From Streptomyces sp. MZ04 (GTDB lineage Bacteria > Actinomycetota > Actinomycetes > Streptomycetales > Streptomycetaceae): DNA of 64,000 nt. Of the stretch, positions 1-64,000 are shown one piece after another (within the stretch, counting starts at the first letter, position 1; each line of letters opens with the position of its first letter). The stretch spans positions 1 to 64,000 of the forward strand of contig NZ_SRIC01000003.1 of the NCBI RefSeq assembly GCF_004684775.1, given 5' to 3'. The notes beneath the pieces are model-generated. The model made no database searches and was not told the origin of the DNA. It saw only the letters and a program-made list of their open reading frames with translations. The position numbers and the translations under genes were made by a program.

Positions 1-27
1 GGCGGACGGCTGATCGTCGGCGGGGGG

Positions 28-1251
28 CTACGGAAGCGCGTTGAGGTAGTGCTCCCCGATGTCGCGCAGCCGGTGCGCCGCGGAGTCGTGCGCGGTCAGG
101 GCGCGGGCGTTGCGCCAGAAGCGGTCGAGGCCGGGGTCGGTCGCCAGGGTCGGGGTGCCGGCGGTGAGTTCGAGGACGCGGGTGGTGATGTGCAGGGCGG
201 AATCGGCGGTGACCGCTTCGGCCGCGCCGACGAGGAACGCGATGTCGGCGCGCTCGTCCGCACCGAGCGCGGGGCCCTGCGCAAGTCCGAGCGCCAGGGC
301 CTGCGCCGCGCGGTCCACCACCGCGCCCGCACTGTGGACGGACGTCGCCAACTCCCCGTAGGCGAGGAGCAGATAGGGGTCGGCGGGCGGTGTCCCGTAG
401 TGCGCGCCGCCGTCGGCATCTGCCGACGGGCGGGTGCGTGGCAGGGCGCGGCTGATGTCCCGCGCCTCGGCCAGGGCACCCTCCGCGTTGCCCAGGCCGA
501 CGTGGACGAGCAGCAGTCGACGGGTCAGCGGCGCGAGCGCGGTGAACGGTGAGATCTCGTGCTCGTCCACCGGAACGCCGCCGAGTACCTGGTGCGCCGC
601 CACGGGTACGTCGTCGTAACTGACGCCGCCCGCCCCGCTCAGACGCTGGCCGAGCAGATCGTGCGCGGGCTCGGCGGACACCCCGGGGTGGGCCGGGTCC
701 ACATGGACGACCACCCAGGCGCCGCTGTCCGTGCGCCGCGCCGTATGGAGGAGCCGGTCAGCGACGGCGACGCCCGCGGTCAGGGGTCGCCGGCCGTTGA
801 GGACGTACCCGTCGGCGGCCGGGGTGAGCGCGAGGCCGGTGCCTGTCTGCGCGTCCGGCAGGTCGATGTCACCGCCCCAGAGCCACTGTTCCTGTACGGC
901 GCGCAGTTCGAGCGCGGCGGCGTCTTCGGGGGTTCCGAAGAGCCGCGGACTCCACGACAGGGCGTGGTGGTGCGCGAGGAGTTCGGCGATGGAACTGTCC
1001 GCCGCCGCGATGTCCCTGACCGCCGTACACGCCGTGCGCCAGTCGACGCCGCGGCCGTACGTGCCGTCAGCGCCGGGCGGGCCATCCGTGCCTGGCGGTG
1101 TCAGGAGCGCGGACAGTCCCGCCTCGCGCAGCCGGGAGACCTCGTCGAACGGAGGCTTGCCCGCACGGTCGCGCAGGTCCGCGTCGACGGCGAGGTCGTC
1201 GGCGAGTTCGCGGACGACGCGCGGCGAGGCGGAGGGGATCAGCGTTGTCAC
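28..1251 (-). CDS. Acyl-CoA dehydrogenase-fold flavin monooxygenase (DszC/SfnB-like)
   Basis: 407 aa, GTG start. The fold is that of acyl-CoA dehydrogenases, but the C-terminal FWRNARALTAHDSAAHR segment and the IGEHYLNALP ending are typical of the DszC/SfnB subgroup. Members of that subgroup are reduced-flavin-dependent monooxygenases acting on organosulfur compounds (dibenzothiophene, dimethylsulfone and similar). They need a partner flavin reductase, and none is seen nearby. The N-terminal helical domain covers roughly residues 1-110, the beta domain 120-220 and the C-terminal four-helix domain 240-400. A role in sulfur scavenging is inferred from family and from the operator-like inverted repeat just upstream. 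Substrate cannot be told from sequence; an ordinary acyl-CoA dehydrogenase is the alternative but less likely. Confidence 0.8.
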   Translation of the reverse strand: MTTLIPSASPRVVRELADDLAVDADLRDRAGKPPFDEVSRLREAGLSALLTPPGTDGPPGADGTYGRGVDWRTACTAVRDIAAADSSIAELLAHHHALSWSPRLFGTPEDAAALELRAVQEQWLWGGDIDLPDAQTGTGLALTPAADGYVLNGRRPLTAGVAVADRLLHTARRTDSGAWVVVHVDPAHPGVSAEPAHDLLGQRLSGAGGVSYDDVPVAAHQVLGGVPVDEHEISPFTALAPLTRRLLLVHVGLGNAEGALAEARDISRALPRTRPSADADGGAHYGTPPADPYLLLAYGELATSVHSAGAVVDRAAQALALGLAQGPALGADERADIAFLVGAAEAVTADSALHITTRVLELTAGTPTLATDPGLDRFWRNARALTAHDSAAHRLRDIGEHYLNALP

Positions 1252-1266
1252 GGAGACGCCTCACAG

Positions 1267-1298
1267 ATTCCTAGTTTCCCTACCTGATTGATAGGAAT
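1267..1298 (-). promoter_or_regulatory. Inverted repeat upstream of the flavin monooxygenase (candidate operator)
   Basis: ATTCCTA and TAGGAAT form a perfect 7-bp inverted repeat separated by 18 bp, starting 16 bp upstream of the GTG start. The surrounding tract is clearly A/T-richer than its neighbours. The spacing and location fit a promoter/operator. The Rrf2-type regulator encoded at 2.2-2.6 kb is a candidate binder, but that is inference. Confidence 0.35.
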
Positions 1299-1422
1299 AG
1301 TGGATCCGAACTCCTGTTGCGGCAAGGGGGTGTTCAAGGTGTGGACCGAGGAGTCTCGGTCTGTGGGATCCCGCCCTGAAATTCGGTTACGGAACCGCGG
1401 CCCGAATGCCTAGCATCCGACC

Positions 1423-1644
1423 ATGCCAAAACCATCCGGGTTCGCCTACGAGCAGCGTCCCGACGCCAGCGTGACGATCACCCACCACGGCCGCCCGGCA
1501 GGCACACTGCGTGGTGCGCGCGCCGTGAAGTTCCTCGCCGAGGTCGAGTCGGGCGATGCCCAACTGGTGATGGCCCGTTGGACGGGTGCCTACAAGCACG
1601 GCAACGAACGCATGGCGCGCAATCACCCGCGCAACCGGAAGTAG
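1423..1644 (+). CDS. Small conserved hypothetical protein
   Basis: 73 aa, basic C-terminus (ARNHPRNRK), no membrane segment and no motif I can assign. It looks like a small nucleic-acid-compatible protein, but no function can be stated. A -10-like TAGCAT at 1411-1416 lies exactly 7 bp before the ATG, and no Shine-Dalgarno sequence is present, so the transcript is probably leaderless. The stop codon lies in the first copy of a 10-bp tandem repeat. Confidence 0.7.
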   Translation: MPKPSGFAYEQRPDASVTITHHGRPAGTLRGARAVKFLAEVESGDAQLVMARWTGAYKHGNERMARNHPRNRK

Positions 1645-1682
1645 CCGGTACCAGCCGGTACCAGCCGGTACCAGCCGGAACC
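1643..1682 (+). repeat. Four tandem copies of a 10-bp unit (AGCCGGTACC)
   Basis: Three perfect copies of AGCCGGTACC at 1643, 1653 and 1663 are followed by a variant AGCCGGAACC at 1673. Each perfect unit contains the palindrome GGTACC. The array starts in the stop codon of the 73-aa gene and ends directly at the AGAGGAGG ribosome-binding site of the next gene, so it fills the whole spacer between them. It is a likely slippage product; an effect on translation of the downstream gene is possible but untested. Confidence 0.85.
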
Positions 1683-1703
1683 AGAGGAGGCGTGGCTCGG
1701 ACC

Positions 1704-2144
1704 GTGGGACTGATCGAACGGCTGTGGGCGGCTGGGGAGATGCCGTTCCGTGACGGGCTCTACCGGCCGGACGACACCGGCCGGGAGGTGCACGTGGAGG
1801 GTCCGGGGGCCTACCACCCGGACGCCGGGCAGCCGATCCCCTTCCTTCTGGGCGGGCCCGTCGACGTGGCCCTGGCCATCGCGGAGGACGGCTGTACCGA
1901 TGTGCACCCCTGCTTCGAGAGCCCGCTGCCGGACGGATCGGGGTCGATGTCCGGCGGGGGAAGCGGAATGGGCAACATCGGCTATCTCGCCCGTCTCGAC
2001 GCCGATGGCACCCTGCGGTGGGTGGCCGTCATGTTCCTCTCCAACCCGTTCGTCGGTGTGCGCCACGAAGGAGCGACCGCGGTCTTCACCAACGACTGGC
2101 GCAACAAGCTGACCCTCGACCTGACCGCGCCCGCCTTTGCCTGA
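1704..2144 (+). CDS. Conserved hypothetical protein
   Basis: 146 aa from the GTG at 1704, chosen because the strong AGAGGAGG at 1683-1690 is then 13 nt upstream. A GTG at 1692 would be only 1 nt from it, and an ATG at 1740 is a further option. The protein is acidic and soluble, with a Gly/Ser-rich loop (SGSMSGGGSGMGNIGYLAR) and no signal peptide. I do not recognise the family. It is convergent with the Rrf2 gene. Confidence 0.6.
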   Translation: MGLIERLWAAGEMPFRDGLYRPDDTGREVHVEGPGAYHPDAGQPIPFLLGGPVDVALAIAEDGCTDVHPCFESPLPDGSGSMSGGGSGMGNIGYLARLDADGTLRWVAVMFLSNPFVGVRHEGATAVFTNDWRNKLTLDLTAPAFA

Positions 2145-2169
2145 CCAATTTCTCTGGCTGAGGGTCTGA

Positions 2170-2628
2170 CTAAGGGTTCGTCCAAGCCGCCGGGTCCTCG
2201 GCGAGCGCCGTCACCTGGGCCGGGAGTTCGGCCGCCGCGACGTCGGCCAGCGAGACGCCCTCGAGGATCTGGCGGACATTGGCGCGCAGCGCGATCCACA
2301 GCGGAAGCAGCGACTCCGCGGGTCCGCTGTAGGCCAGCTCCGGCGGGCGGACACCGCGCACCGACACCAAGGGCCCCTCCACGACACGGATCACATCCGC
2401 GATGCTGATGGAATCGGCGGGCCGGGCCAGGCGGTAGCCGCCGTTGCCGCCGCGCTGGCTGAGAACGAGCCCTCCGCGGCGCATGTCGTTGAGGATGCCC
2501 TCGAGGAACTTGTGCGGGATCTCCTGAGCCTCCGCGATGGCCTCGGCCTTCAAGGGCCCGTCGTCCTGGCACGCGGCGAGTTGCAGCGCGGCACGTACCG
2601 CGTAGTCCGCCCTGGCTGAGATCCGCAT
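2170..2628 (-). CDS. Rrf2 family transcriptional regulator
   Basis: 152 aa starting at MRISARADYAV, the classical Rrf2 N-terminus; the longer reading with MHHNAA is unlikely. The winged helix-turn-helix occupies residues 1-85, with the RGGNGGYRLARP wing motif. Only one cysteine (in LAACQDDG) is present, so it lacks the three-cysteine cluster of IscR/NsrR and belongs to the CymR-like, non-iron-sulfur class. That class often controls sulfur metabolism through protein or metabolite contacts. The DszC/SfnB-like gene 0.9 kb away makes a sulfur-linked role plausible, but this is inference. Confidence 0.85.
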   Translation of the reverse strand: MRISARADYAVRAALQLAACQDDGPLKAEAIAEAQEIPHKFLEGILNDMRRGGLVLSQRGGNGGYRLARPADSISIADVIRVVEGPLVSVRGVRPPELAYSGPAESLLPLWIALRANVRQILEGVSLADVAAAELPAQVTALAEDPAAWTNP

Positions 2629-2795
2629 GGCCGCATTATGGTGCACCGCCCCGAACGGAACGTATCGCCCCTGGTCACACGGTCGTGAACGGCAGGCGCC
2701 CGACGTCCGCGATCAGCGTTGTCAGTGGTCGCCAGTAAGTTCATTGATGTCCCGCCGATCCGGCGTGGACGTCCCTTTGGCGTGGAGGAGTTGGT

Positions 2796-3305
2796 GTGGT
2801 GTCAGTTTGGGAGAGGTCGAGCACGGCGCGGGTGACCGCACCCGCACGGCCGCGTAAGCTCGCCAAGGTCCCGTTCGTCGAACTGGCCGACGGACGCCTG
2901 CAGGGAGTGGTGTCCAGCGGTTCGGACATCGGCCGGGTCTACGTCTCGTCGATCGCGGCAGGAACGTACGCGTTCGCGTGCAGCACCAACAACAACCGGC
3001 CCTGCGGCGGCGCGCGCGGCTCGTTCTGCAACCACATCCGGGCGCTCGTCGGCGAGGCGGTGCTGCAGTACGGCGCCGAGCGCGTCGCCCGCTACCTGAA
3101 GATCGAGGCCGCCGACGGCGAGCCGAGCGCGCACTCCCTCACCTTCGAGATGAGCGGCACCCGCCCGGCGCAGGGGGACACCACGGCCGCCGCGCCCGTC
3201 TTCAGCCGGTTCCTGCGCCACCTGGCGTACCTGGAACTCGCCCCGAGCACCGCGCCGTTGCCCGAGATGCAGTGGTTCCCGCCGACCAGGGCGGTGGCCG
3301 CCTGA
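2796..3305 (+). CDS. SWIM zinc-finger protein, first gene of the MoxR/VWA operon
   Basis: 169 aa; GTG start with GGAGGAG five nt upstream. The middle carries a SWIM-like metal site: C62, C70, C78 and H80, ending in the diagnostic CxH (FCNHIRALVG). SWIM domains bind zinc and nucleic acid or protein partners. The stop overlaps the next start (TGATG), so translation is coupled. It heads a five-gene co-directional operon with an unknown protein, a VWA protein, a MoxR ATPase and a DUF5682 protein. Together they look like a MoxR-VWA chaperone system; the SWIM protein is a plausible substrate-recognition or nucleic-acid adaptor, which is inference. Confidence 0.75.
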   Translation: MVSVWERSSTARVTAPARPRKLAKVPFVELADGRLQGVVSSGSDIGRVYVSSIAAGTYAFACSTNNNRPCGGARGSFCNHIRALVGEAVLQYGAERVARYLKIEAADGEPSAHSLTFEMSGTRPAQGDTTAAAPVFSRFLRHLAYLELAPSTAPLPEMQWFPPTRAVAA

Positions 3306-4702
3306 TGCGCGCCGATCTGCTCGCCGAGGCCGCCGAGGACATTGCCGGGCTCGACGAGGCCGTCACGGCCGTCGACGCCTTCGACCAGGCACTCGTCACC
3401 GGCCTGCTCCGTCCGCAGCCCGCCCAGGCCGCCGGTCTGACACAACTCGCCCACGCCGTCGCGGCATCGCCCTTGTCGGCGCGTGTCGCCGAGGCCGCCG
3501 AGAAGGCCGCCGCCGGCGCCGCGAGCGAGGACCACTTCGTCGCACTGGCCGCGGCCCGCACCGCACTGCTCGGCTCCGTCCACGACGCCCTGCTCACCCG
3601 CGTCGAGGAGGCGACAGGACGCCCCCGCGGCGAGCGGACCGCGTCGGCGCCCGGCGGGCAGGAAGCGGCGAACGTCCTTGCCGCGGCCCGCTCCTGGCTC
3701 TGCGACCTGGCGCGCGCCGGGTGGCAGGGCATCGACCACGAGCTGGTCTCCGGCGCGGCGCAGATCGTCTCCGCGATGCTCCCGGACCCGGCCCTGCGCC
3801 GCCCGGCCACCCTCCTGGACGGCTTCGCCGCCGAACTCGCCGCGTCCTGTCCGGGCGTGACCCTGGAACGCGTTCCGGTACGCCGCTGGGCCGACCTCTG
3901 GTCACGCGCGATGCTCCTCACCCTGCCCGGAGCGGCCGATGCCCCGGCCACCGGCACGGCCACCGGCCGCCTGCTGCCCCTCGGCGTCGATGTGCAGGAA
4001 CACGCGACCGCCGTACAGGCCCAGGTCCACGCGGTGTTCGAGCCCGCCGACGGCAGCGCTCCCCGCCTGGTGCGGGCCAGTGCCTCGGCGCCCAAGCCCG
4101 ACACGGTCGTCGGAGCCGGCCTCTGGCAGCTGCTCCGCCCGCACATGTCGCTCCTCGCGGCGCTCGGCGAGGGCCGCTCGATGGAACTCACCGACATGCC
4201 GGTCACCGCCGATGGCGACCTCATCTGGGGCGACGACCACGCCCGCGCGGGCGAGCCCGCGGACGCCTTCGCGACCGCCCGCGTGGCCCTGCCCACCGCC
4301 ACGGACGCGCCGACCGCACCCCTGGACCGGCATCCGGCGCGCATCGCCGTCCCGGTGTTCCTCGAGGGGTACGCGGCGCAGGAGGACGACGAGGCGGTGA
4401 CGTTCACGGTGGCCGGACACCCCTTGCCCGTCGACACCGACCGCATCCCGGCCGCGGGACCGCTCACCCCCAAGGCCGTCGCCGCGTCCGGAGCGTGCAT
4501 CGGACTGCTCCACTGGGACGCCGGGGCGTACCGCCTCCAGCCGCTGGCCGTGGAGACGACCGTACGGAAGAAGACCGTGGCCATCCACGCCGGGGGATGG
4601 GCCGGAGGCACGACCGACAAGGCCGGTGTCAAGGCGGAGAAGGCCGCCACCGACGCGGTGGCCGTGCTGCGGGAGCGCGCGGGAAGGCTGCTGCGGAAAT
4701 GA
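3305..4702 (+). CDS. Uncharacterised protein of the MoxR/VWA operon
   Basis: 465 aa from the ATG that overlaps the SWIM stop. The N-terminal 170 residues are alanine-rich and helical. The C-terminal half is mixed alpha/beta, ending with a basic helical tail (RERAGRLLRK). There is no signal peptide, membrane segment or catalytic motif I can name. Its stop overlaps the VWA start (ATGA), so it is almost certainly made with the other four proteins. In ternary MoxR-VWA systems such an extra protein can be an effector or adaptor; nothing in this sequence decides that. Confidence 0.75.
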   Translation: MRADLLAEAAEDIAGLDEAVTAVDAFDQALVTGLLRPQPAQAAGLTQLAHAVAASPLSARVAEAAEKAAAGAASEDHFVALAAARTALLGSVHDALLTRVEEATGRPRGERTASAPGGQEAANVLAAARSWLCDLARAGWQGIDHELVSGAAQIVSAMLPDPALRRPATLLDGFAAELAASCPGVTLERVPVRRWADLWSRAMLLTLPGAADAPATGTATGRLLPLGVDVQEHATAVQAQVHAVFEPADGSAPRLVRASASAPKPDTVVGAGLWQLLRPHMSLLAALGEGRSMELTDMPVTADGDLIWGDDHARAGEPADAFATARVALPTATDAPTAPLDRHPARIAVPVFLEGYAAQEDDEAVTFTVAGHPLPVDTDRIPAAGPLTPKAVAASGACIGLLHWDAGAYRLQPLAVETTVRKKTVAIHAGGWAGGTTDKAGVKAEKAATDAVAVLRERAGRLLRK

Positions 4703-6219
4703 CGGACCAGACGACCGGGCACACGGCCCAGGACACCGTGCGGAGGGCGGAGGACGCCCAGCGGTCCGCGACCCCGCAGAGCCCTGAGGCGGACCCCGAC
4801 GACAACCGTCGGCAGGTCCTGTACTGGCGGCTCCTCGCGCGGCTCTTCGACCCCGAGGAGCAGCCCACGCTGGAGTCGGCGAGTCTCGCCGTCGTCGAGG
4901 ACATCGGACTGCCCTCGGCGCTCCTGGACCCGGGGGCCTCCGTCGACTCGATCGTGCAGCGCCACCCGGAACTGGCCGCCGAGTTCGACGGGTTGATGGC
5001 GCCCGAGCCCGACTCCGCCGACGGTGCCCGCGATCGGGCCGCCGAAGTGCGGCGCGCCGCTCTCGTGTCGAAGACGCTGCTCAATGTGTTCGCCACCGGA
5101 TCCGGCACGGTCACCGCCGGGCAGCTGGCGCGCTGGCAGTCCGACGCGGGCTGGCTGGAGCGTGCGCTCGGCTGCAAGCCCGGCGATCTGCGCGGCGGCC
5201 GGGCCGGTGCGGGAGGCACAGGGGCAGGAGGCGCAGGCACGGGAGCGGTCACAGGCGGCGGGGGACAGGGCGTCAGCCCGACCGGCACCGGCGGCCGGGG
5301 CACGACCCCCGACCTCAGCCGGCTCATCCCGGCGATCGGCCCGGAGCTGGGCTCCATCGAGGCCGACCTGGTCAAGCGCATGCACCTGCGTGAGGTCCTC
5401 GCCGACCCCAAGCTCGCCTCGCAGCTGACCCCGAGCATGTCGCTCATCGAGCAGCTGCTGCGCGACAAGGACAACCTCTCGGGCGTGGCCCTGGCCAACG
5501 CCAAGGCGCTGATCCGCCGCTTCGTCGACGAGGTCGCCGAAGTCCTTCGCACCCAGGTGGAGAAGGCCACGACAGGCACCCTCGACCGCTCGGTGCCGCC
5601 CAAGCGGGTGTTCCGCAACCTCGACCTCGACCGCACCATCTGGAAGAACCTCACCAACTGGGACCCCGAGGAGGAGCGGCTCTACGTCGACCGCCTCTAC
5701 TACCGGCAGACCGCCCGCAAGACGACGCCCCAGCGGCTGATCGTCGTCGTGGACCAGTCGGGCTCGATGGTCGACTCGATGGTGAACTGCACGATCCTGG
5801 CGTCGATCTTCGCCGGGCTGCCCAAGGTGGACGTCCATCTCATCGCGTACGACACCCAGGCGCTCGACCTCACGCCCTGGGTGCACGACCCCTTCGAGAC
5901 GCTCCTTCGCACCCAGCTCGGCGGCGGCACCGACGGCACGGTCGCCATGGCGCTGGCCCAGCCGAAGATCGCCGAGCCCCGCAACACCGTCGTCGTATGG
6001 ATCTCCGACTTCTACGAGTGGCGCAGCGAGCCGCTGTTCGAGTCGATGGCGGCCATCCACCGCTCGGGGGCCAAGTTCATCCCGGTCGGTTCGGTGACCA
6101 GCTCAGGGCGCGGCAGCGTCAACCCGTGGTTCCGCGAGCGCTTCAAGGACCTCGGTGCGCCGGTGCTCTCCGGCCACATAAAGAAGCTCGTCCACGAGCT
6201 CAAGTCGTTCCTCGCCTGA
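4699..6219 (+). CDS. VWA (von Willebrand factor A) domain protein
   Basis: 506 aa. Residues 1-165 are helical. A Gly/Ala/Thr-rich low-complexity linker covers about 168-203. A helical region follows, then a C-terminal VWA domain (about 345-500) with a complete MIDAS start, D352-x-S354-x-S356 in VVDQSGSM, and the later GGGTDGT and WISDFYE segments that supply the Thr and Asp ligands. VWA proteins of this kind pair with MoxR AAA+ ATPases, coupling metal-ion insertion or remodelling of a client. The start ATG overlaps the preceding stop, and the MoxR gene begins 61 bp downstream, supporting a VWA-MoxR pair. Confidence 0.88.
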   Translation: MTDQTTGHTAQDTVRRAEDAQRSATPQSPEADPDDNRRQVLYWRLLARLFDPEEQPTLESASLAVVEDIGLPSALLDPGASVDSIVQRHPELAAEFDGLMAPEPDSADGARDRAAEVRRAALVSKTLLNVFATGSGTVTAGQLARWQSDAGWLERALGCKPGDLRGGRAGAGGTGAGGAGTGAVTGGGGQGVSPTGTGGRGTTPDLSRLIPAIGPELGSIEADLVKRMHLREVLADPKLASQLTPSMSLIEQLLRDKDNLSGVALANAKALIRRFVDEVAEVLRTQVEKATTGTLDRSVPPKRVFRNLDLDRTIWKNLTNWDPEEERLYVDRLYYRQTARKTTPQRLIVVVDQSGSMVDSMVNCTILASIFAGLPKVDVHLIAYDTQALDLTPWVHDPFETLLRTQLGGGTDGTVAMALAQPKIAEPRNTVVVWISDFYEWRSEPLFESMAAIHRSGAKFIPVGSVTSSGRGSVNPWFRERFKDLGAPVLSGHIKKLVHELKSFLA

Positions 6220-6280
6220 CGCTCCGGGCTTCGACCGCTCTCTCCCCTTGACCTGAACACTTTTCGAGGAAGGCCCTGCC

Positions 6281-7405
6281 ATGTCCGATCTGTTGCGCGC
6301 CCCCGCCGAGCTCAAGTACGCCGAGGAGCTGGACTGGCTCGAGTCCGTCGACGACAACCCCAAGCCCTTCTCCTGGCGGCTTTCCCCCAAGATGGTCCGC
6401 CTGTTCGTCCTGGGCTCCGAGCGCTCCGACGGCCTGGACCGGAAGATCTCGCAGAAGTGGTTCGGCGACCGCAGCTTCGTCGAGCGTTCCATCGTCACGC
6501 TGGCCTCCGACCGCGGACTGCTGCTCATCGGCGATCCCGGCACCGGCAAGAGCTGGCTGGCCGAGCTGCTCTCCGCGGCGATCTGCCGCAACTCCACGCA
6601 GGTGGTGCAGGGCACGGCCGGCACCACCGAGGACCACATCAAGTACTCCTGGAACGTGTCCATGGTCATCGCCAAGGGCCAGTCGCGGGAGTCGATGATC
6701 CCTTCGCCGATGATGACGGCGATGGAGACCGGCACGATCGGGCGTTTCGAGGAACTGACGCGCTCCACCAGCGATGTCCAGGACGCGCTGATCTCGATCC
6801 TGTCCGAGAAGTACATCTCCGTACCGGAACTGGGCAGCGACGCGGACAGCGACAACATCGTCTTCGCGAAGCCCGGCTTCTCCGTCATCGCCACCGCCAA
6901 CAGCCGCGACCGCGGCGTCAACGACCTGTCGTCGGCCCTCAAGCGCCGCTTCAACTTCGTCCGCATCCCGGTCGTGACGAACAAGAAGAGCGAGACGGAG
7001 ATCGTCCGCTTCCGCACCGAGGAACTGCTGCGCCGCCACCAGATCGACCTTGACGTGCCGCCGACACTGCTCGACGTACTGCTGCAGAGCTTCGCCGACC
7101 TGCGCGCGTCAGCGGCCGCGGCCGCCAGCGACGACGAGAAGCTGGAGTCCGCCCTGTCCACCGCCGAACAGATCGGTGTGCTCGAGGACGCCATACTGCA
7201 CAGCAACTTCTTCGGCGAGCGCGCCCTGACCGCGCACACGCTGGCCTCCTCGCTGGTGGGATCACTGGCCCGGCGCGAGCCCGAGGACCTGGCCATCCTC
7301 AACAAGTATCTGCACGGCGTCGTCGAGCCGCGCAGCAAGGAAGTCGGCGGATCCTGGCCGGAGTTTCTGGAGGGCGGCCGCGACGCGATCGCCACCCTGT
7401 CGTGA
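6281..7405 (+). CDS. MoxR-family AAA+ ATPase
   Basis: 374 aa, ATG with GAGGAAGG upstream. Walker A is GDPGTGKS at residues 84-91. A sensor-type TANSRDRG and an arginine-finger-like SSALKRRFNF follow, as in MoxR/RavA ATPases. These act as chaperones with VWA partners, and the VWA protein is the gene just upstream. The last 4 nt overlap the start of the DUF5682 gene (GTGA). No membrane segment is present, so the complex should be cytoplasmic. Identification as a MoxR-type ATPase is firm; the client is unknown. Confidence 0.9.
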   Translation: MSDLLRAPAELKYAEELDWLESVDDNPKPFSWRLSPKMVRLFVLGSERSDGLDRKISQKWFGDRSFVERSIVTLASDRGLLLIGDPGTGKSWLAELLSAAICRNSTQVVQGTAGTTEDHIKYSWNVSMVIAKGQSRESMIPSPMMTAMETGTIGRFEELTRSTSDVQDALISILSEKYISVPELGSDADSDNIVFAKPGFSVIATANSRDRGVNDLSSALKRRFNFVRIPVVTNKKSETEIVRFRTEELLRRHQIDLDVPPTLLDVLLQSFADLRASAAAAASDDEKLESALSTAEQIGVLEDAILHSNFFGERALTAHTLASSLVGSLARREPEDLAILNKYLHGVVEPRSKEVGGSWPEFLEGGRDAIATLS

Positions 7406-10263
7406 GCAGCAACCAAGTGAGCAACCAAGTGGGCAACCAAGTGAGCACTGAAGTGAGCACTCAAGCGAGCACCCACGAGGGCACCTTCGAGGCCCTGCGC
7501 GGACAGCTGCAGGAGGCCGCCGCGACGTTCGCCGACGGGCCCGACGCGCTGCAGGGCATCCTCCTCGGCCTCGTCGACGACGTCGACCGCGCCCTCGGAG
7601 AGCCGCTGGAGATCTTCCCCGTCTGCCACCACTCGCCCGCGTCGGCGCTCGCGATGGCCCGCCGCCTGCGCGAGAAGCAGCCGAAGGTCGTGTACGTGGA
7701 GCTGTGCGAGGACATGGCGCCGCTCCTGACCGAACTGCGCAACTGCAGACTCCCGGTGGCGGTCCAGGCGTTCGCCACCGACATCGACGGCTTCCCCGCC
7801 GACTGGGCGCCGCTGTCGGTGGTCGCACCGATCACCGAGGCCTCGGCCGAGTACCAGGCGATCGCCTACGCACTGGACACACCGGGCGTCGAACTGGTCC
7901 TCGTCGACCGCTCATCGGACCACGTCTTCCAGTGGGACACGCGCGGCAAGCACGCCGAGGACCCGGCCGATCCGGACGTGCCGCCCGCCGAGGAGGAGGC
8001 AGCGCTGCACGGCGACGCGGTCGGGGTGGAGATCGGCGACCTGCGCCCGCGGTTCGCCGAACTGGAGGAGCACCTGCTGCGCCACGGCCGGGTGCGGCAC
8101 TGGTCGGAGTGGTGGCACCAGTACGTCGAACTGCCGCTGGGCGACAGCGACCACGACACCTACCGCCAGGTGATGCTCCTGATCGGAAGCCTCTTCCGGC
8201 GCCTTGCGCCGGGCGACCCGCACCGGGTGCGGGTCGACGAGGACCGCGAGCGCTACATGTGGACCAGGATGCGCGAGCACCTGGCCGCGACCGGCACCGA
8301 TCCCGCCGACTGCCTCTATGTGTGCGGCGCCTTCCACGCGGCAAGCCGCGTCGAGGAGTTCGGCGCGCACGGCACCGACAGCTTCGAGATCAGCCCGCGC
8401 AGCGCCACCAAGTGGCAGCACGGCCTGATCCCGTCGAGCCACGCGGCGATCGAGGCGCAGTTCGGCCTCGCCGCCGGCTCGGTGTCCATCGCCGCGACGG
8501 TCTGGGCGAAGAACCTCAAGCGCACCAGGACGGAGCCGTACCGCCTCGCGGGACAGGCGGGCACGAAGAAGTCCAAGGCCAAGAAGGCGACGGCCGCGCC
8601 ACCGCCCGTGCCGGCGGCCGAGCCCTCGGACAAGCTGACCGGCTTCCTGCGGCAGCCGCCCGCCCTCGACCGGCTCGACGAGGCCGAACTGCTCGGCTGG
8701 TCGGTGGAGATCGTGCGCGCCGCGCGCCGCAACGGCTATCTCGCCTCCACCGCCGACGCCATCGCGGTGTTCGAGACGTCGATCCTGCTCGCCGGGATGC
8801 GCGACCGGGCCAGGCCCACGCCGTACGACTTCCAGGACGCGGCCGTCACGTGCATAGAGAAGGACTCGGTGCCCGGCCGGCGCGACATACGCCGCCTCGT
8901 GGAAATCATGATGGGCGGCGACCGGATCGGGCAGGTCGGCTACGCATCGCTGCCACCGCTGGCCCGCGATGTGCACGACCGGCTCGCCCCGCTGAACCTG
9001 CCCCTGGAGAAGCGCGGAGTGCGGCGGGCGTTGCTCGACATCGCCGGGCAGCCGGAGCTCGGTGCGTGCTCCGACGTGCTGTGGATGCTGCGCCATCTGA
9101 TGCCGCACGGAGCCGCACGGCCGATCATGGGCGAACGGAAACTGGGGGAGCGGTCGATCCAGGAGTCCTGGGACCTGGCTCTGGGCACCCACCAGCGCGC
9201 GCTCATCGAGCTCGGCTACGAGGGCGTCAGCATCGAACAGGTCCTTGAGCAACGGCTGCGCCGCACCGCGTACGGCCCGCAGGCCACCGCGGCCACGGTC
9301 CTGCAAGCCGTCGAGGACGCGACGCTGTACCTGCGCAGCCGCCGCCTCGCCGACGACCTTGGCACCCGAGCGCTCGAGGTGCTCTCGGCCGAACGCAGCG
9401 TGGACGGCGCGCCGGAAGTGCTGCGCCGGGTGCGGCGGCTGCTCGCCCACTACCGCACCAGTGAGCCGTCGCTTCCGCCGTGGATCGAGTCCTTCGTCAA
9501 GGCCGGGTACGCGCACTACTGCACCCTGCTGCCGACGGCGTTCACCGACGAGGACGCCACCGTGCGCCAGGTGGCGGCGATGCTGGGCTTCCTGTTCAGC
9601 ATGGAGAGCCTGGCCCTCTCGCTCGGCTGCGACCGGACCCAGCTGGAGCTCGCGGTCGCCCAGTCGCACCCGCAGGATCCGTCGAAGACGGCGCTGCTGT
9701 GGGCCGCGCAGACGCAGCTGGGGAACCTGTCCCGTGCGGACCTTCGGGCCAGGTGCGACGAACTCCTGGGCAACCCCTTGGTGGTGCCCGCCTATCCGCG
9801 CTACCTGAGCGGTTTCGTGCACGCCCTGGAGCCCGTCCCGGGTCTCACCGACTTCGTCGTGGAGGCGGTGTCCAACGCGTTCGGACGGCTGCCGGACCCG
9901 GTGCTCCTGCCGTGGCTGCCGACGCTCATCACCACCCTGCGCGGCAGCGGCACGGACCTGGCGCCGCTCCTCATCCGCGAGGCCGGACGGATCTTCCCGG
10001 GCAAGCTCGCGGCCCTTGACGCGTGGGTACCGCCGTGGCTGGCGCAGCCGGAGCCGGTGGCGACGCGTCCTGCGGGGCGCGCCGACGGTGTCTCCGGGTC
10101 CACGCTGCTCGCCGCCCACCCCGCGACGTGCGACGCGGTGGCGAGCCTGCTCGGCTGCGAGGGGACGTGGGAGACGGCGGATGCGGGCCCGTCGGGTGCC
10201 GCACTGGTCGGTCGTCATCCCGAGACGGCACTGGCGCTGGAGGCGCTGCTGTCCGGCGCCTGA
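7402..10263 (+). CDS. DUF5682 family protein, last gene of the MoxR/VWA operon
   Basis: 953 aa from GTG 7402, overlapping the MoxR stop. The first 26 residues come from a slipped 12-bp-type repeat (SNQVSNQVGNQVSTEVST), so the functional start may lie further in. The conserved N-terminal domain (about 65-310) has the FPVCHHSPAS motif (C75, H76, H77) and VVYVELCEDM. This arrangement recalls the TraB/EreA/ChaN-like fold, but that link is from memory and needs a profile search. A Lys/Ala-rich linker at about 390-410 precedes a long helical C-terminal half. It is co-expressed with VWA and MoxR, so it is the candidate client or effector of the ATPase. Confidence 0.8.
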   Translation: MSSNQVSNQVGNQVSTEVSTQASTHEGTFEALRGQLQEAAATFADGPDALQGILLGLVDDVDRALGEPLEIFPVCHHSPASALAMARRLREKQPKVVYVELCEDMAPLLTELRNCRLPVAVQAFATDIDGFPADWAPLSVVAPITEASAEYQAIAYALDTPGVELVLVDRSSDHVFQWDTRGKHAEDPADPDVPPAEEEAALHGDAVGVEIGDLRPRFAELEEHLLRHGRVRHWSEWWHQYVELPLGDSDHDTYRQVMLLIGSLFRRLAPGDPHRVRVDEDRERYMWTRMREHLAATGTDPADCLYVCGAFHAASRVEEFGAHGTDSFEISPRSATKWQHGLIPSSHAAIEAQFGLAAGSVSIAATVWAKNLKRTRTEPYRLAGQAGTKKSKAKKATAAPPPVPAAEPSDKLTGFLRQPPALDRLDEAELLGWSVEIVRAARRNGYLASTADAIAVFETSILLAGMRDRARPTPYDFQDAAVTCIEKDSVPGRRDIRRLVEIMMGGDRIGQVGYASLPPLARDVHDRLAPLNLPLEKRGVRRALLDIAGQPELGACSDVLWMLRHLMPHGAARPIMGERKLGERSIQESWDLALGTHQRALIELGYEGVSIEQVLEQRLRRTAYGPQATAATVLQAVEDATLYLRSRRLADDLGTRALEVLSAERSVDGAPEVLRRVRRLLAHYRTSEPSLPPWIESFVKAGYAHYCTLLPTAFTDEDATVRQVAAMLGFLFSMESLALSLGCDRTQLELAVAQSHPQDPSKTALLWAAQTQLGNLSRADLRARCDELLGNPLVVPAYPRYLSGFVHALEPVPGLTDFVVEAVSNAFGRLPDPVLLPWLPTLITTLRGSGTDLAPLLIREAGRIFPGKLAALDAWVPPWLAQPEPVATRPAGRADGVSGSTLLAAHPATCDAVASLLGCEGTWETADAGPSGAALVGRHPETALALEALLSGA

Positions 10264-10590
10264 CCTCGACGGGGTGACCTCCGAACTCGTCCGTGGCTCG
10301 CGGCAGTACCGCGAAGCCGCGGGCGAGTTCGTGATGTCCGGCAGCACGAGCGTTCCGCGAACCCGCGCGTTGCAAGGTCGTGAAGCGAGCCACCGGCACC
10401 TTGACCGTGCTTCCGGCCGACGGTCATGCTCCTGGACATGACCGCGATGACCCCTCTTGTCCCGCGGCTCCACGTAGACCTGGGCCGCCTCGCCTCGGCC
10501 GCGTGTCGCCCGCGCCTGGCCTGACCGGCCTCTCTCGCGCGCGGCCTCTTCGCCCGCGTACGCCTAGTCGGCGTGTACGTGGCTGTTCGC
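10264..10590. other. Non-coding stretch after the MoxR/VWA operon
   Basis: About 330 bp between the DUF5682 stop and the tandem array. Open frames exist on both strands but have no recognisable protein content and no ribosome-binding site, so I read it as non-coding. No convincing terminator hairpin was seen. Confidence 0.5.
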
Positions 10591-10831
10591 AAGCCGCCCG
10601 GCTCGTCGCCAAGCCGCCCGGCTCACCAAGCCGCCCGGCTCACCAAGCCGCCCGGCTCGTCGCCAAGCCGCCCAGCTCACCAAGCCGCCCGGCTCGTCGC
10701 CAAGCCGCCCAGCTCACCAAGCCGCCCGGCTCGTCGCCAAGCCGCCCGGCTCACCAAGCCGCCCGGCTCGTCGCCAAGCCGCCCAGCTCGCCAAGCCGCC
10801 CGGCTCACCAAACCGCCCGGCGGCTCTCACC
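10591..10831. repeat. Tandem array of 17/20-bp palindromic units
   Basis: Twelve consecutive units plus a degenerate thirteenth. Every unit begins AAGCCGCCC[G/A]GCTC and ends in either GTCGCC (20 bp) or ACC/GCC (17 bp). Unit starts are 10591, 10611, 10628, 10645, 10665, 10682, 10702, 10719, 10739, 10756, 10776, 10793 and 10810 (degenerate). From unit 4 to unit 11 the lengths alternate 20/17, giving a 37-bp higher-order period. Most units contain the perfect inverted repeat AGCCG-CC-CGGCT, so the transcript could form a row of short hairpins. The A variants (CCCAGCTC) lie only in 17-bp units. It lies between the MoxR/VWA operon and the TauD pseudogene. Function unknown. Confidence 0.92.
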
Positions 10832-10933
10832 CTCATCATCCTCATCACCTCCGCAACGCGACCACCTCACCCTCAACTCGGCCGAGACCGGGGCGAGGTG
10901 ATCCGTGCTGCCCATCGAAGGGATACCGGCCCC

Positions 10934-11771
10934 ATGACCTCCGCACCCGCGGTGGAAACACCGCACGACGCCCAGACCCCCGCCGTCACCGTCCAGAAGG
11001 TCGGCGGCCGCATCGGCGCCGTCATCTCCGGCGTCCGCCTCGGCGGCGACCTGGACGAGGCGACCGTGGCCGCCGTCCGCGCCGCGCTCCTCGAGCACAA
11101 GGTCGTCTTCTTCCGCGACCAGCGGCACCTGGACGGGGAGAGCCATGAGGCCTTCGCCCGGCTGCTCGGCACCCCCGTCGCCCACCCCACCGTGCCGTCC
11201 GTCGACGGCCGTTACGCCCTCGGCATCGACAACGACCACGGCGGCCGCGCCAGCCAGTGGCACACCGACGTCACCTTCGTGCCCGCCTATCCGGCGTTCT
11301 CCATCCTCCGCGCCGAGGTCATCCCGCCGTACGGCGGCAACACGCTGTGGGCCAACACCGCGGCCGCCTACGCCGAGCTGCCCGAGCCGCTGCGGATCCT
11401 CGCCGACAGCCTGCGCGGCGTACACACCAACGACTACGACTACGCGGCCGTACGCCCCGGCGCCTCGACGGCGGCGCTCGAACAGCACCGGAAGGTGTTC
11501 ACCGCGGTCACGTTCCAGACCGAGCACCCCGTGGTGCGCGTCCACCCCGAGACCGGGGAACGCACCCTGACAGCACTACGGCGTGGACGACTCCGACGAC
11601 CACGAGCGCACCCTGCGCCGCGTCACCATCGACGGCGACGTGCCGGTCGGCGTCGACGGGCGGCGCTCGACACTGCTCACCCCGCGGTCCGTTCCCGAGC
11701 CCGTGCACGGGATCGCTTCCGGTGCCTCCACGGACGGCACGGTCGCGGAGGGTTCGGAGGGCCTTCAATAA
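10934..11771 (+). pseudogene. Taurine/alpha-ketoglutarate dioxygenase (TauD family), broken by internal deletion
   Basis: Starts [12 protein letters not shown]. The first 210 codons read as a good TauD/TfdA dioxygenase, including the Fe(II)-binding WHTDVTF (HxD). At about 11570 the frame shifts. Before it the reading is [13 protein letters not shown]; after it, in a different frame, it resumes with [19 protein letters not shown], the C-terminal segment carrying the distal iron-ligand histidine. Family members have about 50 residues between these points, so roughly 150 bp plus a frame change have been lost. The unshifted frame runs on as arginine-rich nonsense. The gene would have released sulfite from taurine-like sulfonates and is almost certainly inactive. 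Confidence 0.85.
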
Positions 11772-12125
11772 ACCTGCACATCGAATACCCGGTCCAGTCA
11801 CCGTATTCGGCGAACACTTCACACAAAGCCGTGTGTATGAGCCACAGATCAGACGCTATTGGGGAGGGAGTGTCCGCTTTGTTGAAGGGAGTCCCGCGGC
11901 CCGCCCGATTTCCTCATGTGAAGCTTGTGAAGGAGCTGCTGCCACACGGTGAACATGCCTGCACGCAGGGGTGATTCGTCGTCGCATTCACAGCGGACGG
12001 CCGTCCGACCGATTGGATGTGCGACATGCGAACGTGCTTTGATCCTGCCCACGCGGAAATCGCAGTTTGGGTTCCGCATTCTTAGAAACATCTTTGCAAC
12101 AACCATGAGAAGGGCAGCTCACATC
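11772..12125. other. A/T-richer upstream region of the bacteriocin-like peptide gene
   Basis: About 350 bp that is visibly lower in GC than either neighbour. It should contain the promoter of the precursor gene, but no -35/-10 pair is clear enough to name. A possible 45-codon frame at 11837-11974 ([11 protein letters not shown] start) has no ribosome-binding site and no recognisable content. GAGAAGGG at 12108-12115 is the likely ribosome-binding site for the ATG at 12126. Confidence 0.5.
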
Positions 12126-12353
12126 ATGAACTCCACCCCCCAGGTCCAGACCCTCGAGATCTCCGACGCCGACCTCGACAACGTCTCGGGTGGCCTCTCC
12201 GCCGCTGCCGTCGGCACCGTGACCGGCGCCGTCGACTCGATCGCCCCGGTCTCCTCCACGGTTGCCGGCGTCGTTGGCGTCGTCGAGGGCACCACCGGCC
12301 TGAACACCGCCCCCCTCGCGGGCCTGGCCACCAGCACGGTCGCCGGTCTCTGA
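12126..12353 (+). CDS. Double-glycine leader precursor peptide (NHLP-system bacteriocin-like)
   Basis: 75 aa. The leader (residues 1-23) ends LEISDADLDNVSGG, a classic double-glycine leader with acidic/hydrophobic pattern, to be cut after G23 by a C39 peptidase. The 52-residue core (24-75) is rich in Ala, Val, Gly, Thr and Ser. It has no Cys, Lys, Arg or His, only one Asp and one Glu, and repeated small-residue spacing (AGVVGVVEG, TAPLAGLATSTVAGL). It cannot form lanthionine rings, and no LanM, YcaO or radical SAM modifier lies in the locus, so it may be exported unmodified. Start chosen at ATG 12126; an upstream in-frame ATG at 12105 would add MRRAAHI and lacks a good ribosome-binding site. 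Antibacterial activity is not shown; a signalling or surface-active peptide is equally possible. Confidence 0.85.
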   Translation: MNSTPQVQTLEISDADLDNVSGGLSAAAVGTVTGAVDSIAPVSSTVAGVVGVVEGTTGLNTAPLAGLATSTVAGL

Positions 12354-12382
12354 GCATCTCGCTCACTGAGACACCATGATTC

Positions 12383-12415
12383 GTGAGCCCCGGAACACCC
12401 AGTTCCGGGGCTCAC
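12383..12415 (+). terminator. Intercistronic hairpin between precursor and exporter genes
   Basis: GTGAGCCCCGGAAC and GTTCCGGGGCTCAC form a perfect 14-bp stem with the loop ACCCA. It starts 30 bp after the precursor stop and ends 32 bp before the adaptor start. There is no U-tract, so partial termination or 3'-end protection of the precursor mRNA is expected. Either would give much more peptide mRNA than exporter mRNA, as is common for RiPP operons. The sequence is certain; the role is inferred. Confidence 0.85.
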
Positions 12416-12447
12416 GGACGCCCCAGGCAAGGTAGAGGAATCGTTCC

Positions 12448-13250
12448 GTGCAGTTCCGCCAACAGGCCCTGTCCAAGCTGCAGTCGCCCGAGGAACTCGA
12501 CCTGCCGGTGCGCTACGCCCGCCCCCAGGGCCTGCTCGTCCTCGCCATCACCCTCGTCGTGATGGCCGCGGCCGGTGTCTGGGCCGTGACCGGTTCGGTC
12601 TCCTCGACGCTGCGGGCACCCGGCATCCTCACGCACGGCCAGGGCAGTTACGTCCTCCAGAGCCCCGTCACCGGGCAGGTGACCAGTGTCCTTGTCGAAG
12701 ACGGCGAACGGCTCGCCGCGGGCGCTCCGGTGCTCAAGGTCCGTACGGAACAAGGCGACAAGGTGGTCCGCGCCATCGCGGCGGGCCGCGTCACCGCGCT
12801 CGTCGCCCGGATCGGCACCGTCGTCACCACGGGCGCCGACGTCGCGACCGTGGAGCGCGTGGACGGCAGCGACGACCCGCTCCTCGCCATGGTCTACGTA
12901 CCCGCAGAGAGCGCGGCCACCGTCCCCGTCGGCGCGAAGGTGGACCTCACCGTCCAGTCCGTGCCCACACAGGAGTACGGCGTGCTGCGCGGGCATGTGA
13001 AGGCGATCGGGCGGTCGGCGCAGAGCGCGCAGAAGATCACCGGATTCCTCGGCGACAAGGAACTGGCCGGCCAGTTCACCAAGGAAGGGCCGCCCGTCGC
13101 GGTCCTCGTGCGGCTCGACCGCTCTTCCGCCACCAAGTCCGGCTACGCCTGGTCGTCGGCGGGCGGCCCGCCCTTCGCACTCGACTCCATGACCCTGGCC
13201 ACCGGCGCCTTCCACCTCGCCGAGCAGCGCCCGATCGATTGGCTGCTTCC

Positions 13251-13254
<4 letters not shown>
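12448..13254 (+). CDS. NHLP bacteriocin system secretion protein (HlyD-like adaptor)
   Basis: 268 aa; GTG start with AGAGGAA 7 nt upstream. There is a short cytoplasmic N-terminus, one membrane helix at about residues 27-51 (GLLVLAITLVVMAAAGVWAV), and a biotinyl-lipoyl-like segment (GILTHGQGSYVLQSPVTGQV). The extracytoplasmic region is short. This matches the HlyD-family adaptor that accompanies NHLP/NHLM-type exporters and links the inner-membrane ABC proteins to the outside. Its stop overlaps the next start (GTGA), so the three export genes are translationally coupled. Confidence 0.87.
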
Positions 13255-15536
<2,282 letters not shown>

Positions 15537-15537
15537 G

Positions 15538-18402
15538 GTGACCTCGGTACCGGAGCAGTACACGCACCATGCGTACGGGGACGACGCGGTCGCCGCCGCC
15601 TTCGGCGCGCTCGGCACACCCGTCGACTGCACGGACCTGCGCAGCGTGCACCTGGAGGGCCCGCAGGTGCTGTGGCTCGTCGTGGCAGGGGCCCTCGACC
15701 TGTTCGCCGTCGACGCCGCACAGCAGGGCCACTGGCATTTCCTGGGCCGCCTCGAACCGGGCACCCTGCTCCTCGGCCCCGTCGAAGGCCCCCAGCACAC
15801 GCTGGTCGGACGGCCCCTCCAGGGCTGCGAGCTGCGCCGCATCCCGCTGCGCGAGCTCTACCGCCCCGACTTCGGCGACACCTGGGCGTACGAGCAGCAG
15901 TACCCCAGTCAGTACGACACCCAGGACCAGGCCCTGAGCCTGCTCGAGCACGCCTTCGCGCTCGGCATCGGACGCGGTCACCGGGTGCTGTTCGAAGCGC
16001 CCCTCGACGGACGCATCATGGGCGACGACGTGGTGACCGACGACGACATCCTCTGGATGCCGGTCGCGCCGGGCAGCGTGCAGTACGGCGCCGCCTACAG
16101 CACGGAGGCCGCCGGCGATCTGCTCGTCGACCCCGCCGTCTGGCAGCGCATGGTCAACCAGCAGTACCGGCTGCTCTCCACGCTCGACCGCTGGATCGAA
16201 CGCCTGGAGCGCGCCCACGAGGACCGCACGGCCGCCGGCATCAAGGCGGGCGAGACGGTCCGCGAGCAGGCCGACCGGACCCTGATCGCCTCCATCGGCC
16301 GCTCGGGCAGGGCCGGTTCGGGCCGCCCCGCCTCGCAGGGCGGCGACGACATGACGTACGCGGCCTGCCGTCTTGTCGCCGACGCGGCCGGCATCAAGCT
16401 CGCCGCCCCGGCGGAGAGCGGTGCGGTCAGCGACCGGATCGACCCGGTGGAGCAGGTCGCGGTGGCCTCGCGGATCCGCACCCGCGCCGTCCGGCTCGAC
16501 GGGCGCTGGTGGCGCGAGAACGCGGGACCCCTGGTGGGGCACCGCGCCGCGAGCGGCACGCCGGTCGCGCTGCTGTGGCGGCGCGGAGGCTACGAGTCGG
16601 TGCACCCTTCCTCCGGGCGGCGCACGCGCGTCGACGAGGACAACGTGGAGGAGTTCGAGCCGCAGGCCGTCATGTTCTACCGGCCGCTGCCGGACCGGGC
16701 GTTGACCCCCTGGGGTCTTTTCCGCTTCAGCCTGCGCGGCAATGGCGGCGACGTACGCAATCTCACGATCGCCGGTCTGGTGACGGTCCTCATCGGGGCC
16801 CTCGTGCCGATCGCGACGGGACAGGTGCTCGGCGTGTACGTGCCGAACGCCGAGAAGAGCCTCATCGTCCAGGTCTCCCTGGCCGTCATGATCACCAGCA
16901 TCGTCTCCGCGGCCTTCATGCTGCTGCAGAACCTCACCATCCTGCGGATGGAGGGCCGCATGGAGAGCGCGCTCCAACCGGCCGTCTGGGACCGTCTGTT
17001 GCGGCTGCCCACCCGCTTCTTCGCCTCCCGCTCCACCGGTGAACTGGCCAGCGCGGCGATGGGCGTCAGCACCATCCGCCGGGTGCTTTCGGGCATCGGC
17101 CCGGTGGCCCTGCAGGCGGGCACGGTCGGCGCGATGAACCTCGTCCTGCTGCTCGCCTACAGCGTGCCCCTCGCCCTGGCCGCGCTGGGCATGCTGGTCG
17201 TCATCGCCGGGGTGTTCCTCGCCCTCGGCCTGTGGGAACTGCGCTGGCAGCGCCGCCTGGTCGAGCTCGGCAACAAGCTCAACAACCAGGCCTTCCAGAC
17301 CCTGCGCGGACTGCCCAAGCTCCGCGTCGCCGGCGCGGAGAGCTTCGCGTACGCGGCATGGGCGGGGGAGTTCGCGCGCAGCCGCGAGCTCCAGCAGCGC
17401 GCGGGCCGCATCAAGAACCTCACGACGGTCCTCAACGCGGTCTATCTGCCGCTCTGTACGCTGATCATGTTCGTGCTCCTCGCGGGCCCGGCGCGCGGCA
17501 GCCTCACCGCGGGGGAGTTCCTCACCTTCAGCACCGCCGTGACGATGCTCCTGACGTCGGTCACCCAGCTCACCGGGGCGCTGATCTCGGCGGCCGCGGT
17601 CCTGCCGATGTTCGAGCAGATCAAGCCGGTGCTCGACGAGGCGCCCGAGGTGCGCGGCGCGAGCACGCAGCCCGGCGAACTCCAGGGGGAGATCGAGGCC
17701 CGCGCCGTCTCCTTCCGCTACACCGACGACGGCCCGCTGGTCCTGGACGATGTGTCCCTGGCCATCCGCCCCGGCGAGTTCGTGGCGATCGTCGGCCCGA
17801 GCGGCTGCGGCAAGTCGACCCTCCTTCGCCTGCTCATCGGCTTCGACAAGCCGGTCGCGGGCAGCGTCCTGTACGACGGCCAGGACCTGTCCGCCCTCGA
17901 CCAGGCCGCCGTACGCCGCCAGTGCGGGGTCGTGCTGCAGAACGCGCAGCCGCTCACCGGCTCCATCCTGGACTGCATCTGCGGCGCCGAGACGTTCACC
18001 CAGGAAGAGGCCTGGGAGGCCGCGGCGATGGCGGGCCTCGCCGAGGACATCAAGCGCATGCCGATGGGCCTGCACACGATGATCTCCGGCGGGGGAGCGG
18101 TCTCCGGCGGCCAGCGCCAGCGCCTGATGATCGCCCAGGCGCTGATCCGCCGCCCCCGCGTCCTCTTCTTCGACGAGGCGACCAGCGCCCTGGACAACGA
18201 GACCCAGCGCACGGTCATCGACAGCACCCGCGCCCTGAACGCCACCCGCGTCGTGATCGCCCACCGTCTGTCCACCGTCCTGGACGCCGACCGGGTGATC
18301 GTCATGTCGGAGGGGCGCGTCGTCCAACAGGGCCCGCCCGCACAGCTGTTGGCGGACACGGGTGGTCGGCTGCACGAGCTGGTGCGGCGCCAGATGAGCT
18401 GA
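15538..18402 (+). CDS. NHLP system ABC transporter, second ATP-binding/permease subunit
   Basis: 954 aa; GTG one nt after the preceding stop. About 400 N-terminal residues are specific to this family. The first 110 (LEGPQVLWLVVAGALDLFAV) resemble a cyclic-nucleotide-binding or cupin-like barrel; no peptidase catalytic residues are seen. Then come a six-helix membrane domain (about 415-700) and an ATPase domain with Walker A GPSGCGKST, signature SGGQRQRLM and Walker B VLFFDEATSAL. This is the partner subunit of the NHLM/NHLP exporter class. With the C39 protein and the adaptor it should make one export complex. The operon appears to end here. Confidence 0.9.
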   Translation: MTSVPEQYTHHAYGDDAVAAAFGALGTPVDCTDLRSVHLEGPQVLWLVVAGALDLFAVDAAQQGHWHFLGRLEPGTLLLGPVEGPQHTLVGRPLQGCELRRIPLRELYRPDFGDTWAYEQQYPSQYDTQDQALSLLEHAFALGIGRGHRVLFEAPLDGRIMGDDVVTDDDILWMPVAPGSVQYGAAYSTEAAGDLLVDPAVWQRMVNQQYRLLSTLDRWIERLERAHEDRTAAGIKAGETVREQADRTLIASIGRSGRAGSGRPASQGGDDMTYAACRLVADAAGIKLAAPAESGAVSDRIDPVEQVAVASRIRTRAVRLDGRWWRENAGPLVGHRAASGTPVALLWRRGGYESVHPSSGRRTRVDEDNVEEFEPQAVMFYRPLPDRALTPWGLFRFSLRGNGGDVRNLTIAGLVTVLIGALVPIATGQVLGVYVPNAEKSLIVQVSLAVMITSIVSAAFMLLQNLTILRMEGRMESALQPAVWDRLLRLPTRFFASRSTGELASAAMGVSTIRRVLSGIGPVALQAGTVGAMNLVLLLAYSVPLALAALGMLVVIAGVFLALGLWELRWQRRLVELGNKLNNQAFQTLRGLPKLRVAGAESFAYAAWAGEFARSRELQQRAGRIKNLTTVLNAVYLPLCTLIMFVLLAGPARGSLTAGEFLTFSTAVTMLLTSVTQLTGALISAAAVLPMFEQIKPVLDEAPEVRGASTQPGELQGEIEARAVSFRYTDDGPLVLDDVSLAIRPGEFVAIVGPSGCGKSTLLRLLIGFDKPVAGSVLYDGQDLSALDQAAVRRQCGVVLQNAQPLTGSILDCICGAETFTQEEAWEAAAMAGLAEDIKRMPMGLHTMISGGGAVSGGQRQRLMIAQALIRRPRVLFFDEATSALDNETQRTVIDSTRALNATRVVIAHRLSTVLDADRVIVMSEGRVVQQGPPAQLLADTGGRLHELVRRQMS

Positions 18403-18450
18403 GCCTGTCAGGGGGATGCCGAATCCGTCAGAGAATTCCGAGGAAGGCGA

Positions 18451-19290
18451 TCAGAGGGATCCGGGGACGACGAACAGGCCCCAGGTCACCAGCGGCGCGA
18501 CCACGGCGATGCCAAGCCCCCAGGCCGTGAGGCGCCGGAAGACGAAGTCGCGCTGTTCTTCCGGGGTGTTGGCGGTCACCAGCGCCCCGCTGGTGGAGAA
18601 CGGCGAGGCGTCCACCACGGACGCGGAGATGGCAAGGGCGGTGATGAGCCCCACCGCGCCCACCTGGCCGTCGAGCAGGAAGGGCACCGCCAGGGGGATC
18701 AGCGCCCCGAGCATGCCGGTGGTCGACGCGAAGGCGGAGACCACCGCTCCGATGAGGCAGATCAACAGGGCGCCTACGAGGGGCGCCTGGATGGAGGCGA
18801 CCTCCTTGCCGAGGTAGTCGATGGTGCCCATGCGCTCCATCTGGCTCACGTAGGTGACGATGCCGCAGACCAGCAGCACGGTGGACCACGCGCACCGTTC
18901 GACCGCGCCCTTGGCCGACTTGGGGGAGACGAGGGAGAGCACGACGGTGATGCTGAGCGCCATAAGGCCCACGTCGAGGTCGAAGAAGAGCGCTCCGCCG
19001 ACCAGGCTGAGGAGACCGAGCAGGGTCAGGGTGCGGGGGCCGTCGAGGCGGACGGGTGGTGTGTCCGCGGTCGCGGTCGCGGTGTTCTTGGCGATGGCCA
19101 AGGCCGGCCCGGACGTGCCGCCCGCCTCGACCAGTTGACCGCCGGGCGGTCCGTCGTCCTGTTCGCCCCCCGGTGCGGGGCCCGCGCTCCCGGTACCGCC
19201 GGTGTGGGTCGGTGCACATTGCCCCAGCAACTGCCGTCCGCCGAAGACGAAGCAGACGACGACGCACAGGCCGACGTTGAACCTCCCGTC
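18451..19290 (-). pseudogene. C-terminal part of a MatC/SLC13-type dicarboxylate permease, 5'-truncated
   Basis: About 270 residues of a membrane transporter remain, with several hydrophobic helices (TLTLLGLLSLVGGALFF, GALLICLIGAVVSAFAST). It starts at FNVGLCVVVCFVFGGRQLLG, which in full-length MatC-type permeases lies near the middle. About the first 200 residues, with the start codon and promoter, are missing. The frame upstream of about 19290 is not related sequence. The loss coincides with the loss of the 5' half of the divergent gene on the plus strand, so one deletion explains both. Full-length relatives import malonate, succinate or related dicarboxylates. Inactive as it stands. Confidence 0.8.
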
Positions 19291-19302
19291 CATCTCGCCG
19301 AC

Positions 19303-20862
19303 TAGACCCGCCGGTTCAAGGACGTCCTCGACCGGCACGGCATGAGCGCCGGCTTCTACGGCCACTGCTCGGTCGGCTGTCTGCACATCCGCCCCTACCT
19401 CGACCTCGCCGACCCGGCCGACGTGGGCCGGATGCGCGCCGTCGCGGAGGAGATCAAGGACCTGGTCGCCGAATACGGCGGTGTGAACTCCAGCGAGCAC
19501 GGCGACGGCCTGGCGCGCAGCGAGTTCAACCGGGAGATCTTCGGCGACCAGTTGTACGAGGCGATGCGCCGGGTCAAGCGGCTCTTCGACCCGCACGGCG
19601 TACTCAACCCCGGAAAGATCGTGGACGCGCCGCCGATGACCCAGAGCCTGCGCGACGCGGCCCTGCCACCCGCCGAACCCCTGCGCACCCGGCTCTCCTT
19701 CGAGGTCGTCGGCGGGGGCGGCATGCGCGCGGCGGCCGACCGGTGCATGAACATCGGCCTGTGCCGCAAGAGCGGCAGCGGCGCCATGTGCCCTTCGTAC
19801 ATGGCCACCCGCAAGGAGGAGGACTCCACCCGCGGCCGGGCGGGCGCCCTGGTCAAGGCTCTCTCCGAGCCCGACCCTCGGGCCGCTCTCGGCGACGAGC
19901 GCCTCCACGGGATCCTCGACCTGTGCCTGATGTGCAAGGCGTGCAAGAGCCAATGCCCGCTCGGCGTCGACATGGCCACCCTCAAGAGCGAGACCCTCTC
20001 GCACTACCACGACGCGCACGGAGTATCGCTGCGCTCCCGCCTCTTCGGAGCGATCCGTACGCTCAACCGCCTGGGCTCGGCGACCGCGCCGCTGTCCAAT
20101 CTGCCGGGGCGCATCGCACCGGTGCGCCGCCTCATGGACCGCGTGGCCGGCATCGCCCCGGCACGGCCGCTGCCGGTCTTCGTACGCCACAACCTGCTGC
20201 GCTGGTTCCGCCGCCGCACACCCGCCGCGCACCCCGTCACCCAGGGCACCGTCACCTATCTCGCCGACTCCTTCACCACCTTCACGGAGCCGGACATCGG
20301 CCGCGCGGCGATCGAACTCCTCGAACGGGCCGGTTGGCAGGTGCGGTTGGAGAGCAGCGGCTGCTGCGGCAGGTCAAGCCTCTCCAAGGGCCTGGTGGAC
20401 GACGCCAAGAACAAAGCACGCCACCTGGCCCACACCCTCGCCGACACGACCGACCCCGGCTCGCCGGTCGTGGGATGCGAGCCGTCCTGCCTGATGGCCC
20501 TGCGCGACGACTCCTGGCCGGCGGGCCGCAAACTCCTCTACCACGGCCACTGCCACCAGAAGGCCGAGGTCGGCACCGCCGCGACCATGGCCCTGCTCAA
20601 CCGCATCCCGGGCGTGACGGTGACCGAACTGGACGCCGGGTGCTGCGGAATGGCGGGATCCTTCGGCTTCGAATCCGAGCACTACGACGTGTCGATGACG
20701 GTCGGGGAGGACCGTCTCTTCCCCGCGATCGCGGAGGAATCCGCGGACACGGTGGTGGTGGCCACCGGCGTCTCCTGCCGCCAACAGATCTTCCACGGCA
20801 CGGAGCGCAACGCCTGGCATCCGGTCCAGCTGCTGCGGGAGGCGGCTACAACAGTCAGCTAG
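19303..20862 (+). pseudogene. C-terminal half of a D-lactate dehydrogenase-like FAD/Fe-S oxidoreductase, 5'-truncated
   Basis: About 517 codons remain. They start in the FAD-linked oxidase C-terminal domain (RFKDVLDRHGMSAGFYGHCS, then NSSEHGDGLARSE) and continue through an Fe-S domain with two cysteine clusters (CMNIGLCRKSGSGAMCPS and CLMCKACKSQCPLG) and two CCG domains (SSGCCGRSS, DAGCCGMAGSFG). The N-terminal FAD-binding half, about 450 residues, is absent, and a TAG sits directly upstream. An internal ATG at 19342 could start a protein, but without its FAD-binding half it could not oxidise lactate or glycolate. Its stop overlaps the convergent reductase by 8 bp. Confidence 0.82.
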
Positions 20863-21448
20863 TGCGGGTGTAGGTGAGGAACGCGGTCCCGCCGTCCAGG
20901 ATGGTGTGGTCCGTGAGGTTCCAGACGTGCGGGTCGAAAGCGGCCGTGCGGCCGAACAGGGGAATGCCGGCGCCGGTCGTCAACGGGGCCAGCTTGACGA
21001 TCAGTTGGTCGATCTCGCCGTACAGGGCTCCCGCCAGTTCGCCGCCGCCGATCAGCCAGATGTCCTTGCCCTCTTCCTGCTTCAGCTCCCGTACTTTCGC
21101 CACCGCGTCGCCGGTGACCAGCTCCACGGTCGGGTCGGGGCTCTCGGTCAGCGTGGTGGAGAACAGCAGGTGGCGCAGGTGCGGGTAGGCGTTGGTGGTG
21201 CCTGCGTCCAAGCCGATCTCGTACGTCTTGCGTCCCTCGACGACAGTGTCGAAGTGGGTGCCCGCTGCCGTGATGGACAGCGCTGCCCTGGCCGGGGCGG
21301 GCAGCGTCTCCGGATACTCCGCGGCCAGGTGCTGCACGTAGTCGGCGGGGATCGGCCAGAAGCCGGCGGGGCCCGTGGGGTCGGCGCCGTCGGGCCCGGC
21401 GATGAATCCGTCAAGGGTGACGGCTATGAAGTACACGAGCTTGCGCAT
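20855..21448 (-). CDS. Dihydrofolate reductase / RibD-C family protein
   Basis: 197 aa from MRKLVYFIAVTLDGFIAG, with AGGAGGCC just upstream of the ATG. The N-terminal strand-loop and the IWLIGGGELAGALY motif are typical of the RibD C-terminal/DHFR-like reductases common in actinobacteria. These bind NADPH, but the substrate is generally unknown. Length is normal and intact. It runs convergent to the truncated lactate dehydrogenase and overlaps its last 8 bp. Confidence 0.88.
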   Translation of the reverse strand: MRKLVYFIAVTLDGFIAGPDGADPTGPAGFWPIPADYVQHLAAEYPETLPAPARAALSITAAGTHFDTVVEGRKTYEIGLDAGTTNAYPHLRHLLFSTTLTESPDPTVELVTGDAVAKVRELKQEEGKDIWLIGGGELAGALYGEIDQLIVKLAPLTTGAGIPLFGRTAAFDPHVWNLTDHTILDGGTAFLTYTRTS

Positions 21449-21629
21449 GGGGCCTCCTGTGGAGCGGCGGGTCAGCCCGCCGGCCGGTCGGCCGACGGGC
21501 ACGTCAAAGATCGACTGACCCGGCACGGTACCCGGCGTACGCCCCGTCGGCGGGATCACGGTCGGCTGGGCCTGACCTGCGCCGCGCTGGGCCTACGCTC
21601 GTCTCAGCACCAGGGAAAGGGCCGACGGC

Positions 21630-22304
21630 GTGGCAGACGATGCGGACGATGAGCGGGACCTCGCGCAGGCGCAGCGGGCCCACTGGCAGGACACCTACAC
21701 CGCGCACCCCGGCATGTACGGCGAGCGGCCCTCCGCCCCCGCGGTGCACGCCGCCGAGGTGTTCCGGGCGGCCGGGGCACGCGATGTGCTGGAGCTGGGC
21801 GCCGGGCACGGCCGCGACGCCCTGTACTTCGCCCGCGAGGGCTTCGCCGTCCAGGCCACCGACTTCAGCCCCGCAGGCCTGGAGCAACTGCGGACCGCCG
21901 CCCGCGACCAGGGCGTCGACCAGCGGGTGACCACCGCCGTGCACGACGTGCGCGATCCGCTGCCGCTGCCCGACGCCTCCGGCGACGGCGTCTTCGCGCA
22001 CATGCTGCTGTGCATGGCCCTGTCGACCAAGGAGATCCAGACGGCGGTCGGAGAGGTCCGCCGCTTGCTGCGGCCCGGCGGCACCTTCGTCTACACCGTG
22101 CGGCACACCGGCGACGCCCACCACGGCGCCGGGATCGCACACGGCGACGACATCTACGAACACGGCGGCTTCGCCGTGCACTTCTTCGACCGCGGCCTCG
22201 TCGACGAGCTCGCCGACGGCTGGACGCCGGCCGAGGTCCATGCCTTCGAGGAAGGCGAGCTGCCGCGGCGCTTGTGGCGCGTCACCCAGACCGTGCCGCG
22301 CTGA
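21630..22304 (+). CDS. Class I SAM-dependent methyltransferase
   Basis: 224 aa; GTG start with GAAAGGG upstream and a TACGCT -10-like box near 21592. Motif I is VLELGAGHGRDALYFA, the acidic residue after strand 2 is in ATDFSPAGL, and the post-motif region is LLRPGGTFVYTVRHTG. The domain resembles TehB-like or ubiquinone/menaquinone-type methyltransferases; the substrate cannot be deduced. It is convergent with the STM4011 gene, 9 bp away. Confidence 0.88.
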   Translation: MADDADDERDLAQAQRAHWQDTYTAHPGMYGERPSAPAVHAAEVFRAAGARDVLELGAGHGRDALYFAREGFAVQATDFSPAGLEQLRTAARDQGVDQRVTTAVHDVRDPLPLPDASGDGVFAHMLLCMALSTKEIQTAVGEVRRLLRPGGTFVYTVRHTGDAHHGAGIAHGDDIYEHGGFAVHFFDRGLVDELADGWTPAEVHAFEEGELPRRLWRVTQTVPR

Positions 22305-22313
22305 CACGCCGGG

Positions 22314-23168
22314 TCAGGCAGGGGCCCCGGCCGCCGGGATGCGCTCCAAAACCCCGCCCGCGAAGACGTCGTACAGCGGCAGCGTCTCCAGATGGACGTA
22401 GCCGATGTGGCAGTCGCACACGGCGAGCGGGCAGGTGCGCGGCTCCAGGGCGCGGCGGTAGGAACCGTCGTAGAGATTGCCCAGCTCGCTGCGGACGAAG
22501 TGGCAGCGGCGGACCGTGCCTTCGCCGTCGACCGAGATGACCGACTCGCCCGTACGGCAGGGCAGACCGGCCGAGCGGTGCGGGTGGCGGCTGTAGGGGA
22601 ACAGGGGGTCGATGGCCGTCCACCGCTCGGCCTCGGCGTCGGTGTAGGTGTGGCCCTCCGCCGCGTTCACCCACAGATAGACCTCGCCGGGCAGCGCGGC
22701 GCGCAGCCGCCGTGCGTCGTCGAGATGCTCGGCCATGCCGACGACGCCGACGCTGAACCGCACGCCCCGCTCGGCGAGTTGACGCGTCTTGCCGAGGAAG
22801 CGGTCGTACGGCGTCTGCCCCGGGTGGTACGTGCACCACAGCGCGACCGTGTCCAGATCGGCCTCGGCCAGCCAGTCCGTACGGCAGCTGAGATTGGTCT
22901 GGATGGCGACCCGGTCGATGTGCGGCTGGTGGGAGAGGTCGACCAAAGTGCGCCTGTACCAGGAGCGGACCAAACCCTCGCCCCACGGGGTGAAGAGGAC
23001 GGAGAGGCGGTCCTCGGTCTGCTGCCCGGCCCACCCCGCGAACCGCTCGAGGGCTGCCCGGTCGGCCCGCAACTGGCCGGGGCTGTCGCGGCGCTTGGCG
23101 AAAGGGCAGTACGGGCAGTCGTAGTCGCACGACGCCAGCGGGCCGCGGTACAGGATCGTGAGGTCCAT
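22314..23168 (-). CDS. STM4011 family radical SAM protein
   Basis: 284 aa starting MDLTILYRGPLASC. The radical SAM cluster motif is CDYDCPYCPF (CxxxCxxC), followed by the TIM-barrel half. Near the C-terminus lie further cysteines (CHFVR, CPLAVCDCHIG) that may hold a second Fe-S cluster. It sits 11 bp downstream of an STM4012 family gene, the usual partner. The STM401x cluster is conserved in actinobacteria and some enterobacteria, but its product is unknown. Here the remaining cluster members (STM4013-4015) are not present. Confidence 0.87.
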   Translation of the reverse strand: MDLTILYRGPLASCDYDCPYCPFAKRRDSPGQLRADRAALERFAGWAGQQTEDRLSVLFTPWGEGLVRSWYRRTLVDLSHQPHIDRVAIQTNLSCRTDWLAEADLDTVALWCTYHPGQTPYDRFLGKTRQLAERGVRFSVGVVGMAEHLDDARRLRAALPGEVYLWVNAAEGHTYTDAEAERWTAIDPLFPYSRHPHRSAGLPCRTGESVISVDGEGTVRRCHFVRSELGNLYDGSYRRALEPRTCPLAVCDCHIGYVHLETLPLYDVFAGGVLERIPAAGAPA

Positions 23169-23179
23169 GTTCGCCCCGC

Positions 23180-24493
23180 TCACTTCAGTTCGTACGCGGC
23201 CATCGCGGCGCGCACCTCGGGGGAGAACAGCTCGGGGCCGATCGCGTCGGAGTGCGCCAGGCCCTCCGGGGTCAGACGCAGCACATCGGCGTCCCGCTCC
23301 AGCCAGCCGCGGTCGGCGAAACCGGCGAGCTCGGCGGGGAAGTCCTCGCCCGGGTCGGTGCCGAACCGCTTGCGGTACTCCGCCAGTGGCATGCCGGCGG
23401 CCTGCAGCAGCGACTGGAGCAGATGGCGGCGGCGGGCCTCCGCCCCGTCGACCCGACGGCCGTGCACGGCGCGCGTGAAGTCCTCGGTCGCGGTGTAGTC
23501 GTCGATGATCGTGCGGATCTCGCGCAGGTCGACCGCGTAGTCGAAGGAGTAGTGCAGCGTCGAGGTGTACGAACGGGCGCCGCAGCCAAGACCGATCATG
23601 CCGTCGGTCTGGCACGCGTAGTCGTCCGCACCCTGCGGGGGCGCGTCCGCGCGGCGGAACATCCGCATCGACACCTGGACATAGCCCTCGGCGACGAGGT
23701 GGTCGCGGCCCTGTCGGTAGAGCCGCAGCCGCTGCTCGTCCCACTCCCGGTCGGCGAGCGCCGCGTCGAGTGCCGTGTCGAGCGCCGGGCGTTGCGCCGC
23801 CCCGTGCCTGCCCAGACCCGTCAACGGCCGTACGTACAGCGGGTAGAGGTAGAGCTCCTCGGGCCGCCAGGCGAGAGCGGCGTCCAGGGAGGTGCGCCAA
23901 CTGTCCTCGGTCTGGCCATCTATTCCGTAGATGAGGTCGATGTTGAGCACCGGGATGCGGGCGTCGCGGATCCGCCCGAGCGCCGCCTCGACGTCCGCGC
24001 GGTGCTGGGGCCGCACGGCCGCCCGGGCCTCGGCGTCGATGAAGCTCTGCACGCCCAGACTGAGCCGGGTCGCACCCCGCTCGGCCAGAACCGCGAGCCG
24101 GTCGGCGGTCGCGGTCGCCGGGGACGCCTCGACGGACAGCGGTATCGCGCGCAGATCGGCACCCATGCGCCGTTCCGCGATGTCGCACAGCCGCTCCAGC
24201 TCGGCCGCCTCGAGATAGGTGGGGGTGCCGCCGCCGAACGCCGCGTTGGCGAACCGCACGGGCGCCGCCCCGCCCTGCGCATCGAGGGCGTCCCGCACGG
24301 CTGTCGCCTGCCGGTCCAGGGCGTCCAGGTAGCGGGTGGTCAGTTCGCCGGGGGCGCCGATGCGGGTGAACAGATTACAGAAGCCGCAGCGGACCTCGCA
24401 GAACGGTATGTGCAGATAGAGGGAGAGCGCGTCCTTGGGCTCTCCCTCCCACAGGGCCGTGCCCGTCGCGGAGCCGGCGCTGCCGCCGCACAT
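23180..24493 (-). CDS. STM4012 family radical SAM protein, atypical 5' end
   Basis: 437 aa if the ATG at 24493 is used. The conserved part begins at LWEGEPKDALSLYLHIPFCE and includes CEVRCGFCNLF (CxxxCxxC), a coproporphyrinogen-oxidase-like HemN-type barrel and a HemN C-terminal domain. Family members normally have about 40 residues before DALSLYLHIPF, with a characteristic aromatic stretch. Here only 22 unrelated residues (MCGGSAGSATGTA) are available. The divergent gene overlaps this 5' end, and both look cut back, so a deletion has probably removed the true start and the STM4013-4015 genes. The catalytic core is intact; whether it is expressed is uncertain. Confidence 0.7.
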   Translation of the reverse strand: MCGGSAGSATGTALWEGEPKDALSLYLHIPFCEVRCGFCNLFTRIGAPGELTTRYLDALDRQATAVRDALDAQGGAAPVRFANAAFGGGTPTYLEAAELERLCDIAERRMGADLRAIPLSVEASPATATADRLAVLAERGATRLSLGVQSFIDAEARAAVRPQHRADVEAALGRIRDARIPVLNIDLIYGIDGQTEDSWRTSLDAALAWRPEELYLYPLYVRPLTGLGRHGAAQRPALDTALDAALADREWDEQRLRLYRQGRDHLVAEGYVQVSMRMFRRADAPPQGADDYACQTDGMIGLGCGARSYTSTLHYSFDYAVDLREIRTIIDDYTATEDFTRAVHGRRVDGAEARRRHLLQSLLQAAGMPLAEYRKRFGTDPGEDFPAELAGFADRGWLERDADVLRLTPEGLAHSDAIGPELFSPEVRAAMAAYELK

Positions 24494-24758
24494 CGCGGAA
24501 GCGCCGCGGGAGCCGCGGGACGCGCGCGGCCGGCTCGTGCTCGCCCTCGGCGAAGTGACGGGACACGCGCACGCGGTGGTGGGACCGGGGCAACTCCTCA
24601 GCGAACCCGGACCGTTCGGCCCGCTGCTGCTCCACCTGCCCGACGGCGGGCGCGTCGTCCACGAGGAGCATGCGGCGATCCCGCTGCCGAAGGGCTGGTA
24701 CCGAGTGGTGCGCCAGCGCGAGTACGTACCGGGCTCCGTACGCCTGGTGGCCGACTGA
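24459..24758 (+). CDS. Small protein preceding DUF6745, probably 5'-truncated
   Basis: 99 aa if GTG 24459 is used. The conserved part runs from RDARGRLVLALGEVTGHAHA to HEEHAAIPLPKGWYRVVRQR and looks like a compact beta protein with many histidines. I know similar small proteins next to DUF6745 genes in Streptomyces but no function. Its 5' end overlaps that of the divergent STM4012 gene by 35 bp, there is no ribosome-binding site, and the first residues look foreign to the family. The original start may therefore have been lost in the same deletion. Confidence 0.5.
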   Translation: MPVAEPALPPHIAEAPREPRDARGRLVLALGEVTGHAHAVVGPGQLLSEPGPFGPLLLHLPDGGRVVHEEHAAIPLPKGWYRVVRQREYVPGSVRLVAD

Positions 24759-24826
24759 ACCCCACGCCGCCGCAGGGCGGCCAGGAGTCGGGGACGGGCA
24801 GGCACGACATGGAGGAGACGAACGAC

Positions 24827-25879
24827 ATGACGACCGTGGAGCGGACACCCCTGCGGCAGCCGGATGTGAGGGACTGGCGGCAGGTTGCGGCAGCCACCGG
24901 CCCCGCTGACCGCCCGGCGGCGGAGGCCGGGGTGCGCCTGGCCTACCGCAGGGCCGGACTCCCCGAACCGGAGCGCATCCGCTGGGCCGCTTCACCCCGC
25001 GAGGCCGTGCGGTTGGTGACGGCGGAGCGGGACACCCTGGGCCGCAGCGTGCGCGACGCGATCCGCAGCCACCCGTGGGCGGCCGAACGCGAGCGCCTGC
25101 ACGGGCAGTTGGGCCCGGCCGGCTGGGGCGAACGCTGGAACGCGACCGGCGCTCGCCTCTGGGACACCACCCAGGCGCTCACCTCCCGGATCCGCACCGG
25201 CGTGGTGGACGAACTGGCGGGCGACCTGGCGGACGGTGGCGGCAAGGACGAAGTGCCCATCCGCCTCGTCCTCCTCGACGCCGTCCTCGGCCAGCACGAG
25301 GCGGCCTGGCTGTGCGCCTTCGACACCGCCGAGGGCAGTCCACTGGACGGACTCGCGGCCGTGGCCCGCGCGGCGGGCTGGTGGTGGCCCTTCGAACGCG
25401 AGGCGATCGTCTGCGAGCGCCCCACGGAACTGCACCGTGACGAGGCAGGCCGCCTGGACCGCGCCGACGGCCCCGCGCTCGCCTTCCCCGACGGCTTCGC
25501 CCTGCACGCCTGGCGCGGCATGCCGGTGCCGGGCGAGTTCCTGGACGGACTGTCCGCGCTGACCCCCGAGCGCATGCGCGCCGAGGAGAACGCGGAACTG
25601 CGCCGCGTGATGCTGGAGCACTACGGCTACGACCGCTACCTGGCCGAGTCGGGCGCGGTGCCCGTGCACCGCGACGAGACGGGCGTGCTGTGGCGCATCC
25701 AACTGGCCGGAGACGAGGACGTCGTGATGGTCGAGGTGATCAACTCCACGCCGGAACCGGACGGCACGAGCCGCACCTACTGGCTGCGCGTCCCGCCCAC
25801 GACGCGTACGGCGAAGGAGGGCGTGGCCTGGACGTTCGGCCTGCACGCGGACGTGTACGACCCGGTCCGGCAGACCTGA
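24827..25879 (+). CDS. DUF6745 domain protein
   Basis: 350 aa from ATG 24827, with GGAGGAG 9 nt upstream; an ATG at 24809 is too close to that signal. The protein is soluble, Trp/Arg-rich and well conserved along its length, with RDETGVLWRI and INSTPEPDGTSRTYWLRVPP near the C-terminus. It has no catalytic motif that I can name. Lies downstream of the small histidine-rich protein and probably forms one unit with it. Function unknown. Confidence 0.8.
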   Translation: MTTVERTPLRQPDVRDWRQVAAATGPADRPAAEAGVRLAYRRAGLPEPERIRWAASPREAVRLVTAERDTLGRSVRDAIRSHPWAAERERLHGQLGPAGWGERWNATGARLWDTTQALTSRIRTGVVDELAGDLADGGGKDEVPIRLVLLDAVLGQHEAAWLCAFDTAEGSPLDGLAAVARAAGWWWPFEREAIVCERPTELHRDEAGRLDRADGPALAFPDGFALHAWRGMPVPGEFLDGLSALTPERMRAEENAELRRVMLEHYGYDRYLAESGAVPVHRDETGVLWRIQLAGDEDVVMVEVINSTPEPDGTSRTYWLRVPPTTRTAKEGVAWTFGLHADVYDPVRQT

Positions 25880-25915
25880 CCAGAAGGGTCAGGGGGACGT
25901 GCGTACCCTTGAGAC

Positions 25916-27034
25916 GTGACGATGCACAAGAGCGCCGATGTGAATACCGACGCGATGATCGAAGACCTCAGGACGCTCGTCGAGATCGAGTCTCCGTCGC
26001 GCGATCGGGATGCCTTGACCGCCTCGGCCAAAGCTGTCGCCGCCGTCATCGAGAACCGCCTCGGCGGGCAGGCCGTCCTCGTCGAGAGCGAGGCCGGGCC
26101 GCACGTCCACTGGTCGGGCGGCGGCGATCCGCACGTGCTGATCCTCGGTCACCACGACACGGTGTTTCCGCTCGGCACCCTCGCGCGCCGTCCGTTCAAG
26201 GTCGAGGGCGGGCAGGCCACAGGGCCCGGGGTGTTCGACATGCTCGGCGGTCTGGTGCAGGCCATTCACGGTCTGGCGGCGCTCGACGACCGGTCAGGGG
26301 TCGAGATTCTGGTGACCGCCGACGAAGAGGTCGGATCCCGTTCCTCGCGCGCTCTCATCGAGGAACGGGCCCTTGCCTGCGGTGCGGTCCTCGTCTTCGA
26401 AGGCGCCGCCGACGGCGGCGCCCTGAAGACCGGCCGCAAGGGCTGTGGCACATTCCAGGTCTCCGTCACGGGCCGGGCGTCGCACGCGGGCCTCGAGCCC
26501 GCGGCCGGGGTCAACGCCCTGGTCGAGGCGGCGCATCAGGTACTGGCCATCGCGGCGCTCGGCCGACCCGAGATCGGTACGACCGTCACCCCGACCGTCG
26601 CGTCGGCGGGAACCCTGGACAACGTCGTGCCCGCGGAGGCGACCGTCATCGTCGACGTCCGGGTCGAGTCGGCCGATGAGAAGGAGCGGATCGAGTCCGC
26701 TTTCGCGGCGCTGGCCCCGCACCTCGACGAGGCGGAGATCACGGTTCAGGGAGCCGTTGGCCGGCCCCCGATGCCCGAGTCGGCGTCGACCGAACTCATC
26801 GCCCTGGCACGGCAGTTGCTTCCGGGCATCGAGGGCAAGGCGGTCGGTGGCGGCAGCGACGGCAACTTCACCGCCGCGCTTGGCGTACCCACCCTCGACG
26901 GCCTGGGCGCGGTCGGGGGCGGCGCGCACGCCGACCACGAGTACGTGGTGATCGACGCCATGGCCGAGCGGGCGAACCTCGTCACCGGCCTGGTGAACGC
27001 ACTGCGCGCTGCGGGCTCGACCGGCACCGCCTAG
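25916..27034 (+). CDS. M20 family metallopeptidase (carboxypeptidase G2-like)
   Basis: 372 aa; GTG 25916 with a TACCCT -10-like box 7 bp before it, so possibly leaderless (ATG 25922 is an alternative). Zinc ligands are visible: LILGHHDTVFP (H, D), GPGVFDMLGG (bridging D), TADEEVGSRSS (EE) and GGGAHADHEY (H). The usual Lys of the FDMKGG motif is Leu here. A dimerisation/lid domain lies at about 190-300. No signal peptide, so it should hydrolyse an N-acyl amino acid or glutamyl peptide in the cytoplasm. Confidence 0.88.
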   Translation: MTMHKSADVNTDAMIEDLRTLVEIESPSRDRDALTASAKAVAAVIENRLGGQAVLVESEAGPHVHWSGGGDPHVLILGHHDTVFPLGTLARRPFKVEGGQATGPGVFDMLGGLVQAIHGLAALDDRSGVEILVTADEEVGSRSSRALIEERALACGAVLVFEGAADGGALKTGRKGCGTFQVSVTGRASHAGLEPAAGVNALVEAAHQVLAIAALGRPEIGTTVTPTVASAGTLDNVVPAEATVIVDVRVESADEKERIESAFAALAPHLDEAEITVQGAVGRPPMPESASTELIALARQLLPGIEGKAVGGGSDGNFTAALGVPTLDGLGAVGGGAHADHEYVVIDAMAERANLVTGLVNALRAAGSTGTA

Positions 27035-27078
27035 CGGTTCGAAAGGCACCGCCTAGCGGTTCGAAGGCACCGCCTAGC
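27023..27078 (+). repeat. Triplicated 21/22-bp segment spanning a stop codon and a promoter
   Basis: GGCACCGCCTAGCGGTTCGAAA (27023-27044), GGCACCGCCTAGCGGTTCGAA (27045-27065) and GGCACCGCCTAGC (27066-27078). The first copy contains the M20 stop codon. The third supplies the TAG of the TAGCAT box for the ACT gene. It is a simple slippage or duplication product that inserted two extra copies between the genes. Confidence 0.9.
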
Positions 27079-27086
27079 ATGGCGAC

Positions 27087-27482
27087 ATGTCTGGAGAATC
27101 CGACCTGGCGAAGCTGCTGAGCGGCATGCGGCCCGAACTCGCCCCGGGACGCTACGTCTTCACCCTCGGCCCGGGGCGCACGGTTCCCGCGGGCGTCGAC
27201 CCGGTGGTCACCGTCCTGGAAGAGGAGGGGCTGACCCTGGTGCTTCGGCAGGAGGAGGCGGACGGCGCCGGGCTCCCGTACGACTACGTCGCGGGCTGGA
27301 TCACCCTGCGCGTCCACTCGGCCCTGGAGGCCGTCGGCCTCACCGCCGCCATCGCCGGCGAGCTCGCCCGCGCGGGGCTGAGCTGCAATGTCGTAGCCGG
27401 TTTCCACCACGATCACCTCTTCGTGCCCTACGAGCGAGCGGAGGAAGCCGTGCGGCTGCTCGAGGGCATGGCGATGCGCTGA
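27087..27482 (+). CDS. ACT domain protein
   Basis: 131 aa with two ACT-like halves (GRYVFTLGPG and WITLRVHSALEAVGLTAAIA, then CNVVAGFHHDHLFVP). Proteins of this type bind small molecules, often amino acids, as free-standing sensors. TAGCAT at 27075-27080 is 6 bp before the ATG, with no Shine-Dalgarno sequence, so the message is probably leaderless. Ligand unknown. Confidence 0.85.
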   Translation: MSGESDLAKLLSGMRPELAPGRYVFTLGPGRTVPAGVDPVVTVLEEEGLTLVLRQEEADGAGLPYDYVAGWITLRVHSALEAVGLTAAIAGELARAGLSCNVVAGFHHDHLFVPYERAEEAVRLLEGMAMR

Positions 27483-27554
27483 ACTTCCTCTCCCCCGCAT
27501 CAGCGCGCGCGGCCGATCTGGAACCTGATCAGAGGGTGGTGCGTCGTTGCAGGC

Positions 27555-28592
27555 ATGCAGCAGATGGAGAGCGGTACGGCGTCGCAGGCACGGCGTCCAG
27601 ACAGTCGGGCGTGGCTGCGGCGCCCCGCCTGGCCGCGTTGGGGTACGGACGCGGCCGGCAGGTCGCCCTGGACGCGCGGCCGGGTGCTCGCCGCCCTGGC
27701 CGTGCTCACCGCCGGGCTGCTGGCGTTCCCTTCCGCCGTGCCCAACACGGTCGGCCGTGCCGGCAGCCTGCTGGAGACGTTTCTTCCCTGGCTCGGCCTT
27801 GCCGTTCCGCTGCTCTTCCTGCTGGCGCTGCTGCGCCGCTCGGCCACCGCACTGCTGGCGCTGCTGCTCCCCGCCGCCGTCTGGGGCGGCCTGTTCGGCG
27901 GGCTCCTGTTCCCGGAGGACCGCGGAGCCCACGACATCACGGCCGTCCAGCACAACGTCAGCGACGTGAACGCCGACCCGGCGGGCACCGCACTTGCCCT
28001 GATCGAGGCAGAACCGGAACTCGTCGCCCTGGAGGAGCTGACACCGTCCGCCCTGCCGGTCTACGAGAGGGTGCTGGCACCCACGTATCCCTACCGTGCG
28101 ATCGAGGGCACGGTCGGCCTGTGGTCGAAGTACCCGCTGTCGGACGTCCGGCCGCTGGACATCAGGCCGAAGGGGATCGGGGAGGGCTGGCAGCGCGGGA
28201 TGCGGGCGAGGATGCGGGCGCCGCAGGGCGATGTCGCGGTGTACGTCGCCCACTTGCCCTCGGTCCGCCTCGGGTTGAGCGGCTTCGGTTCCGGGCGGCG
28301 GGACGAGAGCGCCGGGCTGCTGGGCGCGGCCCTCGCCGCCGAACGCCTTGACCGGGTGATCCTGCTGGGCGACCTCAACAGCACGGCGGACGACCGGGGG
28401 TTGGACCCGGTCACCTCGCGGATGGAGCCGGTGGAGCGGGACTTCGCCTTCAGCTGGCCCGAGGCCTTCCCCGTGTCGCGGATCGACCACGTCATGACGC
28501 GTGCGGCCACCGTCACCCACATCCGGACGCTGCCCGCCACCGGAAGCGACCACCTGCCGATCGCCGCCGACATCAAGCTCCGAAGCCCCTGA
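27555..28592 (+). CDS. Membrane-anchored endonuclease/exonuclease/phosphatase family protein (VanJ-like)
   Basis: 345 aa. Three membrane helices lie in the first 120 residues (VLAALAVLTAGLLAFP; LGLAVPLLFLLALL; LLALLLPAAVWGGLFGG). An extracytoplasmic EEP-fold domain follows, with VQHNVSD, LEELTP, LLGDLNSTADD, RIDHVMTR and GSDHLPI, the complete metal-dependent phosphoesterase motif set. This topology and length match VanJ-type proteins of Streptomyces, which are linked to teicoplanin resistance and lipid-carrier phosphates. The resistance role is inference; a general phospholipid phosphatase is possible. Confidence 0.8.
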   Translation: MQQMESGTASQARRPDSRAWLRRPAWPRWGTDAAGRSPWTRGRVLAALAVLTAGLLAFPSAVPNTVGRAGSLLETFLPWLGLAVPLLFLLALLRRSATALLALLLPAAVWGGLFGGLLFPEDRGAHDITAVQHNVSDVNADPAGTALALIEAEPELVALEELTPSALPVYERVLAPTYPYRAIEGTVGLWSKYPLSDVRPLDIRPKGIGEGWQRGMRARMRAPQGDVAVYVAHLPSVRLGLSGFGSGRRDESAGLLGAALAAERLDRVILLGDLNSTADDRGLDPVTSRMEPVERDFAFSWPEAFPVSRIDHVMTRAATVTHIRTLPATGSDHLPIAADIKLRSP

Positions 28593-28627
28593 TGCCTCGG
28601 GCGGCGCAGGGACCCCGGCGGTCGCCC

Positions 28628-30697
28628 CTACCGCCCGCCCCTGCTGCGAAAGAGCAGATACATGAAGTACGGCGTCCCGACGATGGCCGTCATGAGCCCC
28701 GCGCCCAGCTGAGCGGGCGCGATCAGCGTGCGCCCCAGCAGATCCGCGAGGCAGACGAGGGCCGCCCCGAGGAGCATGGCCACCGGAAGCACCCGTACAT
28801 GCCGGCGCCCCACGAGCGCACGTGCCGCGTGCGGTGCCACGAGCCCGACGAAGCCGATGGTGCCCGCGGCGGCGACGGCGGTAGCGCTCAGGAGCACGCT
28901 CAGCAGAAGGAAACCAAGGCGTCCACGGGCGAGCGGCAGCCCGAGGAGCCGGGGCGTGTCGTCGTCGAGGGAGACGAGGTCGAGCTCCGTGCGCCGCGCG
29001 AACGCCACGGCCACACCGACGGCGAGCACGACGGCGAGCGGCGCGGTGTCCGTCAGGCTCCGCCCGTAGGTCGAACCCGACAGCCAGGTGAGCGCCTTGG
29101 TCGCGTTGAACGGGTCGGTGAGGACGATGAGCAGGCTGATGAGTGCCGTCGTCCCGGTGGACACGGCCACGCCGACGAGGACGAGACGGTTCTGCTGGAA
29201 TCCGCCCCTGGCGGCCAGGCCGAAGACGAGGGCGGCGGCGAGCAGGGCGCCGGTGAACGCCGCTCCCGCGATGCCCCACGACCCGGCGAGCGGCACGGTG
29301 GTGACGAGCAGTACGGCGCCGAGGGCGGCCCCGCCCGACACACCGAGAATGCCGGGCTCCGCCAGCGGATTGCGGGTCACCGCCTGTACGAGCGTCCCCG
29401 ACAGGGCGAGCGCCGCGCCCGCGGACAGCGCGGCGAGCACCCGCGGCACCCTTGTGTCGAGCACGAAGGTGACGGTCTGACCCGCCCTTCCCTGGGCCCA
29501 GTTGACGACGTCCCCGAGCAGCAGCTTGGCGTCGCCGAGGAGCACGGCGGCGATGGTCAGGCCGACGAGTACGGCGATCAGCACGACCAGGGTGACCTGG
29601 AACGCGGCCCGGCTCGGGATGCGCTGCCGCTCCGTTGCGCCGACGGCGCCGGTGTCCCGTACCCGCACGGCCATCACCATGAGGAACACGGCCCCCACCA
29701 GGCTGGTGACGACTCCCGTGGGCACCGAGACCGCGGTCTGGGCGGTGATGAGGGCCCGCAGGAGCACGTCCGAACCGAGGACGAGGGCGGCGCCGACAAG
29801 CCCGGCGACCGGTATGGTCCCGCGCGCCCGTACGAAGCCCTTGAACCTGCGGCCGAGCGGCCGCACCAGCGCCGGGGCGCAGAGTCCCACGAACCCGATC
29901 GGCCCGGCGAGCGTCACCGCCGCGGCGGAGAGCAGCGCGGCGAGCACCACCACCGTGACGCGGGTGAAGCGGACCGGGACGCCGAGCCCGCGGGCGGCGT
30001 CGTCGCCCAGGGCCAGGGCGTCGACGCGGCGGGCGAGCAGCAGCAGTCCGACGAGGCCGGTCACGGCGATGGGGGCCATCTGCAGTACGCCGCTGAAGCC
30101 GTTCTGCCCGATGCTGCCCTGATTCCACTGGTAGAGGCCGTCCGTCTCCTCGGGGAACAGCAGGAGCAGCCCCTCGGTGATGGAGTTGAGGCCGAGGGCG
30201 AGGGCGCTTCCGGCGAGGACGAGGCGCACCGTGCCGGTACCGAGCCCGGAGAGGCCGAGGACGGCCGCCGCGGCCGCGAGTCCGCCGACGAACGCGACGC
30301 CGGAGGAGGCGAGGAGCGGCAGCGACGTACCGGTGACGGCGAGCAGCCCGAGCCCCAGGTAGGAACCGGCGTTCACGGCGAGGGTGTCCGGCGCGGCGAG
30401 TACGTTGCGGCTGACGGCCTGCAGCGCCGCGCCCGCCATGCCCAGGCAGACGCCGACGAGCAGACCGGCGGCCATCCGGGGCAGGCGCGAGGCGATGACG
30501 ACCGAGGAGCCGCCCGCGTCGGCCCGGCCGGTGAGCGCCTTGACCGTCTCGTGCACGCCGACGTCGGCCGTGCCCTGCGTGATGTCGACGACGGCGAGGA
30601 CGGCGACCAGGAGCAGCAGTCCGGCCGTCACCGCGGCCGCGCCCGTCCTGGACGCCGTCGACGCGCGGGTCGCGGTGTTCGGTGCGGTGACGGCCAT
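28628..30697 (-). CDS. Iron-siderophore ABC transporter permease, fused double FecCD domain
   Basis: 689 aa, about 20 predicted membrane helices in two homologous FecCD/BtuC halves (FhuB-type fusion). Each half has the conserved loop (GFVGLCAPALVRPLGRR in the first, GFVGLVAPHAARALVGRR in the second) that contacts the ATPase. Forms the channel for ferric-siderophore import. Starts 4 bp after the substrate-binding gene ends, and is the last gene of the iron-regulated operon. Confidence 0.9.
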   Translation of the reverse strand: MAVTAPNTATRASTASRTGAAAVTAGLLLLVAVLAVVDITQGTADVGVHETVKALTGRADAGGSSVVIASRLPRMAAGLLVGVCLGMAGAALQAVSRNVLAAPDTLAVNAGSYLGLGLLAVTGTSLPLLASSGVAFVGGLAAAAAVLGLSGLGTGTVRLVLAGSALALGLNSITEGLLLLFPEETDGLYQWNQGSIGQNGFSGVLQMAPIAVTGLVGLLLLARRVDALALGDDAARGLGVPVRFTRVTVVVLAALLSAAAVTLAGPIGFVGLCAPALVRPLGRRFKGFVRARGTIPVAGLVGAALVLGSDVLLRALITAQTAVSVPTGVVTSLVGAVFLMVMAVRVRDTGAVGATERQRIPSRAAFQVTLVVLIAVLVGLTIAAVLLGDAKLLLGDVVNWAQGRAGQTVTFVLDTRVPRVLAALSAGAALALSGTLVQAVTRNPLAEPGILGVSGGAALGAVLLVTTVPLAGSWGIAGAAFTGALLAAALVFGLAARGGFQQNRLVLVGVAVSTGTTALISLLIVLTDPFNATKALTWLSGSTYGRSLTDTAPLAVVLAVGVAVAFARRTELDLVSLDDDTPRLLGLPLARGRLGFLLLSVLLSATAVAAAGTIGFVGLVAPHAARALVGRRHVRVLPVAMLLGAALVCLADLLGRTLIAPAQLGAGLMTAIVGTPYFMYLLFRSRGGR

Positions 30698-30701
30698 GGC
30701 G

Positions 30702-31682
30702 TTACTTCGTCAGGGCGTCGGTGAGCGCGTCGATGTACGCGCCCATCGACTCGGGGCCGCCGAACATCCATATCCCGTCGGGCAGTTGGTGGACGTCACC
30801 GGCCTTCACGAACGGCAGGGACTTCCAGACGGAGTTCTTGGTGAGGTTCTTGGCGAACGGGTCACGGTCGCCGCTGCTCTCGCCGCCGATGTAGGCGAAC
30901 CGGACGTCGTCGCCGAGACCGGTGAGGTCTTCGACGTCGGTGGTGGCGAGACCGTAGTCCTTGTCGCCCTCGACCTTCCAGGCGTTCTTCAGGCCGAGCC
31001 GCTTGTTGACGTCGCCGATGAGGGAGCCGTCGGTGTAGGGGCGTATCGAGACCTGGTTGGAGGCGACGTAGCCGTCGGCGAAGGCGATCTCCGTCCCGGC
31101 GAGTCCGGCCTTGTCGAGCTTCTTCCTGCCGGCGGCGATCTTCGCCTCGAACTGCTTGTCGAGGGTGGCCGCCTGCTGCTCCGTACCCGTAGCCTTGGCG
31201 ATGAGCTCGAGGTTCTCGGTCATCTGTCCGATCGGGTCGGACGCGTCGGCGGGGCGCACCGTGAGGACGGGGCCGACCTTCTTCAGCTGCTTCACCGCGG
31301 AGGCAGGCAGGTCGGTCGTGGCGAGGATGAGGTCCGGCTCGAGCGAGGCGATCGTTTCCATGCTCGGCTCGCCGCGCGTGCCGATGTCCTTGGGGGTGTT
31401 CTTGAGCGGGACGACGGAGTCCCACGTCTTGTAGCCCTTGACGTCGGAGACGCCGACGGGGTCGACGCCGAGGGAGACGAGGCTCTCGACGACGTTCCAC
31501 TCGGTGCCCACGACCTTCTTCGCGCGCCCGTCGAGCGTCACCTTCGCGCCGGTCGCGTCGGTGAGCCTGATCTGGTCGGCGGCCTTGTCCGAGCCGTCGG
31601 AGGCGGACTCGGTCGTCCCGCAGGCGGCCAGGGAGAGGGCGGCGGCGGTGACGACGGCCGCGGTGCTGATGAGTCGTCTCAT
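30702..31682 (-). CDS. Iron-siderophore ABC transporter substrate-binding lipoprotein
   Basis: 326 aa. Lipoprotein signal peptide with lipobox LAAC (C21), then a FecB/FhuD-type two-lobed binding protein with ASLEPDLILATTD and WMFGGPES motifs. Anchored outside the membrane, it passes ferric siderophore to the fused permease. The ATG overlaps the stop of the ATPase gene by 4 nt. The siderophore type cannot be told; no biosynthesis genes are in the window. Confidence 0.92.
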   Translation of the reverse strand: MRRLISTAAVVTAAALSLAACGTTESASDGSDKAADQIRLTDATGAKVTLDGRAKKVVGTEWNVVESLVSLGVDPVGVSDVKGYKTWDSVVPLKNTPKDIGTRGEPSMETIASLEPDLILATTDLPASAVKQLKKVGPVLTVRPADASDPIGQMTENLELIAKATGTEQQAATLDKQFEAKIAAGRKKLDKAGLAGTEIAFADGYVASNQVSIRPYTDGSLIGDVNKRLGLKNAWKVEGDKDYGLATTDVEDLTGLGDDVRFAYIGGESSGDRDPFAKNLTKNSVWKSLPFVKAGDVHQLPDGIWMFGGPESMGAYIDALTDALTK

Positions 31683-32566
31683 GAGGTGGTGCGGAGCCTT
31701 TCGGTGCGAGCGTGGTGGCGGCCGATGGCGCGGGTGCGCAGGCGGCCGGTCAGCGGATCGTTGTCGACATCGATGCGGATGCCGTACGTGTCGGTGAGGC
31801 GTTCCGGCGTCAGTACGTCCTCGGGGGCGCCGTCGGCGATGATCCGCCCCGCGTGGAGCAGGGCGATCCGGTCGGCGACGGCCGCCGCCTGGTCGAGGTC
31901 GTGCAGGACGACACCGACGGCGATCGCGTGGTCGTCCGCCAAGTCGCGGATGAGATCGAGGAGTTCGACCTGATAACGCAGGTCGAGATAGGTCGTCGGC
32001 TCGTCCAGAAGCAGCACGCCCGTCTCCTGGGCGAGACAGCTCGCGAGCCAGACGCGCTGGAGCTGCCCTCCGGAGAGCTGGTCGGCGCCGCGTCCGGCGA
32101 GGTCCTCGACGCCCGTCATGCGCAGCGCCCGGTCCACCGCGGCGGGCCCGTCGGGATCGGCCCGGCCCCACCGGCCCCGGTGGGGATACCGGCCGAACTC
32201 GACGACGTCCCGCACGGTCAGCCCGCTCGGCGTGGGCCGCGCCTGGGTGAGCAGAGCGACGTGCCGCGCGAACTCGCGGGAGGTGAGGGCGAGACCGTCG
32301 GTGCCGCCGTCGAACGTCAGCGTGCCCGTCCGGGCGCTCTGGAGCCGCGCCAGCGCACGCAGCAACGTCGACTTGCCACTGCCGTTGGGCCCCGCGAGCG
32401 CGGTCACTTCACCGGGCCCGAGGGAGACGGCGGCATCGTGCACGACGTCGACACCGTCGTACGCCACGGTCACATCTTCGGCGGCCAGTTCATGCCCACG
32501 TGCACGATCCGCACGCTCGCGCTCACGCGAACGTGCGGAACCGACTTCTTGCTCACCAGCTTCCAC
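31679..32566 (-). CDS. Iron-siderophore ABC transporter ATP-binding protein
   Basis: 295 aa; GTG start. Walker A GPNGSGKST, signature LSGGQLQRVW, Walker B LLLDEPTTYLD and switch VVLHDLDQA are all present, as in FecE/FhuC. First gene of the operon. The start lies only 5 bp from an iron box, so transcription is expected to be shut off by a DtxR/DmdR-type repressor when iron is plentiful. The N-terminal 25 residues are charged and variable; a later start is possible. Confidence 0.92.
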   Translation of the reverse strand: MEAGEQEVGSARSRERERADRARGHELAAEDVTVAYDGVDVVHDAAVSLGPGEVTALAGPNGSGKSTLLRALARLQSARTGTLTFDGGTDGLALTSREFARHVALLTQARPTPSGLTVRDVVEFGRYPHRGRWGRADPDGPAAVDRALRMTGVEDLAGRGADQLSGGQLQRVWLASCLAQETGVLLLDEPTTYLDLRYQVELLDLIRDLADDHAIAVGVVLHDLDQAAAVADRIALLHAGRIIADGAPEDVLTPERLTDTYGIRIDVDNDPLTGRLRTRAIGRHHARTERLRTTS

Positions 32567-32571
32567 GCGGT

Positions 32572-32590
32572 GAAGGTTAGCCTAACCTAA
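32572..32590 (-). promoter_or_regulatory. DmdR/DtxR-type iron box
   Basis: On the minus strand the site reads TTAGGTTAGGCTAACCTTC, matching 17 of 19 positions of the palindromic iron box TTAGGTTAGGCTAACCTAA. It lies 5 bp upstream of the ATPase GTG start, so bound repressor would block the promoter and very likely the transcription start. This supports iron repression of the three-gene uptake operon. Confidence 0.88.
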
Positions 32591-32625
32591 GTGACTTGAA
32601 GGTGGAGGGTGCCGAACCGGGTGGT

Positions 32626-33786
32626 TCAGCGGCACAGGGCCGTGTCCACGACACCGTCGACGCGCTTCATGACCGCCTTGTCGGTCGGCTGGGTGGTCAC
32701 CGCGACGTTGGCGGCGCGGCCGTTGTCGGTGGCGCCGCCGCGCGTCTCGTAGCCGGTCATGCTGCCGCCGTGGCCCCAGTAGACGCCGCCGCACGACAGC
32801 GGCTTGCTCACGAGTCCGAGGCCGTAGCGGGCTCCGGTGCCGAAGTAGTCGGCGGGGACGGTGGTACGCATCTGGGCGAGCTGGGCCGCCGGGAGGAGCC
32901 GGCCGTCCAAGAGGGCGGTGAAGAACTGGTTGAGGTCGGAGTTGGTGGAGACCATCTGGCCTGCCGCCCAGCCCCAGGAGGGGTCGAATTCCGTGACGTC
33001 GAGCGGGGCGCCCGCCGCATCCCGGTCGTAGCCCTTGGGATGCTGCTCTCGGATGGCCGCGTCACCGGGGGCGGGGAAGTAGGTGTGGCGCAGCCCGATG
33101 CGTTCGATGATGCGCCGGTCGATCTCCTTGGCGACGGAGTGGCCGGTGACCCGCTCGACGATCAGGCCGGCCAGCACGTAATTCGTGTTGCTGTACTCCC
33201 ATTTCGTCCCGGGAGCGAAGTCCGCCTTGTGCTGGAGAGCCAGGTCGAGGAGCTCGTGAGGCGCGTAGTACCGGGGTTCGTCGGCGAGGTGCTTGACGTA
33301 GTTGGGAACTCCGCTGGTGTGCTGAAGCAGCTGACGGACGGTGATGTGGCGTCCGTCGATCCCCTTCCCGCGGACGAGGCCCGGCAGATAGGTCTCCACC
33401 GGGTTGTCGAGGCCGATCCTCCCTTCGCCGACCAGCTGCAGCACGACCACCGCGGTGAACGTCTTGGTGTTGCTGCCGATCCGCACCTGACCGTCCCTGG
33501 GCACCTTCGAGCCGGTGGCCAGATCACCGACCCCCGCGGTGTAGGGACGTCCGTGGCCCGCACGGTCCTCGACGCTCGCCAGCGCGGCGGGCACGCCGTC
33601 GGAGCGCACGAGAGCGTTCAGGCCCTGCTGTACGTTGTCCGGCCTGGCGGCGGATGCCGCGGGCGACGCGAGGACACCCACCGTCATGGCACCGACGGCC
33701 ACCGCGGCCGCGGCCTGAACTGCTCCGCGCCGGCCACCCCGCTGCCGCCCGGAAGGACCAAACCTCTGCCATGTCTGCTCACGCAC
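32626..33786 (-). CDS. Secreted serine hydrolase (class C beta-lactamase / D-Ala-D-Ala carboxypeptidase family)
   Basis: 386 aa from GTG 33786 (TAGGAG 7 nt upstream) rather than the upstream in-frame start. Signal peptide with Arg-rich n-region and AAAVAVGAMTVGVLASPAAS, cleaved near ASA. Catalytic motifs: S105-x-x-K108 (GSNTK), Y198-S-N200 (WEYSNTNY) and a C-terminal HGG (YWGHGGSM). Intact and of normal length. Likely acts on peptidoglycan peptides or esters outside the cell. A paralogue at 42.7-43.8 kb lacks the YSN segment. Confidence 0.88.
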   Translation of the reverse strand: MREQTWQRFGPSGRQRGGRRGAVQAAAAVAVGAMTVGVLASPAASAARPDNVQQGLNALVRSDGVPAALASVEDRAGHGRPYTAGVGDLATGSKVPRDGQVRIGSNTKTFTAVVVLQLVGEGRIGLDNPVETYLPGLVRGKGIDGRHITVRQLLQHTSGVPNYVKHLADEPRYYAPHELLDLALQHKADFAPGTKWEYSNTNYVLAGLIVERVTGHSVAKEIDRRIIERIGLRHTYFPAPGDAAIREQHPKGYDRDAAGAPLDVTEFDPSWGWAAGQMVSTNSDLNQFFTALLDGRLLPAAQLAQMRTTVPADYFGTGARYGLGLVSKPLSCGGVYWGHGGSMTGYETRGGATDNGRAANVAVTTQPTDKAVMKRVDGVVDTALCR

Positions 33787-34081
33787 GTGCCAACTCCTAC
33801 GGAATCGTCGGGAAATCAGCGGCATATGCCGCACCGGACCCAGCATTTCCGGATGAGGCAGCCCGGGACGATCCCGCTACCCGGCCGCTCCAGGTAGGGG
33901 TAACCCCCCGTTGCGGGGCCGCGCGGACGGCGAGGACTGGCGGGCGGGCCGAGCGGAGGGATGATGGAGAGGATCCGGGCCTTCCGGAACGGGAGGCAGG
34001 CGCCAGGCCGGGGCGCGACGTGGAGGAAGCGAACGAGGGGACTCTGCGGGGTGCCGCCATGTGAGGGAGGCAGAGCACGAG

Positions 34082-36460
34082 GTGGACGAAGAGATCCTGC
34101 CCTTCGCGCCGGAGCACCGTGGGCTGCCGTTCGCCGACGGGGCGGCCGGGGCGCTCCTCGACGTGGAGGGCCGGGTCATCGGGTGGACGCCGGCGGCGGA
34201 GGAACTGTTCTCGCTGCGCGCCGACCAAGTCCGCGGCCGTCGCCTCCGGGACCTGCTCAAGGATCCCGACGCCGCCGGACCACCGCCTGAGAGGCGAACG
34301 GGAGCCTGGTCCGGCGAGGGCGTGGTGCGTACCGCCGCGGGCGGGGAGCTGAAGGTCGAGTTCCAGGTCCTGCCGCTCACGGACGTCGGCACGAGTGCCG
34401 GGGCGGCCGCGGGTCCAGCCCGGTACTTCGTGCTCGCCGCCCCCGCGAGGATCGCGGCCCGGTGGCGGCAGGACCAGGCGTTCACCAGGGAGCTGTTCCT
34501 GCAGGACCGGCTCGGCCTCGCCGTGTTCGACGAGGAGTTGCGGCTGGTCAGGACGAACACCCATCTGCTCCCGTACACGGGTCTCCCGCCGGACCTGCGC
34601 GACCGGCGGCTCGGGGACTTCCTGCAGGCCAAGGACGCGGCGGCCGTCGAGCAGCGGTTGCGGGAGGTGCTGCGGACGGGGCTGCCGCTGGTCCGGGTCG
34701 AGGAGACGGTCCGGACCCTCGAGGACCCCCGTGGCGGCGCGGTGATGGCCGTCTCGGCGTTCCGGCTGCAGTCTCCGGACGGGCAGGTGTTCGGCGTGAC
34801 GGCGCTGTTCACGGATATCACCGAGATGCGCCGCGCCGGCGAGCGTCTGGCCGTACTGCACCGTGCGACCGCGTCCGTCGGGGGCTCGCTGTCGGTGGCC
34901 GGTACCGCCGAGGAACTGGCCGCGGCACTGGTGCCCGCGTTGGCCGACCTCGCCGTGGTGGAGATCGCGGAGGCCGTGTTCACCGGGGAGGAGGCGACCC
35001 CCGCTCCGGACGGCACCCTGACCCTGCGGCGGACCGCGGTGGCGGGGCGGACGTCGGTGGAGGCTCCCCTCGAGAGCCTCGTCCCGGCCGGGCCCGACGA
35101 CGGGGCGATGCCCGCCGATCCGCTCACCTCGTTGACCGTTCCGCTGAGCGCCCGCGGCAGCGTGCTCGGACGCGTGGCCGTCCACCGCGAGGCAGGCGAA
35201 CCCCCGTACGAGGCAGCCGACTTGGACCTGCTGCAGGAGGTCGCGGGACACGCCGCCCTGGCACTGGACAACGCCCGCCGCTACACCCGCGAACACCGTG
35301 CATCGGTGGCCCTGCAACGCAGCCTGCTGCCGCCCTCACAGTCCGAGACCGTCGCCGTGACCACCGCGGGCGCGTATCTGCCCGCGGACACCGGCACCGG
35401 TGTCGGCGGCGACTGGTTCGACGTGATCCCGCTGTCGTCCGCCCGTGTCGCCCTGGTCGCGGGCGACGTCGTCGGCCACGGCCTCGCGGCCACGGCCACG
35501 ATGGGACGTCTGCGCACCGCCGTCCGCACCCTCGCCGACCTCGATCTGGAACCGGACGAACTCCTCGAGCACCTCGACGACCTGGTCTCCCAACTCCGCG
35601 TGGAGACCGACGAACCCGAACAGCCGGACGATGCGGCGGAACACACCCGCCCCCGGCCCGACCCGATCGGCGCCACCTGCCTGTACGCCATCTACGACCC
35701 GGTGTCCCGGCGGTGCAGTGTCGCCTCCGCCGGACACCCTCCGCCCGCCGTGGCGACGCAGGACGGGACCGTCACCTTCGTCCCCGTGAATCCCGGCCCG
35801 CCCTTGGGCGTGAGCGGCCTGCCCTTCGAAGTGGCCGAGGTGGACGTGGCGCCGGAGAGCATCGTCGCCCTCTACACCGACGGTCTGATCGAGAGCCGTG
35901 ACCGTGACCTCGACGAAGGCATGGCCGAGTTGAGCCGCAGTCTGTCGAGGCCGGGCGTCTTCGACACCTCGCTGCGGGAGCTCGGCCTGGAGATCGTCTC
36001 CGCACGCCCCGCCCACCATCTGACCGACGACATCACCCTGCTGCTGGCCCGCACCCACGTGGTGCCGTCCGAGGACCAGGTGGTCTGGCCGGTGGCCGCC
36101 GACCCGGCCGCCGTCGCCGACGTACGCGAGGCCGCCGCCCGGCAACTGCGGGTCTGGGACCTGACGGACCTCGCCTTCACCACCGAACTCGTGCTGAGCG
36201 AGCTGGTCACCAACGCCATCCGCTACACCGGCGGCCCGGTCGAGGTACGCCTCATCCGCGCGGGCAGCCTGATCTGCGAGGTCTCCGACCCGAGCGCCAC
36301 CCAGCCGCGCATGCGCCGTGCGCTGCTCACCGACGAGGGAGGCCGCGGCCTCTATCTGGTCGCCCAGCTCACCACGCGGTGGGGCTGCCGCTACACCCGC
36401 CAGGGCAAGACGATCTGGGCCGAGCAGGAGTTCCCCGACGGGGAGGTCGTCCTGCCGTAG
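34082..36460 (+). CDS. SpoIIE-type PP2C phosphatase with PAS, GAF and ATP-binding domains
   Basis: 792 aa from GTG 34082 (GGGAGG 12 nt upstream); GTG 34061 is the alternative. Order: PAS (about 15-65, GRVIGWTPAAEELFSL), second PAS-like domain (about 145-250), GAF (about 260-410), SpoIIE phosphatase (about 425-640, with GVGGDWFDVIPL and LVAGDVVGHG metal-site motifs), and a C-terminal histidine-kinase-like ATPase (about 670-790, LSELVTNAIRY and GRGLYLV). It combines an anti-sigma-factor kinase-like module with the phosphatase that reverses its action, so it probably controls a stress sigma factor in response to a signal bound by PAS/GAF. No partner gene is adjacent. Confidence 0.9.
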   Translation: MDEEILPFAPEHRGLPFADGAAGALLDVEGRVIGWTPAAEELFSLRADQVRGRRLRDLLKDPDAAGPPPERRTGAWSGEGVVRTAAGGELKVEFQVLPLTDVGTSAGAAAGPARYFVLAAPARIAARWRQDQAFTRELFLQDRLGLAVFDEELRLVRTNTHLLPYTGLPPDLRDRRLGDFLQAKDAAAVEQRLREVLRTGLPLVRVEETVRTLEDPRGGAVMAVSAFRLQSPDGQVFGVTALFTDITEMRRAGERLAVLHRATASVGGSLSVAGTAEELAAALVPALADLAVVEIAEAVFTGEEATPAPDGTLTLRRTAVAGRTSVEAPLESLVPAGPDDGAMPADPLTSLTVPLSARGSVLGRVAVHREAGEPPYEAADLDLLQEVAGHAALALDNARRYTREHRASVALQRSLLPPSQSETVAVTTAGAYLPADTGTGVGGDWFDVIPLSSARVALVAGDVVGHGLAATATMGRLRTAVRTLADLDLEPDELLEHLDDLVSQLRVETDEPEQPDDAAEHTRPRPDPIGATCLYAIYDPVSRRCSVASAGHPPPAVATQDGTVTFVPVNPGPPLGVSGLPFEVAEVDVAPESIVALYTDGLIESRDRDLDEGMAELSRSLSRPGVFDTSLRELGLEIVSARPAHHLTDDITLLLARTHVVPSEDQVVWPVAADPAAVADVREAAARQLRVWDLTDLAFTTELVLSELVTNAIRYTGGPVEVRLIRAGSLICEVSDPSATQPRMRRALLTDEGGRGLYLVAQLTTRWGCRYTRQGKTIWAEQEFPDGEVVLP

Positions 36461-36473
36461 CGATCCGGTCGCG

Positions 36474-37811
36474 TCAGCCGTGTTCCGTGGCGTCACGGCG
36501 CCGCAGGAGCTGAGCGGTGACGAAGGCGGCGACCGACGCGGTGACGATCAGCGGCATCTGGTTGTACGCGTCGTTCCCGAGCAGGAGGACCGCCAGGACG
36601 GCGCTGGTGAGCGGAAGTCCGGTGATGCTGGCGGCGGCGGCCGCGATCCCGAGGGCCAGGCCCGGTGTCGTACCGAGTCCGGGGAGCCCGGAGCAGGCGA
36701 TGCCGATCGCGGCGCCGATGAGCGTGGCGGGGAAGATGGGGCCGCCGCGCATGCTGCCGAGGCTGATCCCCCAGGCGAGCGCCTTGCACACGACGAGTGC
36801 GATCAGCGCCGCCACCGACCACTCGTGCGGCTCGGCGGCCAGTTGGCCGAGGGTCGCCTGCCCCGACAGGGCGGCTTCCTCGGGCGAGCGGCCGGTCAGC
36901 AGGGCGTACGCGCTCAGGCAGCAGCCGACGGCCGGCGCGCACAGGATCGTCCGGCGGACGGTGTGCTTCGACGTCCATGTCGCCGTGCGGTAGCCGAGGC
37001 CACGGCCGACGGTGAGCACGGCGGCGATCAGGACGGCGGCGGGGACGCCCCACAGGAAGTCGCCCGCGTCCGGGTTGACGTTCGGCGGCAGATGGGGGAG
37101 CCGCAGCCCGCCGACCGAAAGGCCGGTCCAGTTGCCGAAGCCGGTGAAGACGAGGGCGCCCGTCGCGCTGGCGAGCAGGCAGGGCAGCAACAGGACGACC
37201 AGTTGGGTGCCGCCGAGCCCGGCGGCCTCGACGACCATCACGGCGGCCACCACCGGACCGCCGAGGATCGTCGAGATCGCCGCGGTGGAGCCGCTGGTGG
37301 CGATTACGGCGGAGGCCCTCGGGTCGGGCGCGTGCTTGAGGGTGCGTACGGAGAGGAGGGCCAGCGCGCTGCCGACCGCCATGAGCGGCGCCTCGGGACC
37401 GAGCACGATGCCGAGCGGGAGGGTCGCGAGCGCAGCGATGGCGACGCCCGGCAGTTCAGCGGGCCCGATGGGCGGGCCGCCCGCGAGACCGTGCACGGGC
37501 AGATGGCCGCCTCCGCCCCGCATGCGGGTCACGACGGGCGCGAGGATCAGCCCGGCGAGCAGCAGCGCGGGCAACGGCCACCACCACGGGGCGCGGTCGT
37601 ATCCGACGGCCTCGGGCAGCGCCTCCCACACACCGTGCTGCAACTCGTGCTGGAGGCTCACGAAGAAGAAGCAGGCAAGCGAGATCGGCACCCCGAGCAG
37701 CACGCAGAGCAGCAGCAGGCGCAGATAGCCGCGGCTGAGCAGTGTGCTGCGCAAGGTGTCGGCGGGCTGACCGGGCCCGGCAGCCGTGGGCGTGCCGACG
37801 GCGTCACCCAT
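36474..37811 (-). CDS. ClC family chloride channel/transporter
   Basis: 445 aa with about 10-12 hydrophobic helices. The selectivity and gating region is recognisable (VTRMRGGGGHLPVHG, then GIVLGPEAPLMAVG with the gating Glu, and SMRGGPIFPATLIGA). Glu at the gate suggests H+/Cl- exchange or a gated channel. No CBS domains. Convergent with the SpoIIE phosphatase gene, 13 bp apart. Confidence 0.9.
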   Translation of the reverse strand: MGDAVGTPTAAGPGQPADTLRSTLLSRGYLRLLLLCVLLGVPISLACFFFVSLQHELQHGVWEALPEAVGYDRAPWWWPLPALLLAGLILAPVVTRMRGGGGHLPVHGLAGGPPIGPAELPGVAIAALATLPLGIVLGPEAPLMAVGSALALLSVRTLKHAPDPRASAVIATSGSTAAISTILGGPVVAAVMVVEAAGLGGTQLVVLLLPCLLASATGALVFTGFGNWTGLSVGGLRLPHLPPNVNPDAGDFLWGVPAAVLIAAVLTVGRGLGYRTATWTSKHTVRRTILCAPAVGCCLSAYALLTGRSPEEAALSGQATLGQLAAEPHEWSVAALIALVVCKALAWGISLGSMRGGPIFPATLIGAAIGIACSGLPGLGTTPGLALGIAAAAASITGLPLTSAVLAVLLLGNDAYNQMPLIVTASVAAFVTAQLLRRRDATEHG

Positions 37812-37903
37812 GCATGGCCCCCTGAACCTAGCCGTGCGGCGGTTGGCAACAGATGGGCCTCAGTAAAGAACGAGAGCGCACCCCGCGCATCTCGTGGAGC
37901 TCC

Positions 37904-38734
37904 TCAGTGCGCCGCGCCCGACCAGCCGTCGCCGCACGGCCCGCCGCCCACCGCCGCGGCCACGGTGACGTCGGACCCGTCCGGTGCGACCAACGGCAGG
38001 TACCACCGGGCGATCTCCACGGAAGTCTGCGGAACGTAGTGGAAGATCAGCGACATGCGGAAGCGGTCCTCCGTCGTATTCGGCAGCGAGCCGTGCACCA
38101 AGCTCCCGTGGAAGAACAGGACATCGCCCGCGCGCATCACCGTCTGCACAGGTGTCATGCCTGCCGGGGGACGCACCAGACCGGTGGTGAACGACTCCTC
38201 GTCGTCGGCCGTCTCGGGGCACACCACCTCCATGGTGTGCGAGCCGGGAACCACGGACAGCGCGCCGTTGGCCGCGTCGCAGTCGTCGATCGCGATCCAG
38301 GCGGCGACGCACGTCTCCGGGTGGGCCCGGAGGAAGTAGTTGTCCTGGTGCAGCGCCTGGCCGCGTGCGGAGGGCGGCTTGAAGTAGAACATCGACTGCG
38401 CGCCGAACGCCGGGCCGATGAGTCCGGTGACGATGTCCAGGATGCGGCGGTCGGTCATCAGCCGGCGTGCGATCGACCCGACTTCCAGGTCCGGGTGCCG
38501 GTGCGGCTGCATGAAGCGGGGGAAGCGCGCCAGGATGTCGTCATCGGCGAGGCCGTCCCGCGCGCCCAGGCGGTGCCGGTCCCGTACGACCTGATCCATG
38601 AACGCCGAGCGGATCGTCTCGACCTCGCCGGAGGTGAGCAGGCCGTCGACCCGGACCATGCCGTCGGCGGCGTAGCGCTCGACCCGTTGCGACGCCGGTG
38701 CTGTATCGGGTGTCATGCTCTCCATCGTGTTCAC
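37904..38734 (-). CDS. Phytanoyl-CoA dioxygenase family protein
   Basis: 276 aa. Fe(II)/2-oxoglutarate oxygenase with HxD in QALHQDNYFL and the distal His in HGSLVHGSLPN; the Arg for 2-oxoglutarate is in EDRFRMSLIFHY. Size is typical of PhyH enzymes of secondary metabolism or small-molecule hydroxylation. It is divergent from an AraC regulator with only 38 bp between start codons, so that regulator probably controls it. Substrate unknown. Confidence 0.87.
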   Translation of the reverse strand: MNTMESMTPDTAPASQRVERYAADGMVRVDGLLTSGEVETIRSAFMDQVVRDRHRLGARDGLADDDILARFPRFMQPHRHPDLEVGSIARRLMTDRRILDIVTGLIGPAFGAQSMFYFKPPSARGQALHQDNYFLRAHPETCVAAWIAIDDCDAANGALSVVPGSHTMEVVCPETADDEESFTTGLVRPPAGMTPVQTVMRAGDVLFFHGSLVHGSLPNTTEDRFRMSLIFHYVPQTSVEIARWYLPLVAPDGSDVTVAAAVGGGPCGDGWSGAAH

Positions 38735-38772
38735 CGGCCCCGTGACCGGGAATCGGAGTTCGAGGACTTCAT

Positions 38773-39612
38773 ATGGAAGATGCTGCCGCGGGGCGTGGCG
38801 CGCCGGCCCGTCGGCAGGTCGTCGCCACGGCCGAGAACCGGGTCGTCGCGGGCCGGCTCGCGGCCGGCCTCGACTACCGGACCGTGCGGCACGCCGGCAC
38901 GGACGACTGGCTGCTCCTGTTCACCTGCCGGGGGCGTGGCCGGATCAGGAACGCGGGGGCGGCCGACGTGTACGCCGATGACAGGTCCTTCGTCGCGATC
39001 GCTCCCGGCACTCCCCACGACTACAGCACCGACGCCGCGGCCGGGGACTGGCTCCTGCTCTGGGCCCATGTCCAACCGCAGCCCGAGTGGCTCGCCCTGC
39101 TCGACTGGCCGCAGGCCGCTCCCGGCGTGGGCCGCGTGCTGCTGCCCGATCCGCTCGCCGGCCGCGTCGCGGCCGCGCTGACCAGAGCCGTGTCCCTGAG
39201 CAACAGCGCACTGGCGAACGCCGCGCTCTTCGGGGTCAACGCGGTGGAAGAGGCGTTGCTGTGGTGCGATACGCAGAATCCCCGCGGTGAGCGGATGGAC
39301 CCGCGCCTCCTCGCCGTGCTCGAGCACCTCAGCAATCGCTTGGCCGCCCCGCACACCGTCGGGTCCCTCGCGCGCGTCGCCGGACTGTCGCGGTCCCGGC
39401 TCTCCCGCCTGTTCACCGCGCAGTTCGGGACGAGTGTCATGGCGCATGTCGAAGAGCGCCGCATGGCCGTGGCGTGCCGGCTGCTGCGCCTGTCGTCGCT
39501 TCCGGTGCGCGATGTCGCCCGGCAGGTCGGCTACAACGACCCGCTCTACTTCTCCACGCGTTTCCGGCGCGCCCTGGGATGCTCTCCTTCGGCGTACCGC
39601 GACGGAGCCTGA
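38773..39612 (+). CDS. AraC family transcriptional regulator
   Basis: 279 aa. N-terminal AraC-type cupin sensor domain (about 25-140, with IAPGTPHDYS) and C-terminal double helix-turn-helix (about 180-278, SLARVAGLSRSRLSRLF and DVARQVGYNDPLYFSTRFRR). Divergent from the PhyH gene across 38 bp, a typical local-regulator layout. The effector is probably a small molecule related to the dioxygenase substrate. Confidence 0.9.
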   Translation: MEDAAAGRGAPARRQVVATAENRVVAGRLAAGLDYRTVRHAGTDDWLLLFTCRGRGRIRNAGAADVYADDRSFVAIAPGTPHDYSTDAAAGDWLLLWAHVQPQPEWLALLDWPQAAPGVGRVLLPDPLAGRVAAALTRAVSLSNSALANAALFGVNAVEEALLWCDTQNPRGERMDPRLLAVLEHLSNRLAAPHTVGSLARVAGLSRSRLSRLFTAQFGTSVMAHVEERRMAVACRLLRLSSLPVRDVARQVGYNDPLYFSTRFRRALGCSPSAYRDGA

Positions 39613-39650
39613 GCCGGGTCGGGACCTGAGCCGGGGCGGCTTGAAATTCG

Positions 39651-39680
39651 TGTGACTCCGGGATCCGGGCCCGCTACCGT
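39651..39680 (+). promoter_or_regulatory. Promoter of the Ala leader peptide/AlaRS-core transcript
   Basis: TGTGAC (39651-39656) and TACCGT (39675-39680) are 18 bp apart and match TTGAC / TANNNT. The expected start site, 7-8 bp after the -10 box, falls on the ATG at 39688, so the leader peptide would be made from a leaderless message, as is common for actinobacterial attenuation peptides. Confidence 0.5.
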
Positions 39681-39687
39681 CGCCCGT

Positions 39688-39756
39688 ATGAACGTCACCG
39701 GCCCCAACACCACCGCGACCGCGCGAGCGACCAGCTCGCCGGTTGCCGCCGCCTGA
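39688..39756 (+). CDS. Alanine-rich leader peptide (candidate attenuator peptide)
   Basis: 22-residue frame starting MNVTGPNTTATARATSS and ending PVAAA, then TGA. Six of 22 residues are Ala, with three consecutive GCC codons directly before the stop. It has no Shine-Dalgarno sequence but starts where transcription should begin. It lies 124 bp upstream of an alanyl-tRNA synthetase-like gene and is followed 15 bp later by a strong hairpin. Ribosome stalling at the Ala codons when charged Ala-tRNA is scarce would be expected to change folding of the following RNA. The peptide is too short for ordinary gene calling; the regulatory reading is inference from layout. Confidence 0.6.
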   Translation: MNVTGPNTTATARATSSPVAAA

Positions 39757-39771
39757 CGTACTCCCCCCTCT

Positions 39772-39802
39772 CCACCGGCGACCGGAAACGGTCCGCCGGT
39801 GG
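39772..39802 (+). terminator. Attenuator-like hairpin upstream of the AlaRS-core gene
   Basis: CCACCGGCGACCG, loop GAAA, CGGTCCGCCGGTGG: a 13-bp stem with one bulged base and a GNRA-like closing loop. It begins 15 nt after the leader-peptide stop and ends 78 nt before the synthetase ATG. No U-tract is present, as is usual for Streptomyces terminators. Confidence 0.7.
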
Positions 39803-39880
39803 TTCCGTGGCTCTCCCGCCTGTGCCGCTGTGCGGACCGCGTCCGGTGCCTCCCCGCCGCGCACGCGAAGGAGCCACCCC

Positions 39881-41047
39881 ATGAACACCGACCACGTCAT
39901 CCGTACGTTCGTCGAGTACTTCGAGGACCGCGGTCACCGCCGGATCACCGGCTCGACACTGCTGCCACCGACCGGTGACCCGGTCCTGTTCACCACCTCG
40001 GGCATGCATCCCCTCACCCCGTACCTGGAGGGGCGCCCACATCCGCTGGGCAGGCGGCTGGTCAATGTGCAGCGCTGTCTGCGCACCACGGACCTGGAGG
40101 AAATCGGCGACTCCACCCATCTGACGGTCTTCGAGATGCTCGGCACCTGGTCGCTGGGCGACTACGAGGGCCCGCTGAGCCTCGACTGGGGTTACGGGCT
40201 GCTCACCGACGGATTCGGCATCGATCCCGGTCTGCTGCACGCCACGGTCTTCGGCGGCGACGACCGGATCGGCCCGGACACCGCCTCCTCGGAGCTGTGG
40301 CAGGAACGCGGGGTGCCGGTGGAGCTCACCGTCGAGGACAACTGGTGGGACAACGGACCGACCGGCCCGTGCGGCCCCGACTCGGAGATCTTCATCTGGA
40401 CCGGCGCCACCCCGCCCGAGTCGACGCCGACCGGCGACGACCGCTGGGTGGAGGTGTGGAACCACGTGATGATGCGTCACCGCCGCCTCGACGACGGCTC
40501 GCTCGTGCCGCTCCCGCAGCGCAACGTCGACACCGGGCTCGGCCTGGAACGGCTGGCCGCCGTGCTGCAGGGCCGGACGTCGGTGTTCGACTGCGACCTC
40601 TTCGATCCCTGGCGGCGTCTCGTGCCCGCCCTGTGGGAACTGGACGAACCGTCGCTGCGGCTGGTCTGCGACCACCTGCGCTCGGCCATGGTGGTGATCG
40701 GCGACGGGGTGCGCCCGGCCAACACCGGCCGCGGCTATGTGCTGCGCCGACTGGTACGCCGAGTGCTCACCGTGCTGTGGCGGGACGACCCTTCGCGCGG
40801 CCTCGGTGACCTGCCGGACGAACTCATCCTGCACACCCTGGACCACTTCCGTCAGGAAATGGACACCGACGACGTGCGCCGATCGCTGATCGAGGAGGAG
40901 CGCCGCTTCAGTCGACTCCTCGAGCGCGGCAGGCAGGTACTGGCCCGGCCCCGGTTCCGCGGCCCGCTGGACGACGAGGACTTCCACTACCTCCACGACA
41001 CCCATGGTCTGCCGCGCGACCTGGTCCTGAGCCTGCGTCCGGAGTGA
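39881..41047 (+). CDS. Stand-alone alanyl-tRNA synthetase catalytic core (AlaRS paralogue)
   Basis: 388 aa, ATG with AAGGAG 7 nt upstream. It aligns by eye with the aminoacylation domain of AlaRS only: FTTSGMHPLTPYLEG, VNVQRCLRTTDLEEIGD, HLTVFEMLGTWSLGDY, the WEVWNHVMM-type strand (VEVWNHVMMRH), NVDTGLGLERLAAVL and DHLRSAMVVIGDGVRPANTG. It stops just after the helical domain (YLHDTHGLPRDLVL). The editing domain and C-Ala oligomerisation domain of full AlaRS (about 880 aa) are absent. It could activate alanine for tRNA or for another acceptor, or serve as a resistance or stress paralogue. The upstream Ala leader suggests it senses Ala-tRNA charging. Confidence 0.85.
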   Translation: MNTDHVIRTFVEYFEDRGHRRITGSTLLPPTGDPVLFTTSGMHPLTPYLEGRPHPLGRRLVNVQRCLRTTDLEEIGDSTHLTVFEMLGTWSLGDYEGPLSLDWGYGLLTDGFGIDPGLLHATVFGGDDRIGPDTASSELWQERGVPVELTVEDNWWDNGPTGPCGPDSEIFIWTGATPPESTPTGDDRWVEVWNHVMMRHRRLDDGSLVPLPQRNVDTGLGLERLAAVLQGRTSVFDCDLFDPWRRLVPALWELDEPSLRLVCDHLRSAMVVIGDGVRPANTGRGYVLRRLVRRVLTVLWRDDPSRGLGDLPDELILHTLDHFRQEMDTDDVRRSLIEEERRFSRLLERGRQVLARPRFRGPLDDEDFHYLHDTHGLPRDLVLSLRPE

Positions 41048-41199
41048 TCGGGGGGCAGCCGGAGAGTGCGTACGGGGGCTGTCCCCAGGGGAGTTGGCCC
41101 GGCAGCCCGATGGTCCGATGCCGCACGCATTCCTAGCGTAGTGATCGATTTCTTCTGCCGATCCGGCAGTTCTTCCATCCAGTCGATCCAAGGAGCACG

Positions 41200-42726
41200 A
41201 TGCGCGTCGCCTCAGCAGTCACCGCAGGCCTGGCCCTGGCCGGACTGCTCGCCGGCGGAGTGGCCGCCGCGGCCCTCCCCGACCCCTCCGAGCAGCCTCG
41301 CCCGCCGGTCGATTGGGGCCGCTGCTCCGCCGACCAGAAGGCGTTGAACGAGGCGGGGGCGCAGTGCGCGAAGGTGACCGTCCCGCTCGACCACGCCGAC
41401 CCCGGCGGTCGTACGATCCAGATCGCGATCTCCCGCATCAAGGCGAAGTCGCCGGGCGAGCGGCGCGGCATCCTGCTCTCGAACCCCGGCGGCCCCGGCG
41501 GGACGGGCCTGGCCAACACCCTCGCCCTGCGCCCCGCGTTGAAGGACGTGGCGGACCGCTACGACCTGATCGGCTTCGACCCGCGCTTCCTCGGCGAGAG
41601 CACCCCCGTCACCTGCGGCAGGTCCCCGCGCCCGACGCCGCCCCCGGAGACCACCACCCCGCGCAAGGACTTCGAGGCCTCGGTACGTTCCGCGCGGGAC
41701 ACCGCACGCCGCTGCCAGGAGCACGGCGACAACGCCCGGTTGCTGCCCCACGCCTCGACCCGCAACGTCGCCCGCGACATGGACGCGATCCGGGCGGCAC
41801 TGGGCGAGAGCACGCTCTCGTACTACGGAGTCTCGTACGGCGCCGACCTGGGCGCCGTCTACACCCAGCTCTTCCCGCGCCGGGCCGACCGGTTCGTCCT
41901 GGACTCCTCGACTGATCCGGCGGCCACGCAGTACGAGCTGTTCCAGCGGTCGGGCGCTCCCGCGGAGGCGGCCTTGGAGGGTCACATACGTTCGGACATA
42001 CGGAAGTTGCTCGACCGGGCCGAGCGGCGCCCCATCACGGTCGACGGGCAGCGACTCAATGCCCCGCTACTGCGCATCGTGTTCAAGCAGCTCGTCCAAC
42101 ATGAGGAGAACACCCCACAACTGGCCGATGTGGTAAGTGACGTGAAGAAGGCCGCCGCGGGCGAGCTCGACGAGCCGGGGCCCGCGCTCGCCGCGCTCCT
42201 GGAACTCCTCGCCTCGCCCGAGCTGGAGAGCAGCATGGTCGGCGGAGCGATCTTCATGTGCGGCGACGGGGGCTGGCCCGCGGGCGGCTGGCCGAAGAAC
42301 CCGGAGACGTACTGGAAGAACATGCAGCGCAGCCGCGTCACACAACCGGTCTTCGGTCCGTACGTCAACGGAATGATCGCCCCGTGTGCGTTCTGGGGAG
42401 CCGAGCCGAAGGAACCCGGCACGAGGATCGGCAACGCCGTGCCCCTCCTGATGCTCCAGGCCCGATACGACAACAACGTCCCCTACGACGGTGCCCTCGC
42501 CCTGCACCGCAAGCTCACCGGCTCACGCCTGCTGACGGCCGACATCCGTTCGCACGGCGTCTACGCGCGCGGCAACGACGGCCTCACGCCCATCGCGTGC
42601 GCGGACCGGACCGTCAACGCCTATCTGCGCGACGGGAAGCTGCCCGCGACCGACCTCACCTGCCCCCGACCGACGGACAAGGCGGACAGGGCGGGCAAGG
42701 CCGAGAAGACCGAGGTGGAGCGATGA
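41200..42726 (+). CDS. Secreted alpha/beta hydrolase, tripeptidyl aminopeptidase (TAP/SlpD) family
   Basis: 508 aa, AAGGAGCACG before the ATG. Signal peptide at residues 1-25 (VASAVTAGLALAGLLAGGVAAAA). Alpha/beta hydrolase with oxyanion motif NPGGPGG, nucleophile in GVSYGADLG, Asp in LQARYDNNVPY, His in SHGVYA, and the TAP-like C-terminal domain with paired cysteines (MCGDGG, APCAF, ACAD, LTCPR). The cap region around residues 255-270 looks about 20-25 residues shorter than in relatives I know, at about 41970, so a small in-frame loss is possible. Its stop overlaps the next start (ATGA). Confidence 0.87.
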   Translation: MRVASAVTAGLALAGLLAGGVAAAALPDPSEQPRPPVDWGRCSADQKALNEAGAQCAKVTVPLDHADPGGRTIQIAISRIKAKSPGERRGILLSNPGGPGGTGLANTLALRPALKDVADRYDLIGFDPRFLGESTPVTCGRSPRPTPPPETTTPRKDFEASVRSARDTARRCQEHGDNARLLPHASTRNVARDMDAIRAALGESTLSYYGVSYGADLGAVYTQLFPRRADRFVLDSSTDPAATQYELFQRSGAPAEAALEGHIRSDIRKLLDRAERRPITVDGQRLNAPLLRIVFKQLVQHEENTPQLADVVSDVKKAAAGELDEPGPALAALLELLASPELESSMVGGAIFMCGDGGWPAGGWPKNPETYWKNMQRSRVTQPVFGPYVNGMIAPCAFWGAEPKEPGTRIGNAVPLLMLQARYDNNVPYDGALALHRKLTGSRLLTADIRSHGVYARGNDGLTPIACADRTVNAYLRDGKLPATDLTCPRPTDKADRAGKAEKTEVER

Positions 42727-43811
42727 AGGCGAACACTTCGACGATCAGCAGGCGCACCGGCCTGACAGCCACCGCGGCGGCGCTGCTCGCGGGAGTGTCG
42801 GGCGCCCCCGGGGCAACGGCGTCGCAGCGCACACCCCACGCGGCCTCTTCGCTCCAGAAGGACGTAGACGCGATCCGCGCCGCCGGAGTGTCCGGCATCC
42901 TCGCCGAGGTGCAGGGCGCGCACGGCCGTACGAGCGCCCGTGCGGGCGTCGCCGATCTCGCGGCGAAGGGGCCGGTGCCCTGGGGCGCGTACTACCGCAT
43001 CGGCAGTGACACCAAGACCGTCACCGCCACCGTCGTACTCCAACTCGTCGGCGAGGGACGGCTGAAGCTCACCGACACGGTCGACCGATGGCTGCCCGGA
43101 GCGGTCCGGGGGCACGGCAACGACGGCCGCCGCATCACCGTCACCAACCTGCTGCGGCAGACCAGCGGCCTGAACGACTACTTCGCCGCAGGCGCCGGCG
43201 ACCTCACCCCGGCGAGCTACCGCCGCCACCGCTTCCGCTCGCAGACGCCCGCCGAACAGCTGACGGCCGGACACCCCTGGGCGCAAGAGGTCCACGAGCG
43301 GATCATCGAACCCCTCGGCCTGCGCCACACCCTCATCCCCGGCACCTCCTCGTACGTACCGGGGCCGACGGCCACCGCGTACACATACTTCCCCGGCGAC
43401 TCGCGGCCGGCCGACACGACCCTCAACTCCGGAGGAGGAGCGGACGGCGGAATCATCACGACGCCACACGACCACGGTGTCTTTCTGCGCGCCCTGATGA
43501 GCGGCCGACTGGTGCGCCCGGCGCAGTTGGCGGCGATGAAACAGACCGTACCGGCCGCCGATCTGATCCCCGTGCCCGGTGTCCGCTACGGCCTGGGCAT
43601 CGCCTGGCGGCCGGTGGCCGGGCGCGACGACGGCATCTGGTTCCACGGCGGGACCAGCCTCGGCTGTGTCTCCGAGTGTGGTGTGACCCCGGACGGCTCC
43701 ATGGCCGTGACCAGCGCGGCCTTCACTCTCAGGCTCGGAGGGCCGCAGGCCGCGCGGACGCTGCGGATGGTCGATTCGGCGCTTCGTGCGGGCTCCGGGG
43801 GAAGCCGGTGA
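42723..43811 (+). CDS. Secreted serine hydrolase with in-frame deletion of the YxN segment
   Basis: 362 aa, coupled to the TAP gene by a 4-nt overlap. Signal peptide residues 1-34. The S95-x-x-K98 motif (GSDTK) and the C-terminal HGG (FHGGTSLG) are present. At residues 181-183 the sequence jumps from TPAEQLTA to GHPWAQEVHERIIEPLGL. In the paralogue at 32.6-33.8 kb about 30 residues lie between the equivalent points, including the catalytic Tyr-Ser-Asn (Y198-N200). The reading frame is kept. Without the general-base Tyr the enzyme is expected to be inactive, so this is a candidate pseudogene or a pseudoenzyme. Confidence 0.8.
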   Translation: MKANTSTISRRTGLTATAAALLAGVSGAPGATASQRTPHAASSLQKDVDAIRAAGVSGILAEVQGAHGRTSARAGVADLAAKGPVPWGAYYRIGSDTKTVTATVVLQLVGEGRLKLTDTVDRWLPGAVRGHGNDGRRITVTNLLRQTSGLNDYFAAGAGDLTPASYRRHRFRSQTPAEQLTAGHPWAQEVHERIIEPLGLRHTLIPGTSSYVPGPTATAYTYFPGDSRPADTTLNSGGGADGGIITTPHDHGVFLRALMSGRLVRPAQLAAMKQTVPAADLIPVPGVRYGLGIAWRPVAGRDDGIWFHGGTSLGCVSECGVTPDGSMAVTSAAFTLRLGGPQAARTLRMVDSALRAGSGGSR

Positions 43812-43838
43812 ACATGGGCGTCCCTGGGTGAACATGCG
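43807..43838. promoter_or_regulatory. Direct repeat upstream of the 5'-nucleotidase (candidate PHO-box-like operator)
   Basis: GGTGAACATGGG (43807-43818) and GGTGAACATGCG (43827-43838) are 20 bp apart. The complementary strand reads CATGTTCACC, containing GTTCACC, the core of Streptomyces PHO-box units. The spacing differs from the usual 11-bp repeat, so this is only a candidate. The downstream nucleotidase would be a natural phosphate-starvation target. Confidence 0.35.
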
Positions 43839-43892
43839 GGGTTTCGGGTGTGTCCGTTTCTGCCGTGATCTGACGCTCCGTAGTTTCGAGGT

Positions 43893-45665
43893 GTGACCGA
43901 CACTTCGATCTCCGTATCTCTGTTCAAGCGCACCGCCATCACCTGTGCGGCCGCCGCCGTGGGGCTCACCCTGTGCGTCCCCGCCGGCTCCGCCACGGCT
44001 TCCGCGGGCGATTCCGCGCCCGGCAGGGCCGATGGCGTGCCCGTGCAGCTCCTGGCGCTCAACGACCTGCACGGCAACCTGGATCCCGTCGACGGCCCGG
44101 CCGGCCGTGTGGAGCGCGGGGGAGGGGGCGGCCTGCAGGCGGGCGGGCTGCCTCAGCTCGCCACGCTGATGAAGGAGGCCCGGAGTGCCGGGCCGAACTC
44201 CCTCACGGTGGGCGCGGGCGACATGATCGGCGGCAGTCCGCTGCTGTCCGCGCTCTTCCACGACGAGCCGACGATCCACGCCCTGGAGCAGCTCGGGCTC
44301 GACGCCAGCTCGGTCGGCAACCACGAGTTCGACGAAGGGCCGGACGAACTGCGGCGCATCGCCGACGGCGGCTGCCACCCGGAGGACGGCTGCGCTCCCG
44401 GCGGCGACTACGACGGCACGGACTTCCCCTACCTCGCCGCCAACGTGACCCGTGAGGGCAGTTCGTCGCCACTGCTGCGGCCCTACACCGTCAAGACGCT
44501 GCCCGGCGGGCAGCGGATCGGATTCATCGGCCTCGTCACCAAGGAGGCGCCCGGGTCGATCAACGCCTCGCAGATCCGCGACGTGGAGTTCCATGACGAA
44601 CTGGCGGTCATCAAACGCTATTCGAGCGAACTCAAGCAGCGTGGGGTCGAGGCGCAGGTCCTCCTGATCCATGAGGGCGAGGCCGCGAACGGAGTGGCCG
44701 GCAAGGGGGATTGCGACGCCGATGGCCCCGGGTCCCGACTGCGCGGGCGGATCAAGGAGATCGCCGAGGGGACGCCGAGCGCGGTCGACGTCGTCGTCAC
44801 CGGCCACTCGCACGACTCGTTCGAATGTACGGTCACCGACCCCGCGGGCGAGCCGCGCATGGTCACCCAGGCCGACTCCTTCGGCCGTTCCTTCACCGAT
44901 CTGCGCTTCGGCCTCGACGGGACCGGAGACGTCATCCGCAAGTCGGTCCGGGCGAGGAATCACGTCGTACCCGTCGACACCCCGAAGCAGCCCGCGATGA
45001 CGAAACTCGTCGAGACCTGGCGCAAGCGCTCGGAGGCCGCCGCCGATCGGACCGTCGGCTACATCTCCGCCGACTTGCCCGGCCGCGGCTCCACGGAGCG
45101 CGAGACGCCGCTCGGCAGTCTGCTCACCGACGCCCAGGTGGAGGCCACCCGCGGCTACAAGGCCGAGGTGGCCTTCCTCAATCCCGGCGGCATGCGCGCC
45201 GACCTCGTACACAAGGGCGACGGGAAGGTCACCTACGCCGACGCGTACCGCACCCAGCCCTTCGACAACCCGCTGTGGACGATGACGCTCACCGGTGAGC
45301 AGCTGATCGACGTCCTGAAGGAGCAGGTCAGCGGCGAGAACGCCGGCGCCCCGCGCTTCCTGCAGCTCTCCTCGGCGCTCAGCTACTCGGTCGACATGAG
45401 CCGCGCCGGAGCCGACCGACTGCTCGCGGGTACCGTCAGGGTCGACGGCCGGCAGGTGCAGCCCACGGACACCTACCGCGTCACCGTCAACGACTTCCTC
45501 GCCAACGGCGGAAACGGATTCAGTACGTTCACGAAGGGCACGGACCGCGAAGGCGGCGACGTCACCGACCTCGAGGCGATGATCGGCTACCTGAAGGACA
45601 ACTCCGCCGCGGACGCCCCGCTCGCCCCTCCGACATCGGGGCGGATCACCTTCCTCGGGGAGTGA
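43893..45665 (+). CDS. Secreted 5'-nucleotidase / UDP-sugar hydrolase family metallophosphatase
   Basis: 590 aa. GTG 43893 lies 7 bp after a TAGTTT -10-like box (43881-43886), so the mRNA is probably leaderless. Signal peptide to about residue 36 (TCAAAAVGLTLCVPAGSATA). The N-terminal calcineurin-like domain has LALNDLHGN, VGAGDMIGG, VGNHEFDEG and VTGHSHDS metal-site motifs. The C-terminal 5'-nucleotidase domain (about 375-590) has NPGGMRADL and NDFLANGGNGF. It should release phosphate from extracellular nucleotides. Full length and intact. Confidence 0.92.
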   Translation: MTDTSISVSLFKRTAITCAAAAVGLTLCVPAGSATASAGDSAPGRADGVPVQLLALNDLHGNLDPVDGPAGRVERGGGGGLQAGGLPQLATLMKEARSAGPNSLTVGAGDMIGGSPLLSALFHDEPTIHALEQLGLDASSVGNHEFDEGPDELRRIADGGCHPEDGCAPGGDYDGTDFPYLAANVTREGSSSPLLRPYTVKTLPGGQRIGFIGLVTKEAPGSINASQIRDVEFHDELAVIKRYSSELKQRGVEAQVLLIHEGEAANGVAGKGDCDADGPGSRLRGRIKEIAEGTPSAVDVVVTGHSHDSFECTVTDPAGEPRMVTQADSFGRSFTDLRFGLDGTGDVIRKSVRARNHVVPVDTPKQPAMTKLVETWRKRSEAAADRTVGYISADLPGRGSTERETPLGSLLTDAQVEATRGYKAEVAFLNPGGMRADLVHKGDGKVTYADAYRTQPFDNPLWTMTLTGEQLIDVLKEQVSGENAGAPRFLQLSSALSYSVDMSRAGADRLLAGTVRVDGRQVQPTDTYRVTVNDFLANGGNGFSTFTKGTDREGGDVTDLEAMIGYLKDNSAADAPLAPPTSGRITFLGE

Positions 45666-45666
45666 C

Positions 45667-45699
45667 CTGACCTTTACCGGGACCCTGCCAGTAGGTCAG
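45667..45699. terminator. Convergent hairpin between nucleotidase and WYL regulator
   Basis: CTGACCT and AGGTCAG form a perfect 7-bp stem with a 19-nt loop directly after the nucleotidase stop, overlapping the stop of the opposing WYL gene. It could serve as a weak bidirectional terminator. Confidence 0.4.
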
Positions 45700-46673
45700 C
45701 CTGCCCCGTACCTTCTGGCGAGTGCGTCGACCGTGTCGGCCATCGCCCGGCGCAGCTCCGCGGGCTCGACGACCTCGACGTCGACACCGAGCCGCAGCAG
45801 CTCACCGCACGCGTGGCCGGTGCTCTCGGTCGGGATGACCGCCTCGACCCATCCGTCGTCGCCGACGGGGGTCGCGGTGGCGTCGACCGCCCGCACCACC
45901 TCCGGGGGAAGGTTGTCCGGCAGGCGTCGGCGACCCCGCCCGGAGAGACGAATGGTGGCCGTGCCGGTGAAGCGGCGCTTCTGGAAGTCGTCGAGGTACG
46001 AGGTCCAGTAAGCGGCCAGGTCGAAGTCCGGCGGCCTGTCGAACTGTTCGTCACCCGGCACCGCGTCCAGGACCTGAGTGACCCGGTACGTCGCGACCTT
46101 GTTCTCCGTGGCGGCCACGAGGTACCAGACGCCGGACTTGAGAACCAGGCCGTAGGGGCGAAGGCGACGCCGCACCTCCTGCGGTGCGCGCCAGCGGCGG
46201 TAACGCACCTCCACCACACTCCGGGTGAGCACCGCGTCGGCGAACAAGGTGAGATACGGCGTCTGTTCGGGCTCCCGGTACCAGGCCGGAGCGTCCAGGT
46301 GGAACACCGCCGCGGTCCGCGCAGCCTCCTCGCGCAGCCCGGCAGGCAACGCGGCTAGCAGTTTCAGCCGCGCCGCCGTCACCTCCGCCGCCAGCCCCAA
46401 GTCGGCTGCGGGGCCCGGCAGTCCGGCGAACAACAGCGCCCGTGCCTCGCCCTGGCTCATCCCGGTCAGCCGGGTGCGATAGCCGTCGAGCAACTGATAG
46501 CCGCCTCCGCGGCCCGGCTCCGCGTACACGGGAACTCCGGCGTCCTGCAGACGCACCACATCACGGTAGGCGGTGCGCACGGACACCCCCAGCTCGTCGG
46601 CGATCACTCGCGCGGACACACGGCCACGTGATTGCAGCAACAGCAGTACCGACAACAGTCGACCAGCGGACAT
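45696..46673 (-). CDS. WYL domain transcriptional regulator
   Basis: 325 aa from the ATG preceding SAGRLLSVLLLL (GGGGAGA 9 nt upstream). DeoR-like winged helix at residues 1-60 (VIADELGVSVRTAYRDVVRL), WYL domain at about 130-210 (VEVRYRRWRAP, LKSGVWYLVAATE), and a WCX C-terminal extension. WYL proteins bind small ligands or nucleic acids and often regulate neighbours. It is divergent from the NIPSNAP gene, about 105 bp away, which may be its target. Confidence 0.9.
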   Translation of the reverse strand: MSAGRLLSVLLLLQSRGRVSARVIADELGVSVRTAYRDVVRLQDAGVPVYAEPGRGGGYQLLDGYRTRLTGMSQGEARALLFAGLPGPAADLGLAAEVTAARLKLLAALPAGLREEAARTAAVFHLDAPAWYREPEQTPYLTLFADAVLTRSVVEVRYRRWRAPQEVRRRLRPYGLVLKSGVWYLVAATENKVATYRVTQVLDAVPGDEQFDRPPDFDLAAYWTSYLDDFQKRRFTGTATIRLSGRGRRRLPDNLPPEVVRAVDATATPVGDDGWVEAVIPTESTGHACGELLRLGVDVEVVEPAELRRAMADTVDALARRYGAG

Positions 46674-46777
46674 GGGCACATTCTCCCCGGAAACCCTGAC
46701 AGCCCCTGACACGCGGCCGCCGTAGCGTCAGCTGACTCGTAGTCCCGAAGAAGACAACTGAAACAGGAGCCCGCAGC

Positions 46778-47536
46778 GTGCCCCTCACCGAGACCTCCGG
46801 CCGCCCCGCCGTCATCGAGCTGCGCCAGTACACGCTGCGCCCCGGCCGTCGCGACGAACTCATCGAGCTGTTCGACCGGGAGTTCGTCGAAACCCAGGAA
46901 GAGACCGGGATGTGGGTGCTCGGTCAGTTCCGCGACCTCGACGACCCGGACCGCTTCGTGTGGCTGCGCGGATTCCGGGACATGGCGGCACGACAGCACG
47001 CGCTGACTGCCTTCTACGGCGGCCCTGTCTGGGCCAAGCACGGCCCCCAGGCCAATGCCACCATGCTCGACTCCGACGACGTACTCCTCCTGCGTCCCCT
47101 GTCGGACGAGACCGGCTTCACCATCTCCCCGTCCGAGCGCCGCCCGGCGGCCGGTGCTCCGGAACCGGAGGGCTTCGTGGCCGCCACGGTGTGGTCCTTC
47201 CCTCCCGGGCAGCACGACGGCATCGAGCTGATCCGGGACGAACTCCTCCCCGTGCTCCGCAAGACGGGGCCCGCGCCACTGGCCGCCCTCACCACCGAGA
47301 CGGCGCCCAACACATTCCCCGGACTGCCCGTGCGCACCGGGGAGAACGTCGCCGTGGTCGTCACCTCGTACCCCGACGAGAGCACGTACCGACAACACCT
47401 CGCCGCTCTACAGGCCGATCCCCTCGCACGGGACGAGATTCTGCCGAGCATCGAGCGAGAGCAGTCGACACCAGCCAGGACACTGCGGCTGGCGCCGACG
47501 GCACGCTCCCGTCACCACCGCGGTATCGGAGTCTGA
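46778..47536 (+). CDS. NIPSNAP family protein
   Basis: 252 aa, GTG start. Dimeric alpha/beta-barrel protein with IELRQYTLRPGRRDELIELF, the signature N-terminal NIPSNAP strand-helix, and a second related half (ATVWSFPPGQHDGIELIRDE). Such small-domain proteins are often linked to breakdown of unstable or aromatic compounds, but the reaction is unknown. Divergent from the WYL regulator. Confidence 0.87.
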   Translation: MPLTETSGRPAVIELRQYTLRPGRRDELIELFDREFVETQEETGMWVLGQFRDLDDPDRFVWLRGFRDMAARQHALTAFYGGPVWAKHGPQANATMLDSDDVLLLRPLSDETGFTISPSERRPAAGAPEPEGFVAATVWSFPPGQHDGIELIRDELLPVLRKTGPAPLAALTTETAPNTFPGLPVRTGENVAVVVTSYPDESTYRQHLAALQADPLARDEILPSIEREQSTPARTLRLAPTARSRHHRGIGV

Positions 47537-47553
47537 GGCCGCAGCCGCGCGGA

Positions 47554-48006
47554 TCAGGTCGTCGTCGACGCGGGCTCCAGCACGAAGACGGGGATCACGC
47601 GGTCGGTCTTCTCCTGGTATTCGGCGTACGGCGGATACGCGGCGACCGCGCGCTCCCACCACTCGGCCTTCTCGTCCCCGGTGATCTCACGGGCCGTCAT
47701 GTCCTGGCGTACGGCCCCGTCCTGGAGCTCCACACGCGGGTCGGACCTGACGTTGAAGTACCAGACCGGGTGATGCGGGAAGCCGCCCTTGGAGGCGACG
47801 GCCGCGTACCGCCCTTCGTGCTCCACGCGCATCAGCGGGATCTTGCGGATCTTGCCGCTCTTCGCGCCGCGCGTCGTGAGAATGACGACGGGCAGGCCCG
47901 TGTCCCAGAGCGTCGCCCCTTTCGTGCCGCGCGAACTCTCGTACAACTCGACCTGTTCGCGCACCCACTGCGCCGGACTCGGCTCGTACTCGCCCTCAAG
48001 AGGCAT
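47554..48006 (-). CDS. Nitroreductase family deazaflavin-dependent oxidoreductase (Ddn-like)
   Basis: 150 aa starting [15 protein letters not shown]. Split-barrel protein with [19 protein letters not shown] and [17 protein letters not shown], the F420-binding signature shared with mycobacterial Ddn. It probably reduces quinone-like or nitro compounds using F420H2. The start lies inside the 3' end of the FUSC pseudogene (11-bp overlap), so it may formerly have been co-transcribed with it. Confidence 0.9.
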
Positions 48007-48965
48007 CGCATTCACTCCGTCGTCGCGTACGGATTGTCTTGCGCAGTTCAACACACGCACCGCTCGGAGTCATCCCCACAGGCCACAGCTCGCCGGCGGC
48101 GGCGTCGTCGGCGTCGCGCAACTCCACCACGGCCACCACCAGACGCACCTGGACGACCGGGAACGCGGGCCCGAAGCGCCCGGCCAGCGCCTGCTCCGCC
48201 CGCTCGGCGGCCTCCGTGCACGCGGCCAGGGCCCGCTTCACGCGCACCGCGGCATGGTCATGGACCACCAGCAGCGCACAGACAAAACCGACGGCGATGC
48301 CCAGGACGCTGCCAAGCACCCGGTCGAGGACGAGATCCCCGGCCGGGGCGGGCGAGGCCATGTCGCTGAGCAGCAGCGCCAGGGGCGTGAGGAAGACGAC
48401 GCCCAGACCGTAGTCGGAGGTTGATCGAGTGGAGAACGGCGGCGGCCGACACCGACGCCCATTAGCCGTGCTCCAGGCCAAGGACCACCGCGAGACCACC
48501 GGCGATCCCCGTGCCCAGGACCATCCGCAGGGCGGGAACGGCCAGGACGGCGATGCGGTGCGGGCCACCGGGGCCGTGCCCCATCAGGAGGTCGGAGGCG
48601 CGCCGGGTGGCAGGGGTGCCCGCCTGCGCGGCCGCGCCCCCCTCGGCCGTTGCGGGGGGTGACAGCTCGGACAGTACGGAGGGCGGACGGCGGCGCCGCT
48701 CGGTGAGGAGGCGGGCCTGCCGCCGCAGGTGGTGTGCCGTGGCGGCGGGGTCATCGGGCGGCCGGCGGGCGGAGCCGATCAGGAGTGACCAGGCCAGGTC
48801 GGTCAGGCGTACGAAGGTCTCGTCCCGGCCGGCTGCTCGCGCTTCGGTCGGCGGCGCGAGCCCGAGGGAGTGGTAGGCCCGCAGGACCGCGACGGTCGCC
48901 CGGTGTCGCGTCTGCCGGGCGCCGTCCTGCGCCGCCGGCGTTTCACGGAGGTCCGCGAGCTCACG
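47996..48965 (-). pseudogene. FUSC family membrane protein (aromatic acid exporter type), multiply broken
   Basis: Read from high to low coordinates. A mid-protein segment (ADLRETPAAQDG through LRMVLGTGIAGGLAVVLGLEHG) meets TAA where relatives have Tyr (EHG*WASVSAAAVLHSIN). About 45 bp further the frame changes and the text jumps to SDYGLGVVFLTPLALLLSDM, skipping about 50 residues of membrane region. The original N-terminal membrane domain is also gone, replaced upstream by the tail of a DyP peroxidase on the other strand. That makes at least three lesions: nonsense codon, internal deletion with frameshift, and 5' truncation. Not functional. Confidence 0.82.
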
Positions 48966-48966
48966 C

Positions 48967-49176
48967 GACGGGGAGTTCGGCACCTACTTCATCGGTTACG
49001 CGCGTACCCCTGACGTGACCGAGCAGATGCTCAGGAACATGTTCGCGGGTGGCCGACCGGGCCTGCACGACCGGATCCTCGACTTCTCGACGGCGGTCAC
49101 CGGATGCCTGTTCCACGTGCCGACCGCCGATTTCCTCGATGACCTCCCCGCCGCGCCGCGGTCGACGAGCGCCTGA
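48967..49176 (+). pseudogene. C-terminal remnant of a DyP-type peroxidase
   Basis: Seventy codons: DGEFGTYFIGYARTPDVTEQ, then HDRILDFSTAVTGCLFHVPT and a TGA stop. This is the conserved end of DyP-type haem peroxidases (about 300-420 aa when complete). There is no start codon and no upstream homologous sequence; the region just before it belongs to the FUSC pseudogene on the minus strand. The haem-ligand domain is missing, so it is a relic. Confidence 0.8.
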
Positions 49177-49277
49177 GCGGCCCCTCCACGCTCGTTCCCG
49201 CCTCCGTTTCGCTCCGTTTGCGGGGCAGCGGACATCGCGATTCAGTTGTACAGATCCTCTCGGTACCAGGAGCCAGC

Positions 49278-51776
49278 ATGTCGATGTCCTTCGGTTCAGG
49301 GTTCGGTTCCTCTGACCCCTTCAGCGAGTTGTTGAACCGGTTCTTCGGAATGTCGCCGGCATCGTCACCACCGGCCGTTCAGCGCGTTCCCATCGGACGG
49401 CTCCTGACCGAGTCGTCGCAGGAACTCCTGAATCTGGCCGCGCAACGGGCGGTCGAGGACGGAACCCCGGACCTCGACACGGAGCACCTGCTCTGGGCGT
49501 CCGCACAGGTCGACCCCGCGCGAAAGCTGCTCTCCCAGATCGGCGTCAACCCCGACAAGCTCGCTTCGGAACTCGCCGGGGTCCTGCCGCGGGAGTCCGG
49601 CGAGCCGTCCGCGGAACCGGGACTCACACCGGCGGCCAAGCGCACCCTGGCAACGGCCTACGCCCACTCGCAGGCCGCCGGGGTGTCGTACATCGGGCCC
49701 GAGCACATTCTCAGCGCGCTCCTCGACGACGCCGACTCCGGTGCCACCCGGCTGCTGCGCGCGGAGGGAATGGACCCGGAGAAGCTGTCGGGCCTCGCGG
49801 ACCAGGCGGCCCGCGCGGACGGGTTCCCGGCCGACGCGAAGAAGGAGAAGCCCGCCACGACCCTCGACGAGTTCGGGCGCGACCTGACGGAGGAAGCGAA
49901 GGCCGGAAAGCTCGACCCGGTGGTCGGACGGTCCGAAGAGATCGAGCAGACCGTCGAGATCCTCTCGCGGCGTTCCAAGAACAACCCCGTGCTCATCGGT
50001 GAGCCCGGTGTCGGAAAGACCGCCATCGTCGAGGGCCTGGCCCAGCGGATCGTGGCCGGCGAAGTCCCGGCGACCCTGAAGGACAAGCGCGTCGTCTCGC
50101 TCGACCTCTCCGGCATGGTGGCCGGCGCGCAGTACCGCGGTCAGTTCGAGGAGCGCCTGAAGAAGGTCATCGAGGACGTCCAGGAAGCCAGCGGCGACAT
50201 CATCCTGTTCATCGACGAGCTCCATACGGTCGTGGGCGCGGGCGCGACCGGCGAGGGGTCGATGGACGCGGGCAACATGCTCAAGCCCGCGCTCGCACGC
50301 GGAGAGCTGCACGTCGTCGGCGCGACGACCATCGACGAGTACCGCAAGCACATCGAGAAGGACGCCGCACTCGAGCGCCGCTTCCAGCCCGTACTGATCC
50401 CGGAGCCGACCGTCGAGGAGACGGTGCAGATCCTGGAGGGGCTGCGCGACGCCTACGAAGCCCACCACCAGGTCCGCTTCGCCGACGGCGCCCTGGCGGC
50501 CGCGGCCGAGCTGTCCGACCGGTACATCAGCGACCGGTTCCTGCCCGACAAGGCCATCGACCTGATGGACCAGGCGGGCGCCCGTGTGCGCCTGCGCAGT
50601 GCGGGCCGCTCCACCGAGGTCGTCAGCCGCGAGGACCGTATCGCCAAACTCCGCCGTGAGCAGGCCCATGCCGTGGCCGGTGAGGACTTCGAGAAGGCCT
50701 CCGAACTCAAGCGGCAGATCGCCGAGGCGGAAGGCGAACTTGCGGGCGTCGAGGAGCGGCGCGAGGGCGTCGTCTCCGTCACCGCCGACGACATCGCCGA
50801 TGTCGTGTCCCGCCGCACCGGGATCCCGGTCTCCCAGCTCACCGCGAGCGAGAAGGAGAAGCTCCTCAACCTCGAGGAGGAGATGCACGCCAGGATCGTC
50901 GGCCAGGACGAAGCGGTCACCGCCGTCTCACAGGCCGTACGCCGCAACCGTGCGGGCATGGGCGACCCCGACCGCCCCGTCGGCTCGTTCCTCTTCCTCG
51001 GCCCCACGGGCGTAGGCAAGACCGAACTGGCCAAGACGCTCGGCGAGTTGCTGTTCGGCGACGACGACCACATGATCCGCTTCGACATGAGCGAGTTCCA
51101 GGAGAAGCACACCGTTGCCCGGCTCGTCGGAGCCCCTCCCGGATACGTCGGCTACGAAGAAGCCGGCCAGCTCACCGAGAAGGTCCGCCGGCAGCCCTAC
51201 AGCGTGGTGCTGTTCGACGAGGTGGAGAAGGCCCACCCCGACGTCTTCAACACGCTGCTGCAGATCCTCGACGACGGACGTCTGACCGACGCCCAGGGGC
51301 GCACCGTCGACTTCCGCCACTGCGTCATCATCATGACGTCCAACATCGGCGCGCATCGCATTCTCGCGCACGACGGCGATGTGTCCGAGATCAAGGACGA
51401 GTTGATGGGGGAACTGCGGACGCGGTTCCTGCCCGAGTTCCTCAACCGCATCGACGACATCATCATCTTCCACGGCCTCACCGAGAAAGACCTGTCGCAG
51501 ATCGTGGATCACCTCCTCGACCAGAGCAAGCACCGGGTGCACGCCCAGGGCATCAACCTGGAAGTCACCGACGCGGCGAAGCAGTTGCTCCTCGCCCATG
51601 GCCATCAGCCGGAATTCGGCGCCCGTCCGCTGCGCCGCACGATTCAGGCGGAGCTCGACAACCGCATCGCCTCGTTCCTGCTCGGCGGCGAGGCGGACCC
51701 GGGAGACACCATCGTCGCCGACGTACAGAACGACACGCTCCACTGCACCGTACGCAAGGGCGACGCGGATCGGTAA
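49278..51776 (+). CDS. ClpC-like ATP-dependent Clp protease ATP-binding subunit
   Basis: 832 aa from ATG 49278 with AGGAG 6 nt upstream. N-terminal Clp repeat domain (about 35-175), first AAA+ domain (about 205-450; [21 protein letters not shown]), UVR-like middle coiled region ([17 protein letters not shown]), second AAA+ domain (about 535-740; [21 protein letters not shown]) and C-terminal small domain. Smaller and more divergent at the N-terminus (Ser/Gly/Phe-rich first 30 residues) than housekeeping ClpC, so it is likely a second, stress-related copy. It heads a three-gene plus-strand set with a hydrophilic peptide and a GreA-like factor. Confidence 0.92.
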
Positions 51777-51827
51777 GCACACGCGGGCGCACCGGCGCCC
51801 GGGTGTTCGTTCCATCAAGGAGGACAC

Positions 51828-52109
51828 ATGGCGGCTCACCACAAGTCCAACCGGGAAGTCGAAGGCAACCCGGACACGGACCACAGCCGAGGAATGCCCC
51901 TGCGGCCCGACGAGGAACAACTCGAGCGTCGCACGCGGGAAGACGAGCGAGACGCGGGAATTCCCGTGAAGAAGCGGGAGAGTTCCGAGGCACAGTACGA
52001 AGAGGCGCAGGCCGAGGTCGACCGCGAAGTCGACAAGGGCGATATGCGGACGGGCAAGAAGACCCGTGCGCAGCGCGAGGCCTTTCCGCCGAGTGACCAC
52101 GAAAGCTGA
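51828..52109 (+). CDS. Small highly charged hydrophilic protein
   Basis: 93 aa with a very strong AAGGAGG four nt before the ATG. Almost entirely charged or polar, without a hydrophobic core, so probably intrinsically disordered. It ends KTRAQREAFPPSDHES. Similar small proteins occur beside stress genes in Streptomyces, but I cannot assign a function. Between clpC-like and greA-like genes with short gaps, so probably in one transcript. Confidence 0.75.
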   Translation: MAAHHKSNREVEGNPDTDHSRGMPLRPDEEQLERRTREDERDAGIPVKKRESSEAQYEEAQAEVDREVDKGDMRTGKKTRAQREAFPPSDHES

Positions 52110-52124
52110 CGGGACACGGGAGCA

Positions 52125-52610
52125 GTGGTGAACGGAGATCCCCAACCGATCAGCGCCACCGCACGTCGCGCGCTCGAGAAGGAGCTCGCCGACCTGCGCG
52201 CCGAACGGAACGCGGATGCCGCGACGCTGCAGGACACCAGCGAAACGGGCGACCGCGCCGACCAGGCCGACGAGTTGCGGCGGCTGGCCGTGATCGGACG
52301 CCTCGACGACCGCATCACCGAGATCACGCTGCGGCTCCGCCAGGCCGACGACGCGGGTCCGCCCTCGACCGACGAGGTCGGGATGGGCAGCACGGTCACC
52401 GTGCGGTTCTCGGACGGCTCGGTGGGAACCGTCGAGATCAGCGAGGTCGCGGAGCCGCTGGAACCGACGATGGTCACGTACGACAGTCCCATGGGCCGCG
52501 CGCTGCTCGGCCACCGCGCGGGCGACAGCGTCAGTTACAAGACGCCCGGTGGAGAGGCGGCCGTGACGATCGTGTCGCTGGGCGAGACGGGCCCTGCGGG
52601 GGAGGGCTGA
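52125..52610 (+). CDS. GreA/GreB-family elongation factor-like protein
   Basis: 161 aa, GTG start (a second GTG follows directly). N-terminal coiled coil (about 10-75, ARRALEKELADLRAERNADA) with acidic tip region TSETGDRADQADE, and the C-terminal FKBP-like GreA domain (VTVRFSDGSVGTVEI, DSPMGRALLGHRAGDSVSY). It binds the RNA polymerase secondary channel region. Whether the tip can activate transcript cleavage is unclear, since it differs from the classical GreA tip. Lies in the ClpC-like stress set. Confidence 0.87.
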   Translation: MVNGDPQPISATARRALEKELADLRAERNADAATLQDTSETGDRADQADELRRLAVIGRLDDRITEITLRLRQADDAGPPSTDEVGMGSTVTVRFSDGSVGTVEISEVAEPLEPTMVTYDSPMGRALLGHRAGDSVSYKTPGGEAAVTIVSLGETGPAGEG

Positions 52611-52616
52611 GGCAGC

Positions 52617-52633
52617 CACGGCGGCCCGCCGTG
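52617..52633. terminator. Convergent terminator-like hairpin
   Basis: CACGGCG-GCC-CGCCGTG: perfect 7-bp GC-rich stem with 3-nt loop in the 40-bp gap between the convergent GreA-like and DUF3533 genes. Probably works in both directions. Confidence 0.55.
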
Positions 52634-52650
52634 TACGGCGAGGGGGACCG

Positions 52651-53940
52651 TCACCCTGGCTGGGGCACCATCCGGTGCAGACCCTTGCGGTCGTAATAGC
52701 GGGTCATGGCGAAGCCGAACGCGAGCGCGGCGACGAAACCGACCGCGATCATGATCCAGCCCCGGGTGAGTCCGGCGTCCGCACGCGCGTCGAAGTAGAC
52801 GATCGCCCGGACGCCGGAGACGAGTTGGCGCATGGGTTCGAACGTGCCGAGGAAGCGGTAGAAGCCCGGAGTGGCTTCCAGCGGGACGGTGGCGCCGGAG
52901 GACGGGAGCGCCAGCGCGATGAAGACGAACATGGCCACGAGTTGGCCGATGCTGCCGAAGGCGGCGTTGATCGCCTGAACCCCCAGGCCGACGGAGAGAC
53001 TCGCGCAGCAGGAGAACAGCCAAAGGAGCGCCGGGTGTGGCGCGTCCATGCCCAGGATCGAGACCGTCGCGACCATGAGAAGCGTGGTCGTCAGGAGCGA
53101 AAGCCCCGCGGTCATGACCATCTTCAGGACCAGCATCTGGGTACGGCTGATGGGAACAGTGGGGTGGCGGGAGTGCCAGGGGCCGATCTCACTGTCCGCG
53201 TAACCGAGTGAACTGTCCACGGTGTTGTGGATCAGGTTGGCGGAGAGGAATCCGGTCAGCACCAGCAGCAGCGTGTAGTAGAAGGCGCTCAGGCCCAGAC
53301 CGGTGTGCGCGCCGATCGGGTGGCCGACCTTGGTGCTCACGGCGACCGGGTCGGCGAGCAGCACACGTGTGGTGGAACTCGCCTTGGCGACCTCCGGTGA
53401 CGACACCAACTGCTCGCCGATGTCCACGGAGGCCTGGTGCGCCGCCCGTTGGGTGATCTGCCCGGCCAAGGACGAGCCGAGGCTGCCCATTCCGGGATTG
53501 GTCAGCGTCGTCAGGGTCGGCTGGGCGGTGGCGTTGCCGGAGGCCAGCGACCCCACGGCGGACGTGAAGCCGGAGGGGATCTCCAGGGCCCCGTAGACCT
53601 TCCCGGAGGCCAGCTCGTCCTGCGCGTCCGCGCGGCTCATCCGGCGCCAGTCGACGTCCCCGTGCGGAGAGGCGGAGACGATGCCGTCACTCACCTGGGA
53701 GCCGAGGTTCTCCTTCTGCCCCGGCAGCGGCTTGTCCGTGTCGGAATTCACCAGGGCGATGGGCAGCCGGTCCACATGGTCGGCGGGCGTGAGGATGCCG
53801 CCCATGTACAGCAGGGAAAGGGCCAGTGCGACAAGGCCGCTGAGCACACCGGGAACAATCCACAACTTCCAACGACGCAGCAGCCGCCCCGCTTTCACAT
53901 CCTGGGCCGAAGCGTCGCGCGGCGGAATCCCGGTGTCCAT
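52651..53940 (-). CDS. YhgE/Pip-like (DUF3533) membrane protein
   Basis: 429 aa from MDTGIPPRDAS. One N-terminal membrane helix (IVPGVLSGLVALALSLLYMGG), a large extracytoplasmic region (about 50-220) and five or six C-terminal helices (LSAFYYTLLLVLTGFLSANL to MIAVGFVAALAFGFAMTRYY). This is the layout of DUF3533/YhgE ABC-2-type permease-like proteins, which are linked to export or membrane stress. No ATPase partner is adjacent. Confidence 0.85.
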   Translation of the reverse strand: MDTGIPPRDASAQDVKAGRLLRRWKLWIVPGVLSGLVALALSLLYMGGILTPADHVDRLPIALVNSDTDKPLPGQKENLGSQVSDGIVSASPHGDVDWRRMSRADAQDELASGKVYGALEIPSGFTSAVGSLASGNATAQPTLTTLTNPGMGSLGSSLAGQITQRAAHQASVDIGEQLVSSPEVAKASSTTRVLLADPVAVSTKVGHPIGAHTGLGLSAFYYTLLLVLTGFLSANLIHNTVDSSLGYADSEIGPWHSRHPTVPISRTQMLVLKMVMTAGLSLLTTTLLMVATVSILGMDAPHPALLWLFSCCASLSVGLGVQAINAAFGSIGQLVAMFVFIALALPSSGATVPLEATPGFYRFLGTFEPMRQLVSGVRAIVYFDARADAGLTRGWIMIAVGFVAALAFGFAMTRYYDRKGLHRMVPQPG

Positions 53941-54095
53941 AAAACTCCATGAGCTGTTCGACGGCTTGAGCCGTGCGTGGGATACGACAGCGGAATGTAC
54001 TGACCGCCCCTTTTGGCTGCCCGACGACCATAGGGCGAAGTGGAAGAAAGGGGGCGCCACGACACTGGGTTCGCCCGCTTCGACAGGTGCCGGTG

Positions 54096-54345
54096 ATGAC
54101 CAGCCCGCTCAGGACAGGACCGCGTCCCCGACTGGAGCGCTTCGCCCCCGGCGTCCGCGAACACATCGTGGGCCGGCAGGTCACCCGGCCCGCCGACTTC
54201 GCCGCCGCCGACCCCAACTTCCCTGGCGGCGACATCCTCACCGGGGCCAAGACCGGGCGGCCACCCCGCCCGGCCCCGGAGCACACGGTGCGGCGCCGGG
54301 GCGGTGGCGTCGGCCCTGCGTCATCTCGGCATCCGGCCCGCCTGA
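54096..54345 (+). pseudogene. Relic of a phytoene-desaturase-like FAD oxidoreductase
   Basis: One frame gives RLERFAPGVREHIVGRQVTR and then ADPNFPGGDILTGAKTG, a recognisable mid/C-terminal segment of NAD(P)/FAD-dependent phytoene-desaturase-type enzymes. A second frame then gives CGAGAVASALRHLGIRPA and TGA, which looks like the family's C-terminus. So the remains are about 80 of some 500 codons, with the N-terminal FAD domain lost, an internal deletion and a frame change. Identified by eye only. Confidence 0.6.
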
Positions 54346-54378
54346 TGTACAGTCACCGGCCGTGCGACTGTGGGTCGT

Positions 54379-55308
54379 TCACTGGGGGCCCGGGTCCCCA
54401 GGCAGGCGTTCGAGGGTGGTGGCGAGATCGGTCTGCCGGGCGGTTTCCGTGAGGGCGCGGGCCATGACCGACACCGGCTCCCGCGCGGTGACCACGAGCC
54501 CGACCGGTACCGTCCGGGCGGGCTCGACCATCGGCATGGCCCGCATGCCGTGCGGGACGCCGAAGACATGCAGCCAGGTGTGCGGCACGATGCTGGCCCA
54601 CCGGCCCGTGCGGACATGGGCGAACAGCGCGGCCACCGAATCGGTCTCGACCCGGGGCGCGGGCCGCACGCCCGCCTCGGCGAACACCTCGTCGAGCACC
54701 CGCCGCCCCTGCATGGCCCCGGTCAGCAGACACAGCGGCAGCCGCGACGCGTCCGCCCAGGTCGCCGTCGGCTGATGGGCGAGCCCGTCGGCGACATTGG
54801 TCAGGAGCACATACCGCTCCTGATACAGCGGGACCGACTGGAAATTCTCCGAAAGGGCCTTGTGCAGATAGGTGATTCCGGCGTCGATCTCGAAATTCTG
54901 CAGCTGCCGGAGAATTTCCTCCGACTGAAGGTCCCCCGTCACCTCCACGGTCGCCAGCGGATGTGCCGCGCAGAACGGGCCGGTCAGCAGGGAGACGGCG
55001 CCGGACGCGGTGGGCACCGAGCCGATCCGCAGCCTGCCGCTCAGACCGGTGCGCAGGGCGCCGACCTCGTCCTTCAGCGCGTCGCGGTCGGCGAGGATGC
55101 GTTGCGCCCGCACCACGATGCGTTCGCCCTCGGGCGTGAGCCCTTCGTACTTCCGGCCGCGGCGGACCAGAGGCACGTCCAGCTCCTCCTCCAGTTTTCG
55201 GATGGCTTCCGACAGGGCGGGCTGGGAGACGTAACAGGCCTGGGCGGCACGGGCGAAATGACGCTCCCGGGAGAGGGCCACCAGATATTCGAGTTGGCGA
55301 AAGAGCAC
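54379..55308 (-). CDS. LysR family transcriptional regulator
   Basis: 309 aa, GTG start. N-terminal winged helix-turn-helix (LFRQLEYLVALSRERHFARA, VSQPALSEAIRKLEEEL) and periplasmic-binding-like effector domain. It follows fdhD by 9 bp on the same strand and is the last gene of the formate-dehydrogenase-type cluster. It probably regulates that cluster in response to a small molecule. Confidence 0.92.
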   Translation of the reverse strand: MLFRQLEYLVALSRERHFARAAQACYVSQPALSEAIRKLEEELDVPLVRRGRKYEGLTPEGERIVVRAQRILADRDALKDEVGALRTGLSGRLRIGSVPTASGAVSLLTGPFCAAHPLATVEVTGDLQSEEILRQLQNFEIDAGITYLHKALSENFQSVPLYQERYVLLTNVADGLAHQPTATWADASRLPLCLLTGAMQGRRVLDEVFAEAGVRPAPRVETDSVAALFAHVRTGRWASIVPHTWLHVFGVPHGMRAMPMVEPARTVPVGLVVTAREPVSVMARALTETARQTDLATTLERLPGDPGPQ

Positions 55309-55317
55309 GTCACGGGT

Positions 55318-56163
55318 TTACCGGACGGCGGGCTGGAATGCCAGTTCCATGCGCTCGGCTCCGGCGTAGACGTTCATCGAGGCGCCGCGCAGGAAGCCGA
55401 CCAGGGTCAGACCGTTGTCCGCGGCGAGGTCGACGGCGAGCGAGGACGGGGCGGATACGGCTGCCAGCATGGGGATTCCGGCCATGAGTGCCTTCTGCAC
55501 CAGCTCGAAGGAGGCCCGGCCGCTGACCATCAGGACCGTCTCGCGCAGCGGCAGCAGTCCCGATCGCAGGGCGTGGCCGATCACCTTGTCCACGGCGTTG
55601 TGCCGGCCGACGTCCTCGCGCAGGCACAGCATGTCCCCGTCGGCCGTGAAGAGCCCGGCGGCGTGCAGGCCGCCGGTCCTTTCGAACACCCGCTGGGCGG
55701 CCCGCAGTTGATCGGGCAGGGCCGTCAGCTCCTGTGGACCGATGCGCAGCGGGTCATCGGCGACGGACCACGCCGCCGAGGTGCGTACGGCGTCCAGGCT
55801 CGCCTTGCCGCACAGGCCGCACGAGGACGTGGTGGAGAAGTTCCGCTCCAGCGAGGCGTCGGGCGCGGCGACGCCCGGGGCAAGCGCGACATCCACCACG
55901 TTGTACGTGTTGCCGCCGTCGGCCGTGGCGCCCGCGCAGTAGCGGATCCCCGCGACCTCGTCGGCGGCGTGCAGCACCCCCTCGCTGACCAGGAATCCGG
56001 CCGCGAGGTCGAAGTCGTCGCCCGGAGTGCGCATGGTCACCGTGAGCGCACGCCCGCCGACCCTGATCTCCATCGGTTCCTCGACGGCCAGGGTGTCAGG
56101 ACGGTGCGAGGACACCCCGTCGCGGATGCGCAGCACCTTTCGCCGCGCGGTCACGCGTCCCAT
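55318..56163 (-). CDS. fdhD: Formate dehydrogenase accessory sulfurtransferase FdhD
   Basis: 281 aa. Carries the functional CxxC of FdhD in [15 protein letters not shown] (sulfur-transfer cysteines), [14 protein letters not shown] and [15 protein letters not shown]. FdhD passes sulfur to the molybdenum cofactor of formate-dehydrogenase-type enzymes. Two such enzymes are encoded just upstream, so they are the expected clients. The start overlaps the end of the MFS gene by 13 bp, indicating co-transcription. Confidence 0.95.
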
Positions 56164-57443
56164 GATGTTTCTCCTCTCCTCGGAGGCGTGCTCCGGCGGC
56201 TGTGGCGTGCGGTGATCAGCAGGCAGAGCAGGCCCACGGCGGCCATGGCCGCCAGCAGGTGGTGGTAGGGGGCGGCCCCCGCGCCTGCGCTGGACGCGAG
56301 GGCCAGCAGCAGCGGTGTCAGAAAGCCGCTGTAGGTGGCGCCTTGGTAGAGGAACGCCGTCGACGGCCGGGCCTTCGGCGGCGTCAGCCGTTCCATCTCC
56401 ATCAGTCCCGAGGCCAGGGTGAGGCCGTACCCGGCTCCGAGCAGCACCGCCGCGGCCAGGACAAGACCCGCGGAATCCCAGCGGACCGCGAAGGCGCCCA
56501 CCATGAGTCCGCCGATCACCGTGACCATGGCGGCAAGGGTGGCCCGCGCGCTGTGGGCGTGGTCCAGCCACATGGCCAAGGGCTGTACGACGATGCCCGT
56601 CGCCAGCGTCAGCGCCGCCACGAGGCCGCTGAAGAGCGGCGCGTAGCCGGGGACCTGGTCGGCCACCAGGGGCGGCAGCACCACGTACGCCACGGTGGCG
56701 GCACCGAAGACCGCCGGGGTCGCCGGAAGCACCACCCACAGGAAGCGCGGGTGCCTGACGGCCGCGCGGCGCGGGCCCTCGACGCGCGGCTTCAGCGGCG
56801 CGGTATGAGCGGCATCGGCCACCGACGTCGACTCCGATGCCGACTCCGACGTCGACTCCGATGCCGACTCCGACTCCGTCTCCGGCACGAGGCAGGTCGC
56901 GCCGAGCACCAGCAGCGCCAGCGAGCAGTGCACGAGGCCCGGCAGCACCATCGGCCGCGGCAGCCATTCGGCGACAGCGCCCGCCGTCAGCGCACCGGTG
57001 GCGAAACCGCCACCGGTCGCCAACGTCGCGCGGCGGTCGACGGCGGCCCGACGCCCGCACCCGGCGGACAGCTCCCGAAGCCACTTGGTTCCCGCGGTCA
57101 GGATGACGCCCGCCGCGACGCCGGTGGCAAGGCGGCTGACGTACACGGAGGTCTGGGAGACCGGAGCCGCCGCCAGCAGGGCACTGGCGGCGCCGGACAA
57201 GGCCAGCGCGGGCCGGACCACGCGCCGCCTCCCGAACCGGTCCGCGGCCGCGCCGCCGAGCAGCAGACCGGGGAGCAGCCCCAACAGGTACACGGTGAAC
57301 ATGGCGGCGACCGGGAGCGGAGGCCAGTGCTCCTGGGTGCGGTAGACCACCGCGAGCGGGGTGAACTGGTTCGCGCCCCATCCGGCGGCGAACACCGCGG
57401 CCGCCGCGGGAAGCCAACCGCGCGCGGCGCGAGATGCGGGCAT
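56151..57443 (-). CDS. MFS transporter
   Basis: 430 aa from [12 protein letters not shown]; about 12 helices, with the loop motif [17 protein letters not shown] between helices 2 and 3. The central cytoplasmic loop contains a Ser/Glu repeat ([18 protein letters not shown]) encoded by a degenerate GACTCC-type repeat at 56820-56884. Placed between the fdhF-type gene and fdhD in one minus-strand unit, it may carry a substrate or product (formate, nitrate or organic acid) of the molybdoenzymes, which is inference. Confidence 0.87.
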
Positions 57444-57490
57444 GCGGGGCAATACCTTAAAGACTGGGTCTTTCTGGAGCACGCGTCGGC

Positions 57491-59782
57491 TCAGCGGGAG
57501 GCGCGCGCGGGGTCCAGGCGGACCACGACCGCCTTGGAGGTGGGGCAGTTGCTGATGTCGGCGACGCTGTCCAGCGGGACCAGGACGTTGGTCTCCGGGT
57601 AGTAGGCCGCCGCGGATCCCCGGCTCGCGGGATAGGCGACGACCCGGAAGTCCTCCGCGCGGCGTTCCCTCTCGTCGTGCCACACGCTCACCAGATCCAC
57701 CAAGTCGCCGTCGGCGATGCCCAGTTCCTCCAGGTCGGCGGGGTTGACGAGCACGACGCGGCGCGCGTTGTGGATGCCGCGGTAGCGGTCGTCCGGCGCG
57801 TACCAGATGGTGTTCCACTGGTCGTGCGAGCGCAGCGTCTGCAACAGCAGGTGCCCCTTGGGGACGTGCGGCATCGTGAAGTCGTTGCAGGTGAAGACGG
57901 CCTTGCCGCTCGGGGTGCGGTAGACGCCCTGGTTCACGGGGTTGGGCAGGTGGAAGCCGCCGGGCTCGGACACCCGGGCGTTGAAGTTCTCGAAGCCCGG
58001 TATGACACGGGAGATCCGGTCGCGGATGGTTCCGTAGTCCGCCTCGAAGTCCTCCCAGGGCAGCGGCGGAGTCGACCCCAGGGTGCCGCGCGCCATCCGG
58101 CAGATGATCGCCACCTCGCTGAGCAGGTCGGGGGAGGCCGGCGGCAGCTTCCCGCGGGAGGCGTGCACGTCGCTCATCGAGTCCTCGACGGTGATGAACT
58201 GCTCGCCGCCGTTCTGTACGTCCTTGTCGCTGCGCCCCAGCGTGGGCAGGATCAGCGCGGTGTCACCGCAGACGGTGTGGGACCGGTTGAGCTTGGTCGA
58301 GATGTGCGCCGTGAGCCGGCACTTGCGCATCGCCTCTTCGGTGACAGCGCTGTCCGGGGTGGCCCGTACGAAGTTGCCCGCGACTCCGAGGAAGAACTTG
58401 GCGCGGCCCTCGTACATGGCCCGGATGCCGTTCACCGCGTCCAGGCCGTGATGAGCGGGCGGCGTGAAGCCGAACTCCGCCTCCAGGGCGTCCAGGAACT
58501 CCTGCGACATCTGCTCCCAGACGCCCATGGTGCGGTCGCCCTGGACGTTGCTGTGCCCGCGGACCGGGCACACACCCGCTCCCGGCTTGCCGATGTTGCC
58601 GCGCAGCATCAGGAAGTTGATGACTTCCCGGATGGAGGGAACACCGTGCTTCTGCTGGGTGAGCCCCATCGCCCAGCACACGATGACCTTCTTGGCACCC
58701 AGGACCCGGTCGAAGACCTGCTCGATCTCAGCCCGGGACAGTCCGGTCGCCTCGAAGACGTGCTCCCAGGTGACCTTCCGCGTGTGCTCGGCGAATGCGG
58801 CGAAGCCGGTGGAGTACGTGTCGATGTACCGGTGGTCAAGGACCGTGCCCGGCGCGGCGTCCTCGGCCTCGAGAAGCAGCAGGTTCAGCGCCTGGAACAG
58901 GGCCAGGTCGCCGCCGGCGCGGATGTGCAGGAACTGGTCGGCGATCGCTGTGCCCTTGCCGACGACGCCACGCGGTACCTGCGGATTCTTGAAGCGCATG
59001 AGCCCGGCCTCGGGCAGCGTGTTGACCGCGACGACCTGACCGCCGTTGCGCTTGGTCTTCTCGAGCGCCGAGAGCATCCGCGGGTGATTGGTGCCCGGGT
59101 TCTGCCCCACGACGAAGATCAGGTCGGAGTCGTGGATGTCGTCGAGGGAGACGCTGCCCTTTCCGGTGCCCAGCGTCTCGTTCATCGCGCATCCGCTGGA
59201 CTCGTGGCACATGTTGGAGCAGTCCGGCAGATTGTTGGTGCCGTAGGCGCGGGCGAAGAGCTGCAAGAGGAAAGCGGCCTCGTTGTTAAGGCGGCCGGAG
59301 ACGTAGAAGAGCGCCTCGTCGGGAGAGGCAAGGGCCTTCAATTCCCCGGCGAGCAGACCGAACGCCTCGGCCCAGCCGATCGGTTCGTAATGGGTCGCGC
59401 CGGGCCGCTTGACCATCGGCTCGGTCAGCCGGCCCTGCTGGTTGAGCCAGTAGTCGGACTTGCCGTCGAGCTCGGCGATCGAGTGCTCGCGGAAGAAGTC
59501 CCGGGTGACGCGGCGTGAAGTGGCCTCGTCGTTGATGTGCTTGGCGCCGTTCTCGCAGTACTCGTTCATGTGGCGCTTGCCCGGCGCCTCCTCGGGCCAG
59601 GCGCATCCGGGGCAGTCGATGCCCTTGGCCTGGTTGATGTTCAGCAGGGTCAACGCCGTGCGCCGCACCGATGTCTGCTCCAGCGAGTACCGCAGCGCGT
59701 GCGTCACCGCGGGAACCCCGGCGGCCCAGGTCTTGGGCGGCGTCACCGACAGGTCGTCGCTGGGATCCTCGATGCTGCTCAT
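57491..59782 (-). CDS. FdhF/YdeP family molybdopterin oxidoreductase (copy 1)
   Basis: 763 aa from MSSIEDPSDDLSV (AGAGGCAG upstream). Single-subunit molybdopterin (bis-MGD) enzyme of the YdeP type: N-terminal CPGCAWPEE, active-site region NLPDCSNMCHESSG, VRGHSNVQGDR, and a C-terminal MopB-binding domain (LRSHDQWNTIWYAPDDRYRG). Lacks the classical four-cysteine N-terminal Fe-S motif of respiratory formate dehydrogenases. YdeP-type proteins are linked to acid resistance in E. coli, with unknown substrate. Served by FdhD downstream; 170 bp separates it from copy 2. Confidence 0.9.
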   Translation of the reverse strand: MSSIEDPSDDLSVTPPKTWAAGVPAVTHALRYSLEQTSVRRTALTLLNINQAKGIDCPGCAWPEEAPGKRHMNEYCENGAKHINDEATSRRVTRDFFREHSIAELDGKSDYWLNQQGRLTEPMVKRPGATHYEPIGWAEAFGLLAGELKALASPDEALFYVSGRLNNEAAFLLQLFARAYGTNNLPDCSNMCHESSGCAMNETLGTGKGSVSLDDIHDSDLIFVVGQNPGTNHPRMLSALEKTKRNGGQVVAVNTLPEAGLMRFKNPQVPRGVVGKGTAIADQFLHIRAGGDLALFQALNLLLLEAEDAAPGTVLDHRYIDTYSTGFAAFAEHTRKVTWEHVFEATGLSRAEIEQVFDRVLGAKKVIVCWAMGLTQQKHGVPSIREVINFLMLRGNIGKPGAGVCPVRGHSNVQGDRTMGVWEQMSQEFLDALEAEFGFTPPAHHGLDAVNGIRAMYEGRAKFFLGVAGNFVRATPDSAVTEEAMRKCRLTAHISTKLNRSHTVCGDTALILPTLGRSDKDVQNGGEQFITVEDSMSDVHASRGKLPPASPDLLSEVAIICRMARGTLGSTPPLPWEDFEADYGTIRDRISRVIPGFENFNARVSEPGGFHLPNPVNQGVYRTPSGKAVFTCNDFTMPHVPKGHLLLQTLRSHDQWNTIWYAPDDRYRGIHNARRVVLVNPADLEELGIADGDLVDLVSVWHDERERRAEDFRVVAYPASRGSAAAYYPETNVLVPLDSVADISNCPTSKAVVVRLDPARASR

Positions 59783-59952
59783 GATCTGGACTGCCTCTTT
59801 CCGCAATGCGACGCCGCTGCGGGAGCAGTTTCCGGCCGGGCTTGAGGGCATGTCAAAGAGGCGTTTTCGATGATGTGATAGGTGCCGCTTATTGCCTCGC
59901 ATTCACCCCTTGACAATCCCTGCCGATCAGACGATCGAGAATCCGCCTGCGC

Positions 59953-62265
59953 TCAAACGGCAGGGCCGATGGTGACCTTGACGTGCTTCATGATCGGCTG
60001 GTCGCTCTGAGTGCTGTGGTCGATCAGTGCGCACAGGACGTTCATCTCGGGCATGTAGCCGGCGGCGCAGCCGCGGGGGATGTCGTAGGGGATGGCGAGA
60101 TAGCCGTTGAGATGGCGGCTGCTGCCGTCCTTGGCGGTGCTGGTGATGTCGACCGGGTCGAACGCGTCGATGCCGCGCTCGCGCATGTCGTCCGCGTTCA
60201 TGAAGACGAGCGTGCGCAGGTTCTTGATGCCGCGGTACCGGTCGTTGTCGGAGTAGATCGTGGTGTTCCACTGGTCGTGGGAGCGCATCGTGCCGAGCGC
60301 CAGGGTCCCGGCGGCGGGCACGACGTCCGGCAGCGGGGCCGAGGAGAACTCGGCCGCTCCGGACGGTGTGAGGAAGACCAGCTCGCGGGCCGGCTGCTTG
60401 ATGCGGAAGCCGAGCGGCAGGCGCACCCGGCGGTTGAAGTCCTCGAAGCCGTCGAGGGCTTGGGCCATGGTGTCGCGGATACGGTCGTAGTCCTCGATGT
60501 ACGACTCCCAGGGGGTGTCGCTGTCGGGGAGGGCGGCGCGGGCCATGCCGGCGACGATCGCGGGCTCGGACAGCAGATGCGGCGACGCGGGGCGCTTCAT
60601 GCCGACCGACAGGTGCACCATGCTCATCGAGTCCTCGACGGACGTGCTCTGGAGGCCGAGGCGCTGCTGGTCCTTCTCGGTGCGGCCCAGGCAGGGCAGG
60701 ATGAGCGCCTGGCGTCCGTGCACGATGTGACTGCGGTTCAGCTTGGTGCTCACCTGGACGGTGAGTTCGCAGTTGCCCAGGGCCGCGTAGGTGTACGGAG
60801 TGTCCGGCGCCGCGAGGGCGAAGTTGCCGCCCATCCCGATGAACACCTTCACATCGCCGCGGTTCATCGCCTGAATGGTGCGGATGGTGTCCAGGCCGTG
60901 CTCGCGGGGCGGGTCGATCTTGCAGACCTCGGCGAGGCGGTCCAGGAACTCCGGGGCCGGGCGGTGGTCGATGCCGCAGGTGCGGTTGCCCTGGACGTTG
61001 CTGTGTCCGCGGACGGGGGAGGGGCCCGCGCCTTCCCGGCCCAGATTGCCGCGCAGCAGAAGGACGTTGACGATTTCCCGTACGGTGTCGACACCGTGCT
61101 CGTGCTGGGTGACGCCCAGGCACCAGCTGACGATGCTGCGGTCGGCATCGCGGTAGACGCGCGCCATCTTGAGGATGTCGGCACGGTCGACCCCGGACTG
61201 GAGCTCGATCTCCTCCCAGGGCGTGGCCTCGCACAGCTCCCGGTACTTCTCGAAGCCCGCGGTGTGGCGGTCGATGAACTCCTGGTCCAGCGCCTTGGGA
61301 TCGGTCCTGGACTGCTCGAGGACCGCCTTGGCCATGCCCCGCATGAGCGCCATGTCACCGCCGATGCGCGGCTGCACGTTCAGCGTGCTCGTCCTGGTCG
61401 TCTTGAACAGGGCCATGTCCATGATGTCGTGCGGGACGATGGTGCGGGTGGCGGCCGCCTCGACCAGGGGGTTGATGTGCACGATCTGGGCGCCGCGGTG
61501 GTACGCCTCGGCGAGCGCGGTGATCATCCGGGGGGCGTTGGAGGCCACGTTGACGCCCATGATGAACAGGGCGTCGGTGGCGTCCCAGTCCTTCAGGTCG
61601 ACGGTGCCCTTGCCGGTGCCCAGTGACGCCTGCAGCGCGCGGCCGCTTGCCTCGTGGCACATGTTGGAGCAGTCGGGCAGATTGTTCGTGCCCAGCTCAC
61701 GGGCCATCAACTGGTAGAGGAACGTCGCTTCGTTGCCGAGCCGCCCGGACGTATAGAAGGAGGCCTGGTTCGGGTCGTCGAGCTCGCGCAGCGCGCGCCC
61801 GACCATCGCGAACGCTTCCTTCCAGCTGATGGGTACGTAGTGGTCCGACTCGGGGTCGTACCGCATCGGCTCGGTCAGCCGGCCCTGGTCCTCCAGCGCG
61901 AAGTCGCTCCACCGGGACAGCTCGCTCACGGTGTGCTCGGCGAAGAACTTCCGGTCGACGCGCTTGCGGGTCATCTCCCAGGTGACGTGCTTGATCCCGT
62001 TCTCGCAGATGTCGAGCTTGAGGCCCTTGGTGTCGTCCGGCCACGCGCACCCGGGACAGTCGAAGCCCGTGTTCTCGTGGTTCATCTTCATGATGGCCCG
62101 GGGACCGTCCACCAGCTCACGCTCACGCAGCAGGAACCGGGTCACGCTCTTGGCGGCGCCCCATCCGGCGGCGGGGTGGTGGTAGGGGTGGAACTCCGGC
62201 TCGGCCTTGGGCGCGGGACCCACGCCGGCCTCCAGCTGTTCCTGGTCCTCATTCGACGGGCTCAA
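59953..62265 (-). CDS. FdhF/YdeP family molybdopterin oxidoreductase (copy 2)
   Basis: 770 aa from TTG 62265, chosen because GGAAGGG lies 9 nt upstream and the longer reading has no signal. Same architecture as copy 1: CPGCAWPDD, NLPDCSNMCHEASG, VRGHSNVQGNRTCG, LRSHDQWNT-like MRSHDQWNTTIYSDNDRYRG. The two copies are clearly homologous but diverged, so an old duplication or separate acquisition rather than a recent one. CCTAGGCTAGG at 62318-62328, an 11-bp inverted repeat upstream, may be part of its promoter. Confidence 0.9.
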   Translation of the reverse strand: MSPSNEDQEQLEAGVGPAPKAEPEFHPYHHPAAGWGAAKSVTRFLLRERELVDGPRAIMKMNHENTGFDCPGCAWPDDTKGLKLDICENGIKHVTWEMTRKRVDRKFFAEHTVSELSRWSDFALEDQGRLTEPMRYDPESDHYVPISWKEAFAMVGRALRELDDPNQASFYTSGRLGNEATFLYQLMARELGTNNLPDCSNMCHEASGRALQASLGTGKGTVDLKDWDATDALFIMGVNVASNAPRMITALAEAYHRGAQIVHINPLVEAAATRTIVPHDIMDMALFKTTRTSTLNVQPRIGGDMALMRGMAKAVLEQSRTDPKALDQEFIDRHTAGFEKYRELCEATPWEEIELQSGVDRADILKMARVYRDADRSIVSWCLGVTQHEHGVDTVREIVNVLLLRGNLGREGAGPSPVRGHSNVQGNRTCGIDHRPAPEFLDRLAEVCKIDPPREHGLDTIRTIQAMNRGDVKVFIGMGGNFALAAPDTPYTYAALGNCELTVQVSTKLNRSHIVHGRQALILPCLGRTEKDQQRLGLQSTSVEDSMSMVHLSVGMKRPASPHLLSEPAIVAGMARAALPDSDTPWESYIEDYDRIRDTMAQALDGFEDFNRRVRLPLGFRIKQPARELVFLTPSGAAEFSSAPLPDVVPAAGTLALGTMRSHDQWNTTIYSDNDRYRGIKNLRTLVFMNADDMRERGIDAFDPVDITSTAKDGSSRHLNGYLAIPYDIPRGCAAGYMPEMNVLCALIDHSTQSDQPIMKHVKVTIGPAV

Positions 62266-62643
62266 GACTCTTACCCTTCCGCCACGCGGACGTGCGCTGT
62301 GCTGGACGTCGCTTTTGCCTAGGCTAGGTCTGCCGATCAGGCCATGCCACTTGTGATCGTCGGGGCGGTTGCCCGAGGACGGCACGCAGTCCACCGCGGA
62401 CTGCGGCGCCGTCTGCGGGCTCCAGCAGAGCCTGCGGATCACCGCTCGCCGGGCGCGCTTGAGGTACGTTCAATCGGCGCCGGATCCGTGGCGACCGCCG
62501 GGGAACGGACGAGCCGTCGGCGTTCCTGCCCCCCCAGAGGAAGCCGGACCACCGCATGCCGCATGCCGCATGCCTTATGCAGTAGTACGCCGTTCGGTCC
62601 AGGTTCTGTGGCGGACGCCGGGGAACCGAGCGGACAGTCGAGC
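62266..62643. other. Intergenic region with imperfect duplication and short repeats
   Basis: About 380 bp between the divergent molybdoenzyme and HdeD-like genes. It holds three tandem CCGCATG units near 62553-62573. Two imperfect copies of a GTGGCG-nACGCCGGGGAAC segment lie near 62491 and 62608. No protein content is recognised in either strand. Promoters for both neighbours should be here. Confidence 0.55.
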
Positions 62644-63273
62644 ATGACCGAAGCGCCGTACGACCCCCGGACACCGGACCCGACGCCCCGCGACGGCGAC
62701 CGTGACCGGCCGCCGGGCCCGCTCGGCAGCCTCGCGAAGTCGGCCTGGCAGGTCGTGCTGCTCGCGGGTGTCGCCTCGCTGATCCTGGGCGTCCTCGTCC
62801 TCGTCTGGCCGGGCGCATCCCTGTGGGCGGCAGGCGTACTCTTCGGCCTCTATCTCCTGGTGAGCGGCATCTTCCAGCTGGTCTCCGCCTTCGGTACGCA
62901 TGTGTCGGCCCCGATGCGGGTGATGGCCTTCATCAGCGGCGCCCTGTCCGTACTGCTCGGCCTGTTCTGCTTCCGCGGAGCGATGCAGTCGATCCTGCTG
63001 CTCGCCCTCTGGATCGGCATCGGCTGGCTGTTCCGCGGCATCACGCAGACCATCGCGGCGGCCTCCGACCCGGACATGCCGGCCCGCGGCTGGCAGGTGT
63101 GCCTCGGTGTCATCAGCGCACTGGCCGGCATCGTCCTGATCGTCTCGCCGTTCGAGTCGGTCGCCGTCCTGACACTGGTCGGCGGAGTGTGGCTGCTCGC
63201 GGTCGGCGTGGTCGAGATCATCACGGCGTTCCAGATCCGCTCCCGCGCACGACGGATCCCGCCGGGCGTCTGA
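62644..63273 (+). CDS. HdeD-like membrane protein (DUF308 family)
   Basis: 209 aa from ATG 62644. Polar Asp/Pro-rich N-terminus, then six hydrophobic helices in three hairpins (VVLLAGVASLILGVLVLVWP, VLFGLYLLVSGIFQLVSAF, MAFISGALSVLLGLFCFRG and so on), the pattern of HdeD-type acid-resistance membrane proteins. Weak ribosome-binding site. Divergent from the YdeP-like gene; in E. coli both hdeD and ydeP belong to acid resistance, so the neighbourhood may not be accidental. Confidence 0.85.
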   Translation: MTEAPYDPRTPDPTPRDGDRDRPPGPLGSLAKSAWQVVLLAGVASLILGVLVLVWPGASLWAAGVLFGLYLLVSGIFQLVSAFGTHVSAPMRVMAFISGALSVLLGLFCFRGAMQSILLLALWIGIGWLFRGITQTIAAASDPDMPARGWQVCLGVISALAGIVLIVSPFESVAVLTLVGGVWLLAVGVVEIITAFQIRSRARRIPPGV

Positions 63274-63610
63274 CTGTGGGGTGACGCCGACCCGCCACAG
63301 CAGGCGGCTGCCCGCCGGGGCGCCGCCCCGCGAACCCCAACTCCCCGCATTCCCTCGCGTCTACGTTCCGGGCGTGCGCCGTATCCGGGCGTAGCGCCCT
63401 GGTGGGGTCGTCCGGGGGCCAACCGTGGGCCGCCTGCCCGCGCGTGGCCCGATCCGTCGAAGGAGATCCGTACGAGATCCGGGGAAAACCACCCGCCCCG
63501 CGAGGCTTCCAGCGTCATGTGATGTGTGAAATGGTACCGCCCATCGCGCGGACGAGCTCACGACAAACGCGTCCGCGACAGGCAACCAATCCCCCACAGG
63601 AGAACCGCAC
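63274..63610. other. Non-coding region upstream of the collagenase gene
   Basis: About 335 bp. No gene recognised on either strand and no strong repeat. The promoter of the secreted protease should be in the last 100 bp, which are slightly A/T-richer; ACAGGAGAACC just before 63611 is the ribosome-binding site. Confidence 0.5.
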
Positions 63611-64000
63611 ATGAGCCGGAACGAACGAAGAAGCTCGTTACGTGCACGCGTCGTCCGAGCGGCCGGGGCCGGAGCCCTGGCCCTCGCGCTTGCCGTCGGC
63701 GTCGGCCCCCTCGGCGGCGGGACGGCCCAGGCGGCGCCGGCCGGCAAGGGAACCGGCCCGCAGCCCGCGGTCGCGGCCGCGGAGGCCGAACACGTGCGTG
63801 AGGGGCGGCTCGCGGTCGACGACCGTGCACCGCTGTCCGCCTCCCAGGACTTACTGCGGCAGGACTACGACACCCCGACGACCGCCCCCACGCACAAGCG
63901 GCCCTCGATGCTGGCGGCCAAGAAGAAGGGAGGGGGCAAGGCGGGGTGCTCCCCAGGTGACTTCGCCCAGACCGGGGACGCGCTGGTCAGGCAGATCACC
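63611..64000 (+). CDS. Secreted collagenase (peptidase M9 family), 5' part, runs off the window
   Basis: 130 codons without a stop. ATG with AGGAGA 7-8 nt upstream. Signal peptide RARVVRAAGAGALALALAVG then AQA-AP cleavage at about residue 42. A variable basic propeptide (RPSMLAAKKKGGG) is followed by GCSPGDFAQTGDALVRQIT, which matches the start of the activator domain of Streptomyces M9 collagenases (CxPxDF). The zinc site is beyond the window, so the call rests on the N-terminal signature. Confidence 0.65.
   Translation, partial: MSRNERRSSLRARVVRAAGAGALALALAVGVGPLGGGTAQAAPAGKGTGPQPAVAAAEAEHVREGRLAVDDRAPLSASQDLLRQDYDTPTTAPTHKRPSMLAAKKKGGGKAGCSPGDFAQTGDALVRQIT

Follow-up and report, generated by a model that had tools for sequence, protein, structure and literature searches.

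In the 64,000-nt stretch of Streptomyces sp. MZ04 DNA analysed here (the window), a short alanine-rich reading frame and a hairpin precede a gene for the catalytic core of an alanyl-tRNA synthetase (AlaRS), which raises the question of whether expression of this enzyme, referred to as AlaS2 in the rest of the paper, responds to the supply of Ala-tRNA through ribosome-mediated attenuation. The initial annotation had proposed such an attenuator, and the parts from which it was assembled, a 22-codon frame at 39688-39756, a 13-bp hairpin and an AlaRS core gene, were all found in the sequence. All coordinates below are those of the window and all features lie on the + strand.

Results

The alaL leader and the AlaS2 gene travel together

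Locus comparison revealed that the leader ORF (alaL), coding in the window for MNVTGPNTTATARATSSPVAAA followed by a stop codon, the 13-bp hairpin and the AlaS2 gene form a recurrent trio. The ATG of alaL is located 7 nt 3′ of a TACCGT −10 element (39675-39680), which a 17-nt spacer separates from the −35 element GTGACT (39652-39657) assigned by a position profile. A TANNNT −10 element is present in 117/117 promoters, and the leader start codon follows its end after 7 nt in 95 rows and after 6 nt in the other 22, a spacing from which we infer that the alaL transcript is leaderless.

We examined 130 loci including the window, 128 of which gave a leader; removal of 11 duplicates left 117 distinct sequences. 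Since the leader finder keyed on an Ala-Arg-Ala core, the informative figure is the number of loci lacking this core, 2 of 130, namely L033, whose contig starts inside the leader, and L105, which is apparently the same locus as L038. The motif A-x-A-R-A occurs in 112 of the 117 distinct leaders and its CGA codon is invariant (117/117). When the start codon was chosen from the promoter alone, it was in frame with the Ala-Arg-Ala core in every case (117/117), while the spacer between the stop codon and the hairpin falls in all three phases (45, 36 and 36 leaders). The alanine run reads AAAARA in two other families and AAGRAA in a third, in two of the other families one additional Ala codon lies 5′ of the paired part, and the sensor is enriched in alanine in four families. 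The leader of L057 starts with GTG. The initial annotation had staked its attenuator on orthologues retaining both the Ala codons and the hairpin, which the alignment found them to do, and no start site mapped 3′ of 39756, its other refuting condition, was met in the literature consulted; this comparison supports a predicted Ala-codon leader with alternative RNA structures ahead of the AlaRS core in every readable orthologue examined.

AlaS2 was found in 67 of 295 Streptomyces genomes, all 67 with the leader, using a search model built from 61 leaders, many of them from Streptomyces; a 68th leader in this genus precedes a broken AlaS2. In a sample of the class, 12 of 394 genomes carry AlaS2 and 12/12 have the leader, including three carriers from other families (62-66% identity) that fall outside the search model. 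The leader also accompanies 7/7 of the plasmid copies examined (8 matching records). The genes next to alaL-alaS2 vary, the best family being present in 9 of 80 loci, although these families come from a crude ORF caller and probably include clusters of ORFs read in the wrong frame. Variable neighbours and leader-bearing plasmid copies together indicate that leader and gene travel as one. Generic operon conservation was ruled out as the source of leader conservation because the flanking genes differ among loci. No alaL-type leader was found at the canonical alaS of the window genome, and positions 39500-40000 contain no T-box or other Rfam element, the sole match being to an unrelated family, far below the cut-off.

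The leader RNA is predicted to form mutually exclusive helices

The leader RNA (39688-39882) folds at −100 kcal/mol compared to −74.2 ± 4.2 kcal/mol for 200 shuffles (z = −6.1). Region 1 (39715-39728) is the predicted 5′ arm of a 1:2 hairpin, the inner helix of which is paired in 97.0% of alignment cells. Region 2 (39734-39748) provides both the 3′ arm of this hairpin (39734-39746) and the 5′ arm (39739-39748) of a 2:3 helix closed by region 3 (39776-39785). The latter corresponds to the alternative antiterminator for which the initial annotation had called for RNA folding. The 13-bp hairpin itself is 3:4 (39772-39802, arms 39772-39784 and 39789-39802, GAAA loop), the presumed terminator. Pairing is maintained in 92.6% of cells for 1:2, 98.5% for 2:3 (61 rows) and 86.6% for 3:4 compared to at most 54% in slid controls, a comparison biased in favour of these structures as they were drawn on the window sequence. 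The predicted 1:2, 2:3 and 3:4 helices are thus mutually exclusive and conserved. Triple covariation of alignment columns 37, 62 and 110, considered as proof of the switch, was downgraded after placing the changes on a tree of 102 rows (L187 is absent from this test, and L140 and L142 have no call at column 62). Column 110 changed only once, so that the key covariation is not independent; columns 62 and 37 each underwent nine changes, most of them unmatched, and the 62-110 pair of 2:3 is lost in 6 of 61 rows.

The 3:4 hairpin has a median minimum free energy of −21.0 kcal/mol (117 rows). A consensus scan detected no terminator with a T-run, and at most three T are present among the 8 nt following the hairpin in 105/117 rows, which makes 3:4 a hairpin without a classical U-tract. 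Absence of the U-tract is also an argument for a reading in which 3:4 does not terminate transcription and control is exerted through translation initiation, RNA decay or Rho. This reading draws further on a conserved block, CCGCGTCCGGTGCCTCC (39837-39853, kept in the alignments), and on a possibly paired Shine-Dalgarno region, both located between hairpin and gene. However, a median of 89 nt separates the end of the hairpin from the gene match, and the hairpin leaves the Shine-Dalgarno sequence (AAGGAG, 39868-39873, kept in the alignment) uncovered. The downstream alignments have no notable consensus structure, and neither sequestration of the Shine-Dalgarno sequence nor a contact between the terminator loop and the conserved block, both looked for there, gave anything firm. 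We thus regard control by a non-terminating hairpin as unlikely and retain 3:4 as the presumed terminator. For the full-length window RNA, 3:4 was favoured in every case, which implies that the switch would have to be kinetic.

Stalling within the A-x-A-R-A codons would free the antiterminator

While the Ala-codon leader, the alternative structures and the AlaRS core of the initially proposed attenuator held up, the GCC tail as stall site did not survive the stall scans. With a ribosome modelled at the terminal GCC run, the antiterminator was unformed in 98-100% of 61 rows; a stall there hides the antiterminator strand, and this run is therefore probably not the sensor. Modelled stalls at the A-x-A-R-A codons let the antiterminator form in all 61 rows with the ribosome leading edge at +11 or +13, pointing to codons 10-14 (Ala Thr Ala Arg Ala; GCG ACC GCG CGA GCG, 39715-39729), which overlap region 1, as the putative sensor. 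More precisely, with codon positions counted from CGA, stalls at −3 to +1 freed 2:3 in 61/61 rows (+11 and +13), and with the leading edge at +15 a stall at codon +1 had this effect in 31%. Stalls further 5′, at codons −6 to −4, were also permissive (89-100% of 61 rows), giving a permissive stall window of about 8 codons that is wider than the Ala codons. Besides alanine, the sensor contains a Thr codon and the rare CGA, and its Ala codons lie within a GC-rich stem and are partly forced by pairing.

The promoter points to an additional input. A predicted activator box, GAAATT (39643-39648), is located 3 nt 5′ of the −35 element, and a GAAAWY box with at most one mismatch occurs in the interval −35 to −28 relative to the −10 element in 103 of 117 promoters, where mononucleotide shuffling would give 2.8; the exact motif is present in 29 of 80 rows. 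This motif and its spacing match the description given in PMC7157823. With GAAAWY 3 nt 5′ of the −35 element and a TANNNT −10 element, the predicted AlaS2 promoter box is WblC/WhiB7-like, and the S. coelicolor alaS2 is reported in the same source to depend on WblC and on tetracycline for its expression.

The WblC-type promoter and the drug-dependent expression of S. coelicolor alaS2 would equally suit a leader that senses general translation stress, in which drug-slowed ribosomes pause in permissive codons, the rare CGA included, and no Ala-specific signal is involved. The whiB7 uORF attenuator is described as operating likewise (PMC10727445, PMC13236596), the CGA codon is invariant, and not all of the roughly 8 permissive codons are Ala codons. 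Yet base pairing between alignment columns 45 and 55 may pin CGA, and general stress sensing leaves unexplained both the alanine enrichment of the sensor in four families and the stripping of alanine from AlaS2 (see below). We find it rather improbable, and favour a sensor that reads Ala-tRNA.

AlaS2 has the predicted catalytic core of a class II synthetase

AlaS2 (39881-41047, 388 aa) matches Pfam tRNA-synt_2c (E = 3.5e-81, profile positions 3-402 of 552) and scores 289.2 bits against TIGR00344, below the cut-off of 457.05. It is not a full-length alanyl-tRNA synthetase: the editing and C-Ala domains are missing, and the alignment with the AlaRS chain 3hxu_A reaches residue 409 of that chain at residue 383 of AlaS2, five residues before the AlaS2 C-terminus. 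We compared 103 distinct AlaS2 proteins after removal of the duplicates L188 (of L032) and L189 (of L079); L136, extracted over an incorrect range, and L150, shortened by a stop codon, were left out of counts of proteins longer than 350 aa, as was L219, the corrected version of L136. Residues R68, W156, V196, D217, G219, E223 and R224 are invariant in 103/103. Judging from these positions, AlaS2 carries the motif 2 and motif 3 residues of a class II core together with what we take to be the alanine pocket. Two further residues, N281 and D373, presumably read the G3:U70 pair; N281 is found in 75/103 AlaS2 (lost in 28/103) and D373 in 97/103, compared to 14/14 for both in canonical AlaS. The AlphaFold model of AlaS2 was poor (mean pLDDT of 67).

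AlaS2 is thus a candidate aminoacylating enzyme. The early C-terminus, the missing domains and the relaxed Asn at 281 would also be compatible with an enzyme that activates alanine for another product, or with a regulator, that does not act as a tRNA synthetase in the cell. Such a role sits poorly with motif and pocket residues that never vary among the 103 proteins and with neighbours that are not conserved, and a nearly alanine-free protein suits a need arising at low Ala-tRNA. A function outside tRNA charging therefore seems to us distinctly unlikely, and AlaS2 is treated as a probable alanyl-tRNA synthetase in what follows.

AlaS2 is nearly devoid of alanine

AlaS2 proteins contain 1.74% alanine (median of 7 residues, range 0-17, 103 distinct orthologues), and the window copy has 9, all encoded by GCC. 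Neighbouring ORFs contain 14.2% (262 crudely called ORFs at these loci, each 300 aa or longer, not one of which is as low as AlaS2), and 14 canonical AlaS sequences contain 6.8-10.0% over the corresponding region. Seven of the 103 AlaS2 have no alanine at all, and these are spread over three or more distinct parts of the tree. Being nearly alanine-free, AlaS2 could be made during a shortage of Ala-tRNA.

In the main clade, the alanines that remain are encoded by GCC in 587 of 627 cases (94%), compared to 55% GCC and 38% GCG in neighbouring ORFs, whereas GCG accounts for 266 of the 332 Ala codons of the predicted sensor (103 rows). No GCC-like codon shift was seen between AlaS2 and its neighbours for Val, Thr, Pro or Gly; Ser codon use is also shifted (TCG 43% vs 29%). 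AlaS2 is also depleted in Lys (none in 44/103) and Ile, in the direction of GC drift. In a distant Streptomyces clade, GCC is found in the sensor and is also the commonest remaining Ala codon of AlaS2 (45/52); L180 AlaS2 prefers GCG (16/17), which is present once in its own sensor, and Ala codon use is mixed in L181. The split between putative sensor and gene is limited to the main clade. It is highly improbable that the peptide alanines are explained by a GC-rich RNA stem and the alanine poverty of AlaS2 by compositional drift: pairing does pin much of the leader core, and Lys and Ile are low too, but GC-rich drift would be expected to raise alanine instead of removing it, none of the 262 neighbouring ORFs is as poor in alanine, zero-alanine proteins appear in separate parts of the tree, and in two of the other families the extra Ala codon lies outside the paired part.

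We consider it fairly probable that selection stripped alanine from this AlaRS, down to zero in several lineages, and that in the main clade the leader relies on the Ala codon hit earliest by starvation, the gene on one that can still be read. Selective charging and cognate bias are treated in PMC1183508 and PMC4209129, respectively.

Discussion

Altogether, alaL-alaS2 is likely to be an emergency alanyl-tRNA synthetase cassette under ribosome-mediated attenuation, which can be built when Ala-tRNA is scarce. Translation stress would induce WblC/WhiB7, thereby activating the leaderless alaL promoter, and the first ribosome would translate the leader with RNA polymerase still nearby. With ample Ala-tRNA, the ribosome would pass through region 2, letting 3:4 pair and end the transcript; without initiation, 1:2 would form, with termination as the same outcome. 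When Ala-tRNA is scarce, the ribosome would stall at the A-T/A-A-R-A codons in region 1 and leave region 2 free, so that 2:3 could form ahead of the emergence of region 4 and allow read-through into alaS2. The alanine-poor AlaS2, avoiding in the main clade the GCG that dominates the sensor, would then be made despite the shortage and restore Ala-tRNA. The leader ORF, its codon positions, the alternative pairings, the promoter box, linkage to alaS2, alanine depletion and the main-clade codon split come from comparison of sequences; the leaderless start, stalling, termination, the kinetic choice of 2:3 and aminoacylation by AlaS2 are the steps that we infer from them.

The initial annotation knew of no described Ala-codon peptide of this kind. 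This has to be corrected, since alaL of S. lividans TK24, found by RNA-seq, is listed in PMC8079986 (2021); the peptide given there, MNVIGRNIFATARATSSPVAAA, matches exactly that of the L097 leader (genome G246), which precedes AlaS2. PMC8079986 refers to the target as alaS and uses neither the word paralog nor the word WblC in its main text; the alaL start site, a structure model, conservation and an alanine-poor truncated target are not among the content of it that we could consult. Conversely, PMC7157823 places the S. coelicolor AlaRS paralogue alaS2 (SCO7600) in the WblC regulon, in agreement with the WblC-like box at most loci here, and its main text does not contain the word leader. SCO7600 is presumably an orthologue of AlaS2.

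Close relatives in logic are the trp-type attenuators, including the Streptomyces trpS and leuS leaders of PMC1262725, the main text of which lacks the word alanine. They share with alaL the 1:2/2:3/3:4 arrangement, cognate codons in region 1 and synthetase targets. Like them, alaL abounds in codons for the amino acid linked to its target, with its regulatory codons placed where a modelled stall frees the antiterminator strand, but unlike them its hairpin has no U-tract. The whiB7/wblC uORF attenuator also has a uORF that overlaps an antiterminator competing with a terminator (PMC10727445, in the part consulted), but it controls a regulator instead of a synthetase and senses drugs broadly. The alaL-alaS2 arrangement also has a counterpart in a different amino acid. 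Vecchione and Sello are said to have described in 2010 an auxiliary TrpRS of Streptomyces that is resistant to indolmycin and controlled by attenuation, likewise a spare synthetase behind a leader of cognate codons, for Trp instead of Ala.

Three separately published facts, alaL, a WblC-dependent alaS2 and the logic of attenuation, are joined here, and the near or complete absence of alanine in AlaS2 is new as far as the consulted portions of the related papers extend. If the proposed mechanism is true, the cell escapes a circularity in which the enzyme that charges an amino acid itself requires that amino acid, and extreme natural cognate bias and selective tRNA charging are combined within a single cassette, found on chromosomes as well as on linear plasmids. 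Since sensor and target differ in their Ala codons in the main clade, the cassette would provide a natural test of selective charging theory. It also suggests that Ala-tRNA charging is a weak point of actinobacteria under antibiotic stress, in agreement with the role of WhiB7 in mycobacterial alanine starvation cited by PMC10727445.

An alanine-coding leader ORF precedes a second AlaRS gene

The window lies on contig C332 of a 9.1-Mb draft genome (G000), the relatives of which are Streptomyces and Kitasatospora. From position 39643, its forward strand carries a GAAATT box, a −35 element (GTGACT), a 17-nt spacer, a −10 element (TACCGT) and, after a further 7 nt, the ATG of a 22-codon leader ORF (alaL, 39688-39756), followed by a 13-bp hairpin (39772-39802), a Shine-Dalgarno sequence and a gene coding for an AlaRS core (AlaS2, 39881-41047). 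Just upstream of this cassette lies an AraC-type regulator gene (38773-39612, forward strand), itself preceded on the opposite strand by a dioxygenase-like gene (37904-38734), both named by eye; the full-length alaS of this genome is found on a separate contig (C298). The succession of leader ORF, hairpin and AlaRS core gene, pointed out in the initial annotation, was confirmed at the locus and recurs in relatives, among which we collected 117 distinct leaders. However, the initial annotation knew of no described Ala-codon peptide in front of an AlaRS gene, and alaL and its peptide are already printed in Table 4 of PMC8079986, which calls the type previously undescribed. The main text of PMC1262725, a systematic analysis of actinobacterial upstream regions, does not contain the word alanine. 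PMC10727445 cites WhiB7 uORF attenuation and also the involvement of WhiB7 in alanine starvation.

A scan of a collection of species genomes returned 112 relatives, the best 80 of which were retained. Adding the window itself, another 20 loci of greater distance and 29 found by the genus search brought the set to 130 loci. The leader finder was keyed on the Ala-Arg-Ala core, which was not recovered at two of them, L033 (truncated contig) and L105 (missed by the script and, it appears, identical in locus to L038). The 117 distinct leaders, 21 to 23 codons long, contain ATARA (90), AAARA (22) or another version (5) and end in AAA (63), AAV (34), ADA (16) or other residues (4). The start codon chosen from the promoter alone is in frame with the core in all 117, while the spacer between leader stop and hairpin occupies all three phases. 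Maintenance of the former frame despite variation of the latter phase is the signature of a translated ORF. Its CGA codon is invariant (117/117), CGA accounting for 4% of the Arg codons of AlaS2, and its GTT codon is retained in 86/117, GTT accounting for 1.2% of AlaS2 Val codons; both occupy positions where the leader RNA must pair.

Alternative RNA structures and position of the stall

Region 2 (39734-39748) can pair either with region 1 (39715-39728) in the 1:2 hairpin or with region 3 (39776-39785) in the 2:3 antiterminator, region 3 being otherwise engaged in the presumed 3:4 terminator. Counted over 61 diverse leader rows, with structures drawn on one of them, 92.6%, 98.5% and 86.6% of the cells were paired in the 1:2, 2:3 and 3:4 helices, respectively, compared to at most 54% in slid controls. 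Column 62, in region 2, has column 37 as its partner in 1:2 and column 110 in 2:3, and all three differ in one clade. On the protein tree (102 rows), nine changes were counted in each of columns 37 and 62, against a single one in column 110; the triple difference is therefore one event and provides no independent proof.

For the RNA switch, the stall scan is more telling than covariation. Upon folding of the nascent window RNA, stalls that placed any of codons 7-14 in the A site left 8 or 9 of the 9 region-3 bases paired upstream and stalls at codons 6, 15 or 16 left 7, and from codon 17 onward a local 4-bp hairpin was the sole remaining structure. Across the 61 rows, with at least 7 of 9 region-3 bases needed to score 2:3 as freed, stalls at codons −3 to +1 from CGA freed it in 61/61 with leading edges of +11 and +13 (with +15, the codon +1 stall did so in 31%), those at codons −6 to −4 in 89-100%, and those at the last three codons in 0-2%. 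Since codons −6 to −4 are also permissive, the permissive stretch of about eight codons includes the Ala run and is wider. In the full-length window RNA 3:4 won in every case, so the structural choice must fall during transcription. The initial annotation, which saw in the terminal GCC run the Ala sensor of an attenuator, was probably right about attenuation; given the outcome of stalls at those codons, it misplaced the sensor, which we assign to the A-x-A-R-A codons (window codons 10-14, 39715-39729).

Between hairpin and gene, a conserved block (39837-39853) reads CCGTTCTCCGGTGCC in the main clade and CGTTTCCGG in the distant clade. The block and its equivalents are complementary to the hairpin loop and 5′ arm, and its 3′ portion might pair with the Shine-Dalgarno sequence as well.

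A WblC-like promoter and linkage of leader and AlaS2

GAAAWY with at most one mismatch was found in 103 of 117 promoters (2.8 expected). An AT block preceding the −35 element is nearly universal: between −34 and −22 relative to the −10, four or more consecutive A/T occur in 97% of the 117, the same test giving 0-4% in windows clear of the block and 50% in a window half overlapping it. This arrangement matches the WblC motif and spacing given in PMC7157823, where alaS2 (SCO7600) is WblC- and tetracycline-dependent and alaS (SCO1501) is neither. We infer that SCO7600 is the orthologue of the AlaS2 gene studied here.

Among 295 genomes of the genus, AlaS2 (at least 587 bits) was detected in 67 and the leader in 68, one per genome, although this leader count is not an independent search because many of the 61 leaders that went into the model belong to this genus. 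In the genome with the extra leader (G012, locus L179), the leader is intact and AlaS2 is a decaying copy broken into pieces. Separately, the genome search revealed a stop codon interrupting the AlaS2 frame at L150 (G011) and L100 (G168), one TGA and one TAG. In the class sample (394 genomes, at least 523 bits), the 12 genomes with AlaS2, nine of the genus and one from each of three other families, all have the leader. In these families the leader peptides are MQSRRIVTAAAARASRSPVAAA, MYQTSRSAAAARAIRSPAAAA and MRSRRVRTAAGRAASSPAAPA, of which the third no longer has an exact ARA. Among the 12, the leader of G374, at 34.7 bits, fell short of the 36.8 bits reached by a false partial match in G656 and was accepted because the ORF is present with AlaS2 behind it; the four matches without AlaS2 (G656, G597, G533 and G631) were taken as noise. 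AlaS2 has no conserved gene neighbours: the commonest neighbour family occurs at 9 of 80 loci. At 19 of 79 loci an ORF on the same strand begins within 120 nt. AlaS2 also occurs on Streptomycetaceae linear plasmids (8 records, 78-87% identity), with the leader in all seven copies examined (L220-L226). These seven plasmids range from 0.27 to 2.35 Mb, and five were typed as mobilizable.

AlaS2 is a catalytic core depleted of alanine

The match of AlaS2 (388 aa) to the AlaRS catalytic profile (552 positions) is confined to positions 3-402, and the protein lacks the editing and C-Ala domains. Its catalytic residues are invariant in 103/103 distinct orthologues, suggesting that it is likely an active alanine-activating core. 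Asn 281, presumably the residue reading G3:U70 of tRNA-Ala, is replaced in 28/103 AlaS2 compared to 0/14 canonical AlaS; given this relaxation, the tRNA choice of AlaS2 may differ from that of canonical AlaS.

The Ala codons of main-clade AlaS2 are GCC in 587 of 627 cases and GCG in nine, compared to 55% GCC and 38% GCG in 471 neighbouring ORFs. Relative to neighbouring ORFs, no comparable shift was found for Val, Thr, Pro or Gly, and Ser codons are shifted somewhat (TCG, 43% versus 29%). All nine Ala codons of the window AlaS2 are GCC. Over 103 rows, which share ancestry and thus do not provide independent counts, GCG makes up 266/332 Ala codons of the sensor, and GCC makes up 268/288 Ala codons at the leader's last three positions (also constrained by RNA pairing) and 625/691 in AlaS2. 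This split is not general: the distant Streptomyces clade uses GCC in the sensor too (gene, GCC in 45 of 52 remaining Ala codons), L180 is nearly reversed (sensor GCC, GCC, GCC, GCG, GCT; gene GCG 16/17; local background GCC 51%, GCG 44%), L148 has a single gene Ala codon (GCG) and a sensor containing GCA, GCC and GCT, and L181 shows a mixture. The main-clade split is a pattern that selective charging theory, as outlined in PMC1183508, could yield.

Alanine makes up 1.74% of AlaS2 (103 distinct orthologues), compared to 14.2% in neighbouring ORFs 300 aa or longer (262 crude calls, none as low) and 6.8-10.0% in the corresponding part of 14 canonical AlaS. It amounts to 2.0% in the main clade (81 rows) and 0.7% in distant Streptomyces (20), with the three other families at 1.9%. 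Seven of the 103 (L011, L058, L133, L135, L138, L187 and, from another family, L183) have no alanine at all and are spread over three or more distinct parts of the tree (L187 is outside it). Lys is at 0.3% versus 1.5% in neighbouring ORFs (8/262 equally low) and missing altogether from 44/103, including the window copy (counted over the window, L003-L082, L133-L152 and L180-L187), and Ile is at half the content of neighbouring ORFs. Scarcity of Lys and Ile is compatible with GC-rich drift, whereas loss of Ala is contrary to it. Depletion of Ala is what cognate bias, as presented in PMC4209129, predicts; by contrast, a table therein gives a high bias for alanine biosynthesis (median +13.8). An open-access literature search, a small part of which was aimed at cognate depletion, found no paper on alanine depletion of AlaS2. 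The novelty and chief interest of the locus lie in the combination of a synthetase stripped of alanine with a putative alanine-sensing leader.
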